DNA of 64,000 bases, from contig DVJB01000028.1 in NCBI GenBank assembly GCA_018710845.1, positions 62,001 through 126,000 of the forward strand, written 5' to 3'. This DNA is from Candidatus Onthomonas avicola. GTDB lineage: Bacteria > Bacillota > Clostridia > Oscillospirales > Oscillospiraceae. Under the pieces are notes generated by a model. The model searched no databases. It was not told the origin of the DNA and worked only from the letters and a program-made list of their open reading frames with translations. The position numbers and the translations under genes are program-made. Within the stretch, counting starts at the first letter, position 1, and each line of letters begins with the position of its first letter. Below, piece after piece: positions 1-64,000 of the stretch.

Positions 1-698
1 CCGTCTCCCGCCTGATCGGCTCGCCGCCGGGTTATATCGGCCACGAAGAGGGGGGACGGCTCACCGAGGCGGTCCGTCAGCGGCCCTACCGCGTCATTTT
101 GCTCGATGAGCTGGAAAAGGCGCACGCTGACGTGTGGAACCTTCTGCTGCAGATCATGGAGGAGGGCACGCTCACCGACGCCCAGGGCCGCCGGGCGGAC
201 TTCCGTAATACCGTGCTGGTGATGACCACCAACGCCGGGGCGGAGGAGCTCTCTCGCGTCCGTCCGCCGCTCGGCTTTGGCAGCTCCCGCCCCGCCGGGG
301 ACGGGGAGGCGCGCCGCGTGCTGGGCCGTCTCTTCCGGCCGGAGTTCCTGAACCGGCTCGACGAGATCGTCTGTTTCCAGCCGCTCGGCGCGCGGGAGGT
401 GGAGCGGATCGTCTCCGTCATGCTTGCGCAGACCGCCGCGCGCTTTCGCCGCCTGGGCGTCGCGCTCCAGGTCACGCCGGCGGCCCGCGCCGCCCTCGCC
501 GCCGAGGGGCACAGCCCGCTCTACGGTGTGCGGCCATTGCGCCGCTGCCTGCGGCGGCAGATCGAGGAGCCGGCCGCCGAGCTGCTGCTGGGGCGGACGC
601 TCTCGGCGGGGGATACCCTGTCGGTGGACGCCGCGGCGGAGGGACTGCGCCTCACGGTGTCCCACCCGGCGGCGCTCCCGGCGGGAGAGACCGGCTGA
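1..698 (+). CDS. Clp ATPase (ClpA/ClpC/ClpB family), C-terminal part, 5' truncated by window edge
   Basis: The reading frame is open from base 3 (VSRLIGSPPGYIGHEEGGRLTEAVRQRPYRVILLDELEKAHADVWNLLLQIMEEGTLTDAQGR), giving the AAA+ Walker B/sensor region and the Clp C-terminal domain. The ORF-track start at 99 is only an internal Met. Confidence 0.93.
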   Translation, partial: VSRLIGSPPGYIGHEEGGRLTEAVRQRPYRVILLDELEKAHADVWNLLLQIMEEGTLTDAQGRRADFRNTVLVMTTNAGAEELSRVRPPLGFGSSRPAGDGEARRVLGRLFRPEFLNRLDEIVCFQPLGAREVERIVSVMLAQTAARFRRLGVALQVTPAARAALAAEGHSPLYGVRPLRRCLRRQIEEPAAELLLGRTLSAGDTLSVDAAAEGLRLTVSHPAALPAGETG

Positions 699-723
699 GC
701 CTTTTCAGGTCCGACGGTGGGGA

Positions 724-752
724 ACCTTTCCCCGCGCCGGGGAAGGCGGGAA
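724..752. terminator. Hairpin between convergent clp and glpK genes
   Basis: cctttccccgcgccggggaagg inverted repeat in a convergent intergenic region. Confidence 0.45.
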
Positions 753-753
753 T

Positions 754-2250
<1,497 letters not shown>

Positions 2251-2327
2251 AAAACGGTCCCCTCTCCTGTCAGATCAGATAGCAACAGTATACCGGATTT
2301 TCCGCTCTTTGGACAGATGAAACGCAA

Positions 2328-2360
2328 AAGCGCGCAGCAAAAACTGCTGCGCGCCTTGGA
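2328..2360 (-). terminator. Terminator downstream of ATP-grasp gene
   Basis: gcgcgcagcaaaaactgctgcgcgc hairpin followed on the minus strand by cttttgcgttt. Confidence 0.6.
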
Positions 2361-2384
2361 CTGCATTTTCGGGAAAGAGAGGGG

Positions 2385-3578
2385 TTACTGGTTCGCGCTG
2401 AGCACGTCCTGATAGAACTCGTCCAGCTCCTCCTTGGTGGCGAAGGTGGCGACGTACATCTGATTGCCCATCGCGTCGGCCAGCGCGTCCGGCATCCGGT
2501 CCACCATGCGCATGTGGCTGCCGTATTTTTTCATGATGTCGGTGTGGCTCATGGCGAAGTTCTTGCCGTCGCGCCGGCCAGCATAGGCGCAGTAGGTGTG
2601 CTGCCCGACCGGCATGGTGGAGCGGTCAAAGGCGATCATATCCGCCCAGATCTTGTACACGTCTGTGCTGTGGGCAAAGTCGATCATATCCGGGGTAAAG
2701 CCGCCGCAGGGGCGCATATTCACCTCCAGCGCGACGATATCCCCTTTCTTGCCGAGCCCCTGATCGCGCGTGAGGCGGAAGAACTCAAAGTGGACAAAGC
2801 GGCTCTTCACGCCGAAGCTCTTCACCGTCGCCCGGCCGGCGCGGCGGGTGTCCTCCGGCAGATCCTTGAGGATATAATAGATGGAGTTGTCGGCGTTGTT
2901 GACGATATCCATGATGGACATCGGGGTGACATTGCCCGTCTCAAACATCGGCTCTCCGCGCGAGTCGATGATCGCGTCGTAGGAGTTCACCTCACCGTCG
3001 ATAAACTCCTCCATGATATACTGCGTGCCCGGCCACTTGAACTCAAAGAAGCGGTAGAGGTCCTCGTCCGACTTCAGCTTGAAGGTGTGCGAGGCGCCCA
3101 CGCCGTTGTCCGGCTTGACCACCACCGGATAGCCCACCTCGGCGATGAACTCCAGGCAGCGCTTCGGCGTGTCCACCAGGTGATAGCGCGCGACCGGAAT
3201 GCCCGCCTGGCGGTAATATTCCTTCATCTTGGACTTATACTTAATCCGCGGGATGTCGTCGGTCTGGAAGCCGCTGGTGATGTGAAAGTCGGTGCGCAGC
3301 CGCGCGTCGCGCTCGAGCCAATACTCGTTGTTGGACTCCAGCCAGTCGATTCGCCCGTGCTTGAAGATGAGGAAGGCCACCGCGCGGTAGACCGCGTCGT
3401 AGTCCTCCAGGCTGTCCACCTTGTAATACTCGTTCAGACTGTCCTTCAGGTCCTGGGTCAGCTCCTCATAGGGCGCGTCGCCGATGCCGAGCACATTCAG
3501 GCCGTTCTTTTTTAGCTCGCGGCAGAACAGCCAGTAGTTGGTGGGGAAGTTGGGGGAGATAAAGACAAAGTTCTTCAT
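2385..3578 (-). CDS. ATP-grasp domain protein (carbamoyl-phosphate-synthase-like/carboxylate-amine ligase)
   Basis: 397 aa; GYPVVVKPDNGVGASHTFKLKSDEDLYRFFEF, YIMEEFIDGEVNSYDAIID and ALEVNMRPCGGFTPDMI are ATP-grasp fold motifs. Confidence 0.85.
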   Translation of the reverse strand: MKNFVFISPNFPTNYWLFCRELKKNGLNVLGIGDAPYEELTQDLKDSLNEYYKVDSLEDYDAVYRAVAFLIFKHGRIDWLESNNEYWLERDARLRTDFHITSGFQTDDIPRIKYKSKMKEYYRQAGIPVARYHLVDTPKRCLEFIAEVGYPVVVKPDNGVGASHTFKLKSDEDLYRFFEFKWPGTQYIMEEFIDGEVNSYDAIIDSRGEPMFETGNVTPMSIMDIVNNADNSIYYILKDLPEDTRRAGRATVKSFGVKSRFVHFEFFRLTRDQGLGKKGDIVALEVNMRPCGGFTPDMIDFAHSTDVYKIWADMIAFDRSTMPVGQHTYCAYAGRRDGKNFAMSHTDIMKKYGSHMRMVDRMPDALADAMGNQMYVATFATKEELDEFYQDVLSANQ

Positions 3579-3627
3579 GTGGGTTCTCTCTCTTTCTATT
3601 CCGTTTTACGCCGGCGGCCTTACCCGG

Positions 3628-4386
3628 TCAGCTGAGCAGATAGGGGACAAAATAGGCCACCTGCATGTACCACCACGACCAGTCGTGTGAGCAGTCCGCG
3701 CCCCAGAAGTCCACCCAGGCGTGAATCCCCTTGCTCTTGAGGATGTATTGCAGGTTGCGCGTGGAATCGGGCACCTCCCATGCGCCCTGTCCGCAGCAGA
3801 TGACCGCCTTCTTCTGGTTGTACTCGGCGATAAAGGGGTGGTCGGACGGCATGCCGCCGAGATAGTGGATGGGGGAGTTGCGGTAGACTACCTCGTCCAT
3901 ATACCCGCCGAAGCCGTACTCGGCGGTGTAGATGCCGCTCAGGGCGAGCAGGCGGTCAAAGAGGTCAGGCCGGCGGAAATAGAGGTTGGCCGCGTGCGTC
4001 GCTCCCAGGCTGGCCCCGAAGACCATCACGCCGGGGTAGCCCGTCCAGCCGTTGCGGCGGTTGACCATGTCCCGCATGAAGGGGACCAGCTCGTCGGTGA
4101 TAAAGTTGATCCACTGCTCATAGCGGCGGATGCGCCAGTAGGGGTCCCCGCCGGTGTCCGACCAGGTCTCCGCGTCGATGGTATCAATGGAGAAGACCAT
4201 CACCTGACCCGAGTTGATCCAAGGCCACCAGGCGTCCGTCATCTTGAAGTTCTCAAAGTCGTAGAACCGGCCGTTCTGGCAGGGGATGAAGAGCACCGGC
4301 CGGCCCGCGTGGCCGTAGACCTTGCACTCCATGTCCCGGCCGAGGGCGGGGCTGTACTCCTTAAAGTATTGCACTTCCATCGCCAT
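3628..4386 (-). CDS. Alpha/beta-hydrolase esterase family protein
   Basis: 252 aa; nucleophile elbow VFGASLGATHAAN and conserved PCQNGRFYDFENFKM; esterase-D-like fold. Confidence 0.8.
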   Translation of the reverse strand: MAMEVQYFKEYSPALGRDMECKVYGHAGRPVLFIPCQNGRFYDFENFKMTDAWWPWINSGQVMVFSIDTIDAETWSDTGGDPYWRIRRYEQWINFITDELVPFMRDMVNRRNGWTGYPGVMVFGASLGATHAANLYFRRPDLFDRLLALSGIYTAEYGFGGYMDEVVYRNSPIHYLGGMPSDHPFIAEYNQKKAVICCGQGAWEVPDSTRNLQYILKSKGIHAWVDFWGADCSHDWSWWYMQVAYFVPYLLS

Positions 4387-4413
4387 TTCTCTCCTCTCTG
4401 TCGGCGCTCGCGC

Positions 4414-5178
4414 TTACGGCTCGTAGAGCAGGGTCTGCAGGAAGAAGGGGATCTGCCGCTCCCAGCTGGCCTCGTTGTGGTTCCCGCCGGGGATGATGCG
4501 GCAGGTCAAATTCATCCGCCGGTCCAGCAGCAGACCGCTCACGCGGCGGAATTGCTTTTGCATATTGTCCCGGTAGCCCAGCTCGCGCGAGCCGTAGTCC
4601 ATGTACAGCACGGTGTCCGGGTCAAACTGCGCCGTCTTGACCAGGCGCTCCACCTGCGCCGCGGCCAGCCAGAGAGAGGGGGAGAGGGCCGCGGCCTTGC
4701 CGAAGACCTGATTGTAGGCCAGCACCGCGTACACGCTCATCAGTCCGCCCATCGAGCTGCCGGAAATCCAGGTGTGCTGCCGGTCGGGCAGGGTGCGGTA
4801 GCGCCGGTCGATCTCCGCCTTGAAGGGTCCGGAGAGCCAGTCCATCGTCTGCTGTCCGCAGCCGGTGATGCGCCCGAACTGGGGGTCGATGAAGGTGAAG
4901 GGGGAGTACTCTCGCAGCCGCCCGTTGTCCGGGCTGTGGTTGCACTCCACGGCGGCGACGATGATGGGGGTGTCGGTATAGTCCAGATAGTTCGCCAGCC
5001 GCCAGCTGCGGCCGTAGGTGGCGTCCTCGTCGAAAAAGACATTGTGCCCGTCAAACATATACAGCACCGGAAAGCGCCGCTCCGGCTGCGACTGGTACAT
5101 CGTCGGCAGGTAGGCGTAGGCGCGCCGCGGGGCATCCCCCGTCAGCTCCGGAATGGTAATCTCCCATTTTTCAACCAT
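4414..5178 (-). CDS. Alpha/beta-hydrolase-fold protein (esterase D/enterochelin-esterase-like)
   Basis: 254 aa; RRFPVLYMFDGHNVF, WISGSSMGGLMSVYA and IIPGGNHNEASWERQIPFFL. Confidence 0.88.
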   Translation of the reverse strand: MVEKWEITIPELTGDAPRRAYAYLPTMYQSQPERRFPVLYMFDGHNVFFDEDATYGRSWRLANYLDYTDTPIIVAAVECNHSPDNGRLREYSPFTFIDPQFGRITGCGQQTMDWLSGPFKAEIDRRYRTLPDRQHTWISGSSMGGLMSVYAVLAYNQVFGKAAALSPSLWLAAAQVERLVKTAQFDPDTVLYMDYGSRELGYRDNMQKQFRRVSGLLLDRRMNLTCRIIPGGNHNEASWERQIPFFLQTLLYEP

Positions 5179-5199
5179 CGTACATGGCTCCTTTCCCGG

Positions 5200-5255
5200 C
5201 AGGCGGCTCTGGGGCCGTCTCCAGGACTTTAGTGTAGCACAGTCTTAAAGAAAAT
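5200..5255 (-). promoter_or_regulatory. Sigma-A-like promoter for the esterase/esterase/ATP-grasp cluster
   Basis: Minus strand: TTGCAT-tttctttaagactgtgc(17)-TACACT between the HPr-like gene and the esterase gene. Confidence 0.55.
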
Positions 5256-5269
5256 GCAATTCCCTCCCG

Positions 5270-5530
5270 TCAGTCTGTGAGCGAGGCGATGTACCGGCAG
5301 ATGGCGTCCACCGCCTCGCGCTCGTCCGGACCCACGCCGGAGACGGTGATTTTGGTCCCCTGAGCGATGCCGGCGGCGAGCAGACGGAGCAGATTTTTCG
5401 GGTCGGCCGGGCGCTGCCCGCCGGTGATGGTGAGCTGACAGGAGAAGCCGTTGGCGAGTGCGACCAGGCGGCTGGCGGGCAGGGCGTGCAGCCCGGTGCG
5501 GTTGTGGACGGTGATTTGTCTGGCATACAT
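5270..5530 (-). CDS. HPr-family phosphocarrier-like protein (divergent)
   Basis: MYARQITVHNRTGLHALPASRLVALANGF...KNLLRLLAAGIAQGTKITVSGVGPDEREAVDAI; HPr fold with the His retained. Start placed at 5530 rather than the ORF-track Met at 5590. Confidence 0.85.
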   Translation of the reverse strand: MYARQITVHNRTGLHALPASRLVALANGFSCQLTITGGQRPADPKNLLRLLAAGIAQGTKITVSGVGPDEREAVDAICRYIASLTD

Positions 5531-5583
5531 GGCGCAAAGCCCCTTTCTGACGCCCCGGCCGCTGCGCCGGGGGAAAATGGAAG

Positions 5584-5612
5584 TTGACAAGAGAAAAACA
5601 ATGTGTTACAAT
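5584..5612 (+). promoter_or_regulatory. Sigma-A promoter
   Basis: TTGACA at 5584-5589, 17-nt spacer, TACAAT at 5607-5612, upstream of the ORF at 5645. Confidence 0.8.
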
Positions 5613-5644
5613 TTAGTAACAGTTTCGCTTTGGGAGGTAACAAA

Positions 5645-5938
5645 ATGGCGACGCAGACAAAATTCCCCCTGGAATATAAAGGTTTTCCCCTCTGCCGGAA
5701 GGATAATCTGATTTATTACGGCAATATGTCCGATCCCTATATCATTATGCTGCAGGTGATGGGCACGCTGCATGTGGACGACCTGGATGTCTCCAGCAAG
5801 GTCGTGGTCCAGCTGCAGCGCACCGACGCGGATCTGAAGAGCCGCGACCGGGTTGTCCGCTCGAGCGAGAAGAATTCGCTCTACGCGGCGATGGATCTGG
5901 CCTGTGTGTGGCTGAACCGGGCGCTGGCCAACCGCTGA
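5645..5938 (+). CDS. Conserved hypothetical protein
   Basis: MATQTKFPLEYKGFPLCRKDNLIYYGNMSDPYIIMLQ...; gggaggtaac RBS just upstream, strong promoter. Confidence 0.75.
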   Translation: MATQTKFPLEYKGFPLCRKDNLIYYGNMSDPYIIMLQVMGTLHVDDLDVSSKVVVQLQRTDADLKSRDRVVRSSEKNSLYAAMDLACVWLNRALANR

Positions 5939-5952
5939 ACATCTGTTTACCG

Positions 5953-6990
5953 ATGAAAACGCTGCGTAGATTCACGCGCGCCCTCCTGCTGGGAGGGACG
6001 GCTGCCGCATTGCTGGCGGCGCCCGCGCTGGCCGCGGAGACAGAGGAAGTGGTCATCCCCTGCCAGGGGACGGTGGCCGCCGAAGAGGTCTCGCTGGTCT
6101 CGGAGGACTCCTCCGAAGCGCTGATGATGCTGGAGGAGGGGGAGCAGGTCGTCCTGCTCTCCGGCGATCCGGAATCGGAGCTGGCGCTGGTGGCCTATGA
6201 GGCGGGGGACGAGGTGCTCACCGGCTGCGTGGAGCAGTCGGCGCTCACCCTCCAGTCGCTGGGACGCGCCACCGTGCTGACGGAGCGGGCCACCCTGCTC
6301 GACGCCGCCGGCGAGGGCGGGGAGGAGCTGCTCAACCTGACGAGGGAGAGCCCGCTGCTGGTGCTCGGCTATGCCGACGGATGGTACTGCGTCCAGGCGC
6401 AGGGACTGACCGGCTATCTGCCGGAGACCTCCGTCTGTGCCGATCTGACCACGACCAGCAAACTCAACCTGCGTGCCGAGGCGGATGCGGACAGTGAGAG
6501 CCTGGACCTCATCCCGAAGGGGACGGAGCTGACCCCCGTGGATGGCACGGAGGGCTGGTATCAGGTGACCTATGACGGGCAGAACGGCTACGTCTCCGCC
6601 GAGTATGTCGCCGTGCCGGAGGACTACCAGGTGGAGGACCCCACCATGACCGGCGGCGAGGCGGTGCTGGCCTACGCGCAGCAGTTCCTCGGCAACCGCT
6701 ATGTCTGGGGCGGCACCAGCCTCACCAATGGCTGTGACTGCTCCGGCTATGTGATGCAGATCTACGCTGAGTTTGGCGTGAGCCTGCCGCACAGCTCCTC
6801 CGCCATCCGCGGGTACGGCGAGAAGGTCTCCTACGATGAGATGGAGGTGGGGGACGTGGTCTGCTACAGCGGCCACGTGGGAATCTACGCCGGCAATGGA
6901 CAGATCATCAACGCCCTCAACAGCCGCAAGGGCATCTGCTATACCAACGTCAACTACGCGCCCATCGTCACCATCCGCCGGATGCTCTGA
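5953..6990 (+). CDS. Secreted SH3-domain NlpC/P60 cell-wall hydrolase
   Basis: Signal peptide (MKTLRRFTRALLLGGTAAALLAAPALAAE), SH3b-like segments, C-terminal FLGNRYVWGGTSLTNGCDCSGYVMQIYAEFGVSLPHSS...DVVCYSGHVGIYAGNGQIINA (NlpC/P60 Cys-His). Confidence 0.93.
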   Translation: MKTLRRFTRALLLGGTAAALLAAPALAAETEEVVIPCQGTVAAEEVSLVSEDSSEALMMLEEGEQVVLLSGDPESELALVAYEAGDEVLTGCVEQSALTLQSLGRATVLTERATLLDAAGEGGEELLNLTRESPLLVLGYADGWYCVQAQGLTGYLPETSVCADLTTTSKLNLRAEADADSESLDLIPKGTELTPVDGTEGWYQVTYDGQNGYVSAEYVAVPEDYQVEDPTMTGGEAVLAYAQQFLGNRYVWGGTSLTNGCDCSGYVMQIYAEFGVSLPHSSSAIRGYGEKVSYDEMEVGDVVCYSGHVGIYAGNGQIINALNSRKGICYTNVNYAPIVTIRRML

Positions 6991-7023
6991 CCGGGGCAGA
7001 AAACGGATACATATCTATCGCCA

Positions 7024-7058
7024 AGAGGCCGGTTTCCAGACGGAGACCGGCCTCTCGT
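7024..7058 (+). terminator. Rho-independent-type hairpin
   Basis: gaggccggtttccagacggagaccggcctc. Confidence 0.7.
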
Positions 7059-7067
7059 GTATTTGAG

Positions 7068-7817
7068 TCAAAATTCAAAGCTGGAGAACAGCTTGACGTG
7101 CGGGTTGCTGCGTTCGGCGCGGCGGATCCGGTCGCGGTACGGCTCGGTGCACGGCAGGGCATAGAAGCGGTCAATGACGTCCTCCTGATCCCAGAAGTGC
7201 ATGGGATAGGCCTCGTCCGTGTCCGTCAGGCGCATGAAATAGTCAAACCCTTTGTAGTAATCCTCTTCCTGACGCGGGTCGATGGGGAGGAAGGCCACGT
7301 CGAAATGCCGTCCGCGCAGCGGCTCCAGGATCTCCTGAAAGCGCCGGGTGATGGAGAGATTCCACTGCTCCGTATCCCGCGGCCAGAGCCAGAGATGCAG
7401 GTCTCCGGCGTGATAGATGGTCTTCCCCTCTGTTTGGACGATAAAGGCCACGCCCTCGTCGGTGGAGGGGAGCGTCTCCACATCGAGGTCCTGAATGTGG
7501 TACTGCCGGCCAGGCGCGACAAAGCGGAACGCCTCGTATTCTGCGTCCGTGACGCCCAGGCAGCGCAGCGTGGTCCGGCTGTAGCGCCGCTCAATATCGT
7601 CTGAGAGGACGAAGGTGACGGACGGATGCCCCCGAAAGAGCGGGAAGAGCATCGGGCTGAAGTGATCGCCGTGGTGGTGGCTGATAAAGACATAGAGTGG
7701 CTTGGTGAAGTCGAAGGTGGGCAGCGTGCCGCGGCAGTAGTCAAACAGCAGCGCGCAGTGCTCCAATTCCACGTAAAATCCGCTGTGTCCGATGTAAGTG
7801 ATATTCATAGTCATCAC
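7068..7817 (-). CDS. MBL-fold metallohydrolase
   Basis: 249 aa; MNITYIGHSGFYVELEHCALLFDY..., FISHHHGDHFSPM (HxHxDH), IYHAGDLHLW. Confidence 0.92.
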   Translation of the reverse strand: MMTMNITYIGHSGFYVELEHCALLFDYCRGTLPTFDFTKPLYVFISHHHGDHFSPMLFPLFRGHPSVTFVLSDDIERRYSRTTLRCLGVTDAEYEAFRFVAPGRQYHIQDLDVETLPSTDEGVAFIVQTEGKTIYHAGDLHLWLWPRDTEQWNLSITRRFQEILEPLRGRHFDVAFLPIDPRQEEDYYKGFDYFMRLTDTDEAYPMHFWDQEDVIDRFYALPCTEPYRDRIRRAERSNPHVKLFSSFEF

Positions 7818-7832
7818 GCCTTGTGGGAAAGA

Positions 7833-8393
7833 TTAATCGGGCCATATCTGATGATACAGGCGCCAGTACTCTTGCCAGGCGGGCGCTGCGCCGAGCGGCT
7901 CAAACAGCTCGCCCATCTGCCGGTAATACCAGGCGTGCGCCTGTGGGTCGGTCTCGTGGAAGCGGGTCCAGAGCGCCGGGCCGAGCGCCTGATGGGCCTG
8001 GAAGATCGAGCGGAGGTTGGAGAGCTTATCGCCCATTGCGACGATGAGGGCATCCCGGCTGCCGTGCGCGCGCAGACGCGCGACCGCCTCCTCCTTGCGC
8101 CGCCGCCAGGTGGCGGCAGGGGGGAGGGCGCGGTATTTCTCCTCCGTCTCCGCCTCTACCAGGCCGGCAATCCGCGCCCCAAACTGTGCGCGCAGCGTCT
8201 CGGCTGAGGTGTTGGTGTCCTCCAGTACGTCGTGCAGCACGGCCGCGGAAAGCACTTCCAGGTCGTCCGTCAGCGTCGCGGCGATGGCGGCCGCCTCCAG
8301 CGGATGGAGAATGTAGGGGGTTCCGCTTCCCTTGCGCACGGCGCCGCTGTGCGCCTGGGTGGCGAAGACGATCGCCCGGTCGAGGATGGTCAT
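7833..8393 (-). CDS. Small HD-domain protein (SpoT/MESH1-like phosphohydrolase)
   Basis: ATQAHSGAVRKGSGTPYILHPLEAA, AAVLHDVLEDT and MGDKLSNLRSI; HD hydrolase module without synthetase. Confidence 0.88.
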   Translation of the reverse strand: MTILDRAIVFATQAHSGAVRKGSGTPYILHPLEAAAIAATLTDDLEVLSAAVLHDVLEDTNTSAETLRAQFGARIAGLVEAETEEKYRALPPAATWRRRKEEAVARLRAHGSRDALIVAMGDKLSNLRSIFQAHQALGPALWTRFHETDPQAHAWYYRQMGELFEPLGAAPAWQEYWRLYHQIWPD

Positions 8394-8449
8394 CGGTGTA
8401 CCGGCTCCTTCTGTCTGTCCATGCGAGGTGAGAACGGGATGATGGGATA

Positions 8450-8772
8450 CGGAGCTTGCAAAGCGCGACCCCTATCCAACTCCGTTGTGGATAGGGGTCA
8501 GCGCTCTGAACTCTTGGTATCTAACATCCGTTGTTTACCTCGCTTTCCTAGATTTGTGAGTCCCGAACCCTTTGACTGACAACGTCACCACACTTACCTG
8601 CCGCAACAATTTGACATCCTCGGTGATGTCCGTCCCCACATGGGATAATTGCCGGAAGCACGGAATTCGTTCCGCCATTCAAAAGCTCACACCGGTTCGG
8701 AGAACTGCTCCGTTCTCCTCGGGATTGCAATCCTCTGATTAATTTGTCCTTGAATCACCCTTCCTTTTGGAT
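8450..8772 (-). ncRNA. Candidate structured non-coding RNA; class not assigned (raiA-type is one untested possibility)
   Basis: Minus-strand promoter at 8779-8807, no supported ORF, several inverted repeats (8699-8718, 8661-8674, 8613-8630, 8601-8611 with 8647-8655) and a long 3' hairpin at about 8463-8506. Confidence 0.7.
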
Positions 8773-8778
8773 GGCATT

Positions 8779-8807
8779 ATCATAGCACGGCCCTCCTCTT
8801 TTGTCAA
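8779..8807 (-). promoter_or_regulatory. Sigma-A promoter driving the ncRNA candidate
   Basis: Minus strand TTGACA (8807-8802), 17-nt spacer, TATGAT (8784-8779). Confidence 0.8.
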
Positions 8808-8879
8808 GTAGTTTTAGGCATAAATTTTCAAAAACAGGGACGAAAAATGTCAACGGTGACACCGTCGCATCAGGACAAA

Positions 8880-8920
8880 AAGTGTGCGCGCCCGCTCCGC
8901 GGAGGAGGGGCGCGCAAACC
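8880..8920 (-). terminator. Terminator downstream of tsf
   Basis: Minus strand tgcgcgcccctcctccgcggagcgggcgcgcaca followed by ctttttgtcc. Confidence 0.8.
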
Positions 8921-8946
8921 GTGTATTGATGGAAACGATGCGGAAC

Positions 8947-9888
8947 TTACTTCACCATGGAGGCGACCTCAGCGGCGAAGTCGTCCTCTTTCTTCTCAAT
9001 GCCCTCGCCGGTCACGAAGCGGGTGAACTTGACCACTTCGATCTTGCCGCCGAGCTGCTTGGCAACCGCCTGCACGTGCTGGGCGACGGTGGTCTTGTTC
9101 TCCTTGACGAACGCCTGGTTGAGCAGGCAGACCTCGGCAAAGTAGTTGTTCATGCGGCCCTTGACCTTGTTCTCCGCGATCATCTGGCGCTTGGCCTCGG
9201 GGATCTTGGTGTTGGCGGCGCCCTCTTCCATGGCCTTGGCCAGCTGCAGGGCGCGCTCCTTCTCCACTTCCTCGGCGGGGACCTCGTCGCTGGAGACGTA
9301 GGCGGGGCTCATCGCGGCGATCTGCATCGCCAGGTCCTTGCCCAGCTCCACCACGGCGGCGGTGTCAGTGATGCCCTCCACCTTCAGGTTGACCAGCACG
9401 CCGATCTTGCCGTTCATGTGCACATAGGGCACGTTCAGGCCGTCAGCATAGCGGACGAAGCGGCGGATCTGGATGTTCTCGCCGATCGCGAGGACCTTGT
9501 CGGCGGTCACGGCGTCCACCGTCCGGTCGGTGCCGGGATAGGTGGCGGCCTTCAGGGCCTCCACGTCCGCGGGATTGTCGTTGGCGACGGTGAGCGCCAC
9601 GTCACGGACGAACTGCTGGAACACCTCGTTCTTGGCGACAAAGTCGGTCTGGGAGTTGACCTCCAGCACGACGCCGACGCCTTCCTGGTTCACCAGCGCG
9701 CAGGAGACGCCCTCAGCGGCAACCTTGCCGGCCTTCTTGGTCTGGGCAGCCAGGCCCTTCTCCCGCAGCCAGTCAATCGCCCTGTCCTTGTCGCCGTCGC
9801 AGGCGGCCAGGGCCTCCTTGCAGTTCATCATGCCCACTCCGGTCAGCTCCCGGAGCTCCTTTACCAGCTTGGCACTGATAGCAGCCAT
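8947..9888 (-). CDS. tsf: Translation elongation factor Ts
   Basis: MAAISAKLVKELRELTGVGMMNCKEALAACDGDKDRAIDWLREKGL; adjacent to rpsB. Confidence 0.98.
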   Translation of the reverse strand: MAAISAKLVKELRELTGVGMMNCKEALAACDGDKDRAIDWLREKGLAAQTKKAGKVAAEGVSCALVNQEGVGVVLEVNSQTDFVAKNEVFQQFVRDVALTVANDNPADVEALKAATYPGTDRTVDAVTADKVLAIGENIQIRRFVRYADGLNVPYVHMNGKIGVLVNLKVEGITDTAAVVELGKDLAMQIAAMSPAYVSSDEVPAEEVEKERALQLAKAMEEGAANTKIPEAKRQMIAENKVKGRMNNYFAEVCLLNQAFVKENKTTVAQHVQAVAKQLGGKIEVVKFTRFVTGEGIEKKEDDFAAEVASMVK

Positions 9889-9927
9889 AGTAATAACCTC
9901 CTGTATCCTGAAATCAGCGGTAATCTC

Positions 9928-10653
9928 TTACGCCTGGGCGGGGGCCTCGGTCTCCTCCGCTGCGGCGTCGTCGCCCTGCTTGCCCTCGATGACGGCGTTG
10001 GCCATCACGCCGGAGATCAGACGGATCGCGCGGATGGCGTCGTCGTTGCCGGGGATGACGTAGTCCGCCTCGTCGGGATCGCAGTTGGTGTCCACGATGG
10101 CGACGACGGGGATGCCCAGCTTGCGGGCCTCGGCGATGGCGTTATGCTCCTTGCGGGGGTCGACGACAAAGATGGCGCCGGGCAGGGACTTCATCTCCTT
10201 GACGCCGCCGAGATACTTCTCCAGCTTGGCCATCTCGTGCATCAGCTTGATGACTTCCTTCTTGGGCAGCATGTCAAAGGTGCCGTCCTCCTGCATCTTC
10301 TTGAGCTGGTTCATCCGCTCCACGCGGGTGCGCATGGTCTTGAAGTTGGTCAGCATGCCGCCAAGCCAGCGGGAGTTGACGTAGAACATGCCGCAGCGGC
10401 CGGACTCCTCACGGATGGCGTCCTGAGCCTGCTTCTTGGTGCCGACGAACAGCACGCTCTTGCCCTCGGCGGCCACGCTCTTGACAAAGCTGTAGGCCTC
10501 CTCCAGCTTCTTCACCGTCTTCTGCAGATCGATGATATAGATGCTGTTGCGCTCGGTGTAGATATAAGCGGCCATCTTGGGGTTCCACCGACGGGTCTGG
10601 TGGCCGAAGTGTACGCCGGCCTCCAGCAGCTGCTTCATAGATACGACTGCCAT
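9928..10653 (-). CDS. rpsB: 30S ribosomal protein S2
   Basis: [54 protein letters not shown]; start set at 10653 after an aggaggaat RBS. Confidence 0.98.
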
Positions 10654-10844
10654 GATTGATATTCCTCCTAAAAATTTGTTGTTACCTCCACCCGGTTCAC
10701 TCCTCAGGCCCACCGGCGCACCGGCACCGGGCATGAAGTCCCCAGGTGTGCGTAATCCTGAACTACTATACTATAGAATCTGCGCCATTGCAAGCACTTT
10801 TTTCCGAAAACGGAAGGAAATTTCCATTTCCGCCCCGGCGCGGC

Positions 10845-11438
10845 TCAGTACTCAAACACGTAGCGCTGGAAGGCGTTGAGCACCTTCGTGCCCTCGTACT
10901 CCTGCCAGCGGGGGATCTGGTAGCCGTAGTTGAGGTGAACGTGGCCGTGGACCATATACTTCGGATGGTATTTCTCAATGACGCTGCGAAAGGCTGCAAA
11001 GCCGGTGTGGGAGGGGGAGGACGGGTCGTCCCCCAGCTGGTAAATCGGCGAGTGGGTCAGCAGAATGTCAAAGCCCTTGCTGCGATGCAGCTTCCAGCGC
11101 AGCCGGGCGGCGCGCCGCTCCATCTCCCGCTGGGTGTACTGGTGGGGGCCGGGGTTGTAGCGGATGGAGCCGCCCAGCCCCAGGATCCGGATGCCCTGAT
11201 AGACGTAGACGCGATCCTCCGCGCAGTCGCAGCCCTCGGGCGGGATGTCGGAGTAGTTCCCGTCGTGGTTGCCGTGGACGTAGACCACCGGGCAGCGGGC
11301 CATGGTGACCAGAAAGCTGAGATAACGGGGGTCCAGATCCCCGGCGGAGAGGATGAGGCCGATGTCGTCAAGCATGCCCGGGCGGTAGTAGTCCCAGAGG
11401 TACTTGTCCTCCTCGTCGGCGATGGCTAGAATCTTCAT
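10845..11438 (-). CDS. Metallophosphoesterase
   Basis: MKILAIADEEDKYLWDYY...LILSAGDLDPRYLSFL...YVHGNHDGNY...HGHVHLNYG; ATGA overlap with the upstream gene. Confidence 0.9.
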   Translation of the reverse strand: MKILAIADEEDKYLWDYYRPGMLDDIGLILSAGDLDPRYLSFLVTMARCPVVYVHGNHDGNYSDIPPEGCDCAEDRVYVYQGIRILGLGGSIRYNPGPHQYTQREMERRAARLRWKLHRSKGFDILLTHSPIYQLGDDPSSPSHTGFAAFRSVIEKYHPKYMVHGHVHLNYGYQIPRWQEYEGTKVLNAFQRYVFEY

Positions 11439-13432
11439 GTCGCTTCCTCCGGCTCCTCCTGCCCCTGCTTGGCCACCTTTTCCACGCCTACGATGTCCAC
11501 AGTGGCCTTGCCCTCTTGTGAGAGCTGGCGGTAGGCGGGCAGTTCGCCGACCACGTTTTCCGCCAGCCAGTCCATGGTGGTGATCTCCTCGGGGGTGGAC
11601 ACATCCTCCTCACTGCCGTGTACCAGGCCGTCCTGCGACTTGAGCACACCGTCAAAGGGATGGAAATTGCCCGATTGGATCGCCCCGCGCAGCAGCCGGG
11701 ACAGGCGCATGGTGCTCACCGGCAGCTTCTCCGAGCAGATGACGTCCACCACGCCGGCGGACATTCCCCACCAGTAGTTGGTGGACTTCTCTTTGGCGAC
11801 CTCCTCTGCCTGGAAGGTGTGATCCAGAATGCTGCGGATGAGGTTTTCGTAGTAGACCCCCCAGTGCCAGATGGGCGTGGCCAGTGTCTGGAACCGGTCT
11901 TCCTCCCGCTGGAAGAACAGGCCGAACGCGCCGGGGTGCTGGCTGTACGGCTGGCTCATGTCCCGACCGGAGATGAGGGAGACGCCGCGCCGGCGCAGCC
12001 GCTCGACTGCCTGGCCGTAGTCGTCGTTCATCCACTCGAGATAGATCTTCGCGCGCGGATTGACCATCTGTGCGCCGAGGGCAAAGGCGTTGATCGCGGC
12101 AATGACGCCATAGATGGGGTAGTCGCAGATGTAGCCGATCTGGTTGCTCTGGCTCAGCGAGCCGGCGATGGCGCCGATGATGAACTTGGCCTCATATACG
12201 CGCGCGTAATAGGTGCGGATTGCCTTCTGCGAGGTGTTGAGCGAACAGTTCATAATGATGACGTCGGGGTGGTCCACCGCCGCCTTGAGGCTGACGTTGA
12301 GCAGGCGGGGGGTGGTGGTGAAGATGAGGTCTGCCCCGTCCTGGACGACTTGCTCCAGCAGCGCCTCCGGGTCACCGTCCAGGGCGTTGAAGTAGCTGTG
12401 CGTGGACACGCGTCCGCGCAGCACCTGATCGACGTGCCGCCGCCCCAGCTCATGCAGATAGGTCCAGCTGGAAGTCTGGGTGGTCTTGTCGTGGACAAAG
12501 GCGACGTTGAGCGTTTCCAGGGCGCCGACACTGCCTGTCAGCGTACTGGTCAGGGTGCTGGTGAGCTTGGTCAGCAGCTTCTTTTTGACGTAGGGCGGAT
12601 TGAGCACCAGCTCAATGGGCCGCTCCTCGCGCAGAAGCACGACCTCCTCCCAGATCTTGGTCAGGCTTTTCGTCAGCTCCTGGCTGGACATCTCCAGCGC
12701 GCGGGGGTAGCCGTAGATCTTCAGGAAGACGAGCAGTGCGTCGGCAGCGGTGGTGGTGCGCAGGCGCTTGCCGCCGAGGGACTCGTAGCTGCGGCAGAAG
12801 TAGTGATAAAACCGCTCAAAAGCGCGCACGTCCTCCTGTGACCACTCCTCCTGCGGCTTTTTCCCCACGAGGGTCTGGAGCCTTTTATAGCTGCCCAGGC
12901 GAGTGCACCAGATAGAGTTGATCCCGGAGAGCTTGTTAAAGTCGACGTACTCGTAGTACAGCTTGCTCTCGTACGAGTCGTTCTTCGGCGGCATGATGCG
13001 CGTCACGGTGGCCAGAACGGTGGCCGCGTGGAAAAACTTGAGCACGCTGACACGCTTGTTGCCCTCTTGGACATAGTAGCGGTTGAGGTACTCGTAGACC
13101 TTTACGCTGTCGCGGATGCCCTCAGACAGGTGCGCGTCGCACAGGGCCTCCCACTTGACGCCAAATTCGGAGTCAGTCGGTAACAGCGGCATGAAGTTGC
13201 GCGCAAAGGCGGTTGTCCGCCCGGCGGTACGGGTGCCGACGATGTTCTCCGCCGGGATTTGAATGGTGCCCAGCTCGACCGACTTGTAGTCCTTGATGTC
13301 GGCGAGAATGTCGTCCAGAACGGGGAGGTAGGGATATTCGCCGCGCGCGAGGCAGGCCCGGTATTCCTTCTGCCCGGCCCGCAGGGCGATGGCGTAGTTG
13401 CTGCTGCTGGGAGTCGGTGGCATAGCAGACAT
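11435..13432 (-). CDS. BMP-family periplasmic-binding-like protein with N-terminal ParB/Srx-like domain
   Basis: 665 aa, no signal peptide; N-terminal IPAENIVGTRTAGRTTAFARNFMPLL...YYVQEGNKRVSVLKFF; C-terminal LNVAFVHDKTTQTSSWTYLHELGRRHV...VVQDGADLIFTTTPRLLNVSLKAAVDHPDVIIMNCS (BMP/PBP1 fold). Confidence 0.85.
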   Translation of the reverse strand: MSAMPPTPSSSNYAIALRAGQKEYRACLARGEYPYLPVLDDILADIKDYKSVELGTIQIPAENIVGTRTAGRTTAFARNFMPLLPTDSEFGVKWEALCDAHLSEGIRDSVKVYEYLNRYYVQEGNKRVSVLKFFHAATVLATVTRIMPPKNDSYESKLYYEYVDFNKLSGINSIWCTRLGSYKRLQTLVGKKPQEEWSQEDVRAFERFYHYFCRSYESLGGKRLRTTTAADALLVFLKIYGYPRALEMSSQELTKSLTKIWEEVVLLREERPIELVLNPPYVKKKLLTKLTSTLTSTLTGSVGALETLNVAFVHDKTTQTSSWTYLHELGRRHVDQVLRGRVSTHSYFNALDGDPEALLEQVVQDGADLIFTTTPRLLNVSLKAAVDHPDVIIMNCSLNTSQKAIRTYYARVYEAKFIIGAIAGSLSQSNQIGYICDYPIYGVIAAINAFALGAQMVNPRAKIYLEWMNDDYGQAVERLRRRGVSLISGRDMSQPYSQHPGAFGLFFQREEDRFQTLATPIWHWGVYYENLIRSILDHTFQAEEVAKEKSTNYWWGMSAGVVDVICSEKLPVSTMRLSRLLRGAIQSGNFHPFDGVLKSQDGLVHGSEEDVSTPEEITTMDWLAENVVGELPAYRQLSQEGKATVDIVGVEKVAKQGQEEPEEAT

Positions 13433-13699
13433 CTCCTTCCGGATGCGCCCGCGGCCGGCAGAGGCCGGCCGCGCAGTTTTTGTCTCATTTCATCTGGATT
13501 TGTATCCATTATACCGGCTTGTCCGCCAGCGGTCAACTGGGAGGCCGGCTTTTTTCCACCGTAGGGACGTACGGGAGTTGGGCGGATGGAGAGGCGTTGT
13601 CTGTGCAGTTTTCCGGCCTTGCGGAGGCGGCCGGGCTATGGTAGAATACATAATACAGTTTTATGGCTGCCTGCTGGCGGTCTGGAGAGGACGGAGCGG

Positions 13700-16600
13700 A
13701 TGGAAAAGAGGAACAGATGCCACCTCGCGCTGCGGCGCGGCGTGTCGCTGCTGCTGGCCCTGGCGATGGCGGGCTCGCTCTGCCTGGAGAGCCTTGCGGT
13801 GCAGGCGGCGCCGGAGGAGAACTTGCCGGACGGCGTGTCCGGGATAGAGGAGCTGCCCGGAGAGAAAACGGACCCTTCTGCGGACGAACCGGAGCATTCC
13901 TCAAATCCCGCCGGGCCTCCGTCAGAGGCGCAGGAGACGGAGCCGCCTGCGGAGGAGGGGCCCGCGGACGAACTGGAGACGCCTGAGACCCGGCCGGAGG
14001 AGCCGGATACTCCGGAGGAGGGGACAGAAGGGGAGTCGGAGCCTCTGCCGGACGGTGCCGCGGATGGAGAGGTTCCCGCTGACGTCCTGCCGGACATACC
14101 GGAGGAGGACGAGCAGGAAATGTCGGAACCGACCGTGGAGTGGACGGAGGCCTCCCTGCAGCTGAGCTATGACGACCGATACTCCTTTGATGAGACGTGG
14201 ACGGGGTATGAGATCCTAGAGATCACGACAGATTCGGTGACCTCCTATCAGGTCTCCCGCGGCAGCGTGACCGGGCAGCGCGACCGGGAGGTGCTCACCC
14301 TCCAGAGCGGCAGTCAGACCGAGGTGACAGCCTCCGGCGTGGGGCAGGCGACCGTTGTTCTCGCCCCCTCTGACCGGCTGGAGGAGGCGCGGGCTGTCCT
14401 GGACGGGGAAGTGCCTGCCGTCTCGGCGGCGCCTGAGCAGCCCATTGAGCTGGTGCGGGTGACAGTGACCGTCTCTGCGGCACGGCTGACGGTGATGTTT
14501 CTGCTGGGACAGAGCAATATGCGCGGGGCAAGCTCCGATGTGACCGGTTCCCACCCGGAGGACTCCGTCCTCTGTCAGGATGGGGAGGTTTACACGACAC
14601 AGGTTGTCGCCAACGTGGGCGATCAAGAGGTCGAGACCTGTATCCCGGGCGCGCTGCAGGGGAACAGGAGCCTGACCGGCTCTGTACTGCCTATGCGTAT
14701 CGACGCTCTGACCTCAGCGGGGCGCGGAAAAACCGGGCCGGACAGCGGCTTGGCCTACGAGTGGAACCGGCTGACCGGGGACAAGGTATGGACCGTCAAC
14801 GCCGCTTACAGCGCCACCTCGATTACGCAGTGGGAGCCCGGGCAGCGCTACTACCGTCGGGCAGAGACCGCTGTCTCCGGCGCACTGCGGACACTGCAGG
14901 CTGAGATTACAGCCGGGCATTATACTGAGGGACACCGCCTGGCCTTCTGGCTGCAGGGAGAGACGGACTATGCGCTTCCCGCGCAGGAGTACCTGTCCTC
15001 GTTCCGGGCCTTCTATGACGGTATGGCTGGACTGACCGGTATGGAAAAGCTGGGCATTATCATCCCCCGGGCCAGCAGCGGGTCGTGCACGGATGAGGAC
15101 GACCTGGTGATGACGGGGCCGCGCATCGCGCAGTATTATATCGGCGCGAGCAGCCAATACCCTGATGTCTACGTCGTGAGCAACATCAATGAGCAGTGGG
15201 TCACGGACGAAGGGGTGCGCAGCTATTTCCAAAAGGCCTATCCGGGCGGCGAGCTGACCTATCCGCTGCGCGCGAACAGCACGCTCTCCGGCCTGCCGAC
15301 CAGGGTCTCACAGGTGCATGGGGATATCCACTATGCGCAGGTTGGCCACAATGAGAACGGACTGGATGCGGCGCGCTCGATGTATTACATTATTTACGGC
15401 GGGGGTGCCTCCGTCTCCTCCATCAGCTGGCACAGCGCCGAGGGAGGACGGATCTCGTCCCTGACGGTTGCCGGAAGCACGAGCGCGGTGGCGGTGCCGG
15501 TGGTCACGCCGGTCTACCGCGCCAAGGACCTGCGCATCTCCACCAACGGGGTATCCTACGAGCATCCCGACGGCACGCTGGTGCGGACCGGCTCAGGAGG
15601 CGGCACACTGTGGGCATCGGCTGGAGGGGTCTCGGCCACCCTGCAGGTCAACGCCGTCAACAGCGGCCGCACCCCGGAGCTGTGGATGGTGAGAAATGTG
15701 GACGGCGGGGTTGAGGTGAATTGGCACAGACTGCAGGGTGCCTCCCGTTATCGGGTCTACCGGAGGACGCTGGGCGGCTCCTGGCAGGCGCTGGCCTATG
15801 TCAACGGCACCAGCTATACCGACCGGAGCGTTGCCGCCGGCACCGCATATACCTACACTGTGCGCGCCGTGATCAATTCTTCGCTGGCCGGCTATGACCC
15901 GGACGGACTGACAATCTACTACCTGCCGGCTCCCATAGCATCTCTAGGCAACGCCATTGACGGTGTCCAGGTGCGCTGGAATCTGGTGAGCGGTGCGCTG
16001 GGCTATGAGATCTACCGCTATCACAGCGGCACGGGAGAGTGGGAACTGAAGGGGAAGGTCCAAAACGCGGGTACCTCCTCCTGGGTGGATACCGACGTCT
16101 CTGCGGGACAGCAGGTCTCCTATGTCGTGCGGGCCATGCGCGGGAGCGCGCATTCCGCCAACTCCGCCCGCGCGTCGGGGAGTTATCTGGCCGCCCCAGT
16201 CCTTGGCGGCGCGGCGAGCGCGTCTGGCGGCGTGCGCGTCACCTGGACGGCGGTGACCGGCGCGACGGGTTACCGCGTCTACCGCAGAAACGGTGGGAGC
16301 GGCTGGCAGCAGATCGCCCAGCTCTCCGGCGGCAGCCTCACTTCCTATATTGACCGCTCGGCGGCATCGGGGACGCGCTATGGATATACCGTCCGTGCCG
16401 TGCGCGGGAACAGTCCCTCTGCCTATTACTCCGGGGTCTTTACTGTCCATCTTGCCACACCGAGACTGAGCCGGACGCAGGCACTGGATAATGGCGTGCG
16501 TATCACTTGGGAGACAGTTTCCGACGCGCTGGCCTACCGCGTTTACCGGCGCACGGAAGCTGGAAGCTGGGCTTTTGTCGCCCAGGTAGAGGGCGGCCAG

Positions 16601-18055
16601 AGCAATACCTATCTGGACACGAGCGGGACAGCCGGCGTCGTCTACTATTACACCGTGCGCGCGCGGCAGGGGGACTATCTCTCCTACTATGACACCGCGG
16701 GGCTGATGGGACTCTGGCTGGAAACGCCCACGCTGCGCGGCGCAGAGGCGTATGCCGGAGGCGTGCGTGTCACCTGGAGCCAGGTGCGCGGCGCAGAGGG
16801 CTACAATATCTACCGCCGTACCGAGGACGGCTCTTGGCAGATGATTGCCCAGCTGTCCGGCAGTTCAACTGCTTCGTATATCGATCAGACGGCCCGGGAG
16901 AATACGGTCTACCGTTATACGGTGCGTGCCCGCCGGAGCGGCCGCCTGTCCGGTTATGTCACCCAGGGGGTGCGGCTCCTCTATTTGGCCACGCCGGCGA
17001 TGCGGGGCGCGGTCAATGCAAGCGGCGGTTTGCGCGTCACCTGGGGCAGTGTGCCCGGTGCGACAAGCTACCGGCTCTACCGCAGGACCTCCGGCGGCTG
17101 GGAGCAGCTGGCCGTCCTCTCCGGGAATACTTATACGGATACCACCGTGCGCTCCGGAACGTCCTACGCCTACACGGTGCGCGCTCTGTGCCGGGACGGC
17201 GGCGGAGAGCAGAAATCGTACTTCCAGACCGATGGCGTGAGCGCGCGATATCTTGCGGTGCCCGCCCTGCGCGGGGCGCAGAGCGAAGATGGCGGCGTGC
17301 GGGTAAGCTGGACGGCCGTTGACGGCGCGGCGGGCTATCGGGTCTACCGCAAGACGGCCGGCACGAGCTGGCGGCAGGTCGCGACCTGTTCCGGAGGAGG
17401 CACATCCACCTGGCTGGACCGCGGCCTTACTGCTGGTACGGTATATACTTATACGGTGCGCGCGGTGAACGGCTCTGCCCTCTCATATTATCAGACGGCC
17501 GGGGTGAGCGCCCGCTGCCTGGCAACCCCGGTGCTCGGCGGAGTCTCCAACACGGATGGCGGACTGCGGATTCGCTGGCAGGCGGTGACTGGCGCGACGG
17601 GTTACCGGCTCTACCGCAAAACGGCGGACAGCGGCTGGACGGCGATTGCCCGGCTTTCCGGCAACGGCGCGACCTCTTATTTGGACACGGACGTCATCTC
17701 CGGCACGCGTTACCTCTACACGGTTCGCGCCCTGGAAGGGAGCGGCAAGTCCTACTTTGACGCCGATGGCGTGGGAGCTACCCGCCTGGCCACTCCCGTA
17801 CTGCGCGGGGCGCAGAGCGTGGGCGGCGGGGTGCGTGTCACCTGGGATAGGGTGCCCGGCGCAACGGGTTATACGCTCTACCGCAAGCGGGCGGGCGGCG
17901 CCTGGACGGCGATCGCCCAGATCTCTGGCGGCGGCACGACATCCTACACCGATACCGGCGTGAGCGCTGGCACGGCTGATCTCTATACCGTACGCGCCAA
18001 GGGCGGCGGCGTCCTGTCGGACTACGACCGCACCGGCGTGAGCGCCTCGGCGTGA
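13700..18055 (+). CDS. Large secreted protein: signal peptide, Glu/Pro-rich linker, sialate-O-acetylesterase (SASA)-like domain, nine FN3-like repeats
   Basis: Start at 13700; RLTVMFLLGQSNMRGASSDVTG (nucleophile block) and IHYAQVGHNENGLDAARSMYY (Asp/His block), then about nine 86-90-aa repeats. Confidence 0.88.
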   Translation: MEKRNRCHLALRRGVSLLLALAMAGSLCLESLAVQAAPEENLPDGVSGIEELPGEKTDPSADEPEHSSNPAGPPSEAQETEPPAEEGPADELETPETRPEEPDTPEEGTEGESEPLPDGAADGEVPADVLPDIPEEDEQEMSEPTVEWTEASLQLSYDDRYSFDETWTGYEILEITTDSVTSYQVSRGSVTGQRDREVLTLQSGSQTEVTASGVGQATVVLAPSDRLEEARAVLDGEVPAVSAAPEQPIELVRVTVTVSAARLTVMFLLGQSNMRGASSDVTGSHPEDSVLCQDGEVYTTQVVANVGDQEVETCIPGALQGNRSLTGSVLPMRIDALTSAGRGKTGPDSGLAYEWNRLTGDKVWTVNAAYSATSITQWEPGQRYYRRAETAVSGALRTLQAEITAGHYTEGHRLAFWLQGETDYALPAQEYLSSFRAFYDGMAGLTGMEKLGIIIPRASSGSCTDEDDLVMTGPRIAQYYIGASSQYPDVYVVSNINEQWVTDEGVRSYFQKAYPGGELTYPLRANSTLSGLPTRVSQVHGDIHYAQVGHNENGLDAARSMYYIIYGGGASVSSISWHSAEGGRISSLTVAGSTSAVAVPVVTPVYRAKDLRISTNGVSYEHPDGTLVRTGSGGGTLWASAGGVSATLQVNAVNSGRTPELWMVRNVDGGVEVNWHRLQGASRYRVYRRTLGGSWQALAYVNGTSYTDRSVAAGTAYTYTVRAVINSSLAGYDPDGLTIYYLPAPIASLGNAIDGVQVRWNLVSGALGYEIYRYHSGTGEWELKGKVQNAGTSSWVDTDVSAGQQVSYVVRAMRGSAHSANSARASGSYLAAPVLGGAASASGGVRVTWTAVTGATGYRVYRRNGGSGWQQIAQLSGGSLTSYIDRSAASGTRYGYTVRAVRGNSPSAYYSGVFTVHLATPRLSRTQALDNGVRITWETVSDALAYRVYRRTEAGSWAFVAQVEGGQSNTYLDTSGTAGVVYYYTVRARQGDYLSYYDTAGLMGLWLETPTLRGAEAYAGGVRVTWSQVRGAEGYNIYRRTEDGSWQMIAQLSGSSTASYIDQTARENTVYRYTVRARRSGRLSGYVTQGVRLLYLATPAMRGAVNASGGLRVTWGSVPGATSYRLYRRTSGGWEQLAVLSGNTYTDTTVRSGTSYAYTVRALCRDGGGEQKSYFQTDGVSARYLAVPALRGAQSEDGGVRVSWTAVDGAAGYRVYRKTAGTSWRQVATCSGGGTSTWLDRGLTAGTVYTYTVRAVNGSALSYYQTAGVSARCLATPVLGGVSNTDGGLRIRWQAVTGATGYRLYRKTADSGWTAIARLSGNGATSYLDTDVISGTRYLYTVRALEGSGKSYFDADGVGATRLATPVLRGAQSVGGGVRVTWDRVPGATGYTLYRKRAGGAWTAIAQISGGGTTSYTDTGVSAGTADLYTVRAKGGGVLSDYDRTGVSASA
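15671..18052 (+). repeat. Nine tandem FN3-like protein repeats
   Basis: Recurring TPxLRGAxxxxGGVRVTWxxVxGATGYRVYRRTxGGSWxxIAQLSGxxxTSYxDxxxxxGTxYxYTVRA... units. Confidence 0.9.
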
Positions 18056-18059
18056 CAAG

Positions 18060-18100
18060 ACGGCGGCCCGCCGCGGGGACCCACCTGCGGCGGGCCATTT
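18060..18100 (+). terminator. Terminator-like hairpin
   Basis: gcccgccgcggggacccacctgcggcgggc. Confidence 0.65.
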
Positions 18101-18195
18101 GCCCTTTCCAAGCAGAACGAGAGCGCTTTTCGCTTGCGGATTTGCCCGGCACGGATTATAATAGGGGAGAAAATGACAGGAATGGGGGAACCTGT

Positions 18196-19146
18196 ATGCA
18201 AGTGCTCATCGACGGGGCGGGCGCAGTCGGCGTCGCCGTCGGCGCAGGCCTGGCCGGCGCGGGCTGCCGCGTCTCCTTTCTGGCGCGGGGCGCGACGCTC
18301 GAGGCGATCCGCTCCGGCGGGGTGAAGCGCACCGGTCTGCTCGGCACGGTGGAGATCCCGGCCGGCGACGTGTCCGCGAGCGACGACTACGCGAGCTTTC
18401 CGCCGGACACCTTTGATTATGTCCTCGTCTGCGCCAAAACCCTGGCCAACGACGCCATCAGCCGGGCACTGGACGCGCACCGCGGGATGCTCAAGGCGGA
18501 CGGGAAGATCGTCCTGCTGCAAAACGGCTGGGGCAACGACGCGCCTTACCGCCGCTTCTTCTCGCCGGAACAAGTGTGGAACGCCCGGGTGATCACCGGC
18601 TTTCAGCGCACCGCGCCCAACGTGAGCGAGGTGACGGTCTATACCGAGCCGGTCCTTCTCGGCAGTCTCTACGGTCTGCCGAGCGCGCCGATGGAGCCGC
18701 TGGCCGCAGTCCTCTCCGCCAGCGGCCTGCCGGCGGAGGCGAGCGGCCAGGTCTCCCGCGCCCTCTGGGCCAAGATGGTCTACAACTGCACGCTCAACCC
18801 CCTCGGCGCGGTGCTCGGCCTGTCCTACGGGGCGCTGGGCGAGTGCGCGGAGACGAGGGAGATCATGGACGAACTGATGGACGAGATCTTCGCCGTCATG
18901 CACGCGGCGGGCTATGACACCTTCTGGCCGGACGCGGCGTCCTACCGCGAGGCGTTTTACGGCAAGCTCCTGCCGGACACCTACCACCACAACTCCTCCA
19001 CTCTGCAGGATATCCGCGCGAAGCGCCCGACCGAGATCGGCACGCTCACCGGCGTCATCCTCGACCTGGGGAAAAAGCACGGCGTCCCCACTCCGGTGAA
19101 CGCCACTCTCTACCGGCTGATCCGCGGTCTGGAGAAAAACTATTGA
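18196..19146 (+). CDS. Ketopantoate reductase family protein (ApbA/PanE)
   Basis: MQVLIDGAGAVGVAVGAGLAGAGCRVSFLARG, DYVLVCAKT, WAKMVYNCTLNPLGAVLG. Confidence 0.88.
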   Translation: MQVLIDGAGAVGVAVGAGLAGAGCRVSFLARGATLEAIRSGGVKRTGLLGTVEIPAGDVSASDDYASFPPDTFDYVLVCAKTLANDAISRALDAHRGMLKADGKIVLLQNGWGNDAPYRRFFSPEQVWNARVITGFQRTAPNVSEVTVYTEPVLLGSLYGLPSAPMEPLAAVLSASGLPAEASGQVSRALWAKMVYNCTLNPLGAVLGLSYGALGECAETREIMDELMDEIFAVMHAAGYDTFWPDAASYREAFYGKLLPDTYHHNSSTLQDIRAKRPTEIGTLTGVILDLGKKHGVPTPVNATLYRLIRGLEKNY

Positions 19147-19198
19147 ATCCTGCGAATCCCTGGATTCGCCTGAAAACACAAGGAAAAGAGGCAGCTCG

Positions 19199-20413
19199 AT
19201 GGAAAAGATCAAGATGAACACCCCGCTCGTCGAGATGGACGGCGATGAGATGACCCGCATCCTCTGGAAGCAGATCAAAGAGGAGGTCATCCTCCCCTAC
19301 GTGGATCTGAAGACGGAGTACTACGACCTCGGCCTGGTGCACCGGGAGGAGACGAAGGATCAGGTCACGATTGACGCGGCCAACGCGAACAAGAAGTACG
19401 GCGTCGCCGTCAAGTGCGCCACCATCACCCCCAACGCCCAGCGGGTGGAGGAGTACCACCTCTCCCAGATGTGGAAGAGCCCGAACGGCACCATCCGCGC
19501 CATCCTGGACGGCACCGTCTTCCGCGCGCCCATCATGGTCCGCGGCATCTCGCCGGTGGTGCGCACCTGGAAGCAGCCCATCACCATCGCCCGTCACGCC
19601 TTTGGCGACGTGTATCGTGCCACCGAGTACCGTGTCCCCGGCCCCGGCAAGGCGGAGCTGCTCTTCACCGGCGCGGACGGCACGACGTTCCGCGAGACGG
19701 TCAACGACTTTGACGGGCCCGGCGTCCTGCAGGGGCAGTTCAACAAGGACAGCTCCATCTCCTCCTTTGCCCGCGCCTGCTTCCAGTACGCGGTGGACAC
19801 CCGGCAGGACCTGTGGTTCTCCACCAAGGACACCATCTCCAAGCAGTATGACCACACCTTTAAGGATCTCTTCCAGGAGATCTACGACGCGGAGTACCGG
19901 GAGAAGTTTGAGGCCCTCGGCATCGAGTACTTCTATACCCTGATCGACGACGCCGTCGCCCGCGTGATCCGTTCCAAGGGCGGCTTTATCTGGGCCTGCA
20001 AGAACTATGACGGCGACGTGATGAGCGATATGGTTTCCACCGCCTTCGGCTCGCTGGCGATGATGACCTCCGTGCTCGTCTCCCCGGACGGCAATTATGA
20101 GTACGAGGCCGCCCACGGCACCGTCACCCGCCACTATTATAAGTACCTGAAGGGGGAGGAGACCTCCACCAACCCGGTGGCCACCCTCTTCGCCTGGTCG
20201 GGCGCGCTGCGCAAGCGCGGCGAGCTGGACGGCATCGACGTCCTCGGCCGCTTTGCCGACGCGCTGGAGCGCGCCACCATTGACACGATCGAGTCCGGCG
20301 TGATGACCGGCGACCTGTGCGCCATGTGGGAGGGGGAGACGCCCGCCCGCAAGGTGACCTCTCTCGAGTTCCTGCGCGAGATCCGCGCCCGCCTGGACAA
20401 GGCGCTCGCCTGA
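19199..20413 (+). CDS. icd: NADP-dependent isocitrate dehydrogenase (eukaryotic-like type)
   Basis: 404 aa; LVEMDGDEMTRILWKQIKEEVILPYVDL, WKSPNGTIRAILDGTVFRAPI, AAHGTVTRHYYKYLKGEETSTNPVATLFAW. Confidence 0.96.
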   Translation: MEKIKMNTPLVEMDGDEMTRILWKQIKEEVILPYVDLKTEYYDLGLVHREETKDQVTIDAANANKKYGVAVKCATITPNAQRVEEYHLSQMWKSPNGTIRAILDGTVFRAPIMVRGISPVVRTWKQPITIARHAFGDVYRATEYRVPGPGKAELLFTGADGTTFRETVNDFDGPGVLQGQFNKDSSISSFARACFQYAVDTRQDLWFSTKDTISKQYDHTFKDLFQEIYDAEYREKFEALGIEYFYTLIDDAVARVIRSKGGFIWACKNYDGDVMSDMVSTAFGSLAMMTSVLVSPDGNYEYEAAHGTVTRHYYKYLKGEETSTNPVATLFAWSGALRKRGELDGIDVLGRFADALERATIDTIESGVMTGDLCAMWEGETPARKVTSLEFLREIRARLDKALA

Positions 20414-20439
20414 GGCGAATGTTATCGTGAATTAATTAC

Positions 20440-20488
20440 AAAGAGCCGCAGAGGCTGTCTTAGGGACAGCGCTCTGCGGCTTTTTTCT
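20440..20488 (+). terminator. Rho-independent terminator after icd
   Basis: agagccgcagaggctgtcttagggacagcgctctgcggctttttt. Confidence 0.9.
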
Positions 20489-20742
20489 GCCCGTGCTGGA
20501 AGCCGGACGGCAACGCAGCTTTGCGGCGGGTTCTCTGGCAATCTATACAATTTGGAGCGCTTCCCATTGTAAAAAAGATAAAAATAGTTTCTCTTATTTG
20601 AAATGTGAGACATAATATGATATTTTTAAGATAGAAATCATAGATGAACTGCCAGGAAAACAGGGACAAATGATGCGAGCGGGTCGTTATCGGAGGCCGG
20701 AATATGTTATTTTTCTGGATTTCAGAAAGGGGGGGAGCAGGC

Positions 20743-20964
20743 ATGGCTGACCAGGTCATCCAGTGGGTGAAAAAACAGATCAATGCGTTTGAACAGGCCC
20801 TGCACGAGCCGGAGCGGCGCCCGGCGCTCATTCATAAATGTAACCGCGCCGTATTGGTCTTGGCTGTGCTGGCTATTTTGCTGGGCGCCCCGCTGCGATA
20901 CGCCATCGCGCCGGTGCTGCTCGTGTTGCTTGCCGCCCTGTTTCTCCTGGGCCGGAGGGCTTGA
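20743..20964 (+). CDS. Small membrane protein, unknown function
   Basis: MADQVIQWVKKQINAFEQALHEPERRPALIHKCNRAVLVLAVLAILLGAPLRYAIAPVLLVLLAALFLLGRRA; RBS aaaggggggg; one or two TM segments. Confidence 0.6.
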   Translation: MADQVIQWVKKQINAFEQALHEPERRPALIHKCNRAVLVLAVLAILLGAPLRYAIAPVLLVLLAALFLLGRRA

Positions 20965-21052
20965 CGCCGCCGTCGGGCGCGCCTTGGCGCCAGACCGCCA
21001 GAGTTCAGGCATGGGCCGGACTGGAAGAACGATACCATAATACTGCACTGAG

Positions 21053-21100
21053 AAAGCCGCCTCGCGGCAGACCATCGCGTCTGCTGCGAGGCGGTTTTGC
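21053..21100 (+). terminator. Terminator hairpin
   Basis: aaagccgcctcgcggcagaccatcgcgtctgctgcgaggcggtttt. Confidence 0.8.
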
Positions 21101-21192
21101 GCCAGAGGGGCAGCGGATAGTGCTGCCCCGGGGCGGACCGTTACAGGAACCCAGCTTCCGCCGGGTACGGCAGCTGCAATTGGCAACCGCGC

Positions 21193-21798
21193 TCACAGTC
21201 CCGGCTCGACAAACCAGCGGTCGGTCTGTTCCCGGTAGCGGGTGTAAACTCGCTCCTCCCGGCCGTCCAAATTGCATTGATAGAGCCGAAACACGACAGG
21301 GTAGTTCTTGGGCTGCCATTGCTCCCGGTAGGAATACTGATAGCGCATTCCCAGGCGGCGCATCACTGCTCCGCTGCGGGGATTGTTGACATCATGGGTG
21401 GCCGTCACGTAAGGGAGGCCGTCTTCCCGGAGCAGCTGAAGTACGGCGGCGCACGCCTCGGCAGCCAGGCCCCTGCCCCAGAAGTCCGGGCGCAGGGCAT
21501 AGCCGAGGTCGAAGCCCTCAGAGAGGCTGACGTGGACATAGCCGATCGGCACATTCTCTTCGCGCGGGCAGATGGCGTAACGGTATCCCCGCGGCTGCTG
21601 ATAGCAGGCGAGGTAATCGCGTTCGAGAAGCTCCTGCGCCTCGGCGCGGGTGGTCAGCGGAAACCAGGGCAGGAAACGGTTGACATCCCGGTCGCTGTAG
21701 AGCAGAAACAGCGCGTCCAGATCGTCCGGAGTGAATCGCCGCAGGCGCAAGCGGGCGGTCTCCAGGGGCGGGGTATTATGCGTCTGAACTGTCTTCAT
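21193..21798 (-). CDS. GNAT N-acetyltransferase (RimJ/RimL-like)
   Basis: LETARLRLRRFTPDDLDALFLLYSD...FDLGYALRPDFWGRGLAAEACAAVLQL. Confidence 0.9.
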   Translation of the reverse strand: MKTVQTHNTPPLETARLRLRRFTPDDLDALFLLYSDRDVNRFLPWFPLTTRAEAQELLERDYLACYQQPRGYRYAICPREENVPIGYVHVSLSEGFDLGYALRPDFWGRGLAAEACAAVLQLLREDGLPYVTATHDVNNPRSGAVMRRLGMRYQYSYREQWQPKNYPVVFRLYQCNLDGREERVYTRYREQTDRWFVEPGL

Positions 21799-22351
21799 GT
21801 GACTTGCCCTGCCGGGGAAGCAGAAAAACGGCCCAGCGCAGGCCCTCTAACGGCTGCATCTGCCAATCGGAAAGCCGCCGGAGATAGTCCAAGCTCCGCT
21901 GCTCTACCGGTTCTCGGCAGTTTTCCGGACCGTAGCGGCGCACCAGCGCGGTCAGCTCATAGAGCGGCAGACCGATGGCGTGCCCGCCGGTGTGTACGGT
22001 GGCGCATGCCTGTCCGATGGCATGGCACAGGGCGGCGGTTTCCGCGTCGTCCCATTCCCGCGCGATGGCATGGCAGTCAAGAATTTTGCGGCGGGCCAGC
22101 GGCATACGGATCTCACCGCGCGCCCAAAGCCGGGCTGCCTCAATTGCCTCGCCTGCCCGACGCTCGGTCGGGTGGAGTGTGCGCAGCCGTTGTTCCGCGT
22201 CTTGGGATAATTCAAGTGCCCAGCAGATCAGCGTCCGATGGTCTTGAGCGGCCAGCGCGGCGCAAAGCGGCTGAAGCAGGGGACTGTCCCGGTCAAACAG
22301 GACCTTCCGCCTGAGGCGGTATCGCCGCTGCATATCCTCCATCCAATCCAT
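21776..22351 (-). CDS. Putative immunity-like (Imm-5-type) alpha-helical protein
   Basis: TLHPTERRAGEAIEAARLWARGEIRMPLARRKILDCHAIAREWDDAETAALCHAIGQACATVHTGGHAIGLPLYEL; resembles the Imm-5-like family by recollection. Confidence 0.6.
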   Translation of the reverse strand: MDWMEDMQRRYRLRRKVLFDRDSPLLQPLCAALAAQDHRTLICWALELSQDAEQRLRTLHPTERRAGEAIEAARLWARGEIRMPLARRKILDCHAIAREWDDAETAALCHAIGQACATVHTGGHAIGLPLYELTALVRRYGPENCREPVEQRSLDYLRRLSDWQMQPLEGLRWAVFLLPRQGKSHEDSSDA

Positions 22352-22444
22352 TTACCGGCCTCCGTTTCGTCTGTTGTCTGGAGATAGAATAGCACCCCGC
22401 CGGATTCCTGTAAAGGGGAGCCCGGCGGGGCGGAAGAAGAGCTA

Positions 22445-22924
22445 TTAGGATGGAGACGGAGTGCTGGGCTGACTCAGCTCCCGCCAGGTGCGGCGAATCA
22501 GGAAGGCCGCGATGACGAAGGTCTCCTCGTTGACCCTTCCGCCAAACAGGGTCAGGATGGGGTCCATAAAGATAAGGTAGACCGCCGTCAGCACCAGGCT
22601 GGAGAGGACGCACAGGACGATCGCGTTGCCGATGCTCCGGTGGGCGTTCTCCGGCTCGTTCGCGCCCAGGCTGATGCTCACAAACGCACAGCAGCCGTCC
22701 CCGATCAGCACGGCGACCGCGAGCGCGACCACCGTGAGCGGAAAGACCACCGTGTTGGCCGCGTTGCCGTAGGAGCCGAGATAGCTCGCATTGGCGATGA
22801 AGATTTGGTCGACAATGTTGTAGAGTGCCGCGACCAGCAGGGAGATGATGCACGGCACGGAGTAGCTCGCCATCAGTTTGCCGAGCGGCGCGCGCTCCAG
22901 AAAAGCGTTGGATTTTTCTTCCAT
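22445..22924 (-). pseudogene. MATE-family transporter with large internal deletion (N-terminal ~130 aa joined to a C-terminal tail)
   Basis: LGKLMASYSVPCIISLLVAALYNIVDQIFIANASYLGSYGNAANTVVFPLTVVALAVAVLIGDGCCAFVSISLGA... stops at about 159 aa; the tail FVIAAFLIRRTWRELSQ looks like a transporter C-terminus. Confidence 0.75.
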
Positions 22925-23023
22925 AAAAGCGGACCTCCCAAAAAAGAGCGCGCGGCCAAACACGCTGGATTTACGCCGTTGGCCACACGCTGAGCTGTTA
23001 TGGTAAATTGAGTGGAATGCGGG

Positions 23024-23263
23024 TTACTTCAGATAGTCTCCCACCGGAGTCTGGTTATACTGCTTGATGACCTTCAGAATGACGGAGCCGTCCGCCTGCG
23101 GCTGCTCGTCCAGAATGCGGTATTGCGTGCCGCTGCGGTCGAGCGTCTGCCGGTAATGAGCCACCTCTTCCTGCACCTGCCGCACAGCCGCGCCGTGTTC
23201 CAGGCCGTCCTTGAGCTGAAAGTGGAGCGTCTGGCAGATGCAGGCGGCCTTTACTCTCTTCAT
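23024..23263 (-). CDS. Conserved hypothetical protein
   Basis: MKRVKAACICQTLHFQLKDGLEHGAAVRQVQEEVAHYRQTLDRSGTQYRILDEQPQADGSVILKVIKQYNQTPVGDYLK; ggaggg RBS upstream. Confidence 0.65.
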   Translation of the reverse strand: MKRVKAACICQTLHFQLKDGLEHGAAVRQVQEEVAHYRQTLDRSGTQYRILDEQPQADGSVILKVIKQYNQTPVGDYLK

Positions 23264-23448
23264 GTCGTTTCCCTCCTGATCAGGTTTCCGGAACTTCCGG
23301 TCAAAAAAAGTGTGCGGCGCTCCAACCGGATTTACGCAGTCAGAGTGCCACACGTTGTAATTGTATTATAACGCCCGGTTTTGCCGGATGCAAAGGTGAT
23401 TTTTCACAAAAAAGAGGTGAAAAGCAGCGCCAGATATCCGACGGCGCA

Positions 23449-23766
23449 TTACCCCAGATAACGGCTGCTCCACGTCTCCAACGCGTCGAAGACGGGCAGC
23501 AGCGCCTGCCCCGCCTCGCTGAGGGAGTATTCCACGTGCAGCGGGACCTCATTGAATTGCCGGCGGACGATCAGTCCCGTCTGCTCCAACTCCCGCAATA
23601 TGGCGGACAGCTTTCCGTTGGAGATGCCGGGCATGGCGCTGCGCAGCTGGCGGTAGCGCGCGCACTCGACCAGGGACAGCTCGTAGAGGATTCGGAACGT
23701 CCACTTCCCGCCCAAAAGCGTGAGCGCGCGGTGAATGGGAGAGGACGGTAATACACGCTCAGACAT
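23449..23766 (-). CDS. HxlR-family transcriptional regulator
   Basis: ALTLLGGKWTFRILYELSLVECARYRQLRSAMPGISNGKLSAILRELEQTGLIVRRQFNEVPLHVEYSLSEAGQALLPV. Confidence 0.93.
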   Translation of the reverse strand: MSERVLPSSPIHRALTLLGGKWTFRILYELSLVECARYRQLRSAMPGISNGKLSAILRELEQTGLIVRRQFNEVPLHVEYSLSEAGQALLPVFDALETWSSRYLG

Positions 23767-23897
23767 CGCCCTTCCTCCTCTCAATGCCTCCCGGCTGAAT
23801 TTCGCCGTCGTTCCGGCAGCAAACATGATTTAGAAATTATAGCAGAATATGGCATATCTGTCGATAACATATATCAATTTTCTGGACGGCGGTCCGC

Positions 23898-24764
23898 TCA
23901 GACGGTCTCCAGCGTGACCAGCACCAGCTCGGGAGGGTTATTCACCCGGAAAGGGAACAGGCTGTTGCCCAACCCCCGGCTGACCGCCATGACCGTCCCG
24001 CCGCTGCGGTACAGCCCACTGGTGTAGGCGGGCAGCAGCCCCTGGCCGGGGGCAATCAGGCCGCCGAGCCCGGGCAGTCGGAACTGTCCGCCGTGGGCGT
24101 GTCCGGACAAGACCAGATCGACCCCGTGGGCGGCATAGACCTCCAGAAGCTCCGGACGGTGCGAGAGCAGCAGGGTGAAGGCTGTCCCGTCGCTGTCTGC
24201 CTCCTCCAGTGTCTGCAGAGCGCGGTCCATCGTCGCCGCCTCGTCTGCCGCGGCGGCGAAGGCCGGATCATCCGCGCCCCAGAGCCGGATGCTCTCCCCA
24301 CGTATGGAAAAGACAGCCGCCTGATTGCGCAGCACGGTCACGCCGCCGCCGCGCAGCGTCTCCTCCAGCGCGGGATAGACCGCGCGCAGGCGGGACTCGT
24401 GATTGCCGGTGACATAGTAGACCGGCGCGATTTCCGTCATCCGCAGCACTGTTTCCGCTGTATCCTGCCAGAGATCGGGGTCCCGCCCGGTCCGGTAGGA
24501 GTCGATCAGGTCGCCGGTGACGGCGATGAGGTCGGGGCGGGCCTCCCGCAGCGCGCGCAGCAGCGCCTCGTTCCGCGCGCCGAAGACGGCCCCGTGCAGG
24601 TCGGAGACCTGGGCGATGCGCAGCCCTGAGAGCGCCGGCGGCAGGCGGTCGGAGCAGACGGTATAGGCGCTGACGGAGATCACGCTGTTGCCCCGCCAGA
24701 TCCAGACCGACAGCGTACCGAGCAGCACTGCGCCCAACAGCGCACAGACGGCGCGCCGCCTCAC
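23898..24764 (-). CDS. Membrane-anchored metallophosphoesterase (YkuE-like)
   Basis: LRIAQVSDLHGAVFGARNEALL, AVTGDLIDSYR, YVTGNHESR, LSGHAHGGQFRLPG. GTG start at 24764 makes a GTGA overlap with lysR; the ORF-track Met at 24839 would overlap lysR by 79 bp. Confidence 0.9.
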   Translation of the reverse strand: MRRRAVCALLGAVLLGTLSVWIWRGNSVISVSAYTVCSDRLPPALSGLRIAQVSDLHGAVFGARNEALLRALREARPDLIAVTGDLIDSYRTGRDPDLWQDTAETVLRMTEIAPVYYVTGNHESRLRAVYPALEETLRGGGVTVLRNQAAVFSIRGESIRLWGADDPAFAAAADEAATMDRALQTLEEADSDGTAFTLLLSHRPELLEVYAAHGVDLVLSGHAHGGQFRLPGLGGLIAPGQGLLPAYTSGLYRSGGTVMAVSRGLGNSLFPFRVNNPPELVLVTLETV

Positions 24765-25651
24765 GCGCTCTCTTCCGCGCCGCACAGCAGACGGCGCAGG
24801 CGCTCCGCCGCGCCGCGGTGGGTCCGTGACTCGTCGCATACCAGCGAGACATGACGCTCCGGAATCGGCTCGGCCAGCGGGATGCGGCAGACCTGCCCGT
24901 CCGCGATTGCCTGTGCCGCCATCTGCGCCGGCACAAAGCCGAGGCCGAGGTCGCTGATCACCATCGGCAGCACCTGGTCGAGCGCCGCCACCTCCAGGTC
25001 CACCCGCAGCTTGACCTCATGGCGGGCAAACAGTCGCTGGTAGAACTCCCGTGTGCCGGTCCCCTCCTCCAGGCAGATGATGGGATATTCACCCAGGTCG
25101 CCCAGATGCTGCTGCCGGTTTGCCAGATCGGCAAAACGCGGCCCTCCGATCAGGATGTCCTGAAAGGGGATCAGGCGGATCTCGCGCAGCGGACGGCGAA
25201 TGTGCAGCGGGGTGCTCACCACCGCGAAATCCACCAGTCCGTTGCGCAGAGAGGCGATGGTCTGCGCGGTGACGTGGCTGCTGATGCGCACGCGGACGTC
25301 GGGGGACTGGCGGCGGAACAGCTTGAGCCGGTCGAGCAGCAGAAGATGCAGCGCCGCGTCGTTCGTGCCGATGGAGACGCTGCCGCCGCCGGACTGGCGC
25401 AGCTCCTCCTCACCCGCCTCCAGCTGGCGGAAGGCGATGCTGACGTGCGCGTAGAGCTTCTGCCCCTCCGGAGTGAGCGATACGCCGCGGTTGGAGCGTA
25501 CAAAAAGCGCGCAGCCCAGCTCCTCCTCCAGGTTGTTCATGCAGCGGGTGATGTTCGGCTGGCTGTTTTTCAGCACATTGGCCGCCTCGGTAAAACTGTG
25601 GTACTGGGCGACATAGTAAAAGATGCGGTAGTAATCGTAGTTGCTGGACAT
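24761..25651 (-). CDS. LysR-family transcriptional regulator
   Basis: YYRIFYYVAQYHSFTEAANVLKNSQPNITRCMNNLEEELGCALFVRSNRGVSLTPEGQKLYAHV. Confidence 0.95.
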   Translation of the reverse strand: MSSNYDYYRIFYYVAQYHSFTEAANVLKNSQPNITRCMNNLEEELGCALFVRSNRGVSLTPEGQKLYAHVSIAFRQLEAGEEELRQSGGGSVSIGTNDAALHLLLLDRLKLFRRQSPDVRVRISSHVTAQTIASLRNGLVDFAVVSTPLHIRRPLREIRLIPFQDILIGGPRFADLANRQQHLGDLGEYPIICLEEGTGTREFYQRLFARHEVKLRVDLEVAALDQVLPMVISDLGLGFVPAQMAAQAIADGQVCRIPLAEPIPERHVSLVCDESRTHRGAAERLRRLLCGAEESA

Positions 25652-26130
25652 ATGGTTTACCTCATGTGTCTGTACATCCCGGTGGCCGCGGAATCGGCAG
25701 ATAGCCCAAATAAAACCGCACCGGAAAGTCCATCATAGACTGTGACAGGGAACTGCGTCCGGTCGTCCCCCGCTTTGGGGGCGGTCCGGGTCCAACCTTT
25801 GAAGGCCTGTCCGGCGCAGCGGGTATTGTTGAAACTGACGGCCACCATATCAAAATGGTATGGCGGCCATATCAAATCCGTTTTTTACTTTTTCGGATAT
25901 TGTCAGTATAATACGTAAAAAGGGAAAAAGCAACGATGCCGGCAGTGGGTTTTCCCTTCTGCCGGCGGATATTTGAAGCTGATTCCCGGTTTTTCGGACG
26001 GAGGTGGAAGCGAAAGGTGAAGCAAACGACTGTGCCGGACCTCTGGCTGTCCGGCTGTGTCCCCAGCGGCGTGCCGGCCCATGTGTCCGGGACGACCGTA
26101 TCCTGTCTGCATTAAGGTGGTGAAAATCAC

Positions 26131-26976
26131 GTGAGTAAACAGAAGCGGCGTATTTTTATTGTGGTCTGGCTGATCGTGCTGGTGCTCCTGCTGGCCGGCG
26201 CGCTGCTGATCGGGCCGTCCGGCGAGGAGCAGGAGGCGCTCAACGCCACCATGCGCGACGCGGTGCTGCATGAGGAGAACCGGGTGAGCCTGTTCGGGCT
26301 GATAGAGGTCAACCCCGCGCTGATCTCCGCCTTCACCGTCACCGGCATCCTGCTGGTCGTCTCGGCGTGCATCCGCATCTTTGTCATTCCGCGCTTTCAG
26401 TATGTCCCCGGCCGCTTTCAGATGCTGCTGGAGGAGCTGGTGAACTTTTTTGACAATCTGGCCAAGTCCAACAGCCCGCACCGGAATCGGTTCCTGAGCG
26501 TCTATATCTTTGCCGCCGGCATCTATATCTTTGTCGGCACCTTTTTCGAACTCTTCGGCGTGCAGGCTATCACGACCTCGGGCCGCTCCGTTGCCCTGCC
26601 CGCCCCGCTCTCCGATATCAACGGGGCGATCTGTATGGGCTGTCTGTCCTATCTGATCATTCTCTCCGGCGGCATTGCCAGCAACGGCCTGCGCGGCGTG
26701 GGGCTGACGCTCAAGGAGTTCTCTCTGCCTATCTCGATGAGCTTTCGTCTGTTCGGCGCGCTGCTCAGCGGACTGCTGGTCACGGAGCTGGTCTACTATG
26801 CGCTACCCCTGAGCATCGGACTGCCGGTTATTGTGGGGCTGATGTTCACCCTGCTGCACGCGCTCATCCAGACCTATGTGCTCATTATGCTCACCGCGCT
26901 GTTTTACGGCGAGGTCACCGAGCCACATCCGAAAAAAACCAAGCCTGCCCGGCGCTCCGCCGGCTCTGCGAACTGA
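26131..26976 (+). CDS. atpB: F1Fo ATP synthase subunit a
   Basis: LKEFSLPISMSFRLFGALLSGLLVTELVYYAL with the stator Arg; GTG start; first gene of the operon. Confidence 0.92.
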   Translation: MSKQKRRIFIVVWLIVLVLLLAGALLIGPSGEEQEALNATMRDAVLHEENRVSLFGLIEVNPALISAFTVTGILLVVSACIRIFVIPRFQYVPGRFQMLLEELVNFFDNLAKSNSPHRNRFLSVYIFAAGIYIFVGTFFELFGVQAITTSGRSVALPAPLSDINGAICMGCLSYLIILSGGIASNGLRGVGLTLKEFSLPISMSFRLFGALLSGLLVTELVYYALPLSIGLPVIVGLMFTLLHALIQTYVLIMLTALFYGEVTEPHPKKTKPARRSAGSAN

Positions 26977-27006
26977 CGATCTACATTATGGGAGGTAATT
27001 TCTGCC

Positions 27007-27351
27007 ATGAAACGTATCAAAGCAATTTCTGCCCGCGCTGCGCTGGCTCTGGCCGCTCTGGCCGCCCTGCTCACTCCTGCCTTTGCCGCCGATTCCGGCG
27101 TGCAGGCCATTGCGGCCGCAGCAAACTCTGACTGGGCCAAGGCGATCGCCGCCGGCATCGCCATCGGACTGGGCGCCGCGGGCGGCGCCGTCGCCATGGG
27201 CATCGCCGCCGGCAAATCGGTGGACGGCATCTCCCGTCAGCCGGAGGCGGAGGGAAAGATCCGCACGACCATGATGCTGGGCTTGGTGTTTATTGAGACG
27301 GCGATTATCTACGCCCTGATCGTGGCCATCCTCATCATCTTTGTTCTCTGA
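27007..27351 (+). CDS. atpE: F1Fo ATP synthase subunit c with signal-peptide-like N-terminal extension
   Basis: AAGGAVAMGIAAGKSVDGISRQPEAEGKIRTTMMLGLVFIETAIIYALIVAILIIFVL; preceded by MKRIKAISARAALALAALAALLTPAFAADSG. Confidence 0.95.
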   Translation: MKRIKAISARAALALAALAALLTPAFAADSGVQAIAAAANSDWAKAIAAGIAIGLGAAGGAVAMGIAAGKSVDGISRQPEAEGKIRTTMMLGLVFIETAIIYALIVAILIIFVL

Positions 27352-27367
27352 GAGGGGGGAGCCCACC

Positions 27368-27862
27368 GTGAATATCCCTTTGAATATCGACCTGCAGCAG
27401 ATTCTGCTGCACCTGTTTAACTTTGTCATCCTGGCCGGCGGGCTCTATCTGCTGCTGTACCGCCCGGTGAAGGAGTTCATCGCCAAGCGCGAGGCGCACT
27501 ATCAGAGCATGGAGCGGGAGGCGGCGGAAAAGCTCGCCCGCGCCGAGGCGCTGGAGGCGGAGCATCAGCAGCGCCTGAACGCCGTGGAGCAGGAGCTGCG
27601 CGAGCGCCGCACCCAGGCAACGCAGGAGCTGGCGCGGACCACCGAAGTCCGGCTGGCCGAGGCCAGAGACCAGGCGGATAAGATCATCTCCGACGCGCGG
27701 GAGACTGCCCGCCGGGAGCACGACAAGATCATGGGCCAGACGCAGAAGGAGCTGGTCGACCTGGCCGTGATCGCCACGGAGAAACTCGCGCTTAACTATG
27801 GCGGCAACTATGACCAATTCCTCGATCTGGCGGAGAGAGGTGAGTACCATGGGGAATCGTGA
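27368..27862 (+). CDS. atpF: F1Fo ATP synthase subunit b
   Basis: [73 protein letters not shown] start. Confidence 0.92.
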
Positions 27863-29622
27863 CACGTCCTCTGAGACGCTGCACGCCGTCCTGCGCTCCG
27901 CCGAGCGCCCGAGCTGGCCGCAGGAGGAGCGGATGATCGCCTTCCTGGAGCATAAGTACGGCCAGCTGGTCACGCTGGATTGGGTCGAGGACCCGGCGCT
28001 GCGCGATGGGTTCCTCCTCAAGGTCGGGTTGGACACCTATGACTGGAGCGTGGAGGGCCGCCTGCGCCAATTCAAGGACGCGATGGACCGGCTGGAGCAC
28101 GGAGAGCAGGAGGAGGACATCATCCCCCTCATCCGCGAGACGGTGCGCGCCTGGAAGCCGCGCGTGGCTGCGGAGGAGATGGGCCAGGTGCTCACCGTCG
28201 GCGACGGCATCGCCACCGTCAGCGGTCTGAGCGGGGCGATGTACGGTGAGATCCTGATCTTCTCCGGCGGCATCCGCGGCATGATCCAGGATCTGCGCCG
28301 GGAAGAGGTGGGCTGCATCCTCTTCGGCGACGATGCGGAGATCGAGGCCGGCAGTCCGGTGCGCCGGACCGGCCGGACCGCCGGCGTCCCGGTAGGGGAG
28401 GGATTCCTCGGCCGCGTGGTGGACGCGCTGGGCGCGCCTATCGACGGCGGAGGAGAGATCCGCGCCGAGAGCTACCGGCCCGTCGAGCGCCCCGCGCCCG
28501 GCATCCTGGACCGTCAGCCGGTCAATCAGCCGATGGAGACCGGGCTGCTCGCTATCGACTCCATGTTCCCCATCGGGCGCGGCCAGCGTGAGCTCATCAT
28601 CGGCGACCGCCAGACCGGCAAGACCGCCATCGCGCTGGATACCATGCTCAACCAGAAGGGTAAGGACGTCATCTGTATCTACGTCGCCATCGGCCAGAAG
28701 GCCAGCTCGGTCGCCCAGCTGGTGGAGACACTGCGCCGGCGCGGGGCGATGGACTACACCATCGTCGTGAGCGCCTCGGCCAGCGACGCGGCGCCGCTGC
28801 AGTATATCGCCCCCTACGCCGGCTGCGCGCTGGCGGAGTACTTTATGGAGCAGGGGCGCGATGTGCTCATCGTGTATGACGACCTGTCCAAGCATGCGGT
28901 GGCCTACCGCGCGCTCAGCCTGCTGCTCGGCCGCTCTCCGGGCCGTGAGGCCTATCCCGGCGACGTGTTTTACCTGCACTCCCGTCTGCTCGAGCGCGCG
29001 GCGCACCTGTCGGAGGAGAAGGGCGGCGGGAGCATCACGGCGCTGCCCATCGTCGAGACGCAGGCCGGCGACGTGTCCGCCTATATTCCGACCAACATCA
29101 TCTCCATCACCGACGGCCAGATTTTCCTGGAGAGCGAGCTCTTCTTCGCCGGGCAGCGTCCCGCCGTCAACGTCGGCCTCTCCGTCTCCCGTGTCGGCGG
29201 CGCGGCGCAGACCAAGGCGATGAAGTCCGCGGCGGGCGCCATCCGGCTGGATCTGGCGCAGTACCGCGAGATGGAGGTGTTCACCCAGTTCTCCAGCGAC
29301 CTGGACGAGACGACGCGCCGTCAGCTGACCTACGGCCAGGGCCTGATGCAGCTGCTCCGGCAGCCGCAGTATCACCCGATGGCCCAGCACGAGCAGGTGA
29401 TCACCCTGATCTGCGCGATGGCCCACCTCCTGCAGGACGTCCCGCCGGCCCAGGTGCCGGCGTGCAACCGTGCGCTGCTGGAGCGGATACGGGTGCAGGC
29501 CGCCGAGCTTTGCCGGGACATCGACCGCAGCGGACGGCTCGAGCCGGCGGACCGGGAGCGCATCCTGGCCATCGCTCGTGACTTTCTGTCTGAATGGCGC
29601 CCGAGCGGGAGTGTGAAGCAGC

Positions 29623-29636
<14 letters not shown>
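27849..29636 (+). CDS. atpA: F1 ATP synthase alpha subunit with N-terminal delta(C-terminal-domain)-like fusion
   Basis: Alpha core GELLG-type motifs [15 protein letters not shown] and [24 protein letters not shown]; preceded by about 85 aa incl. [54 protein letters not shown]. Confidence 0.93.
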
Positions 29637-32362
<2,726 letters not shown>

Positions 32363-32464
32363 CGGGAAAAGGATGGTGTGGGCTGTGTCCGCGCAATTCT
32401 CGCTTGTATTTTCCCGGGAAATCCGCTATAATCTCCTTACCTGTATTTGAGGAGGTTCGTCCCG

Positions 32465-33004
32465 ATGGGAAGACGAGTGCAGCTGCCGGAGCAAGAGACT
32501 AATCTTCTGCTCACGTCCGCGCTGATTTTGCTGATTTCGATTGTGCTGGCTGCGGTGGCCTATTTTGCCTTTGCGCTGGAGATTCTCGACCCGCCGGTGA
32601 CCAGCGATGTGCCCGGCCGAATGGGCAGTTCCTCCTCCGACTCCTCCGGCATCGCCAGCCCCGGCGGGACCGGCCTGGAGGATACATCGGACAGCGCGGT
32701 GGGGGACATCATCTTCCCCGGCTTTGTCGACTTCTCCATCACCAGCGGACAGGATACACTGGAGCTGGTCAACGACAGCCAGAACGCCGTCTCCTTCACC
32801 TTTACCATCACGGACGAGGAGGGCCAGGTGCTCTACAGCACGGAGGCCATCGCGCCCGGCGAGCGCGAGAGCTGGAGCGTGACCGAGGCGTATGAGCCGG
32901 GCACCGGCACGCATGAGATCACTGTCACCACCGCGGCCTTTGGCCTGGACGATGACAGGGAGTATAACGGGGTGTCCACCACCATTACCGTTGATATGGG
33001 CTGA
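32465..33004 (+). CDS. Single-TM exported hypothetical protein
   Basis: MGRRVQLPEQETNLLLTSALILLISIVLAAVAYFAFALEILDPP... with a beta-rich extracellular tail; ggaggt RBS and a TATAAT upstream. Confidence 0.75.
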   Translation: MGRRVQLPEQETNLLLTSALILLISIVLAAVAYFAFALEILDPPVTSDVPGRMGSSSSDSSGIASPGGTGLEDTSDSAVGDIIFPGFVDFSITSGQDTLELVNDSQNAVSFTFTITDEEGQVLYSTEAIAPGERESWSVTEAYEPGTGTHEITVTTAAFGLDDDREYNGVSTTITVDMG

Positions 33005-33012
33005 AACGGACC

Positions 33013-33055
33013 GACAGCGGCGGCCGACCCGAGAGGTTCGGCCGCCGCTCTGCCT
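33013..33055 (+). terminator. Terminator hairpin
   Basis: agcggcggccgacccgagaggttcggccgccgct. Confidence 0.75.
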
Positions 33056-33084
33056 TATGCGGCGGGGAGAGAGGGAGAGAGAAT

Positions 33085-34257
33085 ATGGAGATCAATTTTG
33101 CTGTCGCGTCCCGCTGGCTGGACGGACTGACGGTCTACCGCGGGCTGCTGCGCCTGGACGTGCTGCGGGCGGTTCGGGAGATGCTGGAGGAGGACTGCGC
33201 GGACCGGCTGAGCTGCTATGGGCGCGCCTTCTGCGCGCTGGCGGAGGCGGGGTATGACTCGCTGGCCGCCTGGCTGGGCGACCGGCTGCGCTATGACGAG
33301 TGGCCCTATGCCATGGCGGTGGCCAAGGGGGAGGAGACGCCGGCGCTCATCCGCGCGGCCGGACACGACCTGGAGGCGCTGCGCCGCCTGCTCGCCCTGC
33401 CGTGGGAGGAGCTGGCCGTCTCCCTCTCTCCGGAGGCGCCGCTGCCGGCCTGGGCGGGGGGCGAGCTGCCCTCGCTCGAGGAGCTGACCGCCTTCTACCG
33501 CGCCAACGGCTGTGGGCAGTTTGCCCGCTATCACGCCTTTCTCTGGCAGAGCGGGCGGCTCATCCCGGTGCGGGAACCGGACTGCATCCCGGCCGAGGAG
33601 ATGCTGGGCTACCACCGCCAGCGCAGCCAGGTGGCCGCCAACACCCGCGCGATGCTCGCCGGGCGCCGGGTGAACAATGTGCTGCTCTACGGCGCGAGCG
33701 GCACCGGCAAATCGGCGACCGTGAAAGCCCTGCTGGCGATGGACGGGATGGAGGGCCTGCGCCTGATTGAGGTGGACAAGAACGACCTGACCGGGATTCC
33801 CGAGCTGGTGCGGATGCTCGGCCACCAGCCGCAGAAGTTCATCCTCTTTATCGACGACCTCGCCTTTGACAAGGACGACCACAATTACTCCCTGCTCAAG
33901 ACCATCCTGGAGGGCGGCGTCGAGCCGCGTCCGGCCAATGTGGCGGTCTATGCCACCTCCAACCGCCGTCACCTGGTGCGCGAGACCTTTTCCGACCGGC
34001 TGGGCGACGAGGTGGACGCCTCCGAGACGATTCAGGAGAAGACCTCTCTCTCCGAGCGCTTCGGCCTGCGCGTGCTCTTCCAGGAGCTGACGAAGCCACA
34101 GTTTTTGGAGATGATCCGCGAACTGGCCAAGATCCGCGGTGTGGAGATGGACCCGGAGCGGCTCACCGCCCTCGCCGTCCGCTGGGATATCCGCAATCCC
34201 AACCGCACGCCGCGCTCTGCCGTCCAGTTTCTCACCAGCCTTGCGGCGATGGAATGA
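33085..34257 (+). CDS. DUF815-type AAA+ ATP-binding protein
   Basis: NNVLLYGASGTGKSATVKALLAM, KFILFIDDLAFDKDDHNYSLLKTILEGGVEPRPANVAVYATSNRRHLVRE. Confidence 0.92.
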   Translation: MEINFAVASRWLDGLTVYRGLLRLDVLRAVREMLEEDCADRLSCYGRAFCALAEAGYDSLAAWLGDRLRYDEWPYAMAVAKGEETPALIRAAGHDLEALRRLLALPWEELAVSLSPEAPLPAWAGGELPSLEELTAFYRANGCGQFARYHAFLWQSGRLIPVREPDCIPAEEMLGYHRQRSQVAANTRAMLAGRRVNNVLLYGASGTGKSATVKALLAMDGMEGLRLIEVDKNDLTGIPELVRMLGHQPQKFILFIDDLAFDKDDHNYSLLKTILEGGVEPRPANVAVYATSNRRHLVRETFSDRLGDEVDASETIQEKTSLSERFGLRVLFQELTKPQFLEMIRELAKIRGVEMDPERLTALAVRWDIRNPNRTPRSAVQFLTSLAAME

Positions 34258-34275
34258 CCGCCAGTCGCGCGCGAT

Positions 34276-34325
34276 ATGAGACATGCCCTGCGAGCTCCCA
34301 TTTCGAGCTTGCAGGGCATGTCGCC
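34276..34325. terminator. Bidirectional terminator hairpin
   Basis: gacatgccctgcgagctcccatttcgagcttgcagggcatgtc between convergent genes. Confidence 0.8.
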
Positions 34326-34340
34326 GTTTCAGGAAGGGGC

Positions 34341-35210
34341 TCAGCTCAGACCGAGCTCTTCCAGCGTGTATTTCCGGCCGGGGCGGTTGGGGTCCTCACC
34401 TGACCAGCCGGCGGGCGGCATGGTCTCCAGCCAATCCCGCTCCTCTTCCGACAGTGAGAAGGAGAAGAGCGCCAGGTTTTCCGCCATTCGCGCGGCGTCC
34501 GAGCTCTTGGGCAGGGGAAGGACCCCCTGCTCCAGCGCAAAGCGCAGGCAAACCCGCGCGGGGGAGACCTGATGCCGGGCGGCAATACGCTCTACGAGCG
34601 GATGACGCAGCACCCGCCTGCGCCCCATCGGGCTCCACGCCTCCACCAATACGCCATGCGCGCGGCACCAATTCACCGTCTCCGGCTGTGTCCAGCCGGG
34701 ATGGTATTCGATCTGATTTACCATGGGGAGAATCTCCGCCGTCTCCAGCAGAGCGTCCAGATGCTCCGGCAGATAGTTGGACACGCCGATTGCCCGTACC
34801 CGGCCGGCGCGGTACAGCTCCTCCAGGGCCTGCCAGCTCTGGGCGTTGACCGCTCTCCAGTCCGGCCGCTGTGCCGCCACACAGGGCCAGTGCAGCAGGT
34901 AGAGGTCGAGGTAGTCTGTTCCCAGGCGGCGGCAAGAGGCCTCAAAGGCGGACAGCACCTCACTGTGTCCCAGCTCGGTCCGCCACGCCTTGGAGGTGAG
35001 CAGCACCTCCGAGCGCGGCAGGCCGGAGCGGCGGATTCCCTCGCCGACCGCCTCCTCATTGTCATAGAAAGAGGCGGTGTCCAGCAGCCGGTAACCTGCT
35101 GTGAGCGCCTGGGCGACCACCTCGGCGCCCCGCCCATCGGAGACCTGATAGGTGCCGTAGCCTACCCGGGGCAGTTCCAGTCCATTGGAGAGTGTGTAGG
35201 TCAGGTTCAT
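34341..35210 (-). CDS. Aldo/keto reductase
   Basis: LPRVGYGTYQVSDG, GYRLLDTASFYDNEEAVGEGIRRSGLPR, LYLLHWP, IGVSNYLPEHLDALL. Confidence 0.96.
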   Translation of the reverse strand: MNLTYTLSNGLELPRVGYGTYQVSDGRGAEVVAQALTAGYRLLDTASFYDNEEAVGEGIRRSGLPRSEVLLTSKAWRTELGHSEVLSAFEASCRRLGTDYLDLYLLHWPCVAAQRPDWRAVNAQSWQALEELYRAGRVRAIGVSNYLPEHLDALLETAEILPMVNQIEYHPGWTQPETVNWCRAHGVLVEAWSPMGRRRVLRHPLVERIAARHQVSPARVCLRFALEQGVLPLPKSSDAARMAENLALFSFSLSEEERDWLETMPPAGWSGEDPNRPGRKYTLEELGLS

Positions 35211-35821
35211 ATCGAATCCTCCTTCTCAGCTGCCTGCCCGGAGACCGGCGTGCCGAATTGCCGCAAAATAGCGGGAATGGAGACTTGAGAGATGGACAGA
35301 AGATAGCCGATGGTCTCCTCCCGCCGGCGTATTGTGCGGTCCTGCATCCACTCGAGCAGAATCCCGGAGAGCGCCTCGACATAAAAGCGGCACAGAAACT
35401 GTCTGAAACCATCTTCCAGGACAACACCCAGCTCCCGCTCCTGCTGCGTGATATTGTCAGTCATGATCGGATAGGAATCCGCGGCCAAGAAATGCTTCAT
35501 GCCCTCCAGGCCGACGGAGTCATAGGCGCAGTTGAGCATGTGGTCGTTCTGCTCGATGTAGTCCATCACGAAGGCGATCGCCTCCGCATTGTCAATCACG
35601 CGATCAAAGTGTCGGACGACCTCTACCGCCTCTTCCTCGAGCATCCAGTGGAAGAGGTCGTAAATGTCTTAAAAATGGTAGTAAAAGGTCTTCCGGTTTA
35701 CGTCGCAGTCGGAGATGATCTCACTGACTGTGATCTTGGACAACGGTTTTTTCTTCATATGCCGCTTCAGGGAAGCGGCCAGTACCCGCCGGGTCTGAAG
35801 GGTCTTCTCTGCCTGTTTCAA
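35207..35821 (-). pseudogene. TetR-family regulator (DhaS-like) interrupted by an in-frame TAA
   Basis: Frame reads LKQAEKTLQTRRVLAASLKRHMKKKPLSKITVSEIISDCDVNRKTFYYHF*DIYDLFHWMLEEEAVEVVRHFD...; the stop (35669-35671) sits where TetR proteins usually read YYHFxDIYDL. Confidence 0.8.
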
Positions 35822-36125
35822 TCCGGATATCCTCTCTGTCTGCCGGTTTGCCTGTCCTGGGTGACATTATACCGTATCGCGGCGCGGGCGGCAAGGGAGG
35901 TGCGGCTGAATTTGATGGTCAAATGTCCGGATTTGTCCAAAAAGCAACAGCTCCCGTAAGCTGACCGTTTTTTGCGCCGCCCCGCTACAATAGGGACAGG
36001 TCGGGCGGAGACACCGTGACAATCACACCGCCGCCAACCGCGGCGAGACGGGGGCAGGGTAAGGGATGCCGATGCTGTTTCTGTATAGTGCAAGATGCCC
36101 TGCCGATCAGACAGGAGGAGCGTTC

Positions 36126-36443
36126 ATGATCAGACAACGGTGCTATGATATCGTCATGCACACGCCGATGGGCGAACGTCCGGGCTGGATGCGGGTCAGC
36201 TGCGAGGGGGAGCGGCTGAGCGGAGAGCTGCACCTGCTCTCGCACACCCACCCCATCTCCGGACGGATTGATGCGGCAGGAAACTGCCGGTTTACCGGAC
36301 AGATCAAAACCCTGATGCACACCATGCATTATACCGCCTGCGGGCGCCTGGGGCCGGACGAGGTGAGCCTGGCCCTGCATGAGAACGGTCCGGACTATCG
36401 GGTGGACGGCGTGGCCCGCGCGGAGGGGAGAGCGGGCGAATGA
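36126..36443 (+). CDS. Hypothetical protein
   Basis: MIRQRCYDIVMHTPMGERPGWMRVSCEGERLSGELHLLSHTHPISGRIDAAGNCRFTGQI...; aggagcg RBS; ATGA overlap with the next ORF. Confidence 0.65.
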   Translation: MIRQRCYDIVMHTPMGERPGWMRVSCEGERLSGELHLLSHTHPISGRIDAAGNCRFTGQIKTLMHTMHYTACGRLGPDEVSLALHENGPDYRVDGVARAEGRAGE

Positions 36444-36788
36444 GAGGCTTTTTTCATTGGGTCGTCCGCGCACGAAAGGTGCTGCTGGCTGTCTTTCTGG
36501 TGGCGGCCGTGCTCTGCCTGTTCGCCTGGAGCCGGGTGTCGGTCAACTACGATATCGACGATTATCTGCCGGATGACAGCCCGTCCACCGTCGCCATAGA
36601 GGAGCATTACCGGGAGCTCGGGAGAGGTGACCTCCTTCGTCTCCGCGCGGAATACCGGTGTGAGCGCCGTACAGTTTGTACTGCAGGCGGACGGTGTTGC
36701 CGAACCAGAGGAGCCGGAAGAGGTATCGGAGCCGGAGCCGGAGCAGACCTTCTGGGACAAGTTTACCGCCCTCTTTGATTTTCGGTAG
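36440..36788 (+). pseudogene. RND/MMPL-family exporter remnant: N-terminal stub plus out-of-frame C-terminal stub
   Basis: N: MRGFFHWVVRARKVLLAVFLVAAVLCLFAWSRVSVNYDIDDYLPDDSPSTVAIEEHYRELG. C (from 36624, +1 frame): EVTSFVSARNTGVSAVQFVLQADGVAEPEEPEEVSEPEPEQTFWDKFTALFDFR*. Confidence 0.75.
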
Positions 36789-36841
36789 ACGTCGCAGCTG
36801 GGCCTTATTTGAAAAATAGAGAATAAGCAGTGCGGATAGAC

Positions 36842-36885
36842 AGAACGGGACGGCCTCCCTCAGTGGGAGCGCTGTCCCGTTTTGG
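36842..36885 (+). terminator. Terminator hairpin
   Basis: aacgggacggcctccctcagtgggagcgctgtcccgtttt. Confidence 0.75.
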
Positions 36886-37057
36886 TGTCACGGCTGACAG
36901 TCTGCGTCCCCGAGAGAGGCAGTCTGTGCACAGACGGTTGCCTTTTTTGAAAAAATATTTTATAAAGGATTCAGAAACAATGGACAAAGGAGGGCAGAGA
37001 TCAAGCACAAAAACTGGTGAAACCTGACATGAACTCGGAAAAGGAGGCGTATGTACC

Positions 37058-40000
37058 ATGCCACAAAGAGAGAGCAGACAGGCCAGGCTCTGGCGCGGTC
37101 TGACATCCACCCTGGCGGTGCTTCTGGTGCTGGCCCTGTTTGCCACCCAGACCGCGATCACCTACACCGGCACGCTCAATTCCTATCTCGGCACTACCAC
37201 CAGCGAGGTGGTCTATGATGAGGACGCGTCCGGCGAGGACACGACCTACTGGACCAGCGAGTTTGGGGAGTTTTCCGCGGAGAACCTCCAGAGCTTGATC
37301 CAGGCGACCTACGACGAGTCCGTCCTGGAACAGGAGGAGGGCTCTGTCCTGTTGAAAAATGATGACAATGCCCTGCCGCTGGCGTCCGGAAGCCGCGTGA
37401 CCCTCTTCGGCCACGCGTTCGTTCAGCCGGTCTATTCTCCCGGCGGCGCCAACAGCGGCGCGGCGAGCACGGGGACCTATCTGATCACGCCTTACGACGC
37501 GCTGGCCGAGGCGGGCTTTGCCATCAACGACACGCTTTACAGCGCCTATCAGGCGAGCGATACGACCCGCGTGGCCAGCAATAATCTTCAGATCTCCGGC
37601 GGCCCGAACTCGACGGGGGAGTTTAACGCCGCTCCCGTGCAGGGCGAGGAGCCGATCGGTTTTTATACGGATGAGCTGCGCGCGAGCTGGCAGGACGACT
37701 ACAACGACGTGGCCATTGTCATGCTGGCCCGCGAGGGCGGCGAGGACACCGAGATGATGATGGAGGATCCGGAAGGCATCAGTGCCCTGGCGCTCCATCA
37801 GGATGAGCGCGACATGCTGGCGATGATCCGCGACTCCGGCGTGTTTGACAAAATAATTGTCCTGCTCAACAGCAACTACCAGATGGAAGTGGAGTGGCTG
37901 GACGAATACGGAGTAGACGCCTGCCTGTGGATCGGCACACCGGGACTGCGCGGCTTTGAGGGCGTGGCGAATCTCCTCACCGGCCAGGCCAATCCCTCCG
38001 GACGCCTGGTGGACACCTATGCGGCAGATTCCCTCTCCTCTCCGGCGGCGCATGTCTCCAGCCAAAACAGCACCACCTGGACCAATCTGGATGAGGTGAT
38101 AAACTCCGGGATTGTCACCGATGCGGAGAACAACGTCTCCCACGTGGTCATTCAGGCAGAGGGCATCTACGTCGGCTACAAATACTACGAGACGCGCTAT
38201 GAGGACGCCATCTTGAACCCGTCCTCCGGGGCCTCCTCCAGCGCCGGCTCCTCCGACGGCGGCGCCTGGGTCTATCAGGATGAGGTGTCCTATCCCTTCG
38301 GTTACGGCCTGAGCTATACCACGTTTGAACAGACGCTGGACGGCGTGACCTATGATGAGGTGAGCGACACCTTTACCGCCACGGTCACCGTCACCAACAC
38401 CGGCGATGCAGCCGGCAAGTCGGCCGTCCAGCTCTACGTCCAGACCCCTTATGGTGCCTATGAGCGGGAGAATCTGGTGGAGAAGTCCGCCGTGCAGGTG
38501 ATTGGCTTTGGCAAGACCGGCCTGCTCGAGCCGGGCGCGTCTGAGACGGTGGAGGTCAGCATTGACCGCTACCTGATGGCGAGCTATGATGATAGCAATA
38601 CCAAGGGCTACATCCTCAGCGCGGGCGACTACTACCTCTCGCTGGGCGACGATGCGCACGACGCGCTCAACAACATCCTCGCCGCCAAGGGGGCGACCGG
38701 CCTGGTCGATCACGAGGGCAATGAGGTCGCGGGCGACGCCGCCAAGACCTATCACTGGACCTATGACGCGCTGGACACCGAGAGCTATCGCTATTCCGAT
38801 ACCGGCGAGCTGGTGACCAATCAGTTTGACGACTGCGATATCAACTACTGGTTCCCGGATACTGTCACCTATCTGACCCGTCAGGACTGGGCGAACACCT
38901 TCCCGGAAGAGCCGGTGGAGGTCGCCTGTACGGAAGAGATGATGGTGCTTCTGCAGGGCGATACCTATGAAAAGCCGGAGGACGCCCCCTCGGTGGACGA
39001 CTACACACAGGGGACGAATAACGGGCTGACCTTCGTCATGATGAAGGACGTGGACTATGACGACGAGGAGACCTGGAACCGGTATCTCGATCAGATGACG
39101 GTGGAGGAGCTGGCCTCTCAGCTGGCGGATATGTTCGGCACGGCGGAGGTCGCATCGGTAGGAAAGCCCGCCTTCTCCGAGGGCGACGGCACGGCCAGCG
39201 TCGGTTCCAATACCTTTCCGGAGGAGTATGGGGACACGCGGGATGTCTGCCTGTATCCCTCCAGCACGGTTGCCGCCTGCACCTGGAGTCCCGAGCGGCT
39301 GCAGCGCCGCGGTGAACTGCTGGCGGAAGAGGCGCTGTACTGCAACCTGCCCTCCTTCTGGGCTGGCGGCGGCAATATCCACCGCACTCCGTTCGGCGGC
39401 CGAAACGGCGAGTATTATTCTGAGGACAGCATTCTCACCTATCTGTACACGGAGATACAGCTCAGTGCCACGCAGTCCCGCGGTGTCTCGCCCGGCATCA
39501 AGCACCTGGCAGGAAACGATCAGGAGCTGTACCGTGAGGGGCTGGTGATGTTCTTCAACGAGCAGGCATTCCGGGAAGGCGCCTTGAAGGCATTTGAGGG
39601 CGCGCTGAGCCATGACAACACGCTGGCGCTGATGCAGTCGTTCAACCGTTTGGGTCTGACCTGGTCTTCCTCCAGCTATGCGCTCAACACACAGGTGCTG
39701 CGCAACGAGTGGGGCTTCAAGGGACAGGTGGAGACGGACGGCGTGGCCGGCGGCTCGTATAAGAGCCACTTTTCCACCTCGCTCACGGCGGGGACCACGA
39801 CCTACTGTATCGACCCGACCGGCAGCAGCACGGCGGCCATTTTGCAGGAGATCACCGCCAACGATGACGGCTGTCTGCTCGGCTGTCTGCGCGATGCGGT
39901 CAAGAACTATCACTACATGCTCTCCCGGACAAACCTGACCAACGGCCTGAGCGTGAACTCCACCATCCGCAGCGTCATGCCGTGGTGGCAGACGGCGCTG

Positions 40001-40117
40001 TACGTCCTCGATGTGGTCATGGCGGTGCTGACGGCGGGCTGCGCGGTGATGCTCTTCCGGAGCGGGAGACATCCGGTCATTGAAGTGAAAGATGGCGGAA
40101 AAAAGACAGGGAGGTAA
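37058..40117 (+). CDS. Glycoside hydrolase family 3 protein, domain-permuted, with TM segments at both ends
   Basis: The GH3 C-terminal-type domain comes first (EEGSVLLKNDDNALPLASGSRVTLFGHAF...FGYGLSYTTFEQTLDGV, FN3-like), then the catalytic TIM-barrel part (MTVEELASQLADMFG...GRNGEYYSED...GIKHLAGNDQELYREG...QVETDGVAGG). Confidence 0.9.
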   Translation: MPQRESRQARLWRGLTSTLAVLLVLALFATQTAITYTGTLNSYLGTTTSEVVYDEDASGEDTTYWTSEFGEFSAENLQSLIQATYDESVLEQEEGSVLLKNDDNALPLASGSRVTLFGHAFVQPVYSPGGANSGAASTGTYLITPYDALAEAGFAINDTLYSAYQASDTTRVASNNLQISGGPNSTGEFNAAPVQGEEPIGFYTDELRASWQDDYNDVAIVMLAREGGEDTEMMMEDPEGISALALHQDERDMLAMIRDSGVFDKIIVLLNSNYQMEVEWLDEYGVDACLWIGTPGLRGFEGVANLLTGQANPSGRLVDTYAADSLSSPAAHVSSQNSTTWTNLDEVINSGIVTDAENNVSHVVIQAEGIYVGYKYYETRYEDAILNPSSGASSSAGSSDGGAWVYQDEVSYPFGYGLSYTTFEQTLDGVTYDEVSDTFTATVTVTNTGDAAGKSAVQLYVQTPYGAYERENLVEKSAVQVIGFGKTGLLEPGASETVEVSIDRYLMASYDDSNTKGYILSAGDYYLSLGDDAHDALNNILAAKGATGLVDHEGNEVAGDAAKTYHWTYDALDTESYRYSDTGELVTNQFDDCDINYWFPDTVTYLTRQDWANTFPEEPVEVACTEEMMVLLQGDTYEKPEDAPSVDDYTQGTNNGLTFVMMKDVDYDDEETWNRYLDQMTVEELASQLADMFGTAEVASVGKPAFSEGDGTASVGSNTFPEEYGDTRDVCLYPSSTVAACTWSPERLQRRGELLAEEALYCNLPSFWAGGGNIHRTPFGGRNGEYYSEDSILTYLYTEIQLSATQSRGVSPGIKHLAGNDQELYREGLVMFFNEQAFREGALKAFEGALSHDNTLALMQSFNRLGLTWSSSSYALNTQVLRNEWGFKGQVETDGVAGGSYKSHFSTSLTAGTTTYCIDPTGSSTAAILQEITANDDGCLLGCLRDAVKNYHYMLSRTNLTNGLSVNSTIRSVMPWWQTALYVLDVVMAVLTAGCAVMLFRSGRHPVIEVKDGGKKTGR

Positions 40118-40121
40118 GCGT

Positions 40122-40529
40122 ATGAACCTGAAAAGCTGTTTCTCCGGCCGGGCGGCCGGATGGTATCTGGCCCTCGCGGGCGGCGTGCTCGCCCTGATCT
40201 CCATCGTCTTCTACGCCGTCTACGGCGCGGCGGCGGGGGAGCGGAACCTGCTGATCTATCTGCCGCTGGCGGCGGTGGTCGTGCTGGAGGTGCTCAGCCT
40301 GTTCTGGGAAAACGACTGGCTGATTGCGCTGGCCCCAGCGTTGGGGATGATCGCGCTGTGCGCGTTTGTGGTGGACAGCGTCTACACCTTTGTCGGCTAC
40401 TTTTTCAATCTGGCCATGTTCGGCGATGTGAGCATGATGGGCTCCATTGTCCGGCTGTGCGTCCTGATGGGGGCGGCAGTGCTGCTCCTGCTGGTATCGG
40501 CCTACCTGCGCCACCGCAAGACGGCCTGA
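40122..40529 (+). CDS. Four-TM membrane protein
   Basis: MNLKSCFSGRAAGWYLALAGGVLALISIVFYAVYGAAAGERNLLIYLPLAAVVVLEVL...; ggaggtaagcgt RBS; follows the GH3 gene. Confidence 0.78.
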   Translation: MNLKSCFSGRAAGWYLALAGGVLALISIVFYAVYGAAAGERNLLIYLPLAAVVVLEVLSLFWENDWLIALAPALGMIALCAFVVDSVYTFVGYFFNLAMFGDVSMMGSIVRLCVLMGAAVLLLLVSAYLRHRKTA

Positions 40530-40600
40530 CCGGGCGGCCCCGGGACAGATCTTGTCCCGGGGCATTGTCCCATGGAGCAAAAAGAACAGCGAGGTACTGC

Positions 40601-42997
40601 ATGGAAAAAATTGCGCTCAATGACAACTGGCGCTGCTGGCCGGCCGGAGAGGAGCACGAGGCGGTCTCGGTCACATTGCCGCACGACGCGATGCTGGGCG
40701 ACCGGCGGAGCGCGTCGAGCCCCGGCGGCGAGAACACCGGCTGGTACGAGGCGCGGGACTACGTCTACACCCGCACCCTCACCGTCCCGGAGGAGGACCG
40801 GAGCCGGCGGCTCCTGCTAGAGTTTGAGGGGGTCTACCACCGCGCCGTGATCTATCTCAACGGACAGAAGATCGCCGAGCACCGCTACGGCTACACCGGC
40901 TTTTTCGCCGACCCCACACCCGCGCTGCGCTATGGCGCGGCAAACGAGCTGCGGGTGGAGGCGGTCAACCGCGACCAGCCGAACTGCCGCTGGTATACCG
41001 GCACGGGCATCTACCGCCCGGTCTGGCTGCTGCGTATGCCAAAGGAGCATATTCTGCCCTCTGGCATCCGCATCACCCCGACCGGCTGGTGTCCGCCCGC
41101 CGTGCGGGTGGAGGTCCGGACCAGCGCGCCCGGCCCGGTCCGCGTGGAGCTTCTGGACGGGCGGACGCCGCTTGCACATTCCGACGGCATGGCCGAGCGC
41201 CAGGCGGACGGCACCGGCCGGTGCAGCGGGGACTTCTCCCTGCCGGGGGCGGAGCTCTGGTCGCCAGAACACCCCAGGCGTTACACCTGCCGCGTCACCT
41301 TTGGAGAGGACGTGCGCAGTGAGTCGTTTGGCATCCGCGTGGTCACCTGCGACAGCCATTCCGGCTTTTGCATCAATGGGGAGCGGGTCATCCTGCGCGG
41401 GGCCTGTATTCATCACGACAACGGTCTGCTCGGCGCCGCCGCGTGGGACTTTGCCGAGGAGCGGAAGATACGCCTGCTCCGGGAGAGCGGCTACAACGCC
41501 ATTCGCTCGGCCCACAACCCGTGCTCCAAGGCGCTTCTGGAGGCCTGCGACCGGCTGGGAATGTTGGTGATGGACGAGTATGTGGACGTCTGGTACATCC
41601 ACAAGACCCGCTATGACTATGCCGGGGAGGTGGAGCGGCGCTACCCGGAGGACCTGCGCGCCATGGTGGAGAAGGACTACAACCATCCCTCCGTCGTCCT
41701 CTATTCCACCGGGAACGAGGTCTCCGAGACGGCCCAGCGGCGGGGAATTGACCTGTGCGGGGCGATGACGGAGTGCCTGCACCGTCTGGACGGCACCCGC
41801 CCGGTCACCTGCGGGGTGAATATCTTTTTCAACTTTCTCAGCTCCCTCGGCTTTGGCGTCTACAGCGACAAAAAGGCGGAGGAGGCTGCCCGGCCCGGCG
41901 GGCGCAAGCGCGCGGTGGGCAGCACGTTTTTCAACAATATGGCCGGTCTGTTTGGCTCCGGTTTTATGAAATGCGGGGCCACGCTGCCGCCGTGTGACTG
42001 GAAGACGCGCGATGCCTTTGCCAAGATGGACATTGCGGGGTATAATTACGGTATCCGCCGCTACCGGCATGATCTGAAGAGGTATCCCGACCGGCTGATT
42101 GTCGGCAGCGAGACCTTCTGTGCCGACGCCGCCCGGTTCTGGGACGCGGCGCAGGGAGAGCCCCGTCTGATCGGGGACTTTGTCTGGGCGGGGATGGACT
42201 ACCTCGGCGAGGTGGGGATCGGCTCGTGGGAGTACCGCGACTACGCGCCCGACTTCTCCCACGGGCCGGGCTGGCTGAGCGCCGGGTCCGGCCGGATTGA
42301 CCTGACGGGCAGGCCCCTGGCGGAGATGCGCTATACCCGCGTGGCCTTCGGGCTGGAGACGGTAGGACTGGCCGTCGTGCCCGTCCCGTACACGCGCCAG
42401 CGCCACTCGCCGTCGGCCTGGAAGATGAGCAACGCGGTGGAGAGCTGGTCCTGGCACGGCTGCGAGGGGGCGCCGGCCGTGATAGAGGTCTATGCCCGCG
42501 CCGCGCGCGTCAGCCTCTTTCTCAACGGGACCTGTCTGGGCACCCGGCGGGTGGGCCGGGACTGCCGCGTGCGCTTTGGCACGGTCTACCGGCCGGGGAC
42601 GCTGCGCGCGGTCGCCTATGACGGCGCCGGGCGGGAGATCGGCTGGGCGGAGCTGCGCTCGGCGGGGGAGGAGACGGTGCTGACCCTCCGCCCGGAGCAG
42701 GCCAGAGTTCCCCGCGCGGGCGGGCTGTGCTATATCCGGATGCAGTACACCGACCGGAATGGTGTCTTGCAGCCGATGGCCCGCGGGGAGATCCGAGTCC
42801 GCGTCGCCGGGGGACGGCTGCTCGGGCTGGGCAGCGCCTGCCCTTACTATCCGCGCGGCTACCGGGGGGATACGGCGGACACCTATTACGGCGAGGCGCT
42901 GGCCATCGTCCTGCCGGGCGAGGGGGAGCGCGTGACGCTCACCGCCGAGAGCCCCTACGGCGCGGCCCGGACAGAGGTGGAGGTGTATGAAGCGTGA
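40601..42997 (+). CDS. Glycoside hydrolase family 2 protein (beta-galactosidase/glucuronidase-like)
   Basis: MEKIALNDNWRCW...FEGVYHRAVIYLNGQKIAEHRYGYTGFFADPT...RWYTGTGIYRPVWLL...RGACIHHDNGLLGAAAWDFAEERKIRLLRESGYNAIRSAHNP...VVLYSTGNEVSE. Confidence 0.95.
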   Translation: MEKIALNDNWRCWPAGEEHEAVSVTLPHDAMLGDRRSASSPGGENTGWYEARDYVYTRTLTVPEEDRSRRLLLEFEGVYHRAVIYLNGQKIAEHRYGYTGFFADPTPALRYGAANELRVEAVNRDQPNCRWYTGTGIYRPVWLLRMPKEHILPSGIRITPTGWCPPAVRVEVRTSAPGPVRVELLDGRTPLAHSDGMAERQADGTGRCSGDFSLPGAELWSPEHPRRYTCRVTFGEDVRSESFGIRVVTCDSHSGFCINGERVILRGACIHHDNGLLGAAAWDFAEERKIRLLRESGYNAIRSAHNPCSKALLEACDRLGMLVMDEYVDVWYIHKTRYDYAGEVERRYPEDLRAMVEKDYNHPSVVLYSTGNEVSETAQRRGIDLCGAMTECLHRLDGTRPVTCGVNIFFNFLSSLGFGVYSDKKAEEAARPGGRKRAVGSTFFNNMAGLFGSGFMKCGATLPPCDWKTRDAFAKMDIAGYNYGIRRYRHDLKRYPDRLIVGSETFCADAARFWDAAQGEPRLIGDFVWAGMDYLGEVGIGSWEYRDYAPDFSHGPGWLSAGSGRIDLTGRPLAEMRYTRVAFGLETVGLAVVPVPYTRQRHSPSAWKMSNAVESWSWHGCEGAPAVIEVYARAARVSLFLNGTCLGTRRVGRDCRVRFGTVYRPGTLRAVAYDGAGREIGWAELRSAGEETVLTLRPEQARVPRAGGLCYIRMQYTDRNGVLQPMARGEIRVRVAGGRLLGLGSACPYYPRGYRGDTADTYYGEALAIVLPGEGERVTLTAESPYGAARTEVEVYEA

Positions 42998-43611
42998 GAG
43001 ACGGCGCCTCCGCCCTGGCCCGCTGGTGGACCCGTCACTGGAGCGCGTTCCGCGAGGCGCACCCCACGGCGGCCCGATGGCTCAGCCAGCTGTTTTACTT
43101 CTATGTCTTCAGCCTGAGTGTCACGATCTTTCAATATCTGGTGTTCACCTTCCTGCCCTATCTGCTGGGGACAGAGTTGGCCGGTGTGGAGTTCATGTGG
43201 CCGCGGATTCCGATCCATTTTGCCGGGCTCGACTACACATGGAATATCCTGGGCTACGAGGTGGCCCGCGATGCGGCCGGCGAGGTGATTATCGGCGGCG
43301 GGCTGGGTTACTTTATCAGCTATGAGGTCGGCTCCTTCCTGGCACAGTGCATCAATTTCCCGCTCCAGCGTAACATCACGTTTCGGAGCAAGGGGAACGT
43401 GGCCTATCAGGCCATGTGGTATCTGATCGCCTGGGTGCTGATCTCACTGGCCTGTAACGCGATCAACGGTCTCTGGCTGCCCATTGCGCAGGTTTCCTTC
43501 CCTCCGGCAGTCTACAATCTGCTGGTGACCTTCGTCACCGGCGGCGTGTCTATGGTGATCTATTTCTTTGTCTTCAAACTGATCTTCCCGGAGGGAAAGC
43601 CGGAGCGCTGA
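42994..43611 (+). CDS. GtrA-like polytopic membrane protein
   Basis: FYFYVFSLSVTIFQYLVF...CINFPLQRNITFRSKGNVAYQAMWYLIAWVLISLACNAINGLWLP; GTG start in a GTGA overlap with GH2. Confidence 0.7.
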   Translation: MRDGASALARWWTRHWSAFREAHPTAARWLSQLFYFYVFSLSVTIFQYLVFTFLPYLLGTELAGVEFMWPRIPIHFAGLDYTWNILGYEVARDAAGEVIIGGGLGYFISYEVGSFLAQCINFPLQRNITFRSKGNVAYQAMWYLIAWVLISLACNAINGLWLPIAQVSFPPAVYNLLVTFVTGGVSMVIYFFVFKLIFPEGKPER

Positions 43612-43641
43612 CCTGCTGGGAGAAGAGAGGGGGCCGGTCCG

Positions 43642-44352
43642 ATGATCAAAATCGTGGTCGCAGACGACGAGCGGCAGGAGCGCGAGAGCATGTGCGCGCA
43701 TCTGCGGCGTCTGGCCGGAGAGGTGCGCGAGGAGCTGTGTGTCCAGACCTACGCGTCCGGAAGCGCCCTGCTCGCCGACTACGACGGGTCGGCCGACCTG
43801 GTCTGTTTGGACATCGACATGCCGGGACAGGACGGCCTGAGCGTGGCGCGCGAGGTGCGCCGGCGGGACCGGCAGGTTCTGATCCTGTTTATCACCAACC
43901 TGGCGCAGATGGCCATCCGGGGCTATGAGGTCCAGGCACTGGACTTTCTGGTCAAGCCGGTCAGCTACTATTCCTTCGCGCTGAAGATGAAAAACGCCCT
44001 GCAGATGCTCCGCGCGCGCAAAGTGCGCAGCATTGTCCTCACCACGGCGGAGGGCAAGCGCATTCTCTCCACCGACGAGCTGCTCTACGCCGAGGTGCGG
44101 GGGCACTATCTCTATTACCACACGGCGGAGGAGACCATCCGGCAGAAGGCCACCCTGCGCGAGCTGGAGGAGAAGGTGGAGGGCCTGTCCTTCAAGCGCT
44201 GCAATCAGTGCTATCTGGTCAACCTCAAGCATGTCTCCGCTGTGCAGAAGGACGACATCCGCATCGGGCAGGAGTGGATCCGCATCAGCCGGCCGCGCAA
44301 AAAAGCCTTTTTACAGTCGCTGGCGAGCTATATGGGGGGAGTGGACCCGTGA
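43642..44352 (+). CDS. LytTR-family response regulator
   Basis: MIKIVVADDERQERESMCAHLRR...ADLVCLDIDMPGQDGLSVAREVR...; C-terminal LytTR (EVRGHYLYYHTAEETIRQKATLRELEEKVEGLSFKRCNQCYLVNLKHV). Confidence 0.95.
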   Translation: MIKIVVADDERQERESMCAHLRRLAGEVREELCVQTYASGSALLADYDGSADLVCLDIDMPGQDGLSVAREVRRRDRQVLILFITNLAQMAIRGYEVQALDFLVKPVSYYSFALKMKNALQMLRARKVRSIVLTTAEGKRILSTDELLYAEVRGHYLYYHTAEETIRQKATLRELEEKVEGLSFKRCNQCYLVNLKHVSAVQKDDIRIGQEWIRISRPRKKAFLQSLASYMGGVDP

Positions 44353-45623
44353 TCATTCAGCTGTGGCAGCGGGTGGACTATACCGCCCAGCTGATCTGCG
44401 CCTGCCTGCTCTTTCTGCACCCGGTCTGCAAGCGCGCCCACTACCATCTGCGGGTACTGTGCGCCTGCTCGCTGATGCTGGCCGCCTCGTTTTTCATCAA
44501 CAGCATCTTCCCGGTTCCGGAGAGCGGGCCGTGGCTGTTTGTCTACTGGGGCGTCTTTTTGCTCGGATGCATCCCGTTTATCTGGGGCTGTGTCCGTGTC
44601 TCCCTCTGGGAGGCGGTCTACTGCACGGTCTGCGTCTCGGCCACGCAGCACGCGGCCTATGACGTCTACTGCATCTATCACGTTCTCTGGGGCGCGCGGC
44701 GGGGGGATGCTCCGCTGGTCGTGCTGGGCATTTACGCGGCGGTCTACCTGCTGTTTTATCGCGTATTTGTCCGCAAGCTGGCCCGGCAGGGCGGATATTC
44801 CGTCAGCCGGTCTGACCTGTTCCCCATGACGACCATCCTGCTGTTCGTCTGGCTGCTGAGCATCTGGGAGAAGTCGGCCGAACCCGCGCTGCCCCACAGC
44901 CTGATCTATCCGATCAGTGATGCGCTGTGCTGCTATTATGTCCTCTGGCAGCAGGCCAGCCAGCGGGAGAAGATGGACCTGCAGCGCGACCTGGACGGCA
45001 TCTCCCACGCCCTGCGCCAGCAGCAGCTCCAGTTCCAGCTCACACAGGAGACGATTGACACCATTAACCGCAAATGTCATGACCTGCGCCACCAGCTCTG
45101 GGCGAACTGCCCGTCCGCCGACGGGCCGGAGCGGGAGGCGTACCTCAAGAGCGTCGAGGAGGCCATTCAGATCTATGACACCGCCGTCGAGACGGGAAAC
45201 AGCGCGCTGGATATCGTCCTGATGGAGAAGGGCCGGTTCTGTAAAAGTCATGACATCCAGTGGACCTGTCTGGCCGACGGCGCCCAGCTGAGCTTTATGG
45301 CGTTGGAGGATATCTACGCCTTGTTTGGCAACGCGCTGGACAACGCCATCGCCGCTGTGATGGAGCTGGACGAGCCGGAAAAGCGGGTGATCAGTGTTCG
45401 CGTGGTCACCCAGGGCGAACTGCTGATGATTCAGGTCCAGAACTACTTTGATCATCCCCTCACGTTTGAAGACGGCCTGCCCCGCAGCACCAGAACGGAT
45501 GGGCCGGGCCACGGCTATGGGATGAAGAGCATCCGCTATACGGCGGAAAAGTACGGCGGAACCATCAGCGTACAGACACGACAGAATATTTTTACCCTTC
45601 AGGTTTTGATACCGCAGCCATGA
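44349..45623 (+). CDS. GHKL-domain sensor histidine kinase (AgrC-like)
   Basis: Multi-TM N-terminus, CHDLRHQ phosphoacceptor region, GNALDNAIAAVMELDEPEKRVISVRV, GHGYGMKSIRYTAEKYGGTISVQT; GTG start at 44349. Confidence 0.93.
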   Translation: MIIQLWQRVDYTAQLICACLLFLHPVCKRAHYHLRVLCACSLMLAASFFINSIFPVPESGPWLFVYWGVFLLGCIPFIWGCVRVSLWEAVYCTVCVSATQHAAYDVYCIYHVLWGARRGDAPLVVLGIYAAVYLLFYRVFVRKLARQGGYSVSRSDLFPMTTILLFVWLLSIWEKSAEPALPHSLIYPISDALCCYYVLWQQASQREKMDLQRDLDGISHALRQQQLQFQLTQETIDTINRKCHDLRHQLWANCPSADGPEREAYLKSVEEAIQIYDTAVETGNSALDIVLMEKGRFCKSHDIQWTCLADGAQLSFMALEDIYALFGNALDNAIAAVMELDEPEKRVISVRVVTQGELLMIQVQNYFDHPLTFEDGLPRSTRTDGPGHGYGMKSIRYTAEKYGGTISVQTRQNIFTLQVLIPQP

Positions 45624-45683
45624 AAAGTGCGGAATCCGCCTGTATGCGTGTATATGCGAAATACCTGAGAGGGGAACAGACTA

Positions 45684-45736
45684 CGGCCGGCAGGCCGCGC
45701 AGCGTTTTTCTGCGCGGGTCCTGCCGGCCATTTTAC
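45684..45736. terminator. Bidirectional terminator hairpin
   Basis: ggccggcaggccgcgcagcgtttttctgcgcgggtcctgccggcc. Confidence 0.75.
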
Positions 45737-45749
45737 CGCTTTTCAGGGT

Positions 45750-47054
45750 TCAGTCCCCGTCGGCCGCCATGGGCGACCGCAGCCGCACGCCCAGCGCCGC
45801 GGTCCGCCCGGCCAACGGCGCGCAGAACGCGTCCTCCAGCCAGCGGCTCAGCTCTGTCTCCTCCGGCGCCCCGGAACAGTCCGCGAGGAGCGCGGCGGCC
45901 TCCTCCAGACCGGCCAGCTGCGGGACCAGCCAGCGGCAGAGCACCTCGTCGCTCAGCGCACGCGCCAGCGTGTCTGTCCCGCGGCGCGCCGCCTGGAAAG
46001 CGGTCAGCTGCCAGGCGTCGCAGGCGGCTCCGGCGAGCGTCTCCAATGCGCCGGCGAGCGGCCCGGCGAGCGCGCTCCAGCCGGCGTCCGCCGCCGCGCC
46101 TTTCCGCACGGCGCGGACAACCTCGTTCAGGTGGACGGCCGGAGAAAAGGCCAGCTCCTCCCGTCCCGGAGAGAACGGAAGGCCGGCGCACAGCAGCAGG
46201 CTGTCCCCGCCGCCCTCCGCCAGCGTGTCCTGGGTCTCCAGGCGCAGCGAGCCGTCTGACGCGGCGGCCCGGCTGACCGCCTGCCGAAAGGCGCGCGGCA
46301 GGCGGTCGGACCAGAGCACCGAAAAGTCCCCTGCGGGGGCCGACATCAGCCCGGCGCGCAGCAGCCGCGCGCTCATCCGGGTCACCCGGGCGCGCCCGTC
46401 CGCACCGATGCCGCCCAGCGTCAGCGTGCGCAGAACGCCCTCTTCCAGCAGCCAGCGAGTGACGGCCTGTACTTCCGCCTCGCCGCACAGGCCTTCGGCC
46501 AGGTCGCGCTCGGCGTAGATATCCAGAAAGAGGTCTGCCCGCCCGGGCGCCGGACCGCCTCGGCAGGTCAGCGCAAGCCAGAGCGCCGCCTGCTGAAAGC
46601 TCCCCGCCGGCAGGGAGAGGTCCACGCCCGCGCGAAGGCCGAGGGTGCGCAGCTCCTCCAGAGCCTCCAGCCGCTCGGCCAGCCGCGCCCGGCGCGCGAG
46701 TGTGCGCGGGTCGAGTGGAGCGTCCGAGGCACAGGCGGTCCGCAGAGGCGCGGCGAGCCGGTCGATGCCGTAGAGTGCCACCCGGCGCGCATCACCCAGC
46801 GCGGCTGTCCGCCCGGCACCGGGCGGGTCAAGCTGTCCGGCGCGCACAAGGTGGCGCAGCGATTCCGGACAAAACGTCCCCTCCTCCACGCGCGCCGGCG
46901 CCGGGGCATTTGGAAGAGGGCGGAAGGGGACCCGGCCGGGCTGCCAGGCGATCTCTCCCCCCTCATAGGGGGTGTAATTGCATCGGACGAAGTCGTCCAC
47001 GTCGATGGCCCGCGCCCAGCGTCCGGGGGCAAAGCCGTTCCATTGCTCTGTCAT
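45750..47054 (-). CDS. Truncated, divergent pyruvate-formate-lyase-like protein (no glycyl-radical domain)
   Basis: WNGFAPGRWARAIDVDDFVRCNYTPYEGG, ALGDARRVALYGIDRL, GRADLFLDIYAERDLAEG, LGGIGADGRARVTRMSARLL, DFSVLWSDRLPRAFRQAVSRAAASDGSLRLETQD; colinear with E. coli PflB from memory. Confidence 0.8.
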   Translation of the reverse strand: MTEQWNGFAPGRWARAIDVDDFVRCNYTPYEGGEIAWQPGRVPFRPLPNAPAPARVEEGTFCPESLRHLVRAGQLDPPGAGRTAALGDARRVALYGIDRLAAPLRTACASDAPLDPRTLARRARLAERLEALEELRTLGLRAGVDLSLPAGSFQQAALWLALTCRGGPAPGRADLFLDIYAERDLAEGLCGEAEVQAVTRWLLEEGVLRTLTLGGIGADGRARVTRMSARLLRAGLMSAPAGDFSVLWSDRLPRAFRQAVSRAAASDGSLRLETQDTLAEGGGDSLLLCAGLPFSPGREELAFSPAVHLNEVVRAVRKGAAADAGWSALAGPLAGALETLAGAACDAWQLTAFQAARRGTDTLARALSDEVLCRWLVPQLAGLEEAAALLADCSGAPEETELSRWLEDAFCAPLAGRTAALGVRLRSPMAADGD

Positions 47055-47256
47055 GGCATCCTCCTGTATCGGTCCGCCTCAGACGGTCAAAACGGCCGGA
47101 TGCCTCCGGCCGGAAGGTCGATGTTAGCCTTCCCCGCCCGGTCGGAAAAGTATGCGCGCTGCCCAGTCGGCAGTGGCAAAGTTTACAAATTGTCCGTTGT
47201 TCTCCCGCAGAAACCATGCTATCATAGACATGAAAATGGGCGGAGGAGGCGCGCAG

Positions 47257-47958
47257 ATGTCATATATTGAACTGGAGCATGTTTCCAAGCACTACCAGAT
47301 GGGAGAGGTGAAGATCGTCGCGGTGGCTGACATTTCTTTCCAGGTGGAGAAGGGGGAGTTTGTCGTAATTGTCGGGCCCTCCGGCGCGGGCAAGACGACG
47401 GTGCTCAACCTCCTTGGCGGGATGGACAGCTGTACCGGCGGCGAGATCACGGTGGACGGCCGGCGCATCAGCGGCTACAACGCGCGCCAGCTGACGGAAT
47501 ACCGCCGGCACGACATCGGTTTTGTCTTCCAGTTTTACAATCTGGTCCAGAATCTGACCGCGCTGGAAAACGTGGAGCTGGCGGCACAGATCTGCCGCAA
47601 CCCTCTGCCGGCGGAGCAGGTGCTCGAGCATGTTGGCCTGGCTGACCGGAAGAATAACTTTCCCGCCCAGCTCTCCGGCGGCGAGCAGCAGCGCGTGGCC
47701 ATCGCTCGGGCGCTGGCGAAGAATCCAAAACTGCTGCTGTGCGACGAGCCGACCGGCGCGCTGGACTACGTGACCGGCAAGCAGATCCTCACCCTCCTGC
47801 AGGAGACCTGCCGCAGCGAGGGGATGACGGTGCTGGTCATCACGCACAACTCTGCCCTAACACCGATGGCGGACCGGGTGATCCGCATCAAAAACGGCCG
47901 GGTGGCCTCTATCATGACCAACGCTAACCCGACCAGCGTAGACGAGATTGAATGGTGA
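47257..47958 (+). CDS. ABC transporter ATP-binding protein (MacB/LolD type)
   Basis: [57 protein letters not shown]...[32 protein letters not shown]. Confidence 0.96.
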
Positions 47959-47986
47959 CAGATGAGATGACCAGAGGGAGGCAGTC

Positions 47987-50900
47987 ATGTCCAAGCGCGC
48001 GCTGAATCAGGACGCCCTGCGTGAGATCAGCAAGACCCGCGGGCGCTTTTTATCCATCTTGACGCTGGTGGTGATCGCCGTCAGCTTCCTCTTTGGCCTG
48101 CGGATGGCCGCCCCCGACATGATGGCCTCGATGGACGCCTATCTGGACGAACAGAACCTGATGGATGCCCATATCATGGCTACGCTCGGCCTGACAGAGG
48201 AGGACGTGGACGCCCTGCAGGCGGCCGATGGCACGCGGCAGTCTGAGGGCGCCTACAGCGTGGACGCGATCGCCTACAGCGCCGACGGTGCGGACTCCCT
48301 GGTGGTCAAGGCGATCAGTCTGAGCGAGAGCGGGTTGAACGCGCCCAGCCTGACAGAGGGCCGCCTGCCGGAGACGGCGGAGGAATGCCTCGTCGAGCCG
48401 TCTATGATGGAGACCCTTGGCCTCTCGCTGGGAGACACCATCACGCTGGACACCGGCAGCGGAGCTTATGAGGACAGCCTGGCGGTGGATACGTTTACCA
48501 TCGTCGGCGTCGGGGAAAGTCCGTTGTACATCTCCATGACCCGAGGTACTTCCACCCTCGGCAACGGCAGCGTCTCGGCCATCGTCACGCTGCACCCGGA
48601 CGCCTATGCTCTGGATTACTATACCGACATTTACCTCACGGTGGAGGGCGCGGCGGCGGTAAACGCCTATGACGACGCCTATACCGACCTGATCGACGGC
48701 TACACCGACAGCCTGGTGGCGCTGCGCCAGGAACGGGAGCAGGCGCGTACCGACGAGGTGGTCGGCGAGGCCCAGGCGGAGATTGACGACGCGTGGGTCG
48801 AGTACTACGACGGCGAGGCGGAGGCCCAGCAGGAGCTGGACGACGCTTGGCAGGAGCTGCAGGACGCCGAGCAGGAGCTGACCGACGGCTGGGCGGACTA
48901 CTACGATGGGGCGGCTGACCTGGATGAGGCGCGCGCGCAGCTCATCGACGGCGAGGCGGAGCTGGCCGACGGCCGCGAGACGCTGGAGGAGAGCGAGCGC
49001 GACTATCAGGACGGCCTTGCCCAATATGAGGACGGCTATGCCCAGTACGAGGACGGGCTTGCCAAGTATGAGGAGGGCGCCGCCGCCCTGCGCGAGCAGT
49101 GGGACACGTTCCAGCAGGGGCAGGATGCCTACGACGCGGGCTATGCGCAGTATGAGGCAGGAGAGAGCACCTACGCCGAGCGCTATGCGCAGTATGAGGC
49201 GGGAGAGAGCGCCTACGACGAGGGCCTGGCCCAGTACGAGGCGGGGGAGAGCGCCTACGCCGCGGGCTATGCGCAGTATGAGGCGGGGGAGGCGGACTAT
49301 CAGGAAAACCTCGCCGCGTTCCAGCCGGTGTGGGAGGCCTATCAGAGTGACCTCGCCGCCTGTCAGGAGAAGGAGTCCGCCCTCCAGTCTGACCAGAATG
49401 ACTGGGAGGCGGCGCAGGACGGCTATGAGCGGGACCTGCAGGCCCTGAATGACCGGCGCGCCGCGCTGGAGGCAGAGGGCTGGACAGAGGAAGAGATCGC
49501 CGCCGAGCTAGGAGAAGAGGAGAGACGGCTCGACGCGCTCCGGACGGAGCTGGAGGACCAGAGGACGGAGCTGGAGACGCGCGCCTCGGAGCTGGCTGAA
49601 GAGCAGGCCGCGCTCAGCGCTCGAGAGGAGGCGCTCTCCCCGCAGAAGGCGGCGCTGGAAGAGGCGCGCGCGACGCTGGACACCACCCAGGCGATGCTGG
49701 CGGCGACGCGGGAGCAGCTGGACGAGAGCGCGGCGACATTGGCGGCGACGCGGGAGCAGCTGGACGCGGCGCAGACGGAGCTGGCGGCCGGCCGTGCCGA
49801 GCTGGACGCGACGCGGGACCTGCTGGAGGCCAACGAGGCGGAGCTGGCCTCCGGCCGCAGCCAGCTGGAGGCGGCGCAGGCCGAGCTGGACGGGTCGAAG
49901 GAGCTTCTGGACGCGACGGAGTCCCAGCTTGCGGACGCCAAGGCGGAGCTGGAGGCCGGCCGCACCGAGCTGGACGACGGCTGGGCGGAGTACTATGACG
50001 GCCTGGACGCGCTGGAAGAGGCCCGCGACGAGCTGGCCGACGGTGAGCGCGAGCTGGACGATGCCTTCACCGAGCTGACGGACGGACAGGCGGAGTACGA
50101 GGACGGCCTGGCGGAGTACTATGACGGCGAGGCGGAGGCCCAGCAGGAGCTGGCCGACGCCCGCGCCGAGATTGAGGACGCCCAGCGGGAGGTGGATGAG
50201 ATCGAGCCGGACGAGTGGTACGTCCTCGACCGGACGAGCAATACCGGCTTTGCCAGCTATCAGCAGGACGCGGAGCGGATGGACCGGCTGGCCACCGTCT
50301 TCCCGACAGTATTCTTCCTGGTAGCGGCGCTGGTCTGCCTGACCACCATGACGCGCATGGTGGAGGAGCAGCGTGTTCAGATCGGCGGCCTCAAGGCGCT
50401 GGGTTACTCCCGCATGGACATCGCCCGCAAGTATGTCGGCTATGGGCTGATCGCCTCGCTCACCGGCAGCGTGATCGGCCTGGTGCTGGGGGGCACCTTC
50501 CTGCCCTGGGTGATCGTCACCTGCTGGAAGGTGATGTATGACTACCCCGGCGTCGTGCTGACGGTGGACTGGGGGATGGCGGCGATCTGCGTGATCGCGG
50601 CGGTGGGCTGCTGCACCATCGCGGTGCTGGCGGCAGCACTGGCCGCGCTGCGCGCTACGCCGGCCTCGCTCATGCGCCCCAAGGCGCCCGACCCCGGCAA
50701 GCGGGTCTGGCTGGAGCACCTGCCCTTCCTCTGGAAGCGGATGTCCTTCAGCCATAAGGTTACCGCGCGCAACCTGTTCCGCTACCAGAAGCGGTTCTGG
50801 ATGACGGTGATCGGCATCGCCGGCTGCACCGGCCTGATTATCACCGGCTTTGGCTTGCACGACTCCATTATGGACGTGCTCGACCTCCAGTTTGACCGGA

Positions 50901-51877
50901 TCACGCTCTATTCCGCCATCGTCTACACCGACAGCGGCTGCTCGGAGGACGAGCGTGCCGCGCTGGAGACGGAGCTGGCGGGGGAGAGTGCGTTGGACGG
51001 CTATACCTCCGTCTATCTCACCACCGTCACGTTGGAGAGCCCGTCCTACTCCCTCGACAGCAACCTGATGTCGGTGGAGCAGCCGGATGATTTGGATGGT
51101 TTCCTTGACTTCCACGACCGGCTCACGCTGGAGCCGGTGGAGATGCAGACAGACGGCGCGCTGATCTCGGAGAAGACTGCCGAGCTGCTGGAGCTCGGCG
51201 TCGGGGACACGGTGACCGTCGTCTCGGGAGACGAGCGCGCAGAGATTGAGATCACCGGCATTGTGGAAAACTACATCCAGCACTACCTGTACATGACCGA
51301 TCAGTGCTATGAGGCCGCCTTCGGTCACGCGCCCGAGGAGGAGCAGATTCTCCTGTCCTACCAGCCGGACGCCGACTGGGAGGGCATCGGCAGCCGTCTG
51401 CTCCAGCTCGATGCCGTCAGCGGCGTGTACTACATGGAGGAGACGGAGGAGATGGTCCGCAGCCAGCTCAACGGCGTCTATCCGGCGGTGGTCATCATCA
51501 TCAGCGCCGCCGGCGCGCTCGCCTTTGTGGTGCTGCTCAACCTCTCGAGCATCAATATCACCGAGCGCTTGCGCGAGCTGGCCACCCTCAAGGTGCTCGG
51601 CTTCCGGGAGAAGGAGCTGCGCGACTACGTGTTCCGGGAGAATCTGGTGCTCACCTTTATCGGTATGGCCCTTGGCGTGCTGGTGGGCAAGTGGTTCCAC
51701 AGCTATCTCATCACCACTGTGGAGGTGGACCTGGTCATGTTCGGCCGCTCGGCCCATCTGTCCAGCTATCTCATCTCGGTGGCCATGACGCTCGCATTTG
51801 CCTTCATCGTCAACCTGGTCGGCGGCCGCCGGCTCCGGAAGATTGACATGGTGGAATCACTCAAGACGGTGGAGTAA
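47987..51877 (+). CDS. FtsX-type ABC transporter permease with very long repeat/coiled-coil extracellular insert
   Basis: 1296 aa; N-terminal TM, about 480-aa Asp/Glu/Ala/Tyr-rich repeat region, then FtsX-like TM blocks (RVQIGGLKALGYSRMDIARKYVGYG; LATLKVLGFREKELRDYVFREN). Confidence 0.93.
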   Translation: MSKRALNQDALREISKTRGRFLSILTLVVIAVSFLFGLRMAAPDMMASMDAYLDEQNLMDAHIMATLGLTEEDVDALQAADGTRQSEGAYSVDAIAYSADGADSLVVKAISLSESGLNAPSLTEGRLPETAEECLVEPSMMETLGLSLGDTITLDTGSGAYEDSLAVDTFTIVGVGESPLYISMTRGTSTLGNGSVSAIVTLHPDAYALDYYTDIYLTVEGAAAVNAYDDAYTDLIDGYTDSLVALRQEREQARTDEVVGEAQAEIDDAWVEYYDGEAEAQQELDDAWQELQDAEQELTDGWADYYDGAADLDEARAQLIDGEAELADGRETLEESERDYQDGLAQYEDGYAQYEDGLAKYEEGAAALREQWDTFQQGQDAYDAGYAQYEAGESTYAERYAQYEAGESAYDEGLAQYEAGESAYAAGYAQYEAGEADYQENLAAFQPVWEAYQSDLAACQEKESALQSDQNDWEAAQDGYERDLQALNDRRAALEAEGWTEEEIAAELGEEERRLDALRTELEDQRTELETRASELAEEQAALSAREEALSPQKAALEEARATLDTTQAMLAATREQLDESAATLAATREQLDAAQTELAAGRAELDATRDLLEANEAELASGRSQLEAAQAELDGSKELLDATESQLADAKAELEAGRTELDDGWAEYYDGLDALEEARDELADGERELDDAFTELTDGQAEYEDGLAEYYDGEAEAQQELADARAEIEDAQREVDEIEPDEWYVLDRTSNTGFASYQQDAERMDRLATVFPTVFFLVAALVCLTTMTRMVEEQRVQIGGLKALGYSRMDIARKYVGYGLIASLTGSVIGLVLGGTFLPWVIVTCWKVMYDYPGVVLTVDWGMAAICVIAAVGCCTIAVLAAALAALRATPASLMRPKAPDPGKRVWLEHLPFLWKRMSFSHKVTARNLFRYQKRFWMTVIGIAGCTGLIITGFGLHDSIMDVLDLQFDRITLYSAIVYTDSGCSEDERAALETELAGESALDGYTSVYLTTVTLESPSYSLDSNLMSVEQPDDLDGFLDFHDRLTLEPVEMQTDGALISEKTAELLELGVGDTVTVVSGDERAEIEITGIVENYIQHYLYMTDQCYEAAFGHAPEEEQILLSYQPDADWEGIGSRLLQLDAVSGVYYMEETEEMVRSQLNGVYPAVVIIISAAGALAFVVLLNLSSINITERLRELATLKVLGFREKELRDYVFRENLVLTFIGMALGVLVGKWFHSYLITTVEVDLVMFGRSAHLSSYLISVAMTLAFAFIVNLVGGRRLRKIDMVESLKTVE
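49136..49303 (+). repeat. Four tandem 42-bp units inside the permease gene
   Basis: Unit consensus gcgggctatgcgcagtatgaggcgggagagagcgcctacgcc, encoding AGYAQYEAGESAYA-type 14-mers. Confidence 0.9.
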
Positions 51878-51940
51878 GTGTTTCCGGAAAGCCAGATCGA
51901 AGCGGCAGCGAGATATAACGTGGAGAGAGGAGAAGAGAAA

Positions 51941-52540
51941 ATGCTGGACAGGAGTATTCCGTTTTACAATGTGATTATGAAGTGTGAGCGCTATGTCCCG
52001 TCTGAGATTGTCCTGCCGCCCGGCTTTCATTGGAAGGCCTATGAGCCGGGGGCGGAGAAGGCGTGGGCGGCCATGGAGTATGAGATCGGAGATTTTGACA
52101 CGCCGCAGGAGGCGGAGGACTATTTCCTTGCCACCTATTGCGCAGACGTGGAAGAGCTTCGAAAACGGTGCGTCTTCGTGGCCGATGCGCGGGGACAGAT
52201 CGTCGGTGCCTGCATCGCGTGGCGTGACAGACGGGGAGAGGGGACGGTGGCGTCGTTGCACTGGCTGGTGGTCGCCCCTGCCTTTCAGGGCAGAGGGCTC
52301 GGAAAAGCCCTGTGCCAGAGGACGATGGAGCTGTTCCAGTCTCTGGGAGAGCTGCCGGTCTATGTCCATACCCAGCCGTGGAGCCATAAGGCGATTGTGC
52401 TGTATATCCGCCAGGGATTCCGGCTGCAGACCAGAGACACCTTTTCCCATTATGAAAATCAGTACCCGCTGGCGATGCAGACGCTGAAGGGTGTCCTGCC
52501 GCCGGAGCGGTACCGGCTGCTGGAGGAGCATTCCGTCTGA
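51941..52540 (+). CDS. GNAT N-acetyltransferase
   Basis: MLDRSIPFYNVIMKCERY...VFVADARGQIVGACIAWRDRRGEGTVASLHWLVVAPAFQGRGLGKALCQRTMELFQSLG. Confidence 0.9.
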   Translation: MLDRSIPFYNVIMKCERYVPSEIVLPPGFHWKAYEPGAEKAWAAMEYEIGDFDTPQEAEDYFLATYCADVEELRKRCVFVADARGQIVGACIAWRDRRGEGTVASLHWLVVAPAFQGRGLGKALCQRTMELFQSLGELPVYVHTQPWSHKAIVLYIRQGFRLQTRDTFSHYENQYPLAMQTLKGVLPPERYRLLEEHSV

Positions 52541-52634
52541 CCCCGTACTGTGGGGCAGATTCTTGCATAAAAGGAAAGAATGTGCTATACTCCCCCTATT
52601 CCAAGACAGCGCATCGGAGAAAGGGGCGGCGAAT

Positions 52635-53066
52635 ATGACCTATCACACCCAATCCCCCGCCGGGACGGAGGCGTTGGGCGAGCGGCTGGGCCGCCTGGTG
52701 GCTCCGGGCGCGGTGATCGCCTACACCGGTGATCTGGGGGCGGGGAAGACCGCTTTCACGCGCGGCCTGGCGCGGGGACTGGACATTCCCGGGCGGGTGA
52801 CCTCGCCCACCTTCACGATCGTGGATGAACACACCGGCGGCCGCCTGCCGCTGTTTCACTTTGACCTCTACCGGCTCTCCGGCGCCGACGAGCTCTATGA
52901 TATCGGCTGGGAGGATTACCTGGCCCGCGGCGGCGTGTGCGCCGTCGAGTGGAGCGAGGTGGCGGAGGAGCTCTTTCGGGGGCAGGACACCATCCGCGTC
53001 GACCTGCGCCGCGGCGCGGGGGAAGAGGAGCGGGAGATCACCATTTCGGGGGTGGAAGGGCTGTGA
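52635..53066 (+). CDS. tsaE: tRNA t6A biosynthesis ATPase TsaE
   Basis: VIAYTGDLGAGKTAFTRGLARGLDIPGRVTSPTFTIVDEHTGGRLPLFHFDLYRL. Confidence 0.96.
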   Translation: MTYHTQSPAGTEALGERLGRLVAPGAVIAYTGDLGAGKTAFTRGLARGLDIPGRVTSPTFTIVDEHTGGRLPLFHFDLYRLSGADELYDIGWEDYLARGGVCAVEWSEVAEELFRGQDTIRVDLRRGAGEEEREITISGVEGL

Positions 53067-53767
53067 ATATTCTGGCGCTGGAGACGAGCGCGAAGTCGGT
53101 CTCCGTCTGTCTCTGCCGCGACGAGTTCCTGGTGGCGCAGAGCTATCAGAATAGCGGCCTGACCCACAGCCAGACGCTGATGCCGCTGTGCCGCGACCTG
53201 CTCGCGCACTGCGGCATGGAGGCCTCCGAGGTGGACCTGATCGCCTGTGCGGCCGGGCCGGGCTCGTTCACCGGACTGCGCATCGGCCTGGCGACCGCAA
53301 AGGGCCTGGCCTGGGCGCTGGAGAAGCCGTGCTGCGGGGTCTCCACCCTCGAGGCGATGGCCTGGCAGGTGGCGCACCGGCGGGGGGAGATCCTCTGCGC
53401 GATGGATGCGCGGCGGGGACAGGTCTACAACGCCCGCTTTTCCTCCGACGGGGCGCGGCTCACACGCCTGTGCCCGGACCGGGCGATCTCGTTGGAGGAG
53501 CTGTTTTTCGAGTTGGGCGAAAAAACGGATCAAATAGTAGTTGGAGACGGGGCGGAGCTGTGCTATAATGACGGCATAGGACGCGGGGCGCGCCTGGAGC
53601 TGGCGCCGCCGCATTTGCGTTTCCAAACCGCCTGGGGCGTGGCCCGCGCCGCGCTGGAGACGGCCCGCGCCGGCCGGTGCACCGACGCGGCTGGACTGCG
53701 CGCGCAGTATATCCGTCTCTCGCAGGCCGAGCGGGAGCGCCTGGCCCGGCAGGGCCGCCCAGTCTGA
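53063..53767 (+). CDS. tsaB: tRNA t6A biosynthesis protein TsaB
   Basis: VNILALETSAKSVSVCLCRDEFLVAQSYQNSGLTHSQTLMPL...AAGPGSFTGLRIGLATAKGLAWAL; GTG start in a GTGA overlap with tsaE. Confidence 0.95.
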   Translation: MNILALETSAKSVSVCLCRDEFLVAQSYQNSGLTHSQTLMPLCRDLLAHCGMEASEVDLIACAAGPGSFTGLRIGLATAKGLAWALEKPCCGVSTLEAMAWQVAHRRGEILCAMDARRGQVYNARFSSDGARLTRLCPDRAISLEELFFELGEKTDQIVVGDGAELCYNDGIGRGARLELAPPHLRFQTAWGVARAALETARAGRCTDAAGLRAQYIRLSQAERERLARQGRPV

Positions 53768-53782
53768 AAGGGGAGTTCAAAC

Positions 53783-54415
53783 ATGAGCAACACGGTCCAT
53801 ATTTTAGACCATCCGCTGATTCACCATAAGCTGGCCATCCTGCGCGATGAGCGGACGGGTACGCGCGAGTTTCGCGCCGTCACCAGCGAGATCGCCGCGC
53901 TGATGTGCTATGAGGCCACGCGCGACATGCCCACCCGCGAGGTGGAGGTCAAGACCCCGCTGGGCATTGCGCACTGTAAGACGCTGGCGGGCAAAAAGGT
54001 GGCCATCGTCCCCATCCTGCGCGCCGGACTCGGCATGGTGGACGGGATGCTGTCCATGCTGCCGTCGGCCAAGGTGGGCCACATCGGCCTCTACCGCGAC
54101 CCGGACACCTTTGCCCCTGTAGAGTACTACTGCAAGATGCCGCCTGATATCTCTGAGCGCGAGGCGATTATCATCGATCCCATGCTCGCCACCGGCGGCT
54201 CTGCCAGCGCGGCGGCCCAGTTCCTCAAGGGCTACGGCTGCCGGCATATCAGGATGATGAATATCCTGGCCGCGCCGGAGGGAATTGAGCGGATGCAGCG
54301 CGAGCACCCGGACGTGGATATCTATGTCGCCGCGGTGGATGAGCGGCTCAACGAGCACGGCTATATCGTCCCCGGACTGGGGGACGCCGGAGACCGCATC
54401 TTCGGCACCAAGTAA
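53783..54415 (+). CDS. upp: Uracil phosphoribosyltransferase
   Basis: 210 aa; [27 protein letters not shown]...[15 protein letters not shown]...[13 protein letters not shown]. Confidence 0.98.
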
Positions 54416-54514
54416 ACCACCACCTGACCCGTTCAAAGGTGAAGAGCAGGGGGGCAGCGGGAGGCTGTTTCCCTGCTCTTTCTCGGTCAAGGCTTAAATT
54501 TGGAGGAATCTTCT

Positions 54515-56347
54515 ATGTGCGGAATTGTCGGTTTTATCGGCGCACAGCAGGCGGCGCCTATCCTGCTTGACGGCCTGCAGCGGCTGGAATACCGCGGGTA
54601 TGACTCGGCGGGCCTCGCGGTCTATGACAGCGCGCGCGGCCTGCAGCTGGCCAAGGCAAAGGGCCGCCTGCATGTGCTCTCTGAGCTGGTGGACGGCGGG
54701 GCGAAGCTCGCCGGTACGGCCGGGGTGGGGCACACCCGCTGGGCCACCCACGGCGAGCCGTCGGATACCAACTCCCACCCCCACCTGAGCGACTCCGGCC
54801 GCATCGCGGTGGTGCACAACGGCATCATCGAAAATTACATGGAGATCAAGGAGTATCTGCAGGGCAAGGGCATGGTCTTCCACTCGGACACGGACACAGA
54901 GGTGGTGGCCCAGCTGCTGGAGTACTACTACGAGGACGACCTGGTGGAGGCGACCTTTAAGGTGCTGCACCGGATCGAGGGCTCTTATGCCCTCGGTATC
55001 CTCTGCGCCGACCACCCGGACCAGCTCATCGCCGTCCGGAAGGACAGCCCGCTCGTGCTCGGCTACGGCGAGGGGTGCAGCTTTCTCGCCAGCGATGTGA
55101 CCGCGCTGATCAAATACACCAAGACGGTGAGCTATATGGAGGACGGCGAGCTCGCCATCCTCACGCGCGACGGCATCCAGGTCTACGACTCCCTCCTGCA
55201 GCCGGTGGAGAAGGAGCGCACCACGGTGGACTGGGACATCTCGGACGCGGAGAAGGGCGGCTACGAGCACTTTATGTTCAAGGAGATCATGGAGCAGCCG
55301 GAGGCGCTGCGCAAGGCGGTCTCCCCGCGGATCCAGAACGGCAGGGTGGTGCTGGAGAACCTGACGCTGGAGCCCGACTTCCTGCGCCGGCTCTCGCGGC
55401 TGTATATCGTGGCCTGCGGCTCCTCCTATCACGTCGGCGTAGTCGGAAAATATCTGCTCGAGCGGCTGCTGCGCAAGCCGGTGGAGGTGGCGCTCGCCTC
55501 GGAATTCCGCTATTCCGAGCCACTGGTGGACGAGAACTCCCTGGTCATCGTCATCAGCCAGTCGGGCGAGACGCTGGACACCATGGCCGCCCTGCGGGAG
55601 GCCAAGCGCCTGGGCGGGCGGATCCTCTCCATCGTCAATGTGGTGGGCAGCTCCATCGCCCGGGAGTCCGACCAGGTGCTCTACACCTGGGCCGGTCCGG
55701 AGATCGCCGTGGCCACCACCAAGGCCTACTCCACCCAGATGGCGGTGGTGGACCTGCTGGCGCTGTACTTCGGTAAGATCCTGGGCACGGTGGAGGAGAG
55801 CGAGTACCACGCGGTGCTGGATGAGATGCTCCTGCTGCCGGGGAAGATGGAGGCCATCCTCTCCAACAAGGACGATATCCAGTATTTCGCCTCTCAGTAT
55901 TTCAACCACGACAGCGTGTTCTTTATCGGCCGCAACGTGGACTACGCCCTGGGCCTGGAGGGCTCCCTGACGCTCAAGGAGATCTCCTACATCCACTCCG
56001 AGGCCTACGCCTCCGGGGAGCTGAAGCACGGCACCATCAGCCTCATCGAGGACGGCACGCTGGTGGTGGCCCTGGGGACCTATGGGAAGCTGTTTGACAA
56101 GGCCATGGCCAACGTGCTGGAGGTGCGCTCCCGGGGGGCCGACGTGCTGGCGCTTACCACGGAGAACCGCCGGGCGGATATGGAGAAGAACGCCAATGCG
56201 GTCATCACCATCCCGGAGACCCACGATATGCTGCTGCCCAGCCTGGGCGTGGTGCCGCTGCAGCTGTTTGCCTACTATGTGGCCCTCATGCGCGGCTGCG
56301 ACATTGACAAGCCCCGGAACCTGGCCAAGAGCGTGACGGTGGAGTAA
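54515..56347 (+). CDS. glmS: Glutamine-fructose-6-phosphate aminotransferase (isomerizing)
   Basis: MCGIVGFIGAQQAAPILLDGLQRLEYRGYDSAGLAV; C-terminal CDIDKPRNLAKSVTVE. Confidence 0.98.
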   Translation: MCGIVGFIGAQQAAPILLDGLQRLEYRGYDSAGLAVYDSARGLQLAKAKGRLHVLSELVDGGAKLAGTAGVGHTRWATHGEPSDTNSHPHLSDSGRIAVVHNGIIENYMEIKEYLQGKGMVFHSDTDTEVVAQLLEYYYEDDLVEATFKVLHRIEGSYALGILCADHPDQLIAVRKDSPLVLGYGEGCSFLASDVTALIKYTKTVSYMEDGELAILTRDGIQVYDSLLQPVEKERTTVDWDISDAEKGGYEHFMFKEIMEQPEALRKAVSPRIQNGRVVLENLTLEPDFLRRLSRLYIVACGSSYHVGVVGKYLLERLLRKPVEVALASEFRYSEPLVDENSLVIVISQSGETLDTMAALREAKRLGGRILSIVNVVGSSIARESDQVLYTWAGPEIAVATTKAYSTQMAVVDLLALYFGKILGTVEESEYHAVLDEMLLLPGKMEAILSNKDDIQYFASQYFNHDSVFFIGRNVDYALGLEGSLTLKEISYIHSEAYASGELKHGTISLIEDGTLVVALGTYGKLFDKAMANVLEVRSRGADVLALTTENRRADMEKNANAVITIPETHDMLLPSLGVVPLQLFAYYVALMRGCDIDKPRNLAKSVTVE

Positions 56348-56570
56348 ACGAAGGGGGCCGCAGGAGCGGGCAGCCGCGTCCAAGCGTTTTCACCGGAGGT
56401 GAAAACCTTGCCGCAGGGCGGATTCATTCCGCCCGAGGAAGTACAATAAAAAGGGGCCCCCACGGGGTCTGCCCCGTGGGGCCATGGCTGCGACATTGAT
56501 AAGCCCCGGAACCTGGCTAAGAGCGTGACGGTGGAGTAAACGAAGGGGGCCGCAGGAGCGGGCAGCCGCG
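56294..56570 (+). repeat. 85-bp direct repeat of the glmS 3' end (56294-56378 and 56486-56570)
   Basis: ggctgcgacattga[c/t]aagccccggaacctggc[c/t]aagagcgtgacggtggagtaaacgaagggggccgcaggagcgggcagccgcg occurs twice, two mismatches, both synonymous. Confidence 0.95.
56450..56486 (+). terminator. Terminator-like hairpin between the two glmS-end copies
   Basis: ggcccccacggggtctgccccgtggggcc. Confidence 0.6.
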
Positions 56571-56656
56571 CGCCGCGCCAGAAGGAGAAAAACCATATAC
56601 GGAAAAAGACAGCTCCGGAATCGTTTCGGAGCTGTCTTTTCGTGTTGAAACGGAGA

Positions 56657-57340
56657 TCAATAGGACAGGAACATGGAAAACAGCACGGTAATCAGACCGC
56701 AGACGCCAATAGCCAGTCCGCTCATGGCGCCCTCAGTCTCTCCAATTTCCAAAGCTTTGGAGGTCCCAACGGCGTGGGAACTGGCCCCGATGGCAAGCCC
56801 TGCGTCCACCGGGTTCTTGACCCGCAGCAAACGGATCAGGAAAGGGGAGATTATGCTGCCCAGAATGCCGGTGATACAGACCGCTACCACTGTGAAGGAG
56901 GGGATCCCCCCGTGGGCTTCGGCTACACTGACAGCGATGGAGGTAGTCACGGATTTGGGGAGCAGAGAGGCTGTGGCAGCTTCGTCCAATCCAAATATCC
57001 GGCACATCAGCAGGACGCTGCCCATAGAGACCAGGGAACCAATGGTGCATCCCACTAAGACGGGGAGCCAGTTTTTCCGCAGCAGCTGGATCTTGTTGTA
57101 GATGCTGACGGCCAAGGCAGCGGTAGCAGGGGAGAGGAACAGGGTAATGAGTTCACCGCCTCGGTTGTAGTCGGCATAAGGGATTCGGAAGACCAATAAG
57201 ATGCAGATGACCAGTATGGAGGCAATCAGCAGAGGGTTGCAGACAGCAAGGCGGGTCTTTTTCTGGATCTTGACGCCAATCCAGAAAGCCAGAATGCTCA
57301 GCGCCACGCCAAAAAAGGGAGAGGCAAACAGATCAGCCAT
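56657..57340 (-). CDS. lrgB: LrgB/CidB-family membrane protein
   Basis: SPATAALAVSIYNKIQLLRKNWLPVLVGCTIGSLVSMGSVLLMCRIFGLDEAATASLLPKSVTTSIAVSVAEAHGGIPS...GASSHAVGTSKALEIGE. Confidence 0.93.
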   Translation of the reverse strand: MADLFASPFFGVALSILAFWIGVKIQKKTRLAVCNPLLIASILVICILLVFRIPYADYNRGGELITLFLSPATAALAVSIYNKIQLLRKNWLPVLVGCTIGSLVSMGSVLLMCRIFGLDEAATASLLPKSVTTSIAVSVAEAHGGIPSFTVVAVCITGILGSIISPFLIRLLRVKNPVDAGLAIGASSHAVGTSKALEIGETEGAMSGLAIGVCGLITVLFSMFLSY

Positions 57341-57698
57341 GGTGTTTCCTCCTCTCCAACAGGTGCAGAGTTGCACGGACACTCAGTGCCGTAGCCGCAA
57401 AAGTCAGCACTGTGCTGACTGCACAGATCAGCAGAAGGGGGAGCAGGTATTGCTGCAGTATGTCGGTATATTCCATAATACCAACCAGAGACGGCAGAAA
57501 AAAGATCGCCATATTGGCCAGCAGGAAATCCGCTTTTTCCCGGATATGCTCCAATTTGAGAAGGCCGGTCAATAGCAGCAATAGCAGCAGGAGCATGGCG
57601 ATGACGCTGGCAGGGAAGGAGAAGGGTAATAGAGACGCAACAACTTCGCTGACCCAGCAAAGGCCGAAAATAATGCCGATTTGATAGAAAATTTTCAT
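57333..57698 (-). CDS. lrgA: LrgA/CidA-family holin-like protein
   Basis: SEVVASLLPFSFPASVIAMLLLLLLLLTGLLKLEHIREKADFLLANMAIFFLPSLVGIMEY. Confidence 0.92.
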   Translation of the reverse strand: MKIFYQIGIIFGLCWVSEVVASLLPFSFPASVIAMLLLLLLLLTGLLKLEHIREKADFLLANMAIFFLPSLVGIMEYTDILQQYLLPLLLICAVSTVLTFAATALSVRATLHLLERRKHHG

Positions 57699-57799
57699 AG
57701 GGAAGTGCTCTCCTTGTGGGGGTTCTGAATGGTCAGGGAAATTTTAGCGCTTGGCCCGGGTTTTGTCAATAAAATTTGCTCGGCTGGAGGCAGGGCGCA

Positions 57800-57860
57800 A
57801 AAAATCCCCCCTGGCCCTGCCCAGGGGGGATCATCGCGTCCCAAAAGTACGCGATGATGG
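57800..57860. terminator. Two adjacent hairpins
   Basis: tcccccctggccctgcccagggggga followed by atcatcgcgtcccaaaagtacgcgatgat. Confidence 0.6.
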
Positions 57861-57873
57861 GGATTTGTCCCAT

Positions 57874-57901
57874 TTGACAAACCAACCCGTTTCGGTATAA
57901 T
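57874..57901 (+). promoter_or_regulatory. Sigma-A promoter for the serine hydrolase gene
   Basis: TTGACA 57874-57879, 16-nt spacer, TATAAT 57896-57901. Confidence 0.8.
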
Positions 57902-57960
57902 AGGGGACGGCGGCCTGACCGCCGCCGATGCAGTTGTGTTATCAGAAAGGATTCAAAGCC

Positions 57961-60012
57961 ATGAAACAGTTGAAAACGCGCCTGTCCGCTTTGGTGATGG
58001 CCCTGGTGCTGCTGGTCTCTCTGGCGCCGGCGGCCGCGGCAGACGACACTTCCGATGGTTTAGAACAGACGGCGCAGATACAGGCGCAGACCGCTATGGA
58101 GTACGGCGGCGCTACCAGCGTACAGTATGCCCTGTGGAAAGATGGGGAGATCGTCCTCACGGGCAGCGCTGGTGTCTACTCCCTGACGGAGAACCGCTTG
58201 CTTACCGATGATATCCTCTATGGGGCGGGCTCCATCAGCAAGGTCTACACCGCTGCGGCCATGATGCTCCTGGTGGAGGATGGCAAGGTGGACCTGGACG
58301 AGCCGGTCACCACCTACCTCCCGGACTTCACTATGGCTGACGAGCGGTATCAGAATATCACCGTGCGGATGCTCCTGAACCACTCCTCTGGCCTTATGGG
58401 CAGTGCTGGCCCCGGCTCTTTCCTCTTTGCCGACGGGGAGTATGACGCCACCGATGACCTGCTGGAGCGGCTCTCCACCCAGACCCTCCAGGCGGATCCG
58501 GGGGCCTACAGCGTCTACTCCAACGACAGCTTCTCCTTGGCCCAGCTGGTGATTGAGGCGGCCAGCGGCATGGACTTCGGTGATTTCCTGGCACAGGAGA
58601 TCGCGGAGCCCCTGGGACTGGAGAGCACCTTTGTCCCCAGCGACGACTTTGATACCAGCCGTCTGGCGAAGGCCTACCTCACCACCGGCGAGACCCGGGC
58701 CCTGCCGCCGGAGACCCTGGCCGTCTATGGGTGCGGCGGTATCTACGCCACCGCCTCCGATCTGGCGGCCTTCGGCGGGGCCCTCACCGGCGAGGCGCTC
58801 CTCAGTGAGGAGTCCCTGACCGCCATGGCCACCAACGAGGCGGTGAAGGGCATGTGGCCCGAGGACAGTGAGGACGACGCCCTGGCCTATGGCCTGGGCT
58901 GGGACAATGTCCACATGTTCCCCTTCAACCAGAACGGCATCCAGGCCCTGGTGAAGGGCGGGGATACCCTGGCCTACCACGCGGGGCTGGTGGTGCTGCC
59001 GGAGTACGATATGGCCTGCGCCGTCATGTCCTCCGGCGGCGTCAGCACCTATAACCAGGCCTCGGCCGCCAACATCCTCATCGCCGCACTGGCGGAGGAG
59101 GGCGTGACGGTGGAGACCACGGCTGCCCTGGACGAGGCGGCGCCGGCTGCCATGCCTGCGGAGCTGATGGACTACAGCGGGGCCTACGGCACCTCCACCA
59201 CCGTGGGCCGGGTGGACGTGTCCGCCGACGGGGTGCTGACCCTGGATCTGGCCGGCACACAGCAGCAGCTGACCTACCGGGAGGACGCAACCTTCCGGGA
59301 TGCAGACAACTTCGCCTTGCTGAAATTCGTGGAGGAGGAGAACGGGCAGGTCTACCTCTTCCAGAAGTCCTACGGCTATGTACCCGGCTGGGCGGTGTTC
59401 CCCACCGCCAGCTACGTGCTGGAGCGCCTGCCGGACTATGAGGCGGATCCCGAGGCTCTGGCAGCCTGGCAGGCCCGGGACGGGAAGTTCTACCTCCAGG
59501 TCAATGAGCGGTATTCCTCTGCCCTGTACCCCTTCAGCAGTGTCTTTGCGGGCCTCTCCTTCCAGGGACTCCCGGAGGGTGCGGAGGGCTATCTGCTGAA
59601 CAACCAGATCGTGGACGCCAACACCGCGGTGCCGGCGCTGCAGATCCCCGGCACCGGAAGCCGGGACAGCGGCACCGTGGAGTTTACGACGATAGACGGC
59701 GTGGAGTATATCCTCCTCAACGGCGCGATCTACATGGACAGCGCCGCGGTACCTGCCATCTCCGCTGCGGAGAGCTCCGTCTGCACGGTTCAGGGCCAGG
59801 AGAGCGCCCGGTGGTACCAGGTGGGCTCCGCCGCCGGCAAGACCATGACTGTGGAGGTCCCGGAGGACGCCATGTTTACGGTCTACGACGCAAACCTCCA
59901 GATGGTGGCCTCCTCCTGGATCTACGGCGATACTGCCGTAACGCTGCCGGAGGGCGGTTGGATCGTCTTTGCGGCAGAAGATACCGCCCAGTTTACGATC
60001 ACCATGGCATAA
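57961..60012 (+). CDS. Secreted serine hydrolase (class C beta-lactamase/penicillin-binding-protein family)
   Basis: Signal peptide MKQLKTRLSALVMALVLLVSLAPAAAADD; YGAGSISKVYTAAAMMLLVEDGKVDLDEPVTTYLPDF (SxxK), YSNDSFSLAQLVIEAASG (YxN). Confidence 0.93.
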   Translation: MKQLKTRLSALVMALVLLVSLAPAAAADDTSDGLEQTAQIQAQTAMEYGGATSVQYALWKDGEIVLTGSAGVYSLTENRLLTDDILYGAGSISKVYTAAAMMLLVEDGKVDLDEPVTTYLPDFTMADERYQNITVRMLLNHSSGLMGSAGPGSFLFADGEYDATDDLLERLSTQTLQADPGAYSVYSNDSFSLAQLVIEAASGMDFGDFLAQEIAEPLGLESTFVPSDDFDTSRLAKAYLTTGETRALPPETLAVYGCGGIYATASDLAAFGGALTGEALLSEESLTAMATNEAVKGMWPEDSEDDALAYGLGWDNVHMFPFNQNGIQALVKGGDTLAYHAGLVVLPEYDMACAVMSSGGVSTYNQASAANILIAALAEEGVTVETTAALDEAAPAAMPAELMDYSGAYGTSTTVGRVDVSADGVLTLDLAGTQQQLTYREDATFRDADNFALLKFVEEENGQVYLFQKSYGYVPGWAVFPTASYVLERLPDYEADPEALAAWQARDGKFYLQVNERYSSALYPFSSVFAGLSFQGLPEGAEGYLLNNQIVDANTAVPALQIPGTGSRDSGTVEFTTIDGVEYILLNGAIYMDSAAVPAISAAESSVCTVQGQESARWYQVGSAAGKTMTVEVPEDAMFTVYDANLQMVASSWIYGDTAVTLPEGGWIVFAAEDTAQFTITMA

Positions 60013-60082
60013 CGACAGATCAAAACCTTGCGGAGGGAGTATGGCGCGCCATACCCCCTCCGCTGCTTTGGGATGGGAGAAA

Positions 60083-60124
60083 CAGCAGGGCGGCGGGAGA
60101 AATGCTTCTCCCGCCGCCCTGCTG
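60083..60124. terminator. Perfect 19-bp-stem bidirectional terminator
   Basis: cagcagggcggcgggagaa-atgc-ttctcccgccgccctgctg. Confidence 0.85.
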
Positions 60125-60125
60125 G

Positions 60126-60239
60126 TTACTTGTTGCAGTTCTGATTCTTGTTTTGGTTGTTATTCTGATTGTTGGTATTCTGGTTCGTGTTCTTATTCTG
60201 ATTGTTCTTGTTCTGGTTGGTGTTGCAGTTCTTCTCCAT
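60126..60239 (-). CDS. 37-aa Asn/Gln/Lys-rich small protein (absent from ORF track)
   Basis: Minus-strand ATG at 60239: MEKNCNTNQNKNNQNKNTNQNTNNQNNNQNKNQNCNK*; upstream aaaggaggtgcgctcc RBS; immediately followed by a strong hairpin. Confidence 0.75.
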   Translation of the reverse strand: MEKNCNTNQNKNNQNKNTNQNTNNQNNNQNKNQNCNK

Positions 60240-60370
60240 GGAGCGCACCTCCTTTCCTGCAGCTGAGTACGGCTCTATTGTTGCCCCGCTGCGGAAAAAT
60301 ATACATGCATGGGAGAATAAAACAAAATCGCCCTGCCCATACTAGCCTTACCAATGTAAGGAGGTAGGTT

Positions 60371-60961
60371 ATGGAACTGCGAGACAGCGTTACCAAGGAG
60401 AATCTGCTGCGGGCGTTTGCCGGGGAGAGCCAGGCGCGCAACCGCTATACCTTTTCTGCGGCCACCGCGAAGAAGAACAACATGGAGGTGCTGCAGCTGG
60501 TGTTTGAATACACCGCCGGCCAGGAGAAGGAGCACGCTGAGGTGTTTTACGACTACCTGAAGAAAGCCGGCTGCGCCAACATTGACATCACCGCCGGCTA
60601 TCCGGTAGACTGCACCGAGGATGTGCTGGAGCTGCTGAAGCTGGCCACAGAGCACGAGATGGACGAGTATGAGAGTGCCTACCCCGCCTTTGGCGACCAG
60701 GCGGAGCAGGAGGGCTTTCCGGCCATTGCCGCGGCCTTCCGGCAGATTGCCAAGATCGAAAAGGTCCACGCCGACCGCTTCAAGCGCTTTGCCCAGCTGC
60801 TGGAGCAGGGAAAGCTCTTTGTCAGCGATGTGGACACAGCCTGGATCTGCCTCAACTGCGGCCATATCCACAACGGAAAGCAGGCGCCGGCCCAGTGCCC
60901 GGTCTGCAAGCACAGCCAGGGGTACTTTATCCGCCTGGAGCTGTCCCCCTATGAAAAGTAA
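60371..60961 (+). CDS. rbr: Rubrerythrin
   Basis: LLRAFAGESQARNRYTFSAATAKKNN...EYTAGQEKEHAEVF...; C-terminal rubredoxin-like WICLNCGHIHNGKQAPAQCPVCKHSQGYF. Confidence 0.97.
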   Translation: MELRDSVTKENLLRAFAGESQARNRYTFSAATAKKNNMEVLQLVFEYTAGQEKEHAEVFYDYLKKAGCANIDITAGYPVDCTEDVLELLKLATEHEMDEYESAYPAFGDQAEQEGFPAIAAAFRQIAKIEKVHADRFKRFAQLLEQGKLFVSDVDTAWICLNCGHIHNGKQAPAQCPVCKHSQGYFIRLELSPYEK

Positions 60962-60972
60962 GCTCTGAAAAT

Positions 60973-61014
60973 AAGACGCCCGGCAGAGGAAACTCTGCCG
61001 GGCGTCTTATTTTG
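60973..61014. terminator. Terminator hairpin
   Basis: aagacgcccggcagaggaaactctgccgggcgtcttatttt. Confidence 0.9.
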
Positions 61015-61053
61015 CTCAGGATAGGCGCTTTTGGGAACCGTCCGGGTATCGCT

Positions 61054-62907
61054 TTACTTCGGCGTTGCCACGATCACCCGGACCAGGCCGCCGGCGCTGA
61101 CATTCAGGTCGTCGTAGTAGGCCACAAGGTCATAGGCTGCCGTATCGCCTACAGCGGCCAGGTTGGTCAGGTTGTAGCTGCCGCCGGAGCGGAGGTAGAC
61201 CTGGACCTGCTCGGAGATTTTGTAGGTCTGGTCGTCAGCGGTGAGCTGGGTGGTGGTGATATCGTCCACCGACAGCCGATTCAGGTTGCGGATGCCGTCG
61301 ATCTGTCCGCCGGAGTAGATGAACCGGGCGCCGCCGCTCTCCACGTTGTACATGGTGCCGCTGGGGGCATGGACGCCGGCAGTGCCGTTGATGACGTAGG
61401 AGTAGGAGCTGGTGATGGAAGTCCCGGTGTTCACCTCAGTGACATTGGTGAGAAGTCCGTAGGTGTAGATGTCGCCGGTGGCGTTGTTAAGGATCAGATA
61501 GGTGATCTCCCCGTCCTCATTGGTGGCGTACCAGCGCACATCGTCGCTGTCCAGACGGTAGCCCGCCAGACGGCTGGGATAGATGATAGCATAATTGCCG
61601 TCCCGGTCGGTGTCCAGGATCTGCACGTCGGAAGCAAATTTCAGGTCACCGAATTTGGTGCCGTCCCGGCTGACCTGGCCGGACGTGGACTTGCTGCCGA
61701 TGCTGCGCACCACGGTCCTGCCGCCGGAGTAGCTGACGGATACGATGCTGCCCACGCGCATGGTGGCGTTGGCGGTGAAGGTGCGGGTGGTGCCGTCGGT
61801 GCAGAAGATCTCCACAGTGCGGCCGGACTCGATGGCACCGCCGGCGGTGACATAGCTCTCGTTGCCATTGGCGGTGACCACGCCGTAGCAGATGGAGGAG
61901 ACCTCCTCGGCAGCCACCACGTCGGCCACGGTGCCGTCCATGCCGATGAGCAGCGTCACCACATCGCCTACGGTGAAGTCGCCCATAGAGGACATCTTAT
62001 AGGCCGCGCTGGAGGTGCCCAGGGTGTAGCTGTTTCCGGCCACCGTGACGCTGGTGGGAGAGGTGGTGCTGGGGGTGGCGGCGGTATAGGTGCCGGTAAC
62101 ACGGTTGCTGTAGAGATATACCGAGCGGAGGTTCTCATTATAATAATAGATATCGTACTCGCTCACATCGGAGGCTGTGGCGGCGTGGCCATTCTTGGTG
62201 TAGGATACCGGCGCGAAGGGCAGGTCCAGACGGCCGGAGGCGGCGGTGAAGGGGCCTTTCAGGTCCGAGGAAACCAGCCCTGCGTAGTCCAGCTCCCCGG
62301 AGGCGGTGAGGCTGTAGCCCAGGGTGGTGGCATAGACACTGCCAGACTTGGTTTCGGCGGTCATCAGGTTATAGAAAATATACATGCAGTCCCCGCGGGT
62401 CAGCAGCTGTCCCTGGGTGACCGTAATGCCGTCTCCCAGGCCCAGGGCGTGGAACTTGTTGATCTGGGCGGCGGGATAGGAGCCCACCAGGTCGCTGTTC
62501 TCATAGCCCAGCAGCCGCAGCAGGGAGGCGGCGGCCTCCTCCAGCTTGATGGTCTGGTCCGGGCGGAAGGTGCCGTCGCTGTAGCCGGTGACCCAGCCCT
62601 GCTCCACGGCCACCCGGATATACTCCGTGGCCCAGTGGCCCCGGCGTACGTCGGAAAACAGGGAGTAGTTGCTGGCACCGGAGGCGACGGAGTCCTTATA
62701 GGGGGACGCCATCACCAGCATCTTGGCAAATTCCGCCCGGTTAATGGAGGCGGTCAGGTTCATGTTGCCGTTTTCGTCACCGGTCATAATGCCCAGAGCC
62801 TGGACCGTCCCCTGGACGGAGGCCAGGTCCGCCCCTTGGGCGGGTACGGCCACAAGGCAGGTCAAGGCCATGACCAGAGCGAGGCAGAGTGGAATCAGTC
62901 GTTTCAT
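61054..62907 (-). CDS. S-layer homology (SLH) domain exported protein
   Basis: Signal peptide MKRLIPLCLALVMALTCLVAVPAQG; SLH-type INRAEFAKMLVMA...FSDVRRGHWATEYIRVAVEQGWVTGYSDGTFRPDQTIKLEEAAASLLRLLGYE. Confidence 0.92.
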   Translation of the reverse strand: MKRLIPLCLALVMALTCLVAVPAQGADLASVQGTVQALGIMTGDENGNMNLTASINRAEFAKMLVMASPYKDSVASGASNYSLFSDVRRGHWATEYIRVAVEQGWVTGYSDGTFRPDQTIKLEEAAASLLRLLGYENSDLVGSYPAAQINKFHALGLGDGITVTQGQLLTRGDCMYIFYNLMTAETKSGSVYATTLGYSLTASGELDYAGLVSSDLKGPFTAASGRLDLPFAPVSYTKNGHAATASDVSEYDIYYYNENLRSVYLYSNRVTGTYTAATPSTTSPTSVTVAGNSYTLGTSSAAYKMSSMGDFTVGDVVTLLIGMDGTVADVVAAEEVSSICYGVVTANGNESYVTAGGAIESGRTVEIFCTDGTTRTFTANATMRVGSIVSVSYSGGRTVVRSIGSKSTSGQVSRDGTKFGDLKFASDVQILDTDRDGNYAIIYPSRLAGYRLDSDDVRWYATNEDGEITYLILNNATGDIYTYGLLTNVTEVNTGTSITSSYSYVINGTAGVHAPSGTMYNVESGGARFIYSGGQIDGIRNLNRLSVDDITTTQLTADDQTYKISEQVQVYLRSGGSYNLTNLAAVGDTAAYDLVAYYDDLNVSAGGLVRVIVATPK

Positions 62908-62926
62908 CAGGAAACTCCCTCCTTTG

Positions 62927-64000
62927 TTATTCATAGCGCAGCGCGTCGATGGGGTTGAGCTGGGCGGCCTTCTTGGCCGGCAGATAGCCGAACAGGATAC
63001 CGATGGCAGCAGAAATGCCGAAGGCCAGGGCGATAGAGGATGCTGTCGGGGTTACCGACATCTGAGTGCTCAGCAATGCTACGATCAAAGTGGAGGCCAG
63101 AGAGGAGAAGGCATAGCCTGCGGCAATGCCGATCAGACCGCCGATGGCGCTGGTGACGGCGGCCTCCACCACAAACTGGGCCATGATGCTCCGCTCCTTG
63201 GCACCCAAGGCCTTTCGAATACCGATCTCCCGGGTGCGCTCAGTGACGGATACCAGCATGATGTTCATGATGCCGATACCGCCCACCACCAGGGAGATGG
63301 CGGCAATGGCGGCCAGAATGGTGATCATCACGTTGAGCATCTCCGTCATCATGTTCAGGATTTCGGTCATGCTGATGACGGTAAAGGCGCTGTCGGAGCC
63401 GAAGATCTCTGTCAGCTCGTCCTCCACCAGCTCCCGGCACTCGGTGGCCCGGTTCTCATCCACCACAGTGATGGTGTAGCTGGTGACCTCTGTGCCGGAG
63501 CGGCGGGCGGCGGTGGTATAGGGGAGGAAGATCACGTCGTCCGTGCCGCCCTCCTCCAGGGTGTCGCCCTCCTGGGCCATCACGCCGACGATCTCATATT
63601 TGGTGCCGCCGATGCGGATGGACTGTCCCACCGCATCGCCGTTGTAGTATTCATTGGCAATGTACTGTCCCACCACGCAGACGTGGAGACGCTTATCCAT
63701 GTCGATATACTGCAGGCCCCGGCCCTGGGCGATGCTGTACTGCTTGATGGCGAAATAGTCCTCGCCAACTCCGGTAGCGGAGGTGAAAGACAGCGTCTCT
63801 GTCCCTATCTTCACGGTGCTCCGCACAGAGACAGTGGGGGAGATCAGAGCCAGATCTTCCGGATGGTCGGACACGATGCGGTACATATCCTCTTCATCCA
63901 CATTTCTTGAGGAACCCCGGCCCATGATGGACACCTCCAGGGTATTGGCCCCGATGGCCTGGAACTGCTCGGTCATATAGGTCTGCATGCCGTTGCCCAG
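62927..64000 (-). CDS. MacB-like ABC transporter permease, truncated at right window edge
   Basis: MLNVMITILAAIAAISLVVGGIGIMNIMLVSVTERTREIGIRKALGAKERSIMAQFVVEAAVTSAIGGLIGI...GYLPAKKAAQLNPIDALRYE; frame open through 64000. Confidence 0.95.
   Translation of the reverse strand: MGNGMQTYMTEQFQAIGANTLEVSIMGRGSSRNVDEEDMYRIVSDHPEDLALISPTVSVRSTVKIGTETLSFTSATGVGEDYFAIKQYSIAQGRGLQYIDMDKRLHVCVVGQYIANEYYNGDAVGQSIRIGGTKYEIVGVMAQEGDTLEEGGTDDVIFLPYTTAARRSGTEVTSYTITVVDENRATECRELVEDELTEIFGSDSAFTVISMTEILNMMTEMLNVMITILAAIAAISLVVGGIGIMNIMLVSVTERTREIGIRKALGAKERSIMAQFVVEAAVTSAIGGLIGIAAGYAFSSLASTLIVALLSTQMSVTPTASSIALAFGISAAIGILFGYLPAKKAAQLNPIDALRYE

Follow-up and report, generated by a model that had tools for sequence, protein, structure and literature searches.

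The element on the minus strand at positions 8807-8458 of the window (the whole stretch of 64,000 nucleotides analysed here) is, by sequence comparison, a copy of a family unlisted so far and widespread in gut and rumen Clostridia. Such comparison also showed the promoter architecture of this family, its helices, and the reading frame and amino-acid constraint of a conserved micro-ORF (ORF2). With confidence evenly divided, its members are regarded as stand-alone small RNAs, folded as well as translated, on which ribosome traffic over ORF2 would tune termination or 3’-end protection and which would act in trans. The original prediction of a promoter-driven structured RNA outside the known classes was borne out for the promoter, most of the helices and the novelty (no relevant Rfam match, covariation, homologues across the order). 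Its assumption of a purely non-coding transcript is contradicted, because the conserved 3’ half consists of a ribosome binding site and a micro-ORF ending in the terminator stem; the statement that no ORF was supported was thus wrong, a conserved ORF of nine codons being found at 8527-8498.

The predicted sigma-70 promoter (8779..8807, minus strand) was confirmed as near-consensus (11/12 positions), with the -35 box TTGACA at 8807-8802, a spacer of 17 nucleotides, the -10 box TATGAT at 8784-8779 with an extended -10 TG, and a predicted start near 8772, from which an RNA of ~310 nt would be transcribed. Two promoter-like sites were counted in the window region versus 0.2 in shuffled sequences, and the orthologues were found to be preceded by the same promoter (TTGACAAAAG..TGCTATNAT). 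The promoter is followed by AAAGGAAGGGTGATTCAA (8750..8767), a remnant of a 5’ minigene leader from which the start codon is gone, and by the hairpin P0 (8699..8718), after which come the folded middle domain (8555..8691) and the Shine-Dalgarno (SD) site of ORF2 (AAAGCGAGG, 8538..8546), which is near-invariant among 55 diverse homologues. ORF2 itself (ATGTTAGATACCAAGAGTTCAGAGCGCTGA, 8498..8527) encodes MLDTKSSER*; the segment reads AAAGCGAGGTAAACAACGG-ATG TTA GAT ACC AAG AGT TCA GAG CGC TGA, with the terminator arm directly 3’ of it. A possible hairpin, AUCUAG/UUAGAU (8519..8554), would place the ribosome binding site and start codon of ORF2 in its loop; it is 94.4% paired in nine orthologues and mostly invariant, and is weak family-wide. 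All of these features lie on the minus strand.

The terminal hairpin that had been proposed was upheld at 8505-8462, with the ORF2 stop codon TGA in its 5’ arm, although in the window copy only TTT follows it. For this reason the window hairpin is not a canonical intrinsic terminator, and it was not listed by the sequence scan that called the promoter; the U-tract is strong in most homologues. The window RNA was calculated to be more stable than its shuffles (z -2.8, 1/100), an excess partly due to this hairpin. Across the family, all 18 terminator pairs showed double changes, with 96.2% of pairs formed and the covariation equalled in 0/500 shuffles. The stop codon lies within the stem and its partner changes along with it, the combinations being TGA/ACT (72), TAA/ATT (53) and TAG/ATC or GTC (11).

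Covariation was also present in the middle domain, where 93.9% of cells were paired with nine double-change pairs, and where the covariation score among nine orthologues of the window locus was 0.228 versus 0.111 for shuffles (0/500), a comparison resting on few and related sequences whose relatedness inflates the shuffle test. Sliding the pairing partners by 1-3 columns reduced pairing to 30-44% in these nine orthologues. The helices found to covary were P0, P1 and P4. P0, which had been noted as ggagaac/gttctcc (8718-8699), was checked sequence by sequence, and each orthologue forms its own hairpin there with a differing sequence. P4, noted as gacatc/gatgtc (8630-8613), is supported by double changes. 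The enclosing helix P1 (UGUGAG-CUUUUGA / UCAAAG..CUCACA, 8691-8679 with 8575-8555) had been overlooked. At the site of the suggested caatt/aattg pairing a helix does exist, but the better reading of it is CCG(G)CAA/UUGCGG (P2, 8655-8649 with 8606-8601), which is invariant in the nine orthologues and without covariation evidence. The middle domain further contains P3 (8645-8634), while the proposed cggaa-cgaa-ttccg hairpin is not kept in the orthologues. Between subfamilies the middle domain differs strongly in length and sequence and is not alignable family-wide; an automatic alignment of it in a distant subfamily gave a consensus of one hairpin and nothing beyond.

Several lines of evidence support ORF2 as a coding sequence. 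Among homologues it comprises 8-10 codons, is preceded by a strong SD site and has its stop codon in the 5’ arm of the terminator. In 163 copies found with a search pattern that left the end of the ORF free, the first stop of frame 0 lay directly before the C-rich arm in 162, the counts for the two remaining frames being 0 and 2. ORF2 was present in 95/95 hits of a covariance model, with interchangeable starts (ATG 79, TTG 14, GTG 2) and stops (TGA 52, TAA 34, TAG 9). Single-step differences in codons 2-5 were synonymous in 11/21 pairs versus 4.9 expected, and replacements within the consensus M-[LVI]-[DE]-x-[KQ]... are conservative (for example, MLDIK.. to MVEIQ..). Distant peptides such as MLDIKNSEK, MVEIQNQK, MIEPKHFEK and those of the MLDFK type differ in nucleotides while keeping their amino-acid character. 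Frame, start and stop interchange, conservative replacement and compensated stop-codon pairs thus point to a coding ORF2. Because the U-rich 3’ arm base-pairs with the final codons of ORF2 (CAG/GAG-AAA-stop), the terminator in part determines how the peptide ends, and the C-terminal [QE]-K may reflect a pairing need and not a function of the peptide; the M-[LVI]-[DE]-x-[KQ] start is free of this constraint.

The first five residues of ORF2 (MLDIK, MLDTK) coincide with those with which seryl-tRNA synthetase usually begins (in this genome, MLDIKFVRDNPE). An origin from a serS leader was considered and rejected, as the region upstream of serS in the same genome has no evident similarity beyond the SD; for the same reason the likeness is probably a coincidence.

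Regarding the range of the family, a DNA search of 98 relatives returned orthologues within the genus, another copy in the genome of the window and short family-wide matches, which were mostly centred on one segment corresponding to the ribosome binding site and micro-ORF. A pattern search found this segment in 26/151 family genomes, and a pattern search of GTDB genomes gave at least 120 stretches which, among the matches listed, were nearly all from Oscillospiraceae or other Clostridia. A covariance model of the 3’ module (R1, built on 55 sequences) identified the element at a strict threshold in 70/201 family genomes (30/72 genera), and in 70/398 genomes of the order (33 genera, many families of the order) and 11/291 other genomes of a class sample. 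At a more sensitive setting it was found in 32/32 genomes of the genus of the window. Prevalence beyond the genus is probably underestimated, as R1 derives from one subfamily and stricter filters were applied to the large sets. R1 scores near 30 bits are unreliable alone, and the assignment of distant members rests on minigene, SD, ORF2 and hairpin jointly. Weak matches in 2/40 phylum-wide genomes (E 0.003-0.006) were taken as chance, and a weak match at locus L219 was dropped, the SD and ORF being absent.

Genomes were found to carry 1-7 copies, tandem arrays included. One locus (L213; G246:C56:17500-23500) contains five tandem copies on the same strand within about 3 kb; the middle domains of these copies differ, and several have their own divergent hairpin unit. 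The second copy in the genome of the window (L025; G000:C20:99230-99337) has a longer 5’ minigene, MWREAAFR*, and the ORF2 MMLDIKNHR*, and neighbours what we take to be a GIY-YIG-type gene. A complete copy was identified in the human gut isolate Vescimonas fastidiosa MM35 (L338:2497-2603), between a TetR gene and spoVAC, in a region where nothing is annotated. One match was located on an 861-kb secondary replicon. A mobile or repeat element was considered and rejected, as there were 0 matches in viral contigs and 0 in phages, and synteny is kept within the genus.

Two further components, both missing from the window copy, were identified among relatives. One is a 5’ minigene, consisting of AGAAAGGGTGATACCAATG followed by one or two codons and a stop, in 133 among 244 copies. 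It is 2-3 codons long in 107/133 (MYR 34, MY 15, MG 5, others), and a frequent sequence is ATG-TAC-AGG-TAA with a strong SD. Members such as L166, L175 and L235 carry two or more consecutive minigene-like units (SD-ATG-2 codons-stop) before the folded domain. The other is a divergent second promoter, present in 67/150 copies with enough upstream sequence (~45%), with the form TTGAC[AT]-17-TATAAT-5 nt and leading directly into TGTTGGG, a hairpin and, in most cases, a T-run (for example, L213, L151 and L338). In the 8-kb loci 56 occurrences of this unit lay no more than 800 bp from the element, compared with two elsewhere, in 686 kb. Its classification as a general promoter type was rejected, as outside the element the promoter pattern mostly precedes ordinary genes or tRNAs. 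In almost all resolved cases the distance from -35 to -35 is 65-66, 74-76 or 85-86 bp, in steps of about one helical turn, and conserved TTTCTGTGTTTTGCACAA and TTTGTACAAnnTTCCATC lie between the promoters, with the sites TTGCACAA/TTGTACAA. This phased spacing, along with the conserved intervening sites, suggests that a single DNA-binding regulator acts on both promoters. For the predicted tiny divergent UGUUGGG RNA there was no cognate-specific pairing to the main RNA, with duplex energies no better than those of non-cognate pairs, and its candidacy as a cognate antisense RNA was rejected.

Among the alternatives to be weighed, a known non-coding class has a negligible probability. The element shares its general look with such RNAs (intergenic, structured and promoter-driven), and the raiA motif and 6S RNA, to which it had been likened, are also intergenic structured RNAs of Clostridia. 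However, the Rfam check gave no relevant match, either for the window or among 38 homologous loci: nothing in the entire window matched Rfam 15 at gathering thresholds, a permissive search gave a single irrelevant sub-threshold match near the element, and raiA motif, 6S, T-box, tmRNA, RNase P and SRP RNA were unmatched in both sets. At the thresholds used, membership is thereby refuted for every family in Rfam 15, and the lack of a match holds for homologues family-wide. The likeness to raiA or 6S was thus not sustained, the element having no covariance-model match to them and a different anatomy, while the earlier failure to match it to RNase P, tmRNA, SRP RNA or a T-box was corroborated. That the element attenuates the downstream gene (in the window, a hydrolase gene) by means of a leader peptide is highly improbable. 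Attenuators of the Erm, Cat and Trp type have a short leader ORF with its own SD and an end overlapping the terminator hairpin, as does the element, and a short ORF overlapping an intrinsic terminator is found across the family, with the end of ORF2 inside it. For an attenuator, however, the downstream gene is expected to be co-directional in nearly 100% of cases, whereas, at loci where both neighbours were called, 64 co-directional genes stand against 74 convergent ones, orientations that rest on crude gene calling, and family-wide the flanking genes include no conserved neighbour family. Attenuation was rejected as the general role of the family on these grounds, and random downstream orientation without a conserved neighbour argues for a stand-alone transcript, in multicopy units with no linked downstream gene. 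In the window the gene order is tsf, the element, the hydrolase and a metallo-beta-lactamase-fold protein (7071-7817), an order kept within part of the genus. The hydrolase gene (7836-8393, minus strand) is close and co-directional and encodes a protein with a domain of the HD_4 type (Pfam PF13328), as found in SpoT-like (p)ppGpp hydrolases. As the locus is syntenic in this genus and its hairpin is without a proper U-tract there, the HD_4 operon may be influenced locally in cis.

A micro-gene whose product is the peptide itself, an 8-10-residue cytoplasmic or exported molecule with leader, minigene and promoter controlling only its synthesis, is a possible but doubtful explanation. The amino-acid constraint (L/V/I at position 2, D/E at 3, K/Q at 5), the alternative start codons and the strong SD agree with it; against it, the C-terminal half of ORF2 is variable and partly dictated by terminator pairing, a signal sequence is absent, and a simple mRNA leader would not need a folded domain that covaries. 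Translation of very short ORFs can also sequester tRNA or ribosomes, as with the lambda bar minigenes and CreT, and the element could be a toxin-like RNA of this kind restrained by the tiny divergent RNA or by a DNA-binding regulator; we consider this unlikely. The 2-3-codon 5’ minigenes with strong SDs, often ATG-TAC-AGG-TAA, and the predicted divergent companion RNA at many loci would suit such a toxin, and CreT of CreTA is likewise a small RNA with a mini-ORF, which depends on tandem rare codons and a stem-loop in addition to a strong SD and an efficient start codon (PMC8501985). However, the second minigene codon is commonly TAC or GGC, which are not rare, the minigenes are mostly MYR, MY and MG, and ORF2 has no tandem rare codons after its SD and is conserved as amino acids. 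Among the flanking genes, which include no conserved neighbour family, no CRISPR link of the kind known for CreTA was seen, and the window copy has no minigene. The missing cognate-specific pairing of the tiny RNA stands against this reading and sets the element apart from type I toxin-antitoxin systems. Minigene mg2 of axe-txe acts in cis and was not toxic (PMC8708949). Many members resemble leader minigenes (axe-txe mg2, the ler leader and lambda bar) in their SD-driven 2-3-codon 5’ ORFs, but in the family what follows these is a folded domain with another micro-ORF after it, not a protein gene. Architecturally, by the comparisons made here, the family appears new, combining a stand-alone RNA, a micro-ORF stop codon within its own terminator, a 5’ minigene and a divergent hairpin RNA with phased promoters, and it fits none of the known families compared. 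Dual-function small RNAs (SgrS/SgrT, SR1/SR1P, RNAIII/Hld) are folded, stand-alone, terminated RNAs with a small ORF; the element resembles them, by comparison only, in carrying a translated small ORF in such an RNA, and differs in its far shorter ORF of 8-10 codons and in the stop codon built into the terminator.

The preferred explanation, a stand-alone RNA both folded and translated, may be outlined as follows, with transcription itself, the interplay of ribosome and terminator and the action in trans being what we infer. The promoter would give rise to a short RNA of about 150-400 nt which, in full-length members, carries a minigene (SD-AUG-1 or 2 codons-stop), a variable folded domain, a strong SD and the 8-10-codon ORF2. 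As the stop and last codons pair with the 3’ end of the RNA, a ribosome could finish ORF2 only by opening the terminator stem at its base. Ribosome traffic along ORF2, with the folded domain and, in many relatives, the 5’ minigene as gates, would tune termination or 3’-end protection, such that the amount of RNA reports the state of translation, and the RNA, the nonapeptide or both would then act in trans. More tentatively, and as a less probable proposal, the whole may form a new RNA cassette in which divergent, phased promoters drive the tiny UGUUGGG-hairpin RNA and an RNA with two mini-ORFs and a stop in its own terminator, and in which micro-ORF ribosome occupancy, and not a downstream gene, is sensed and reported in trans.

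A large set of candidate RNAs from human microbiomes, which may include this motif without a name, is described in PMC8040213. If confirmed, the family would represent a widespread, undescribed gene family of gut and rumen Clostridia, missed by protein annotation (its ORFs having 2-10 codons) and by Rfam. Should the element prove to act on targets through base pairing, it would join the dual-function small RNAs as a novel type. Its layout is that of a leader-peptide attenuator without a gene to control, which raises the matter of what role a stand-alone ribosome-sensing terminator may have, and the complete copy in V. fastidiosa MM35 makes that role testable.
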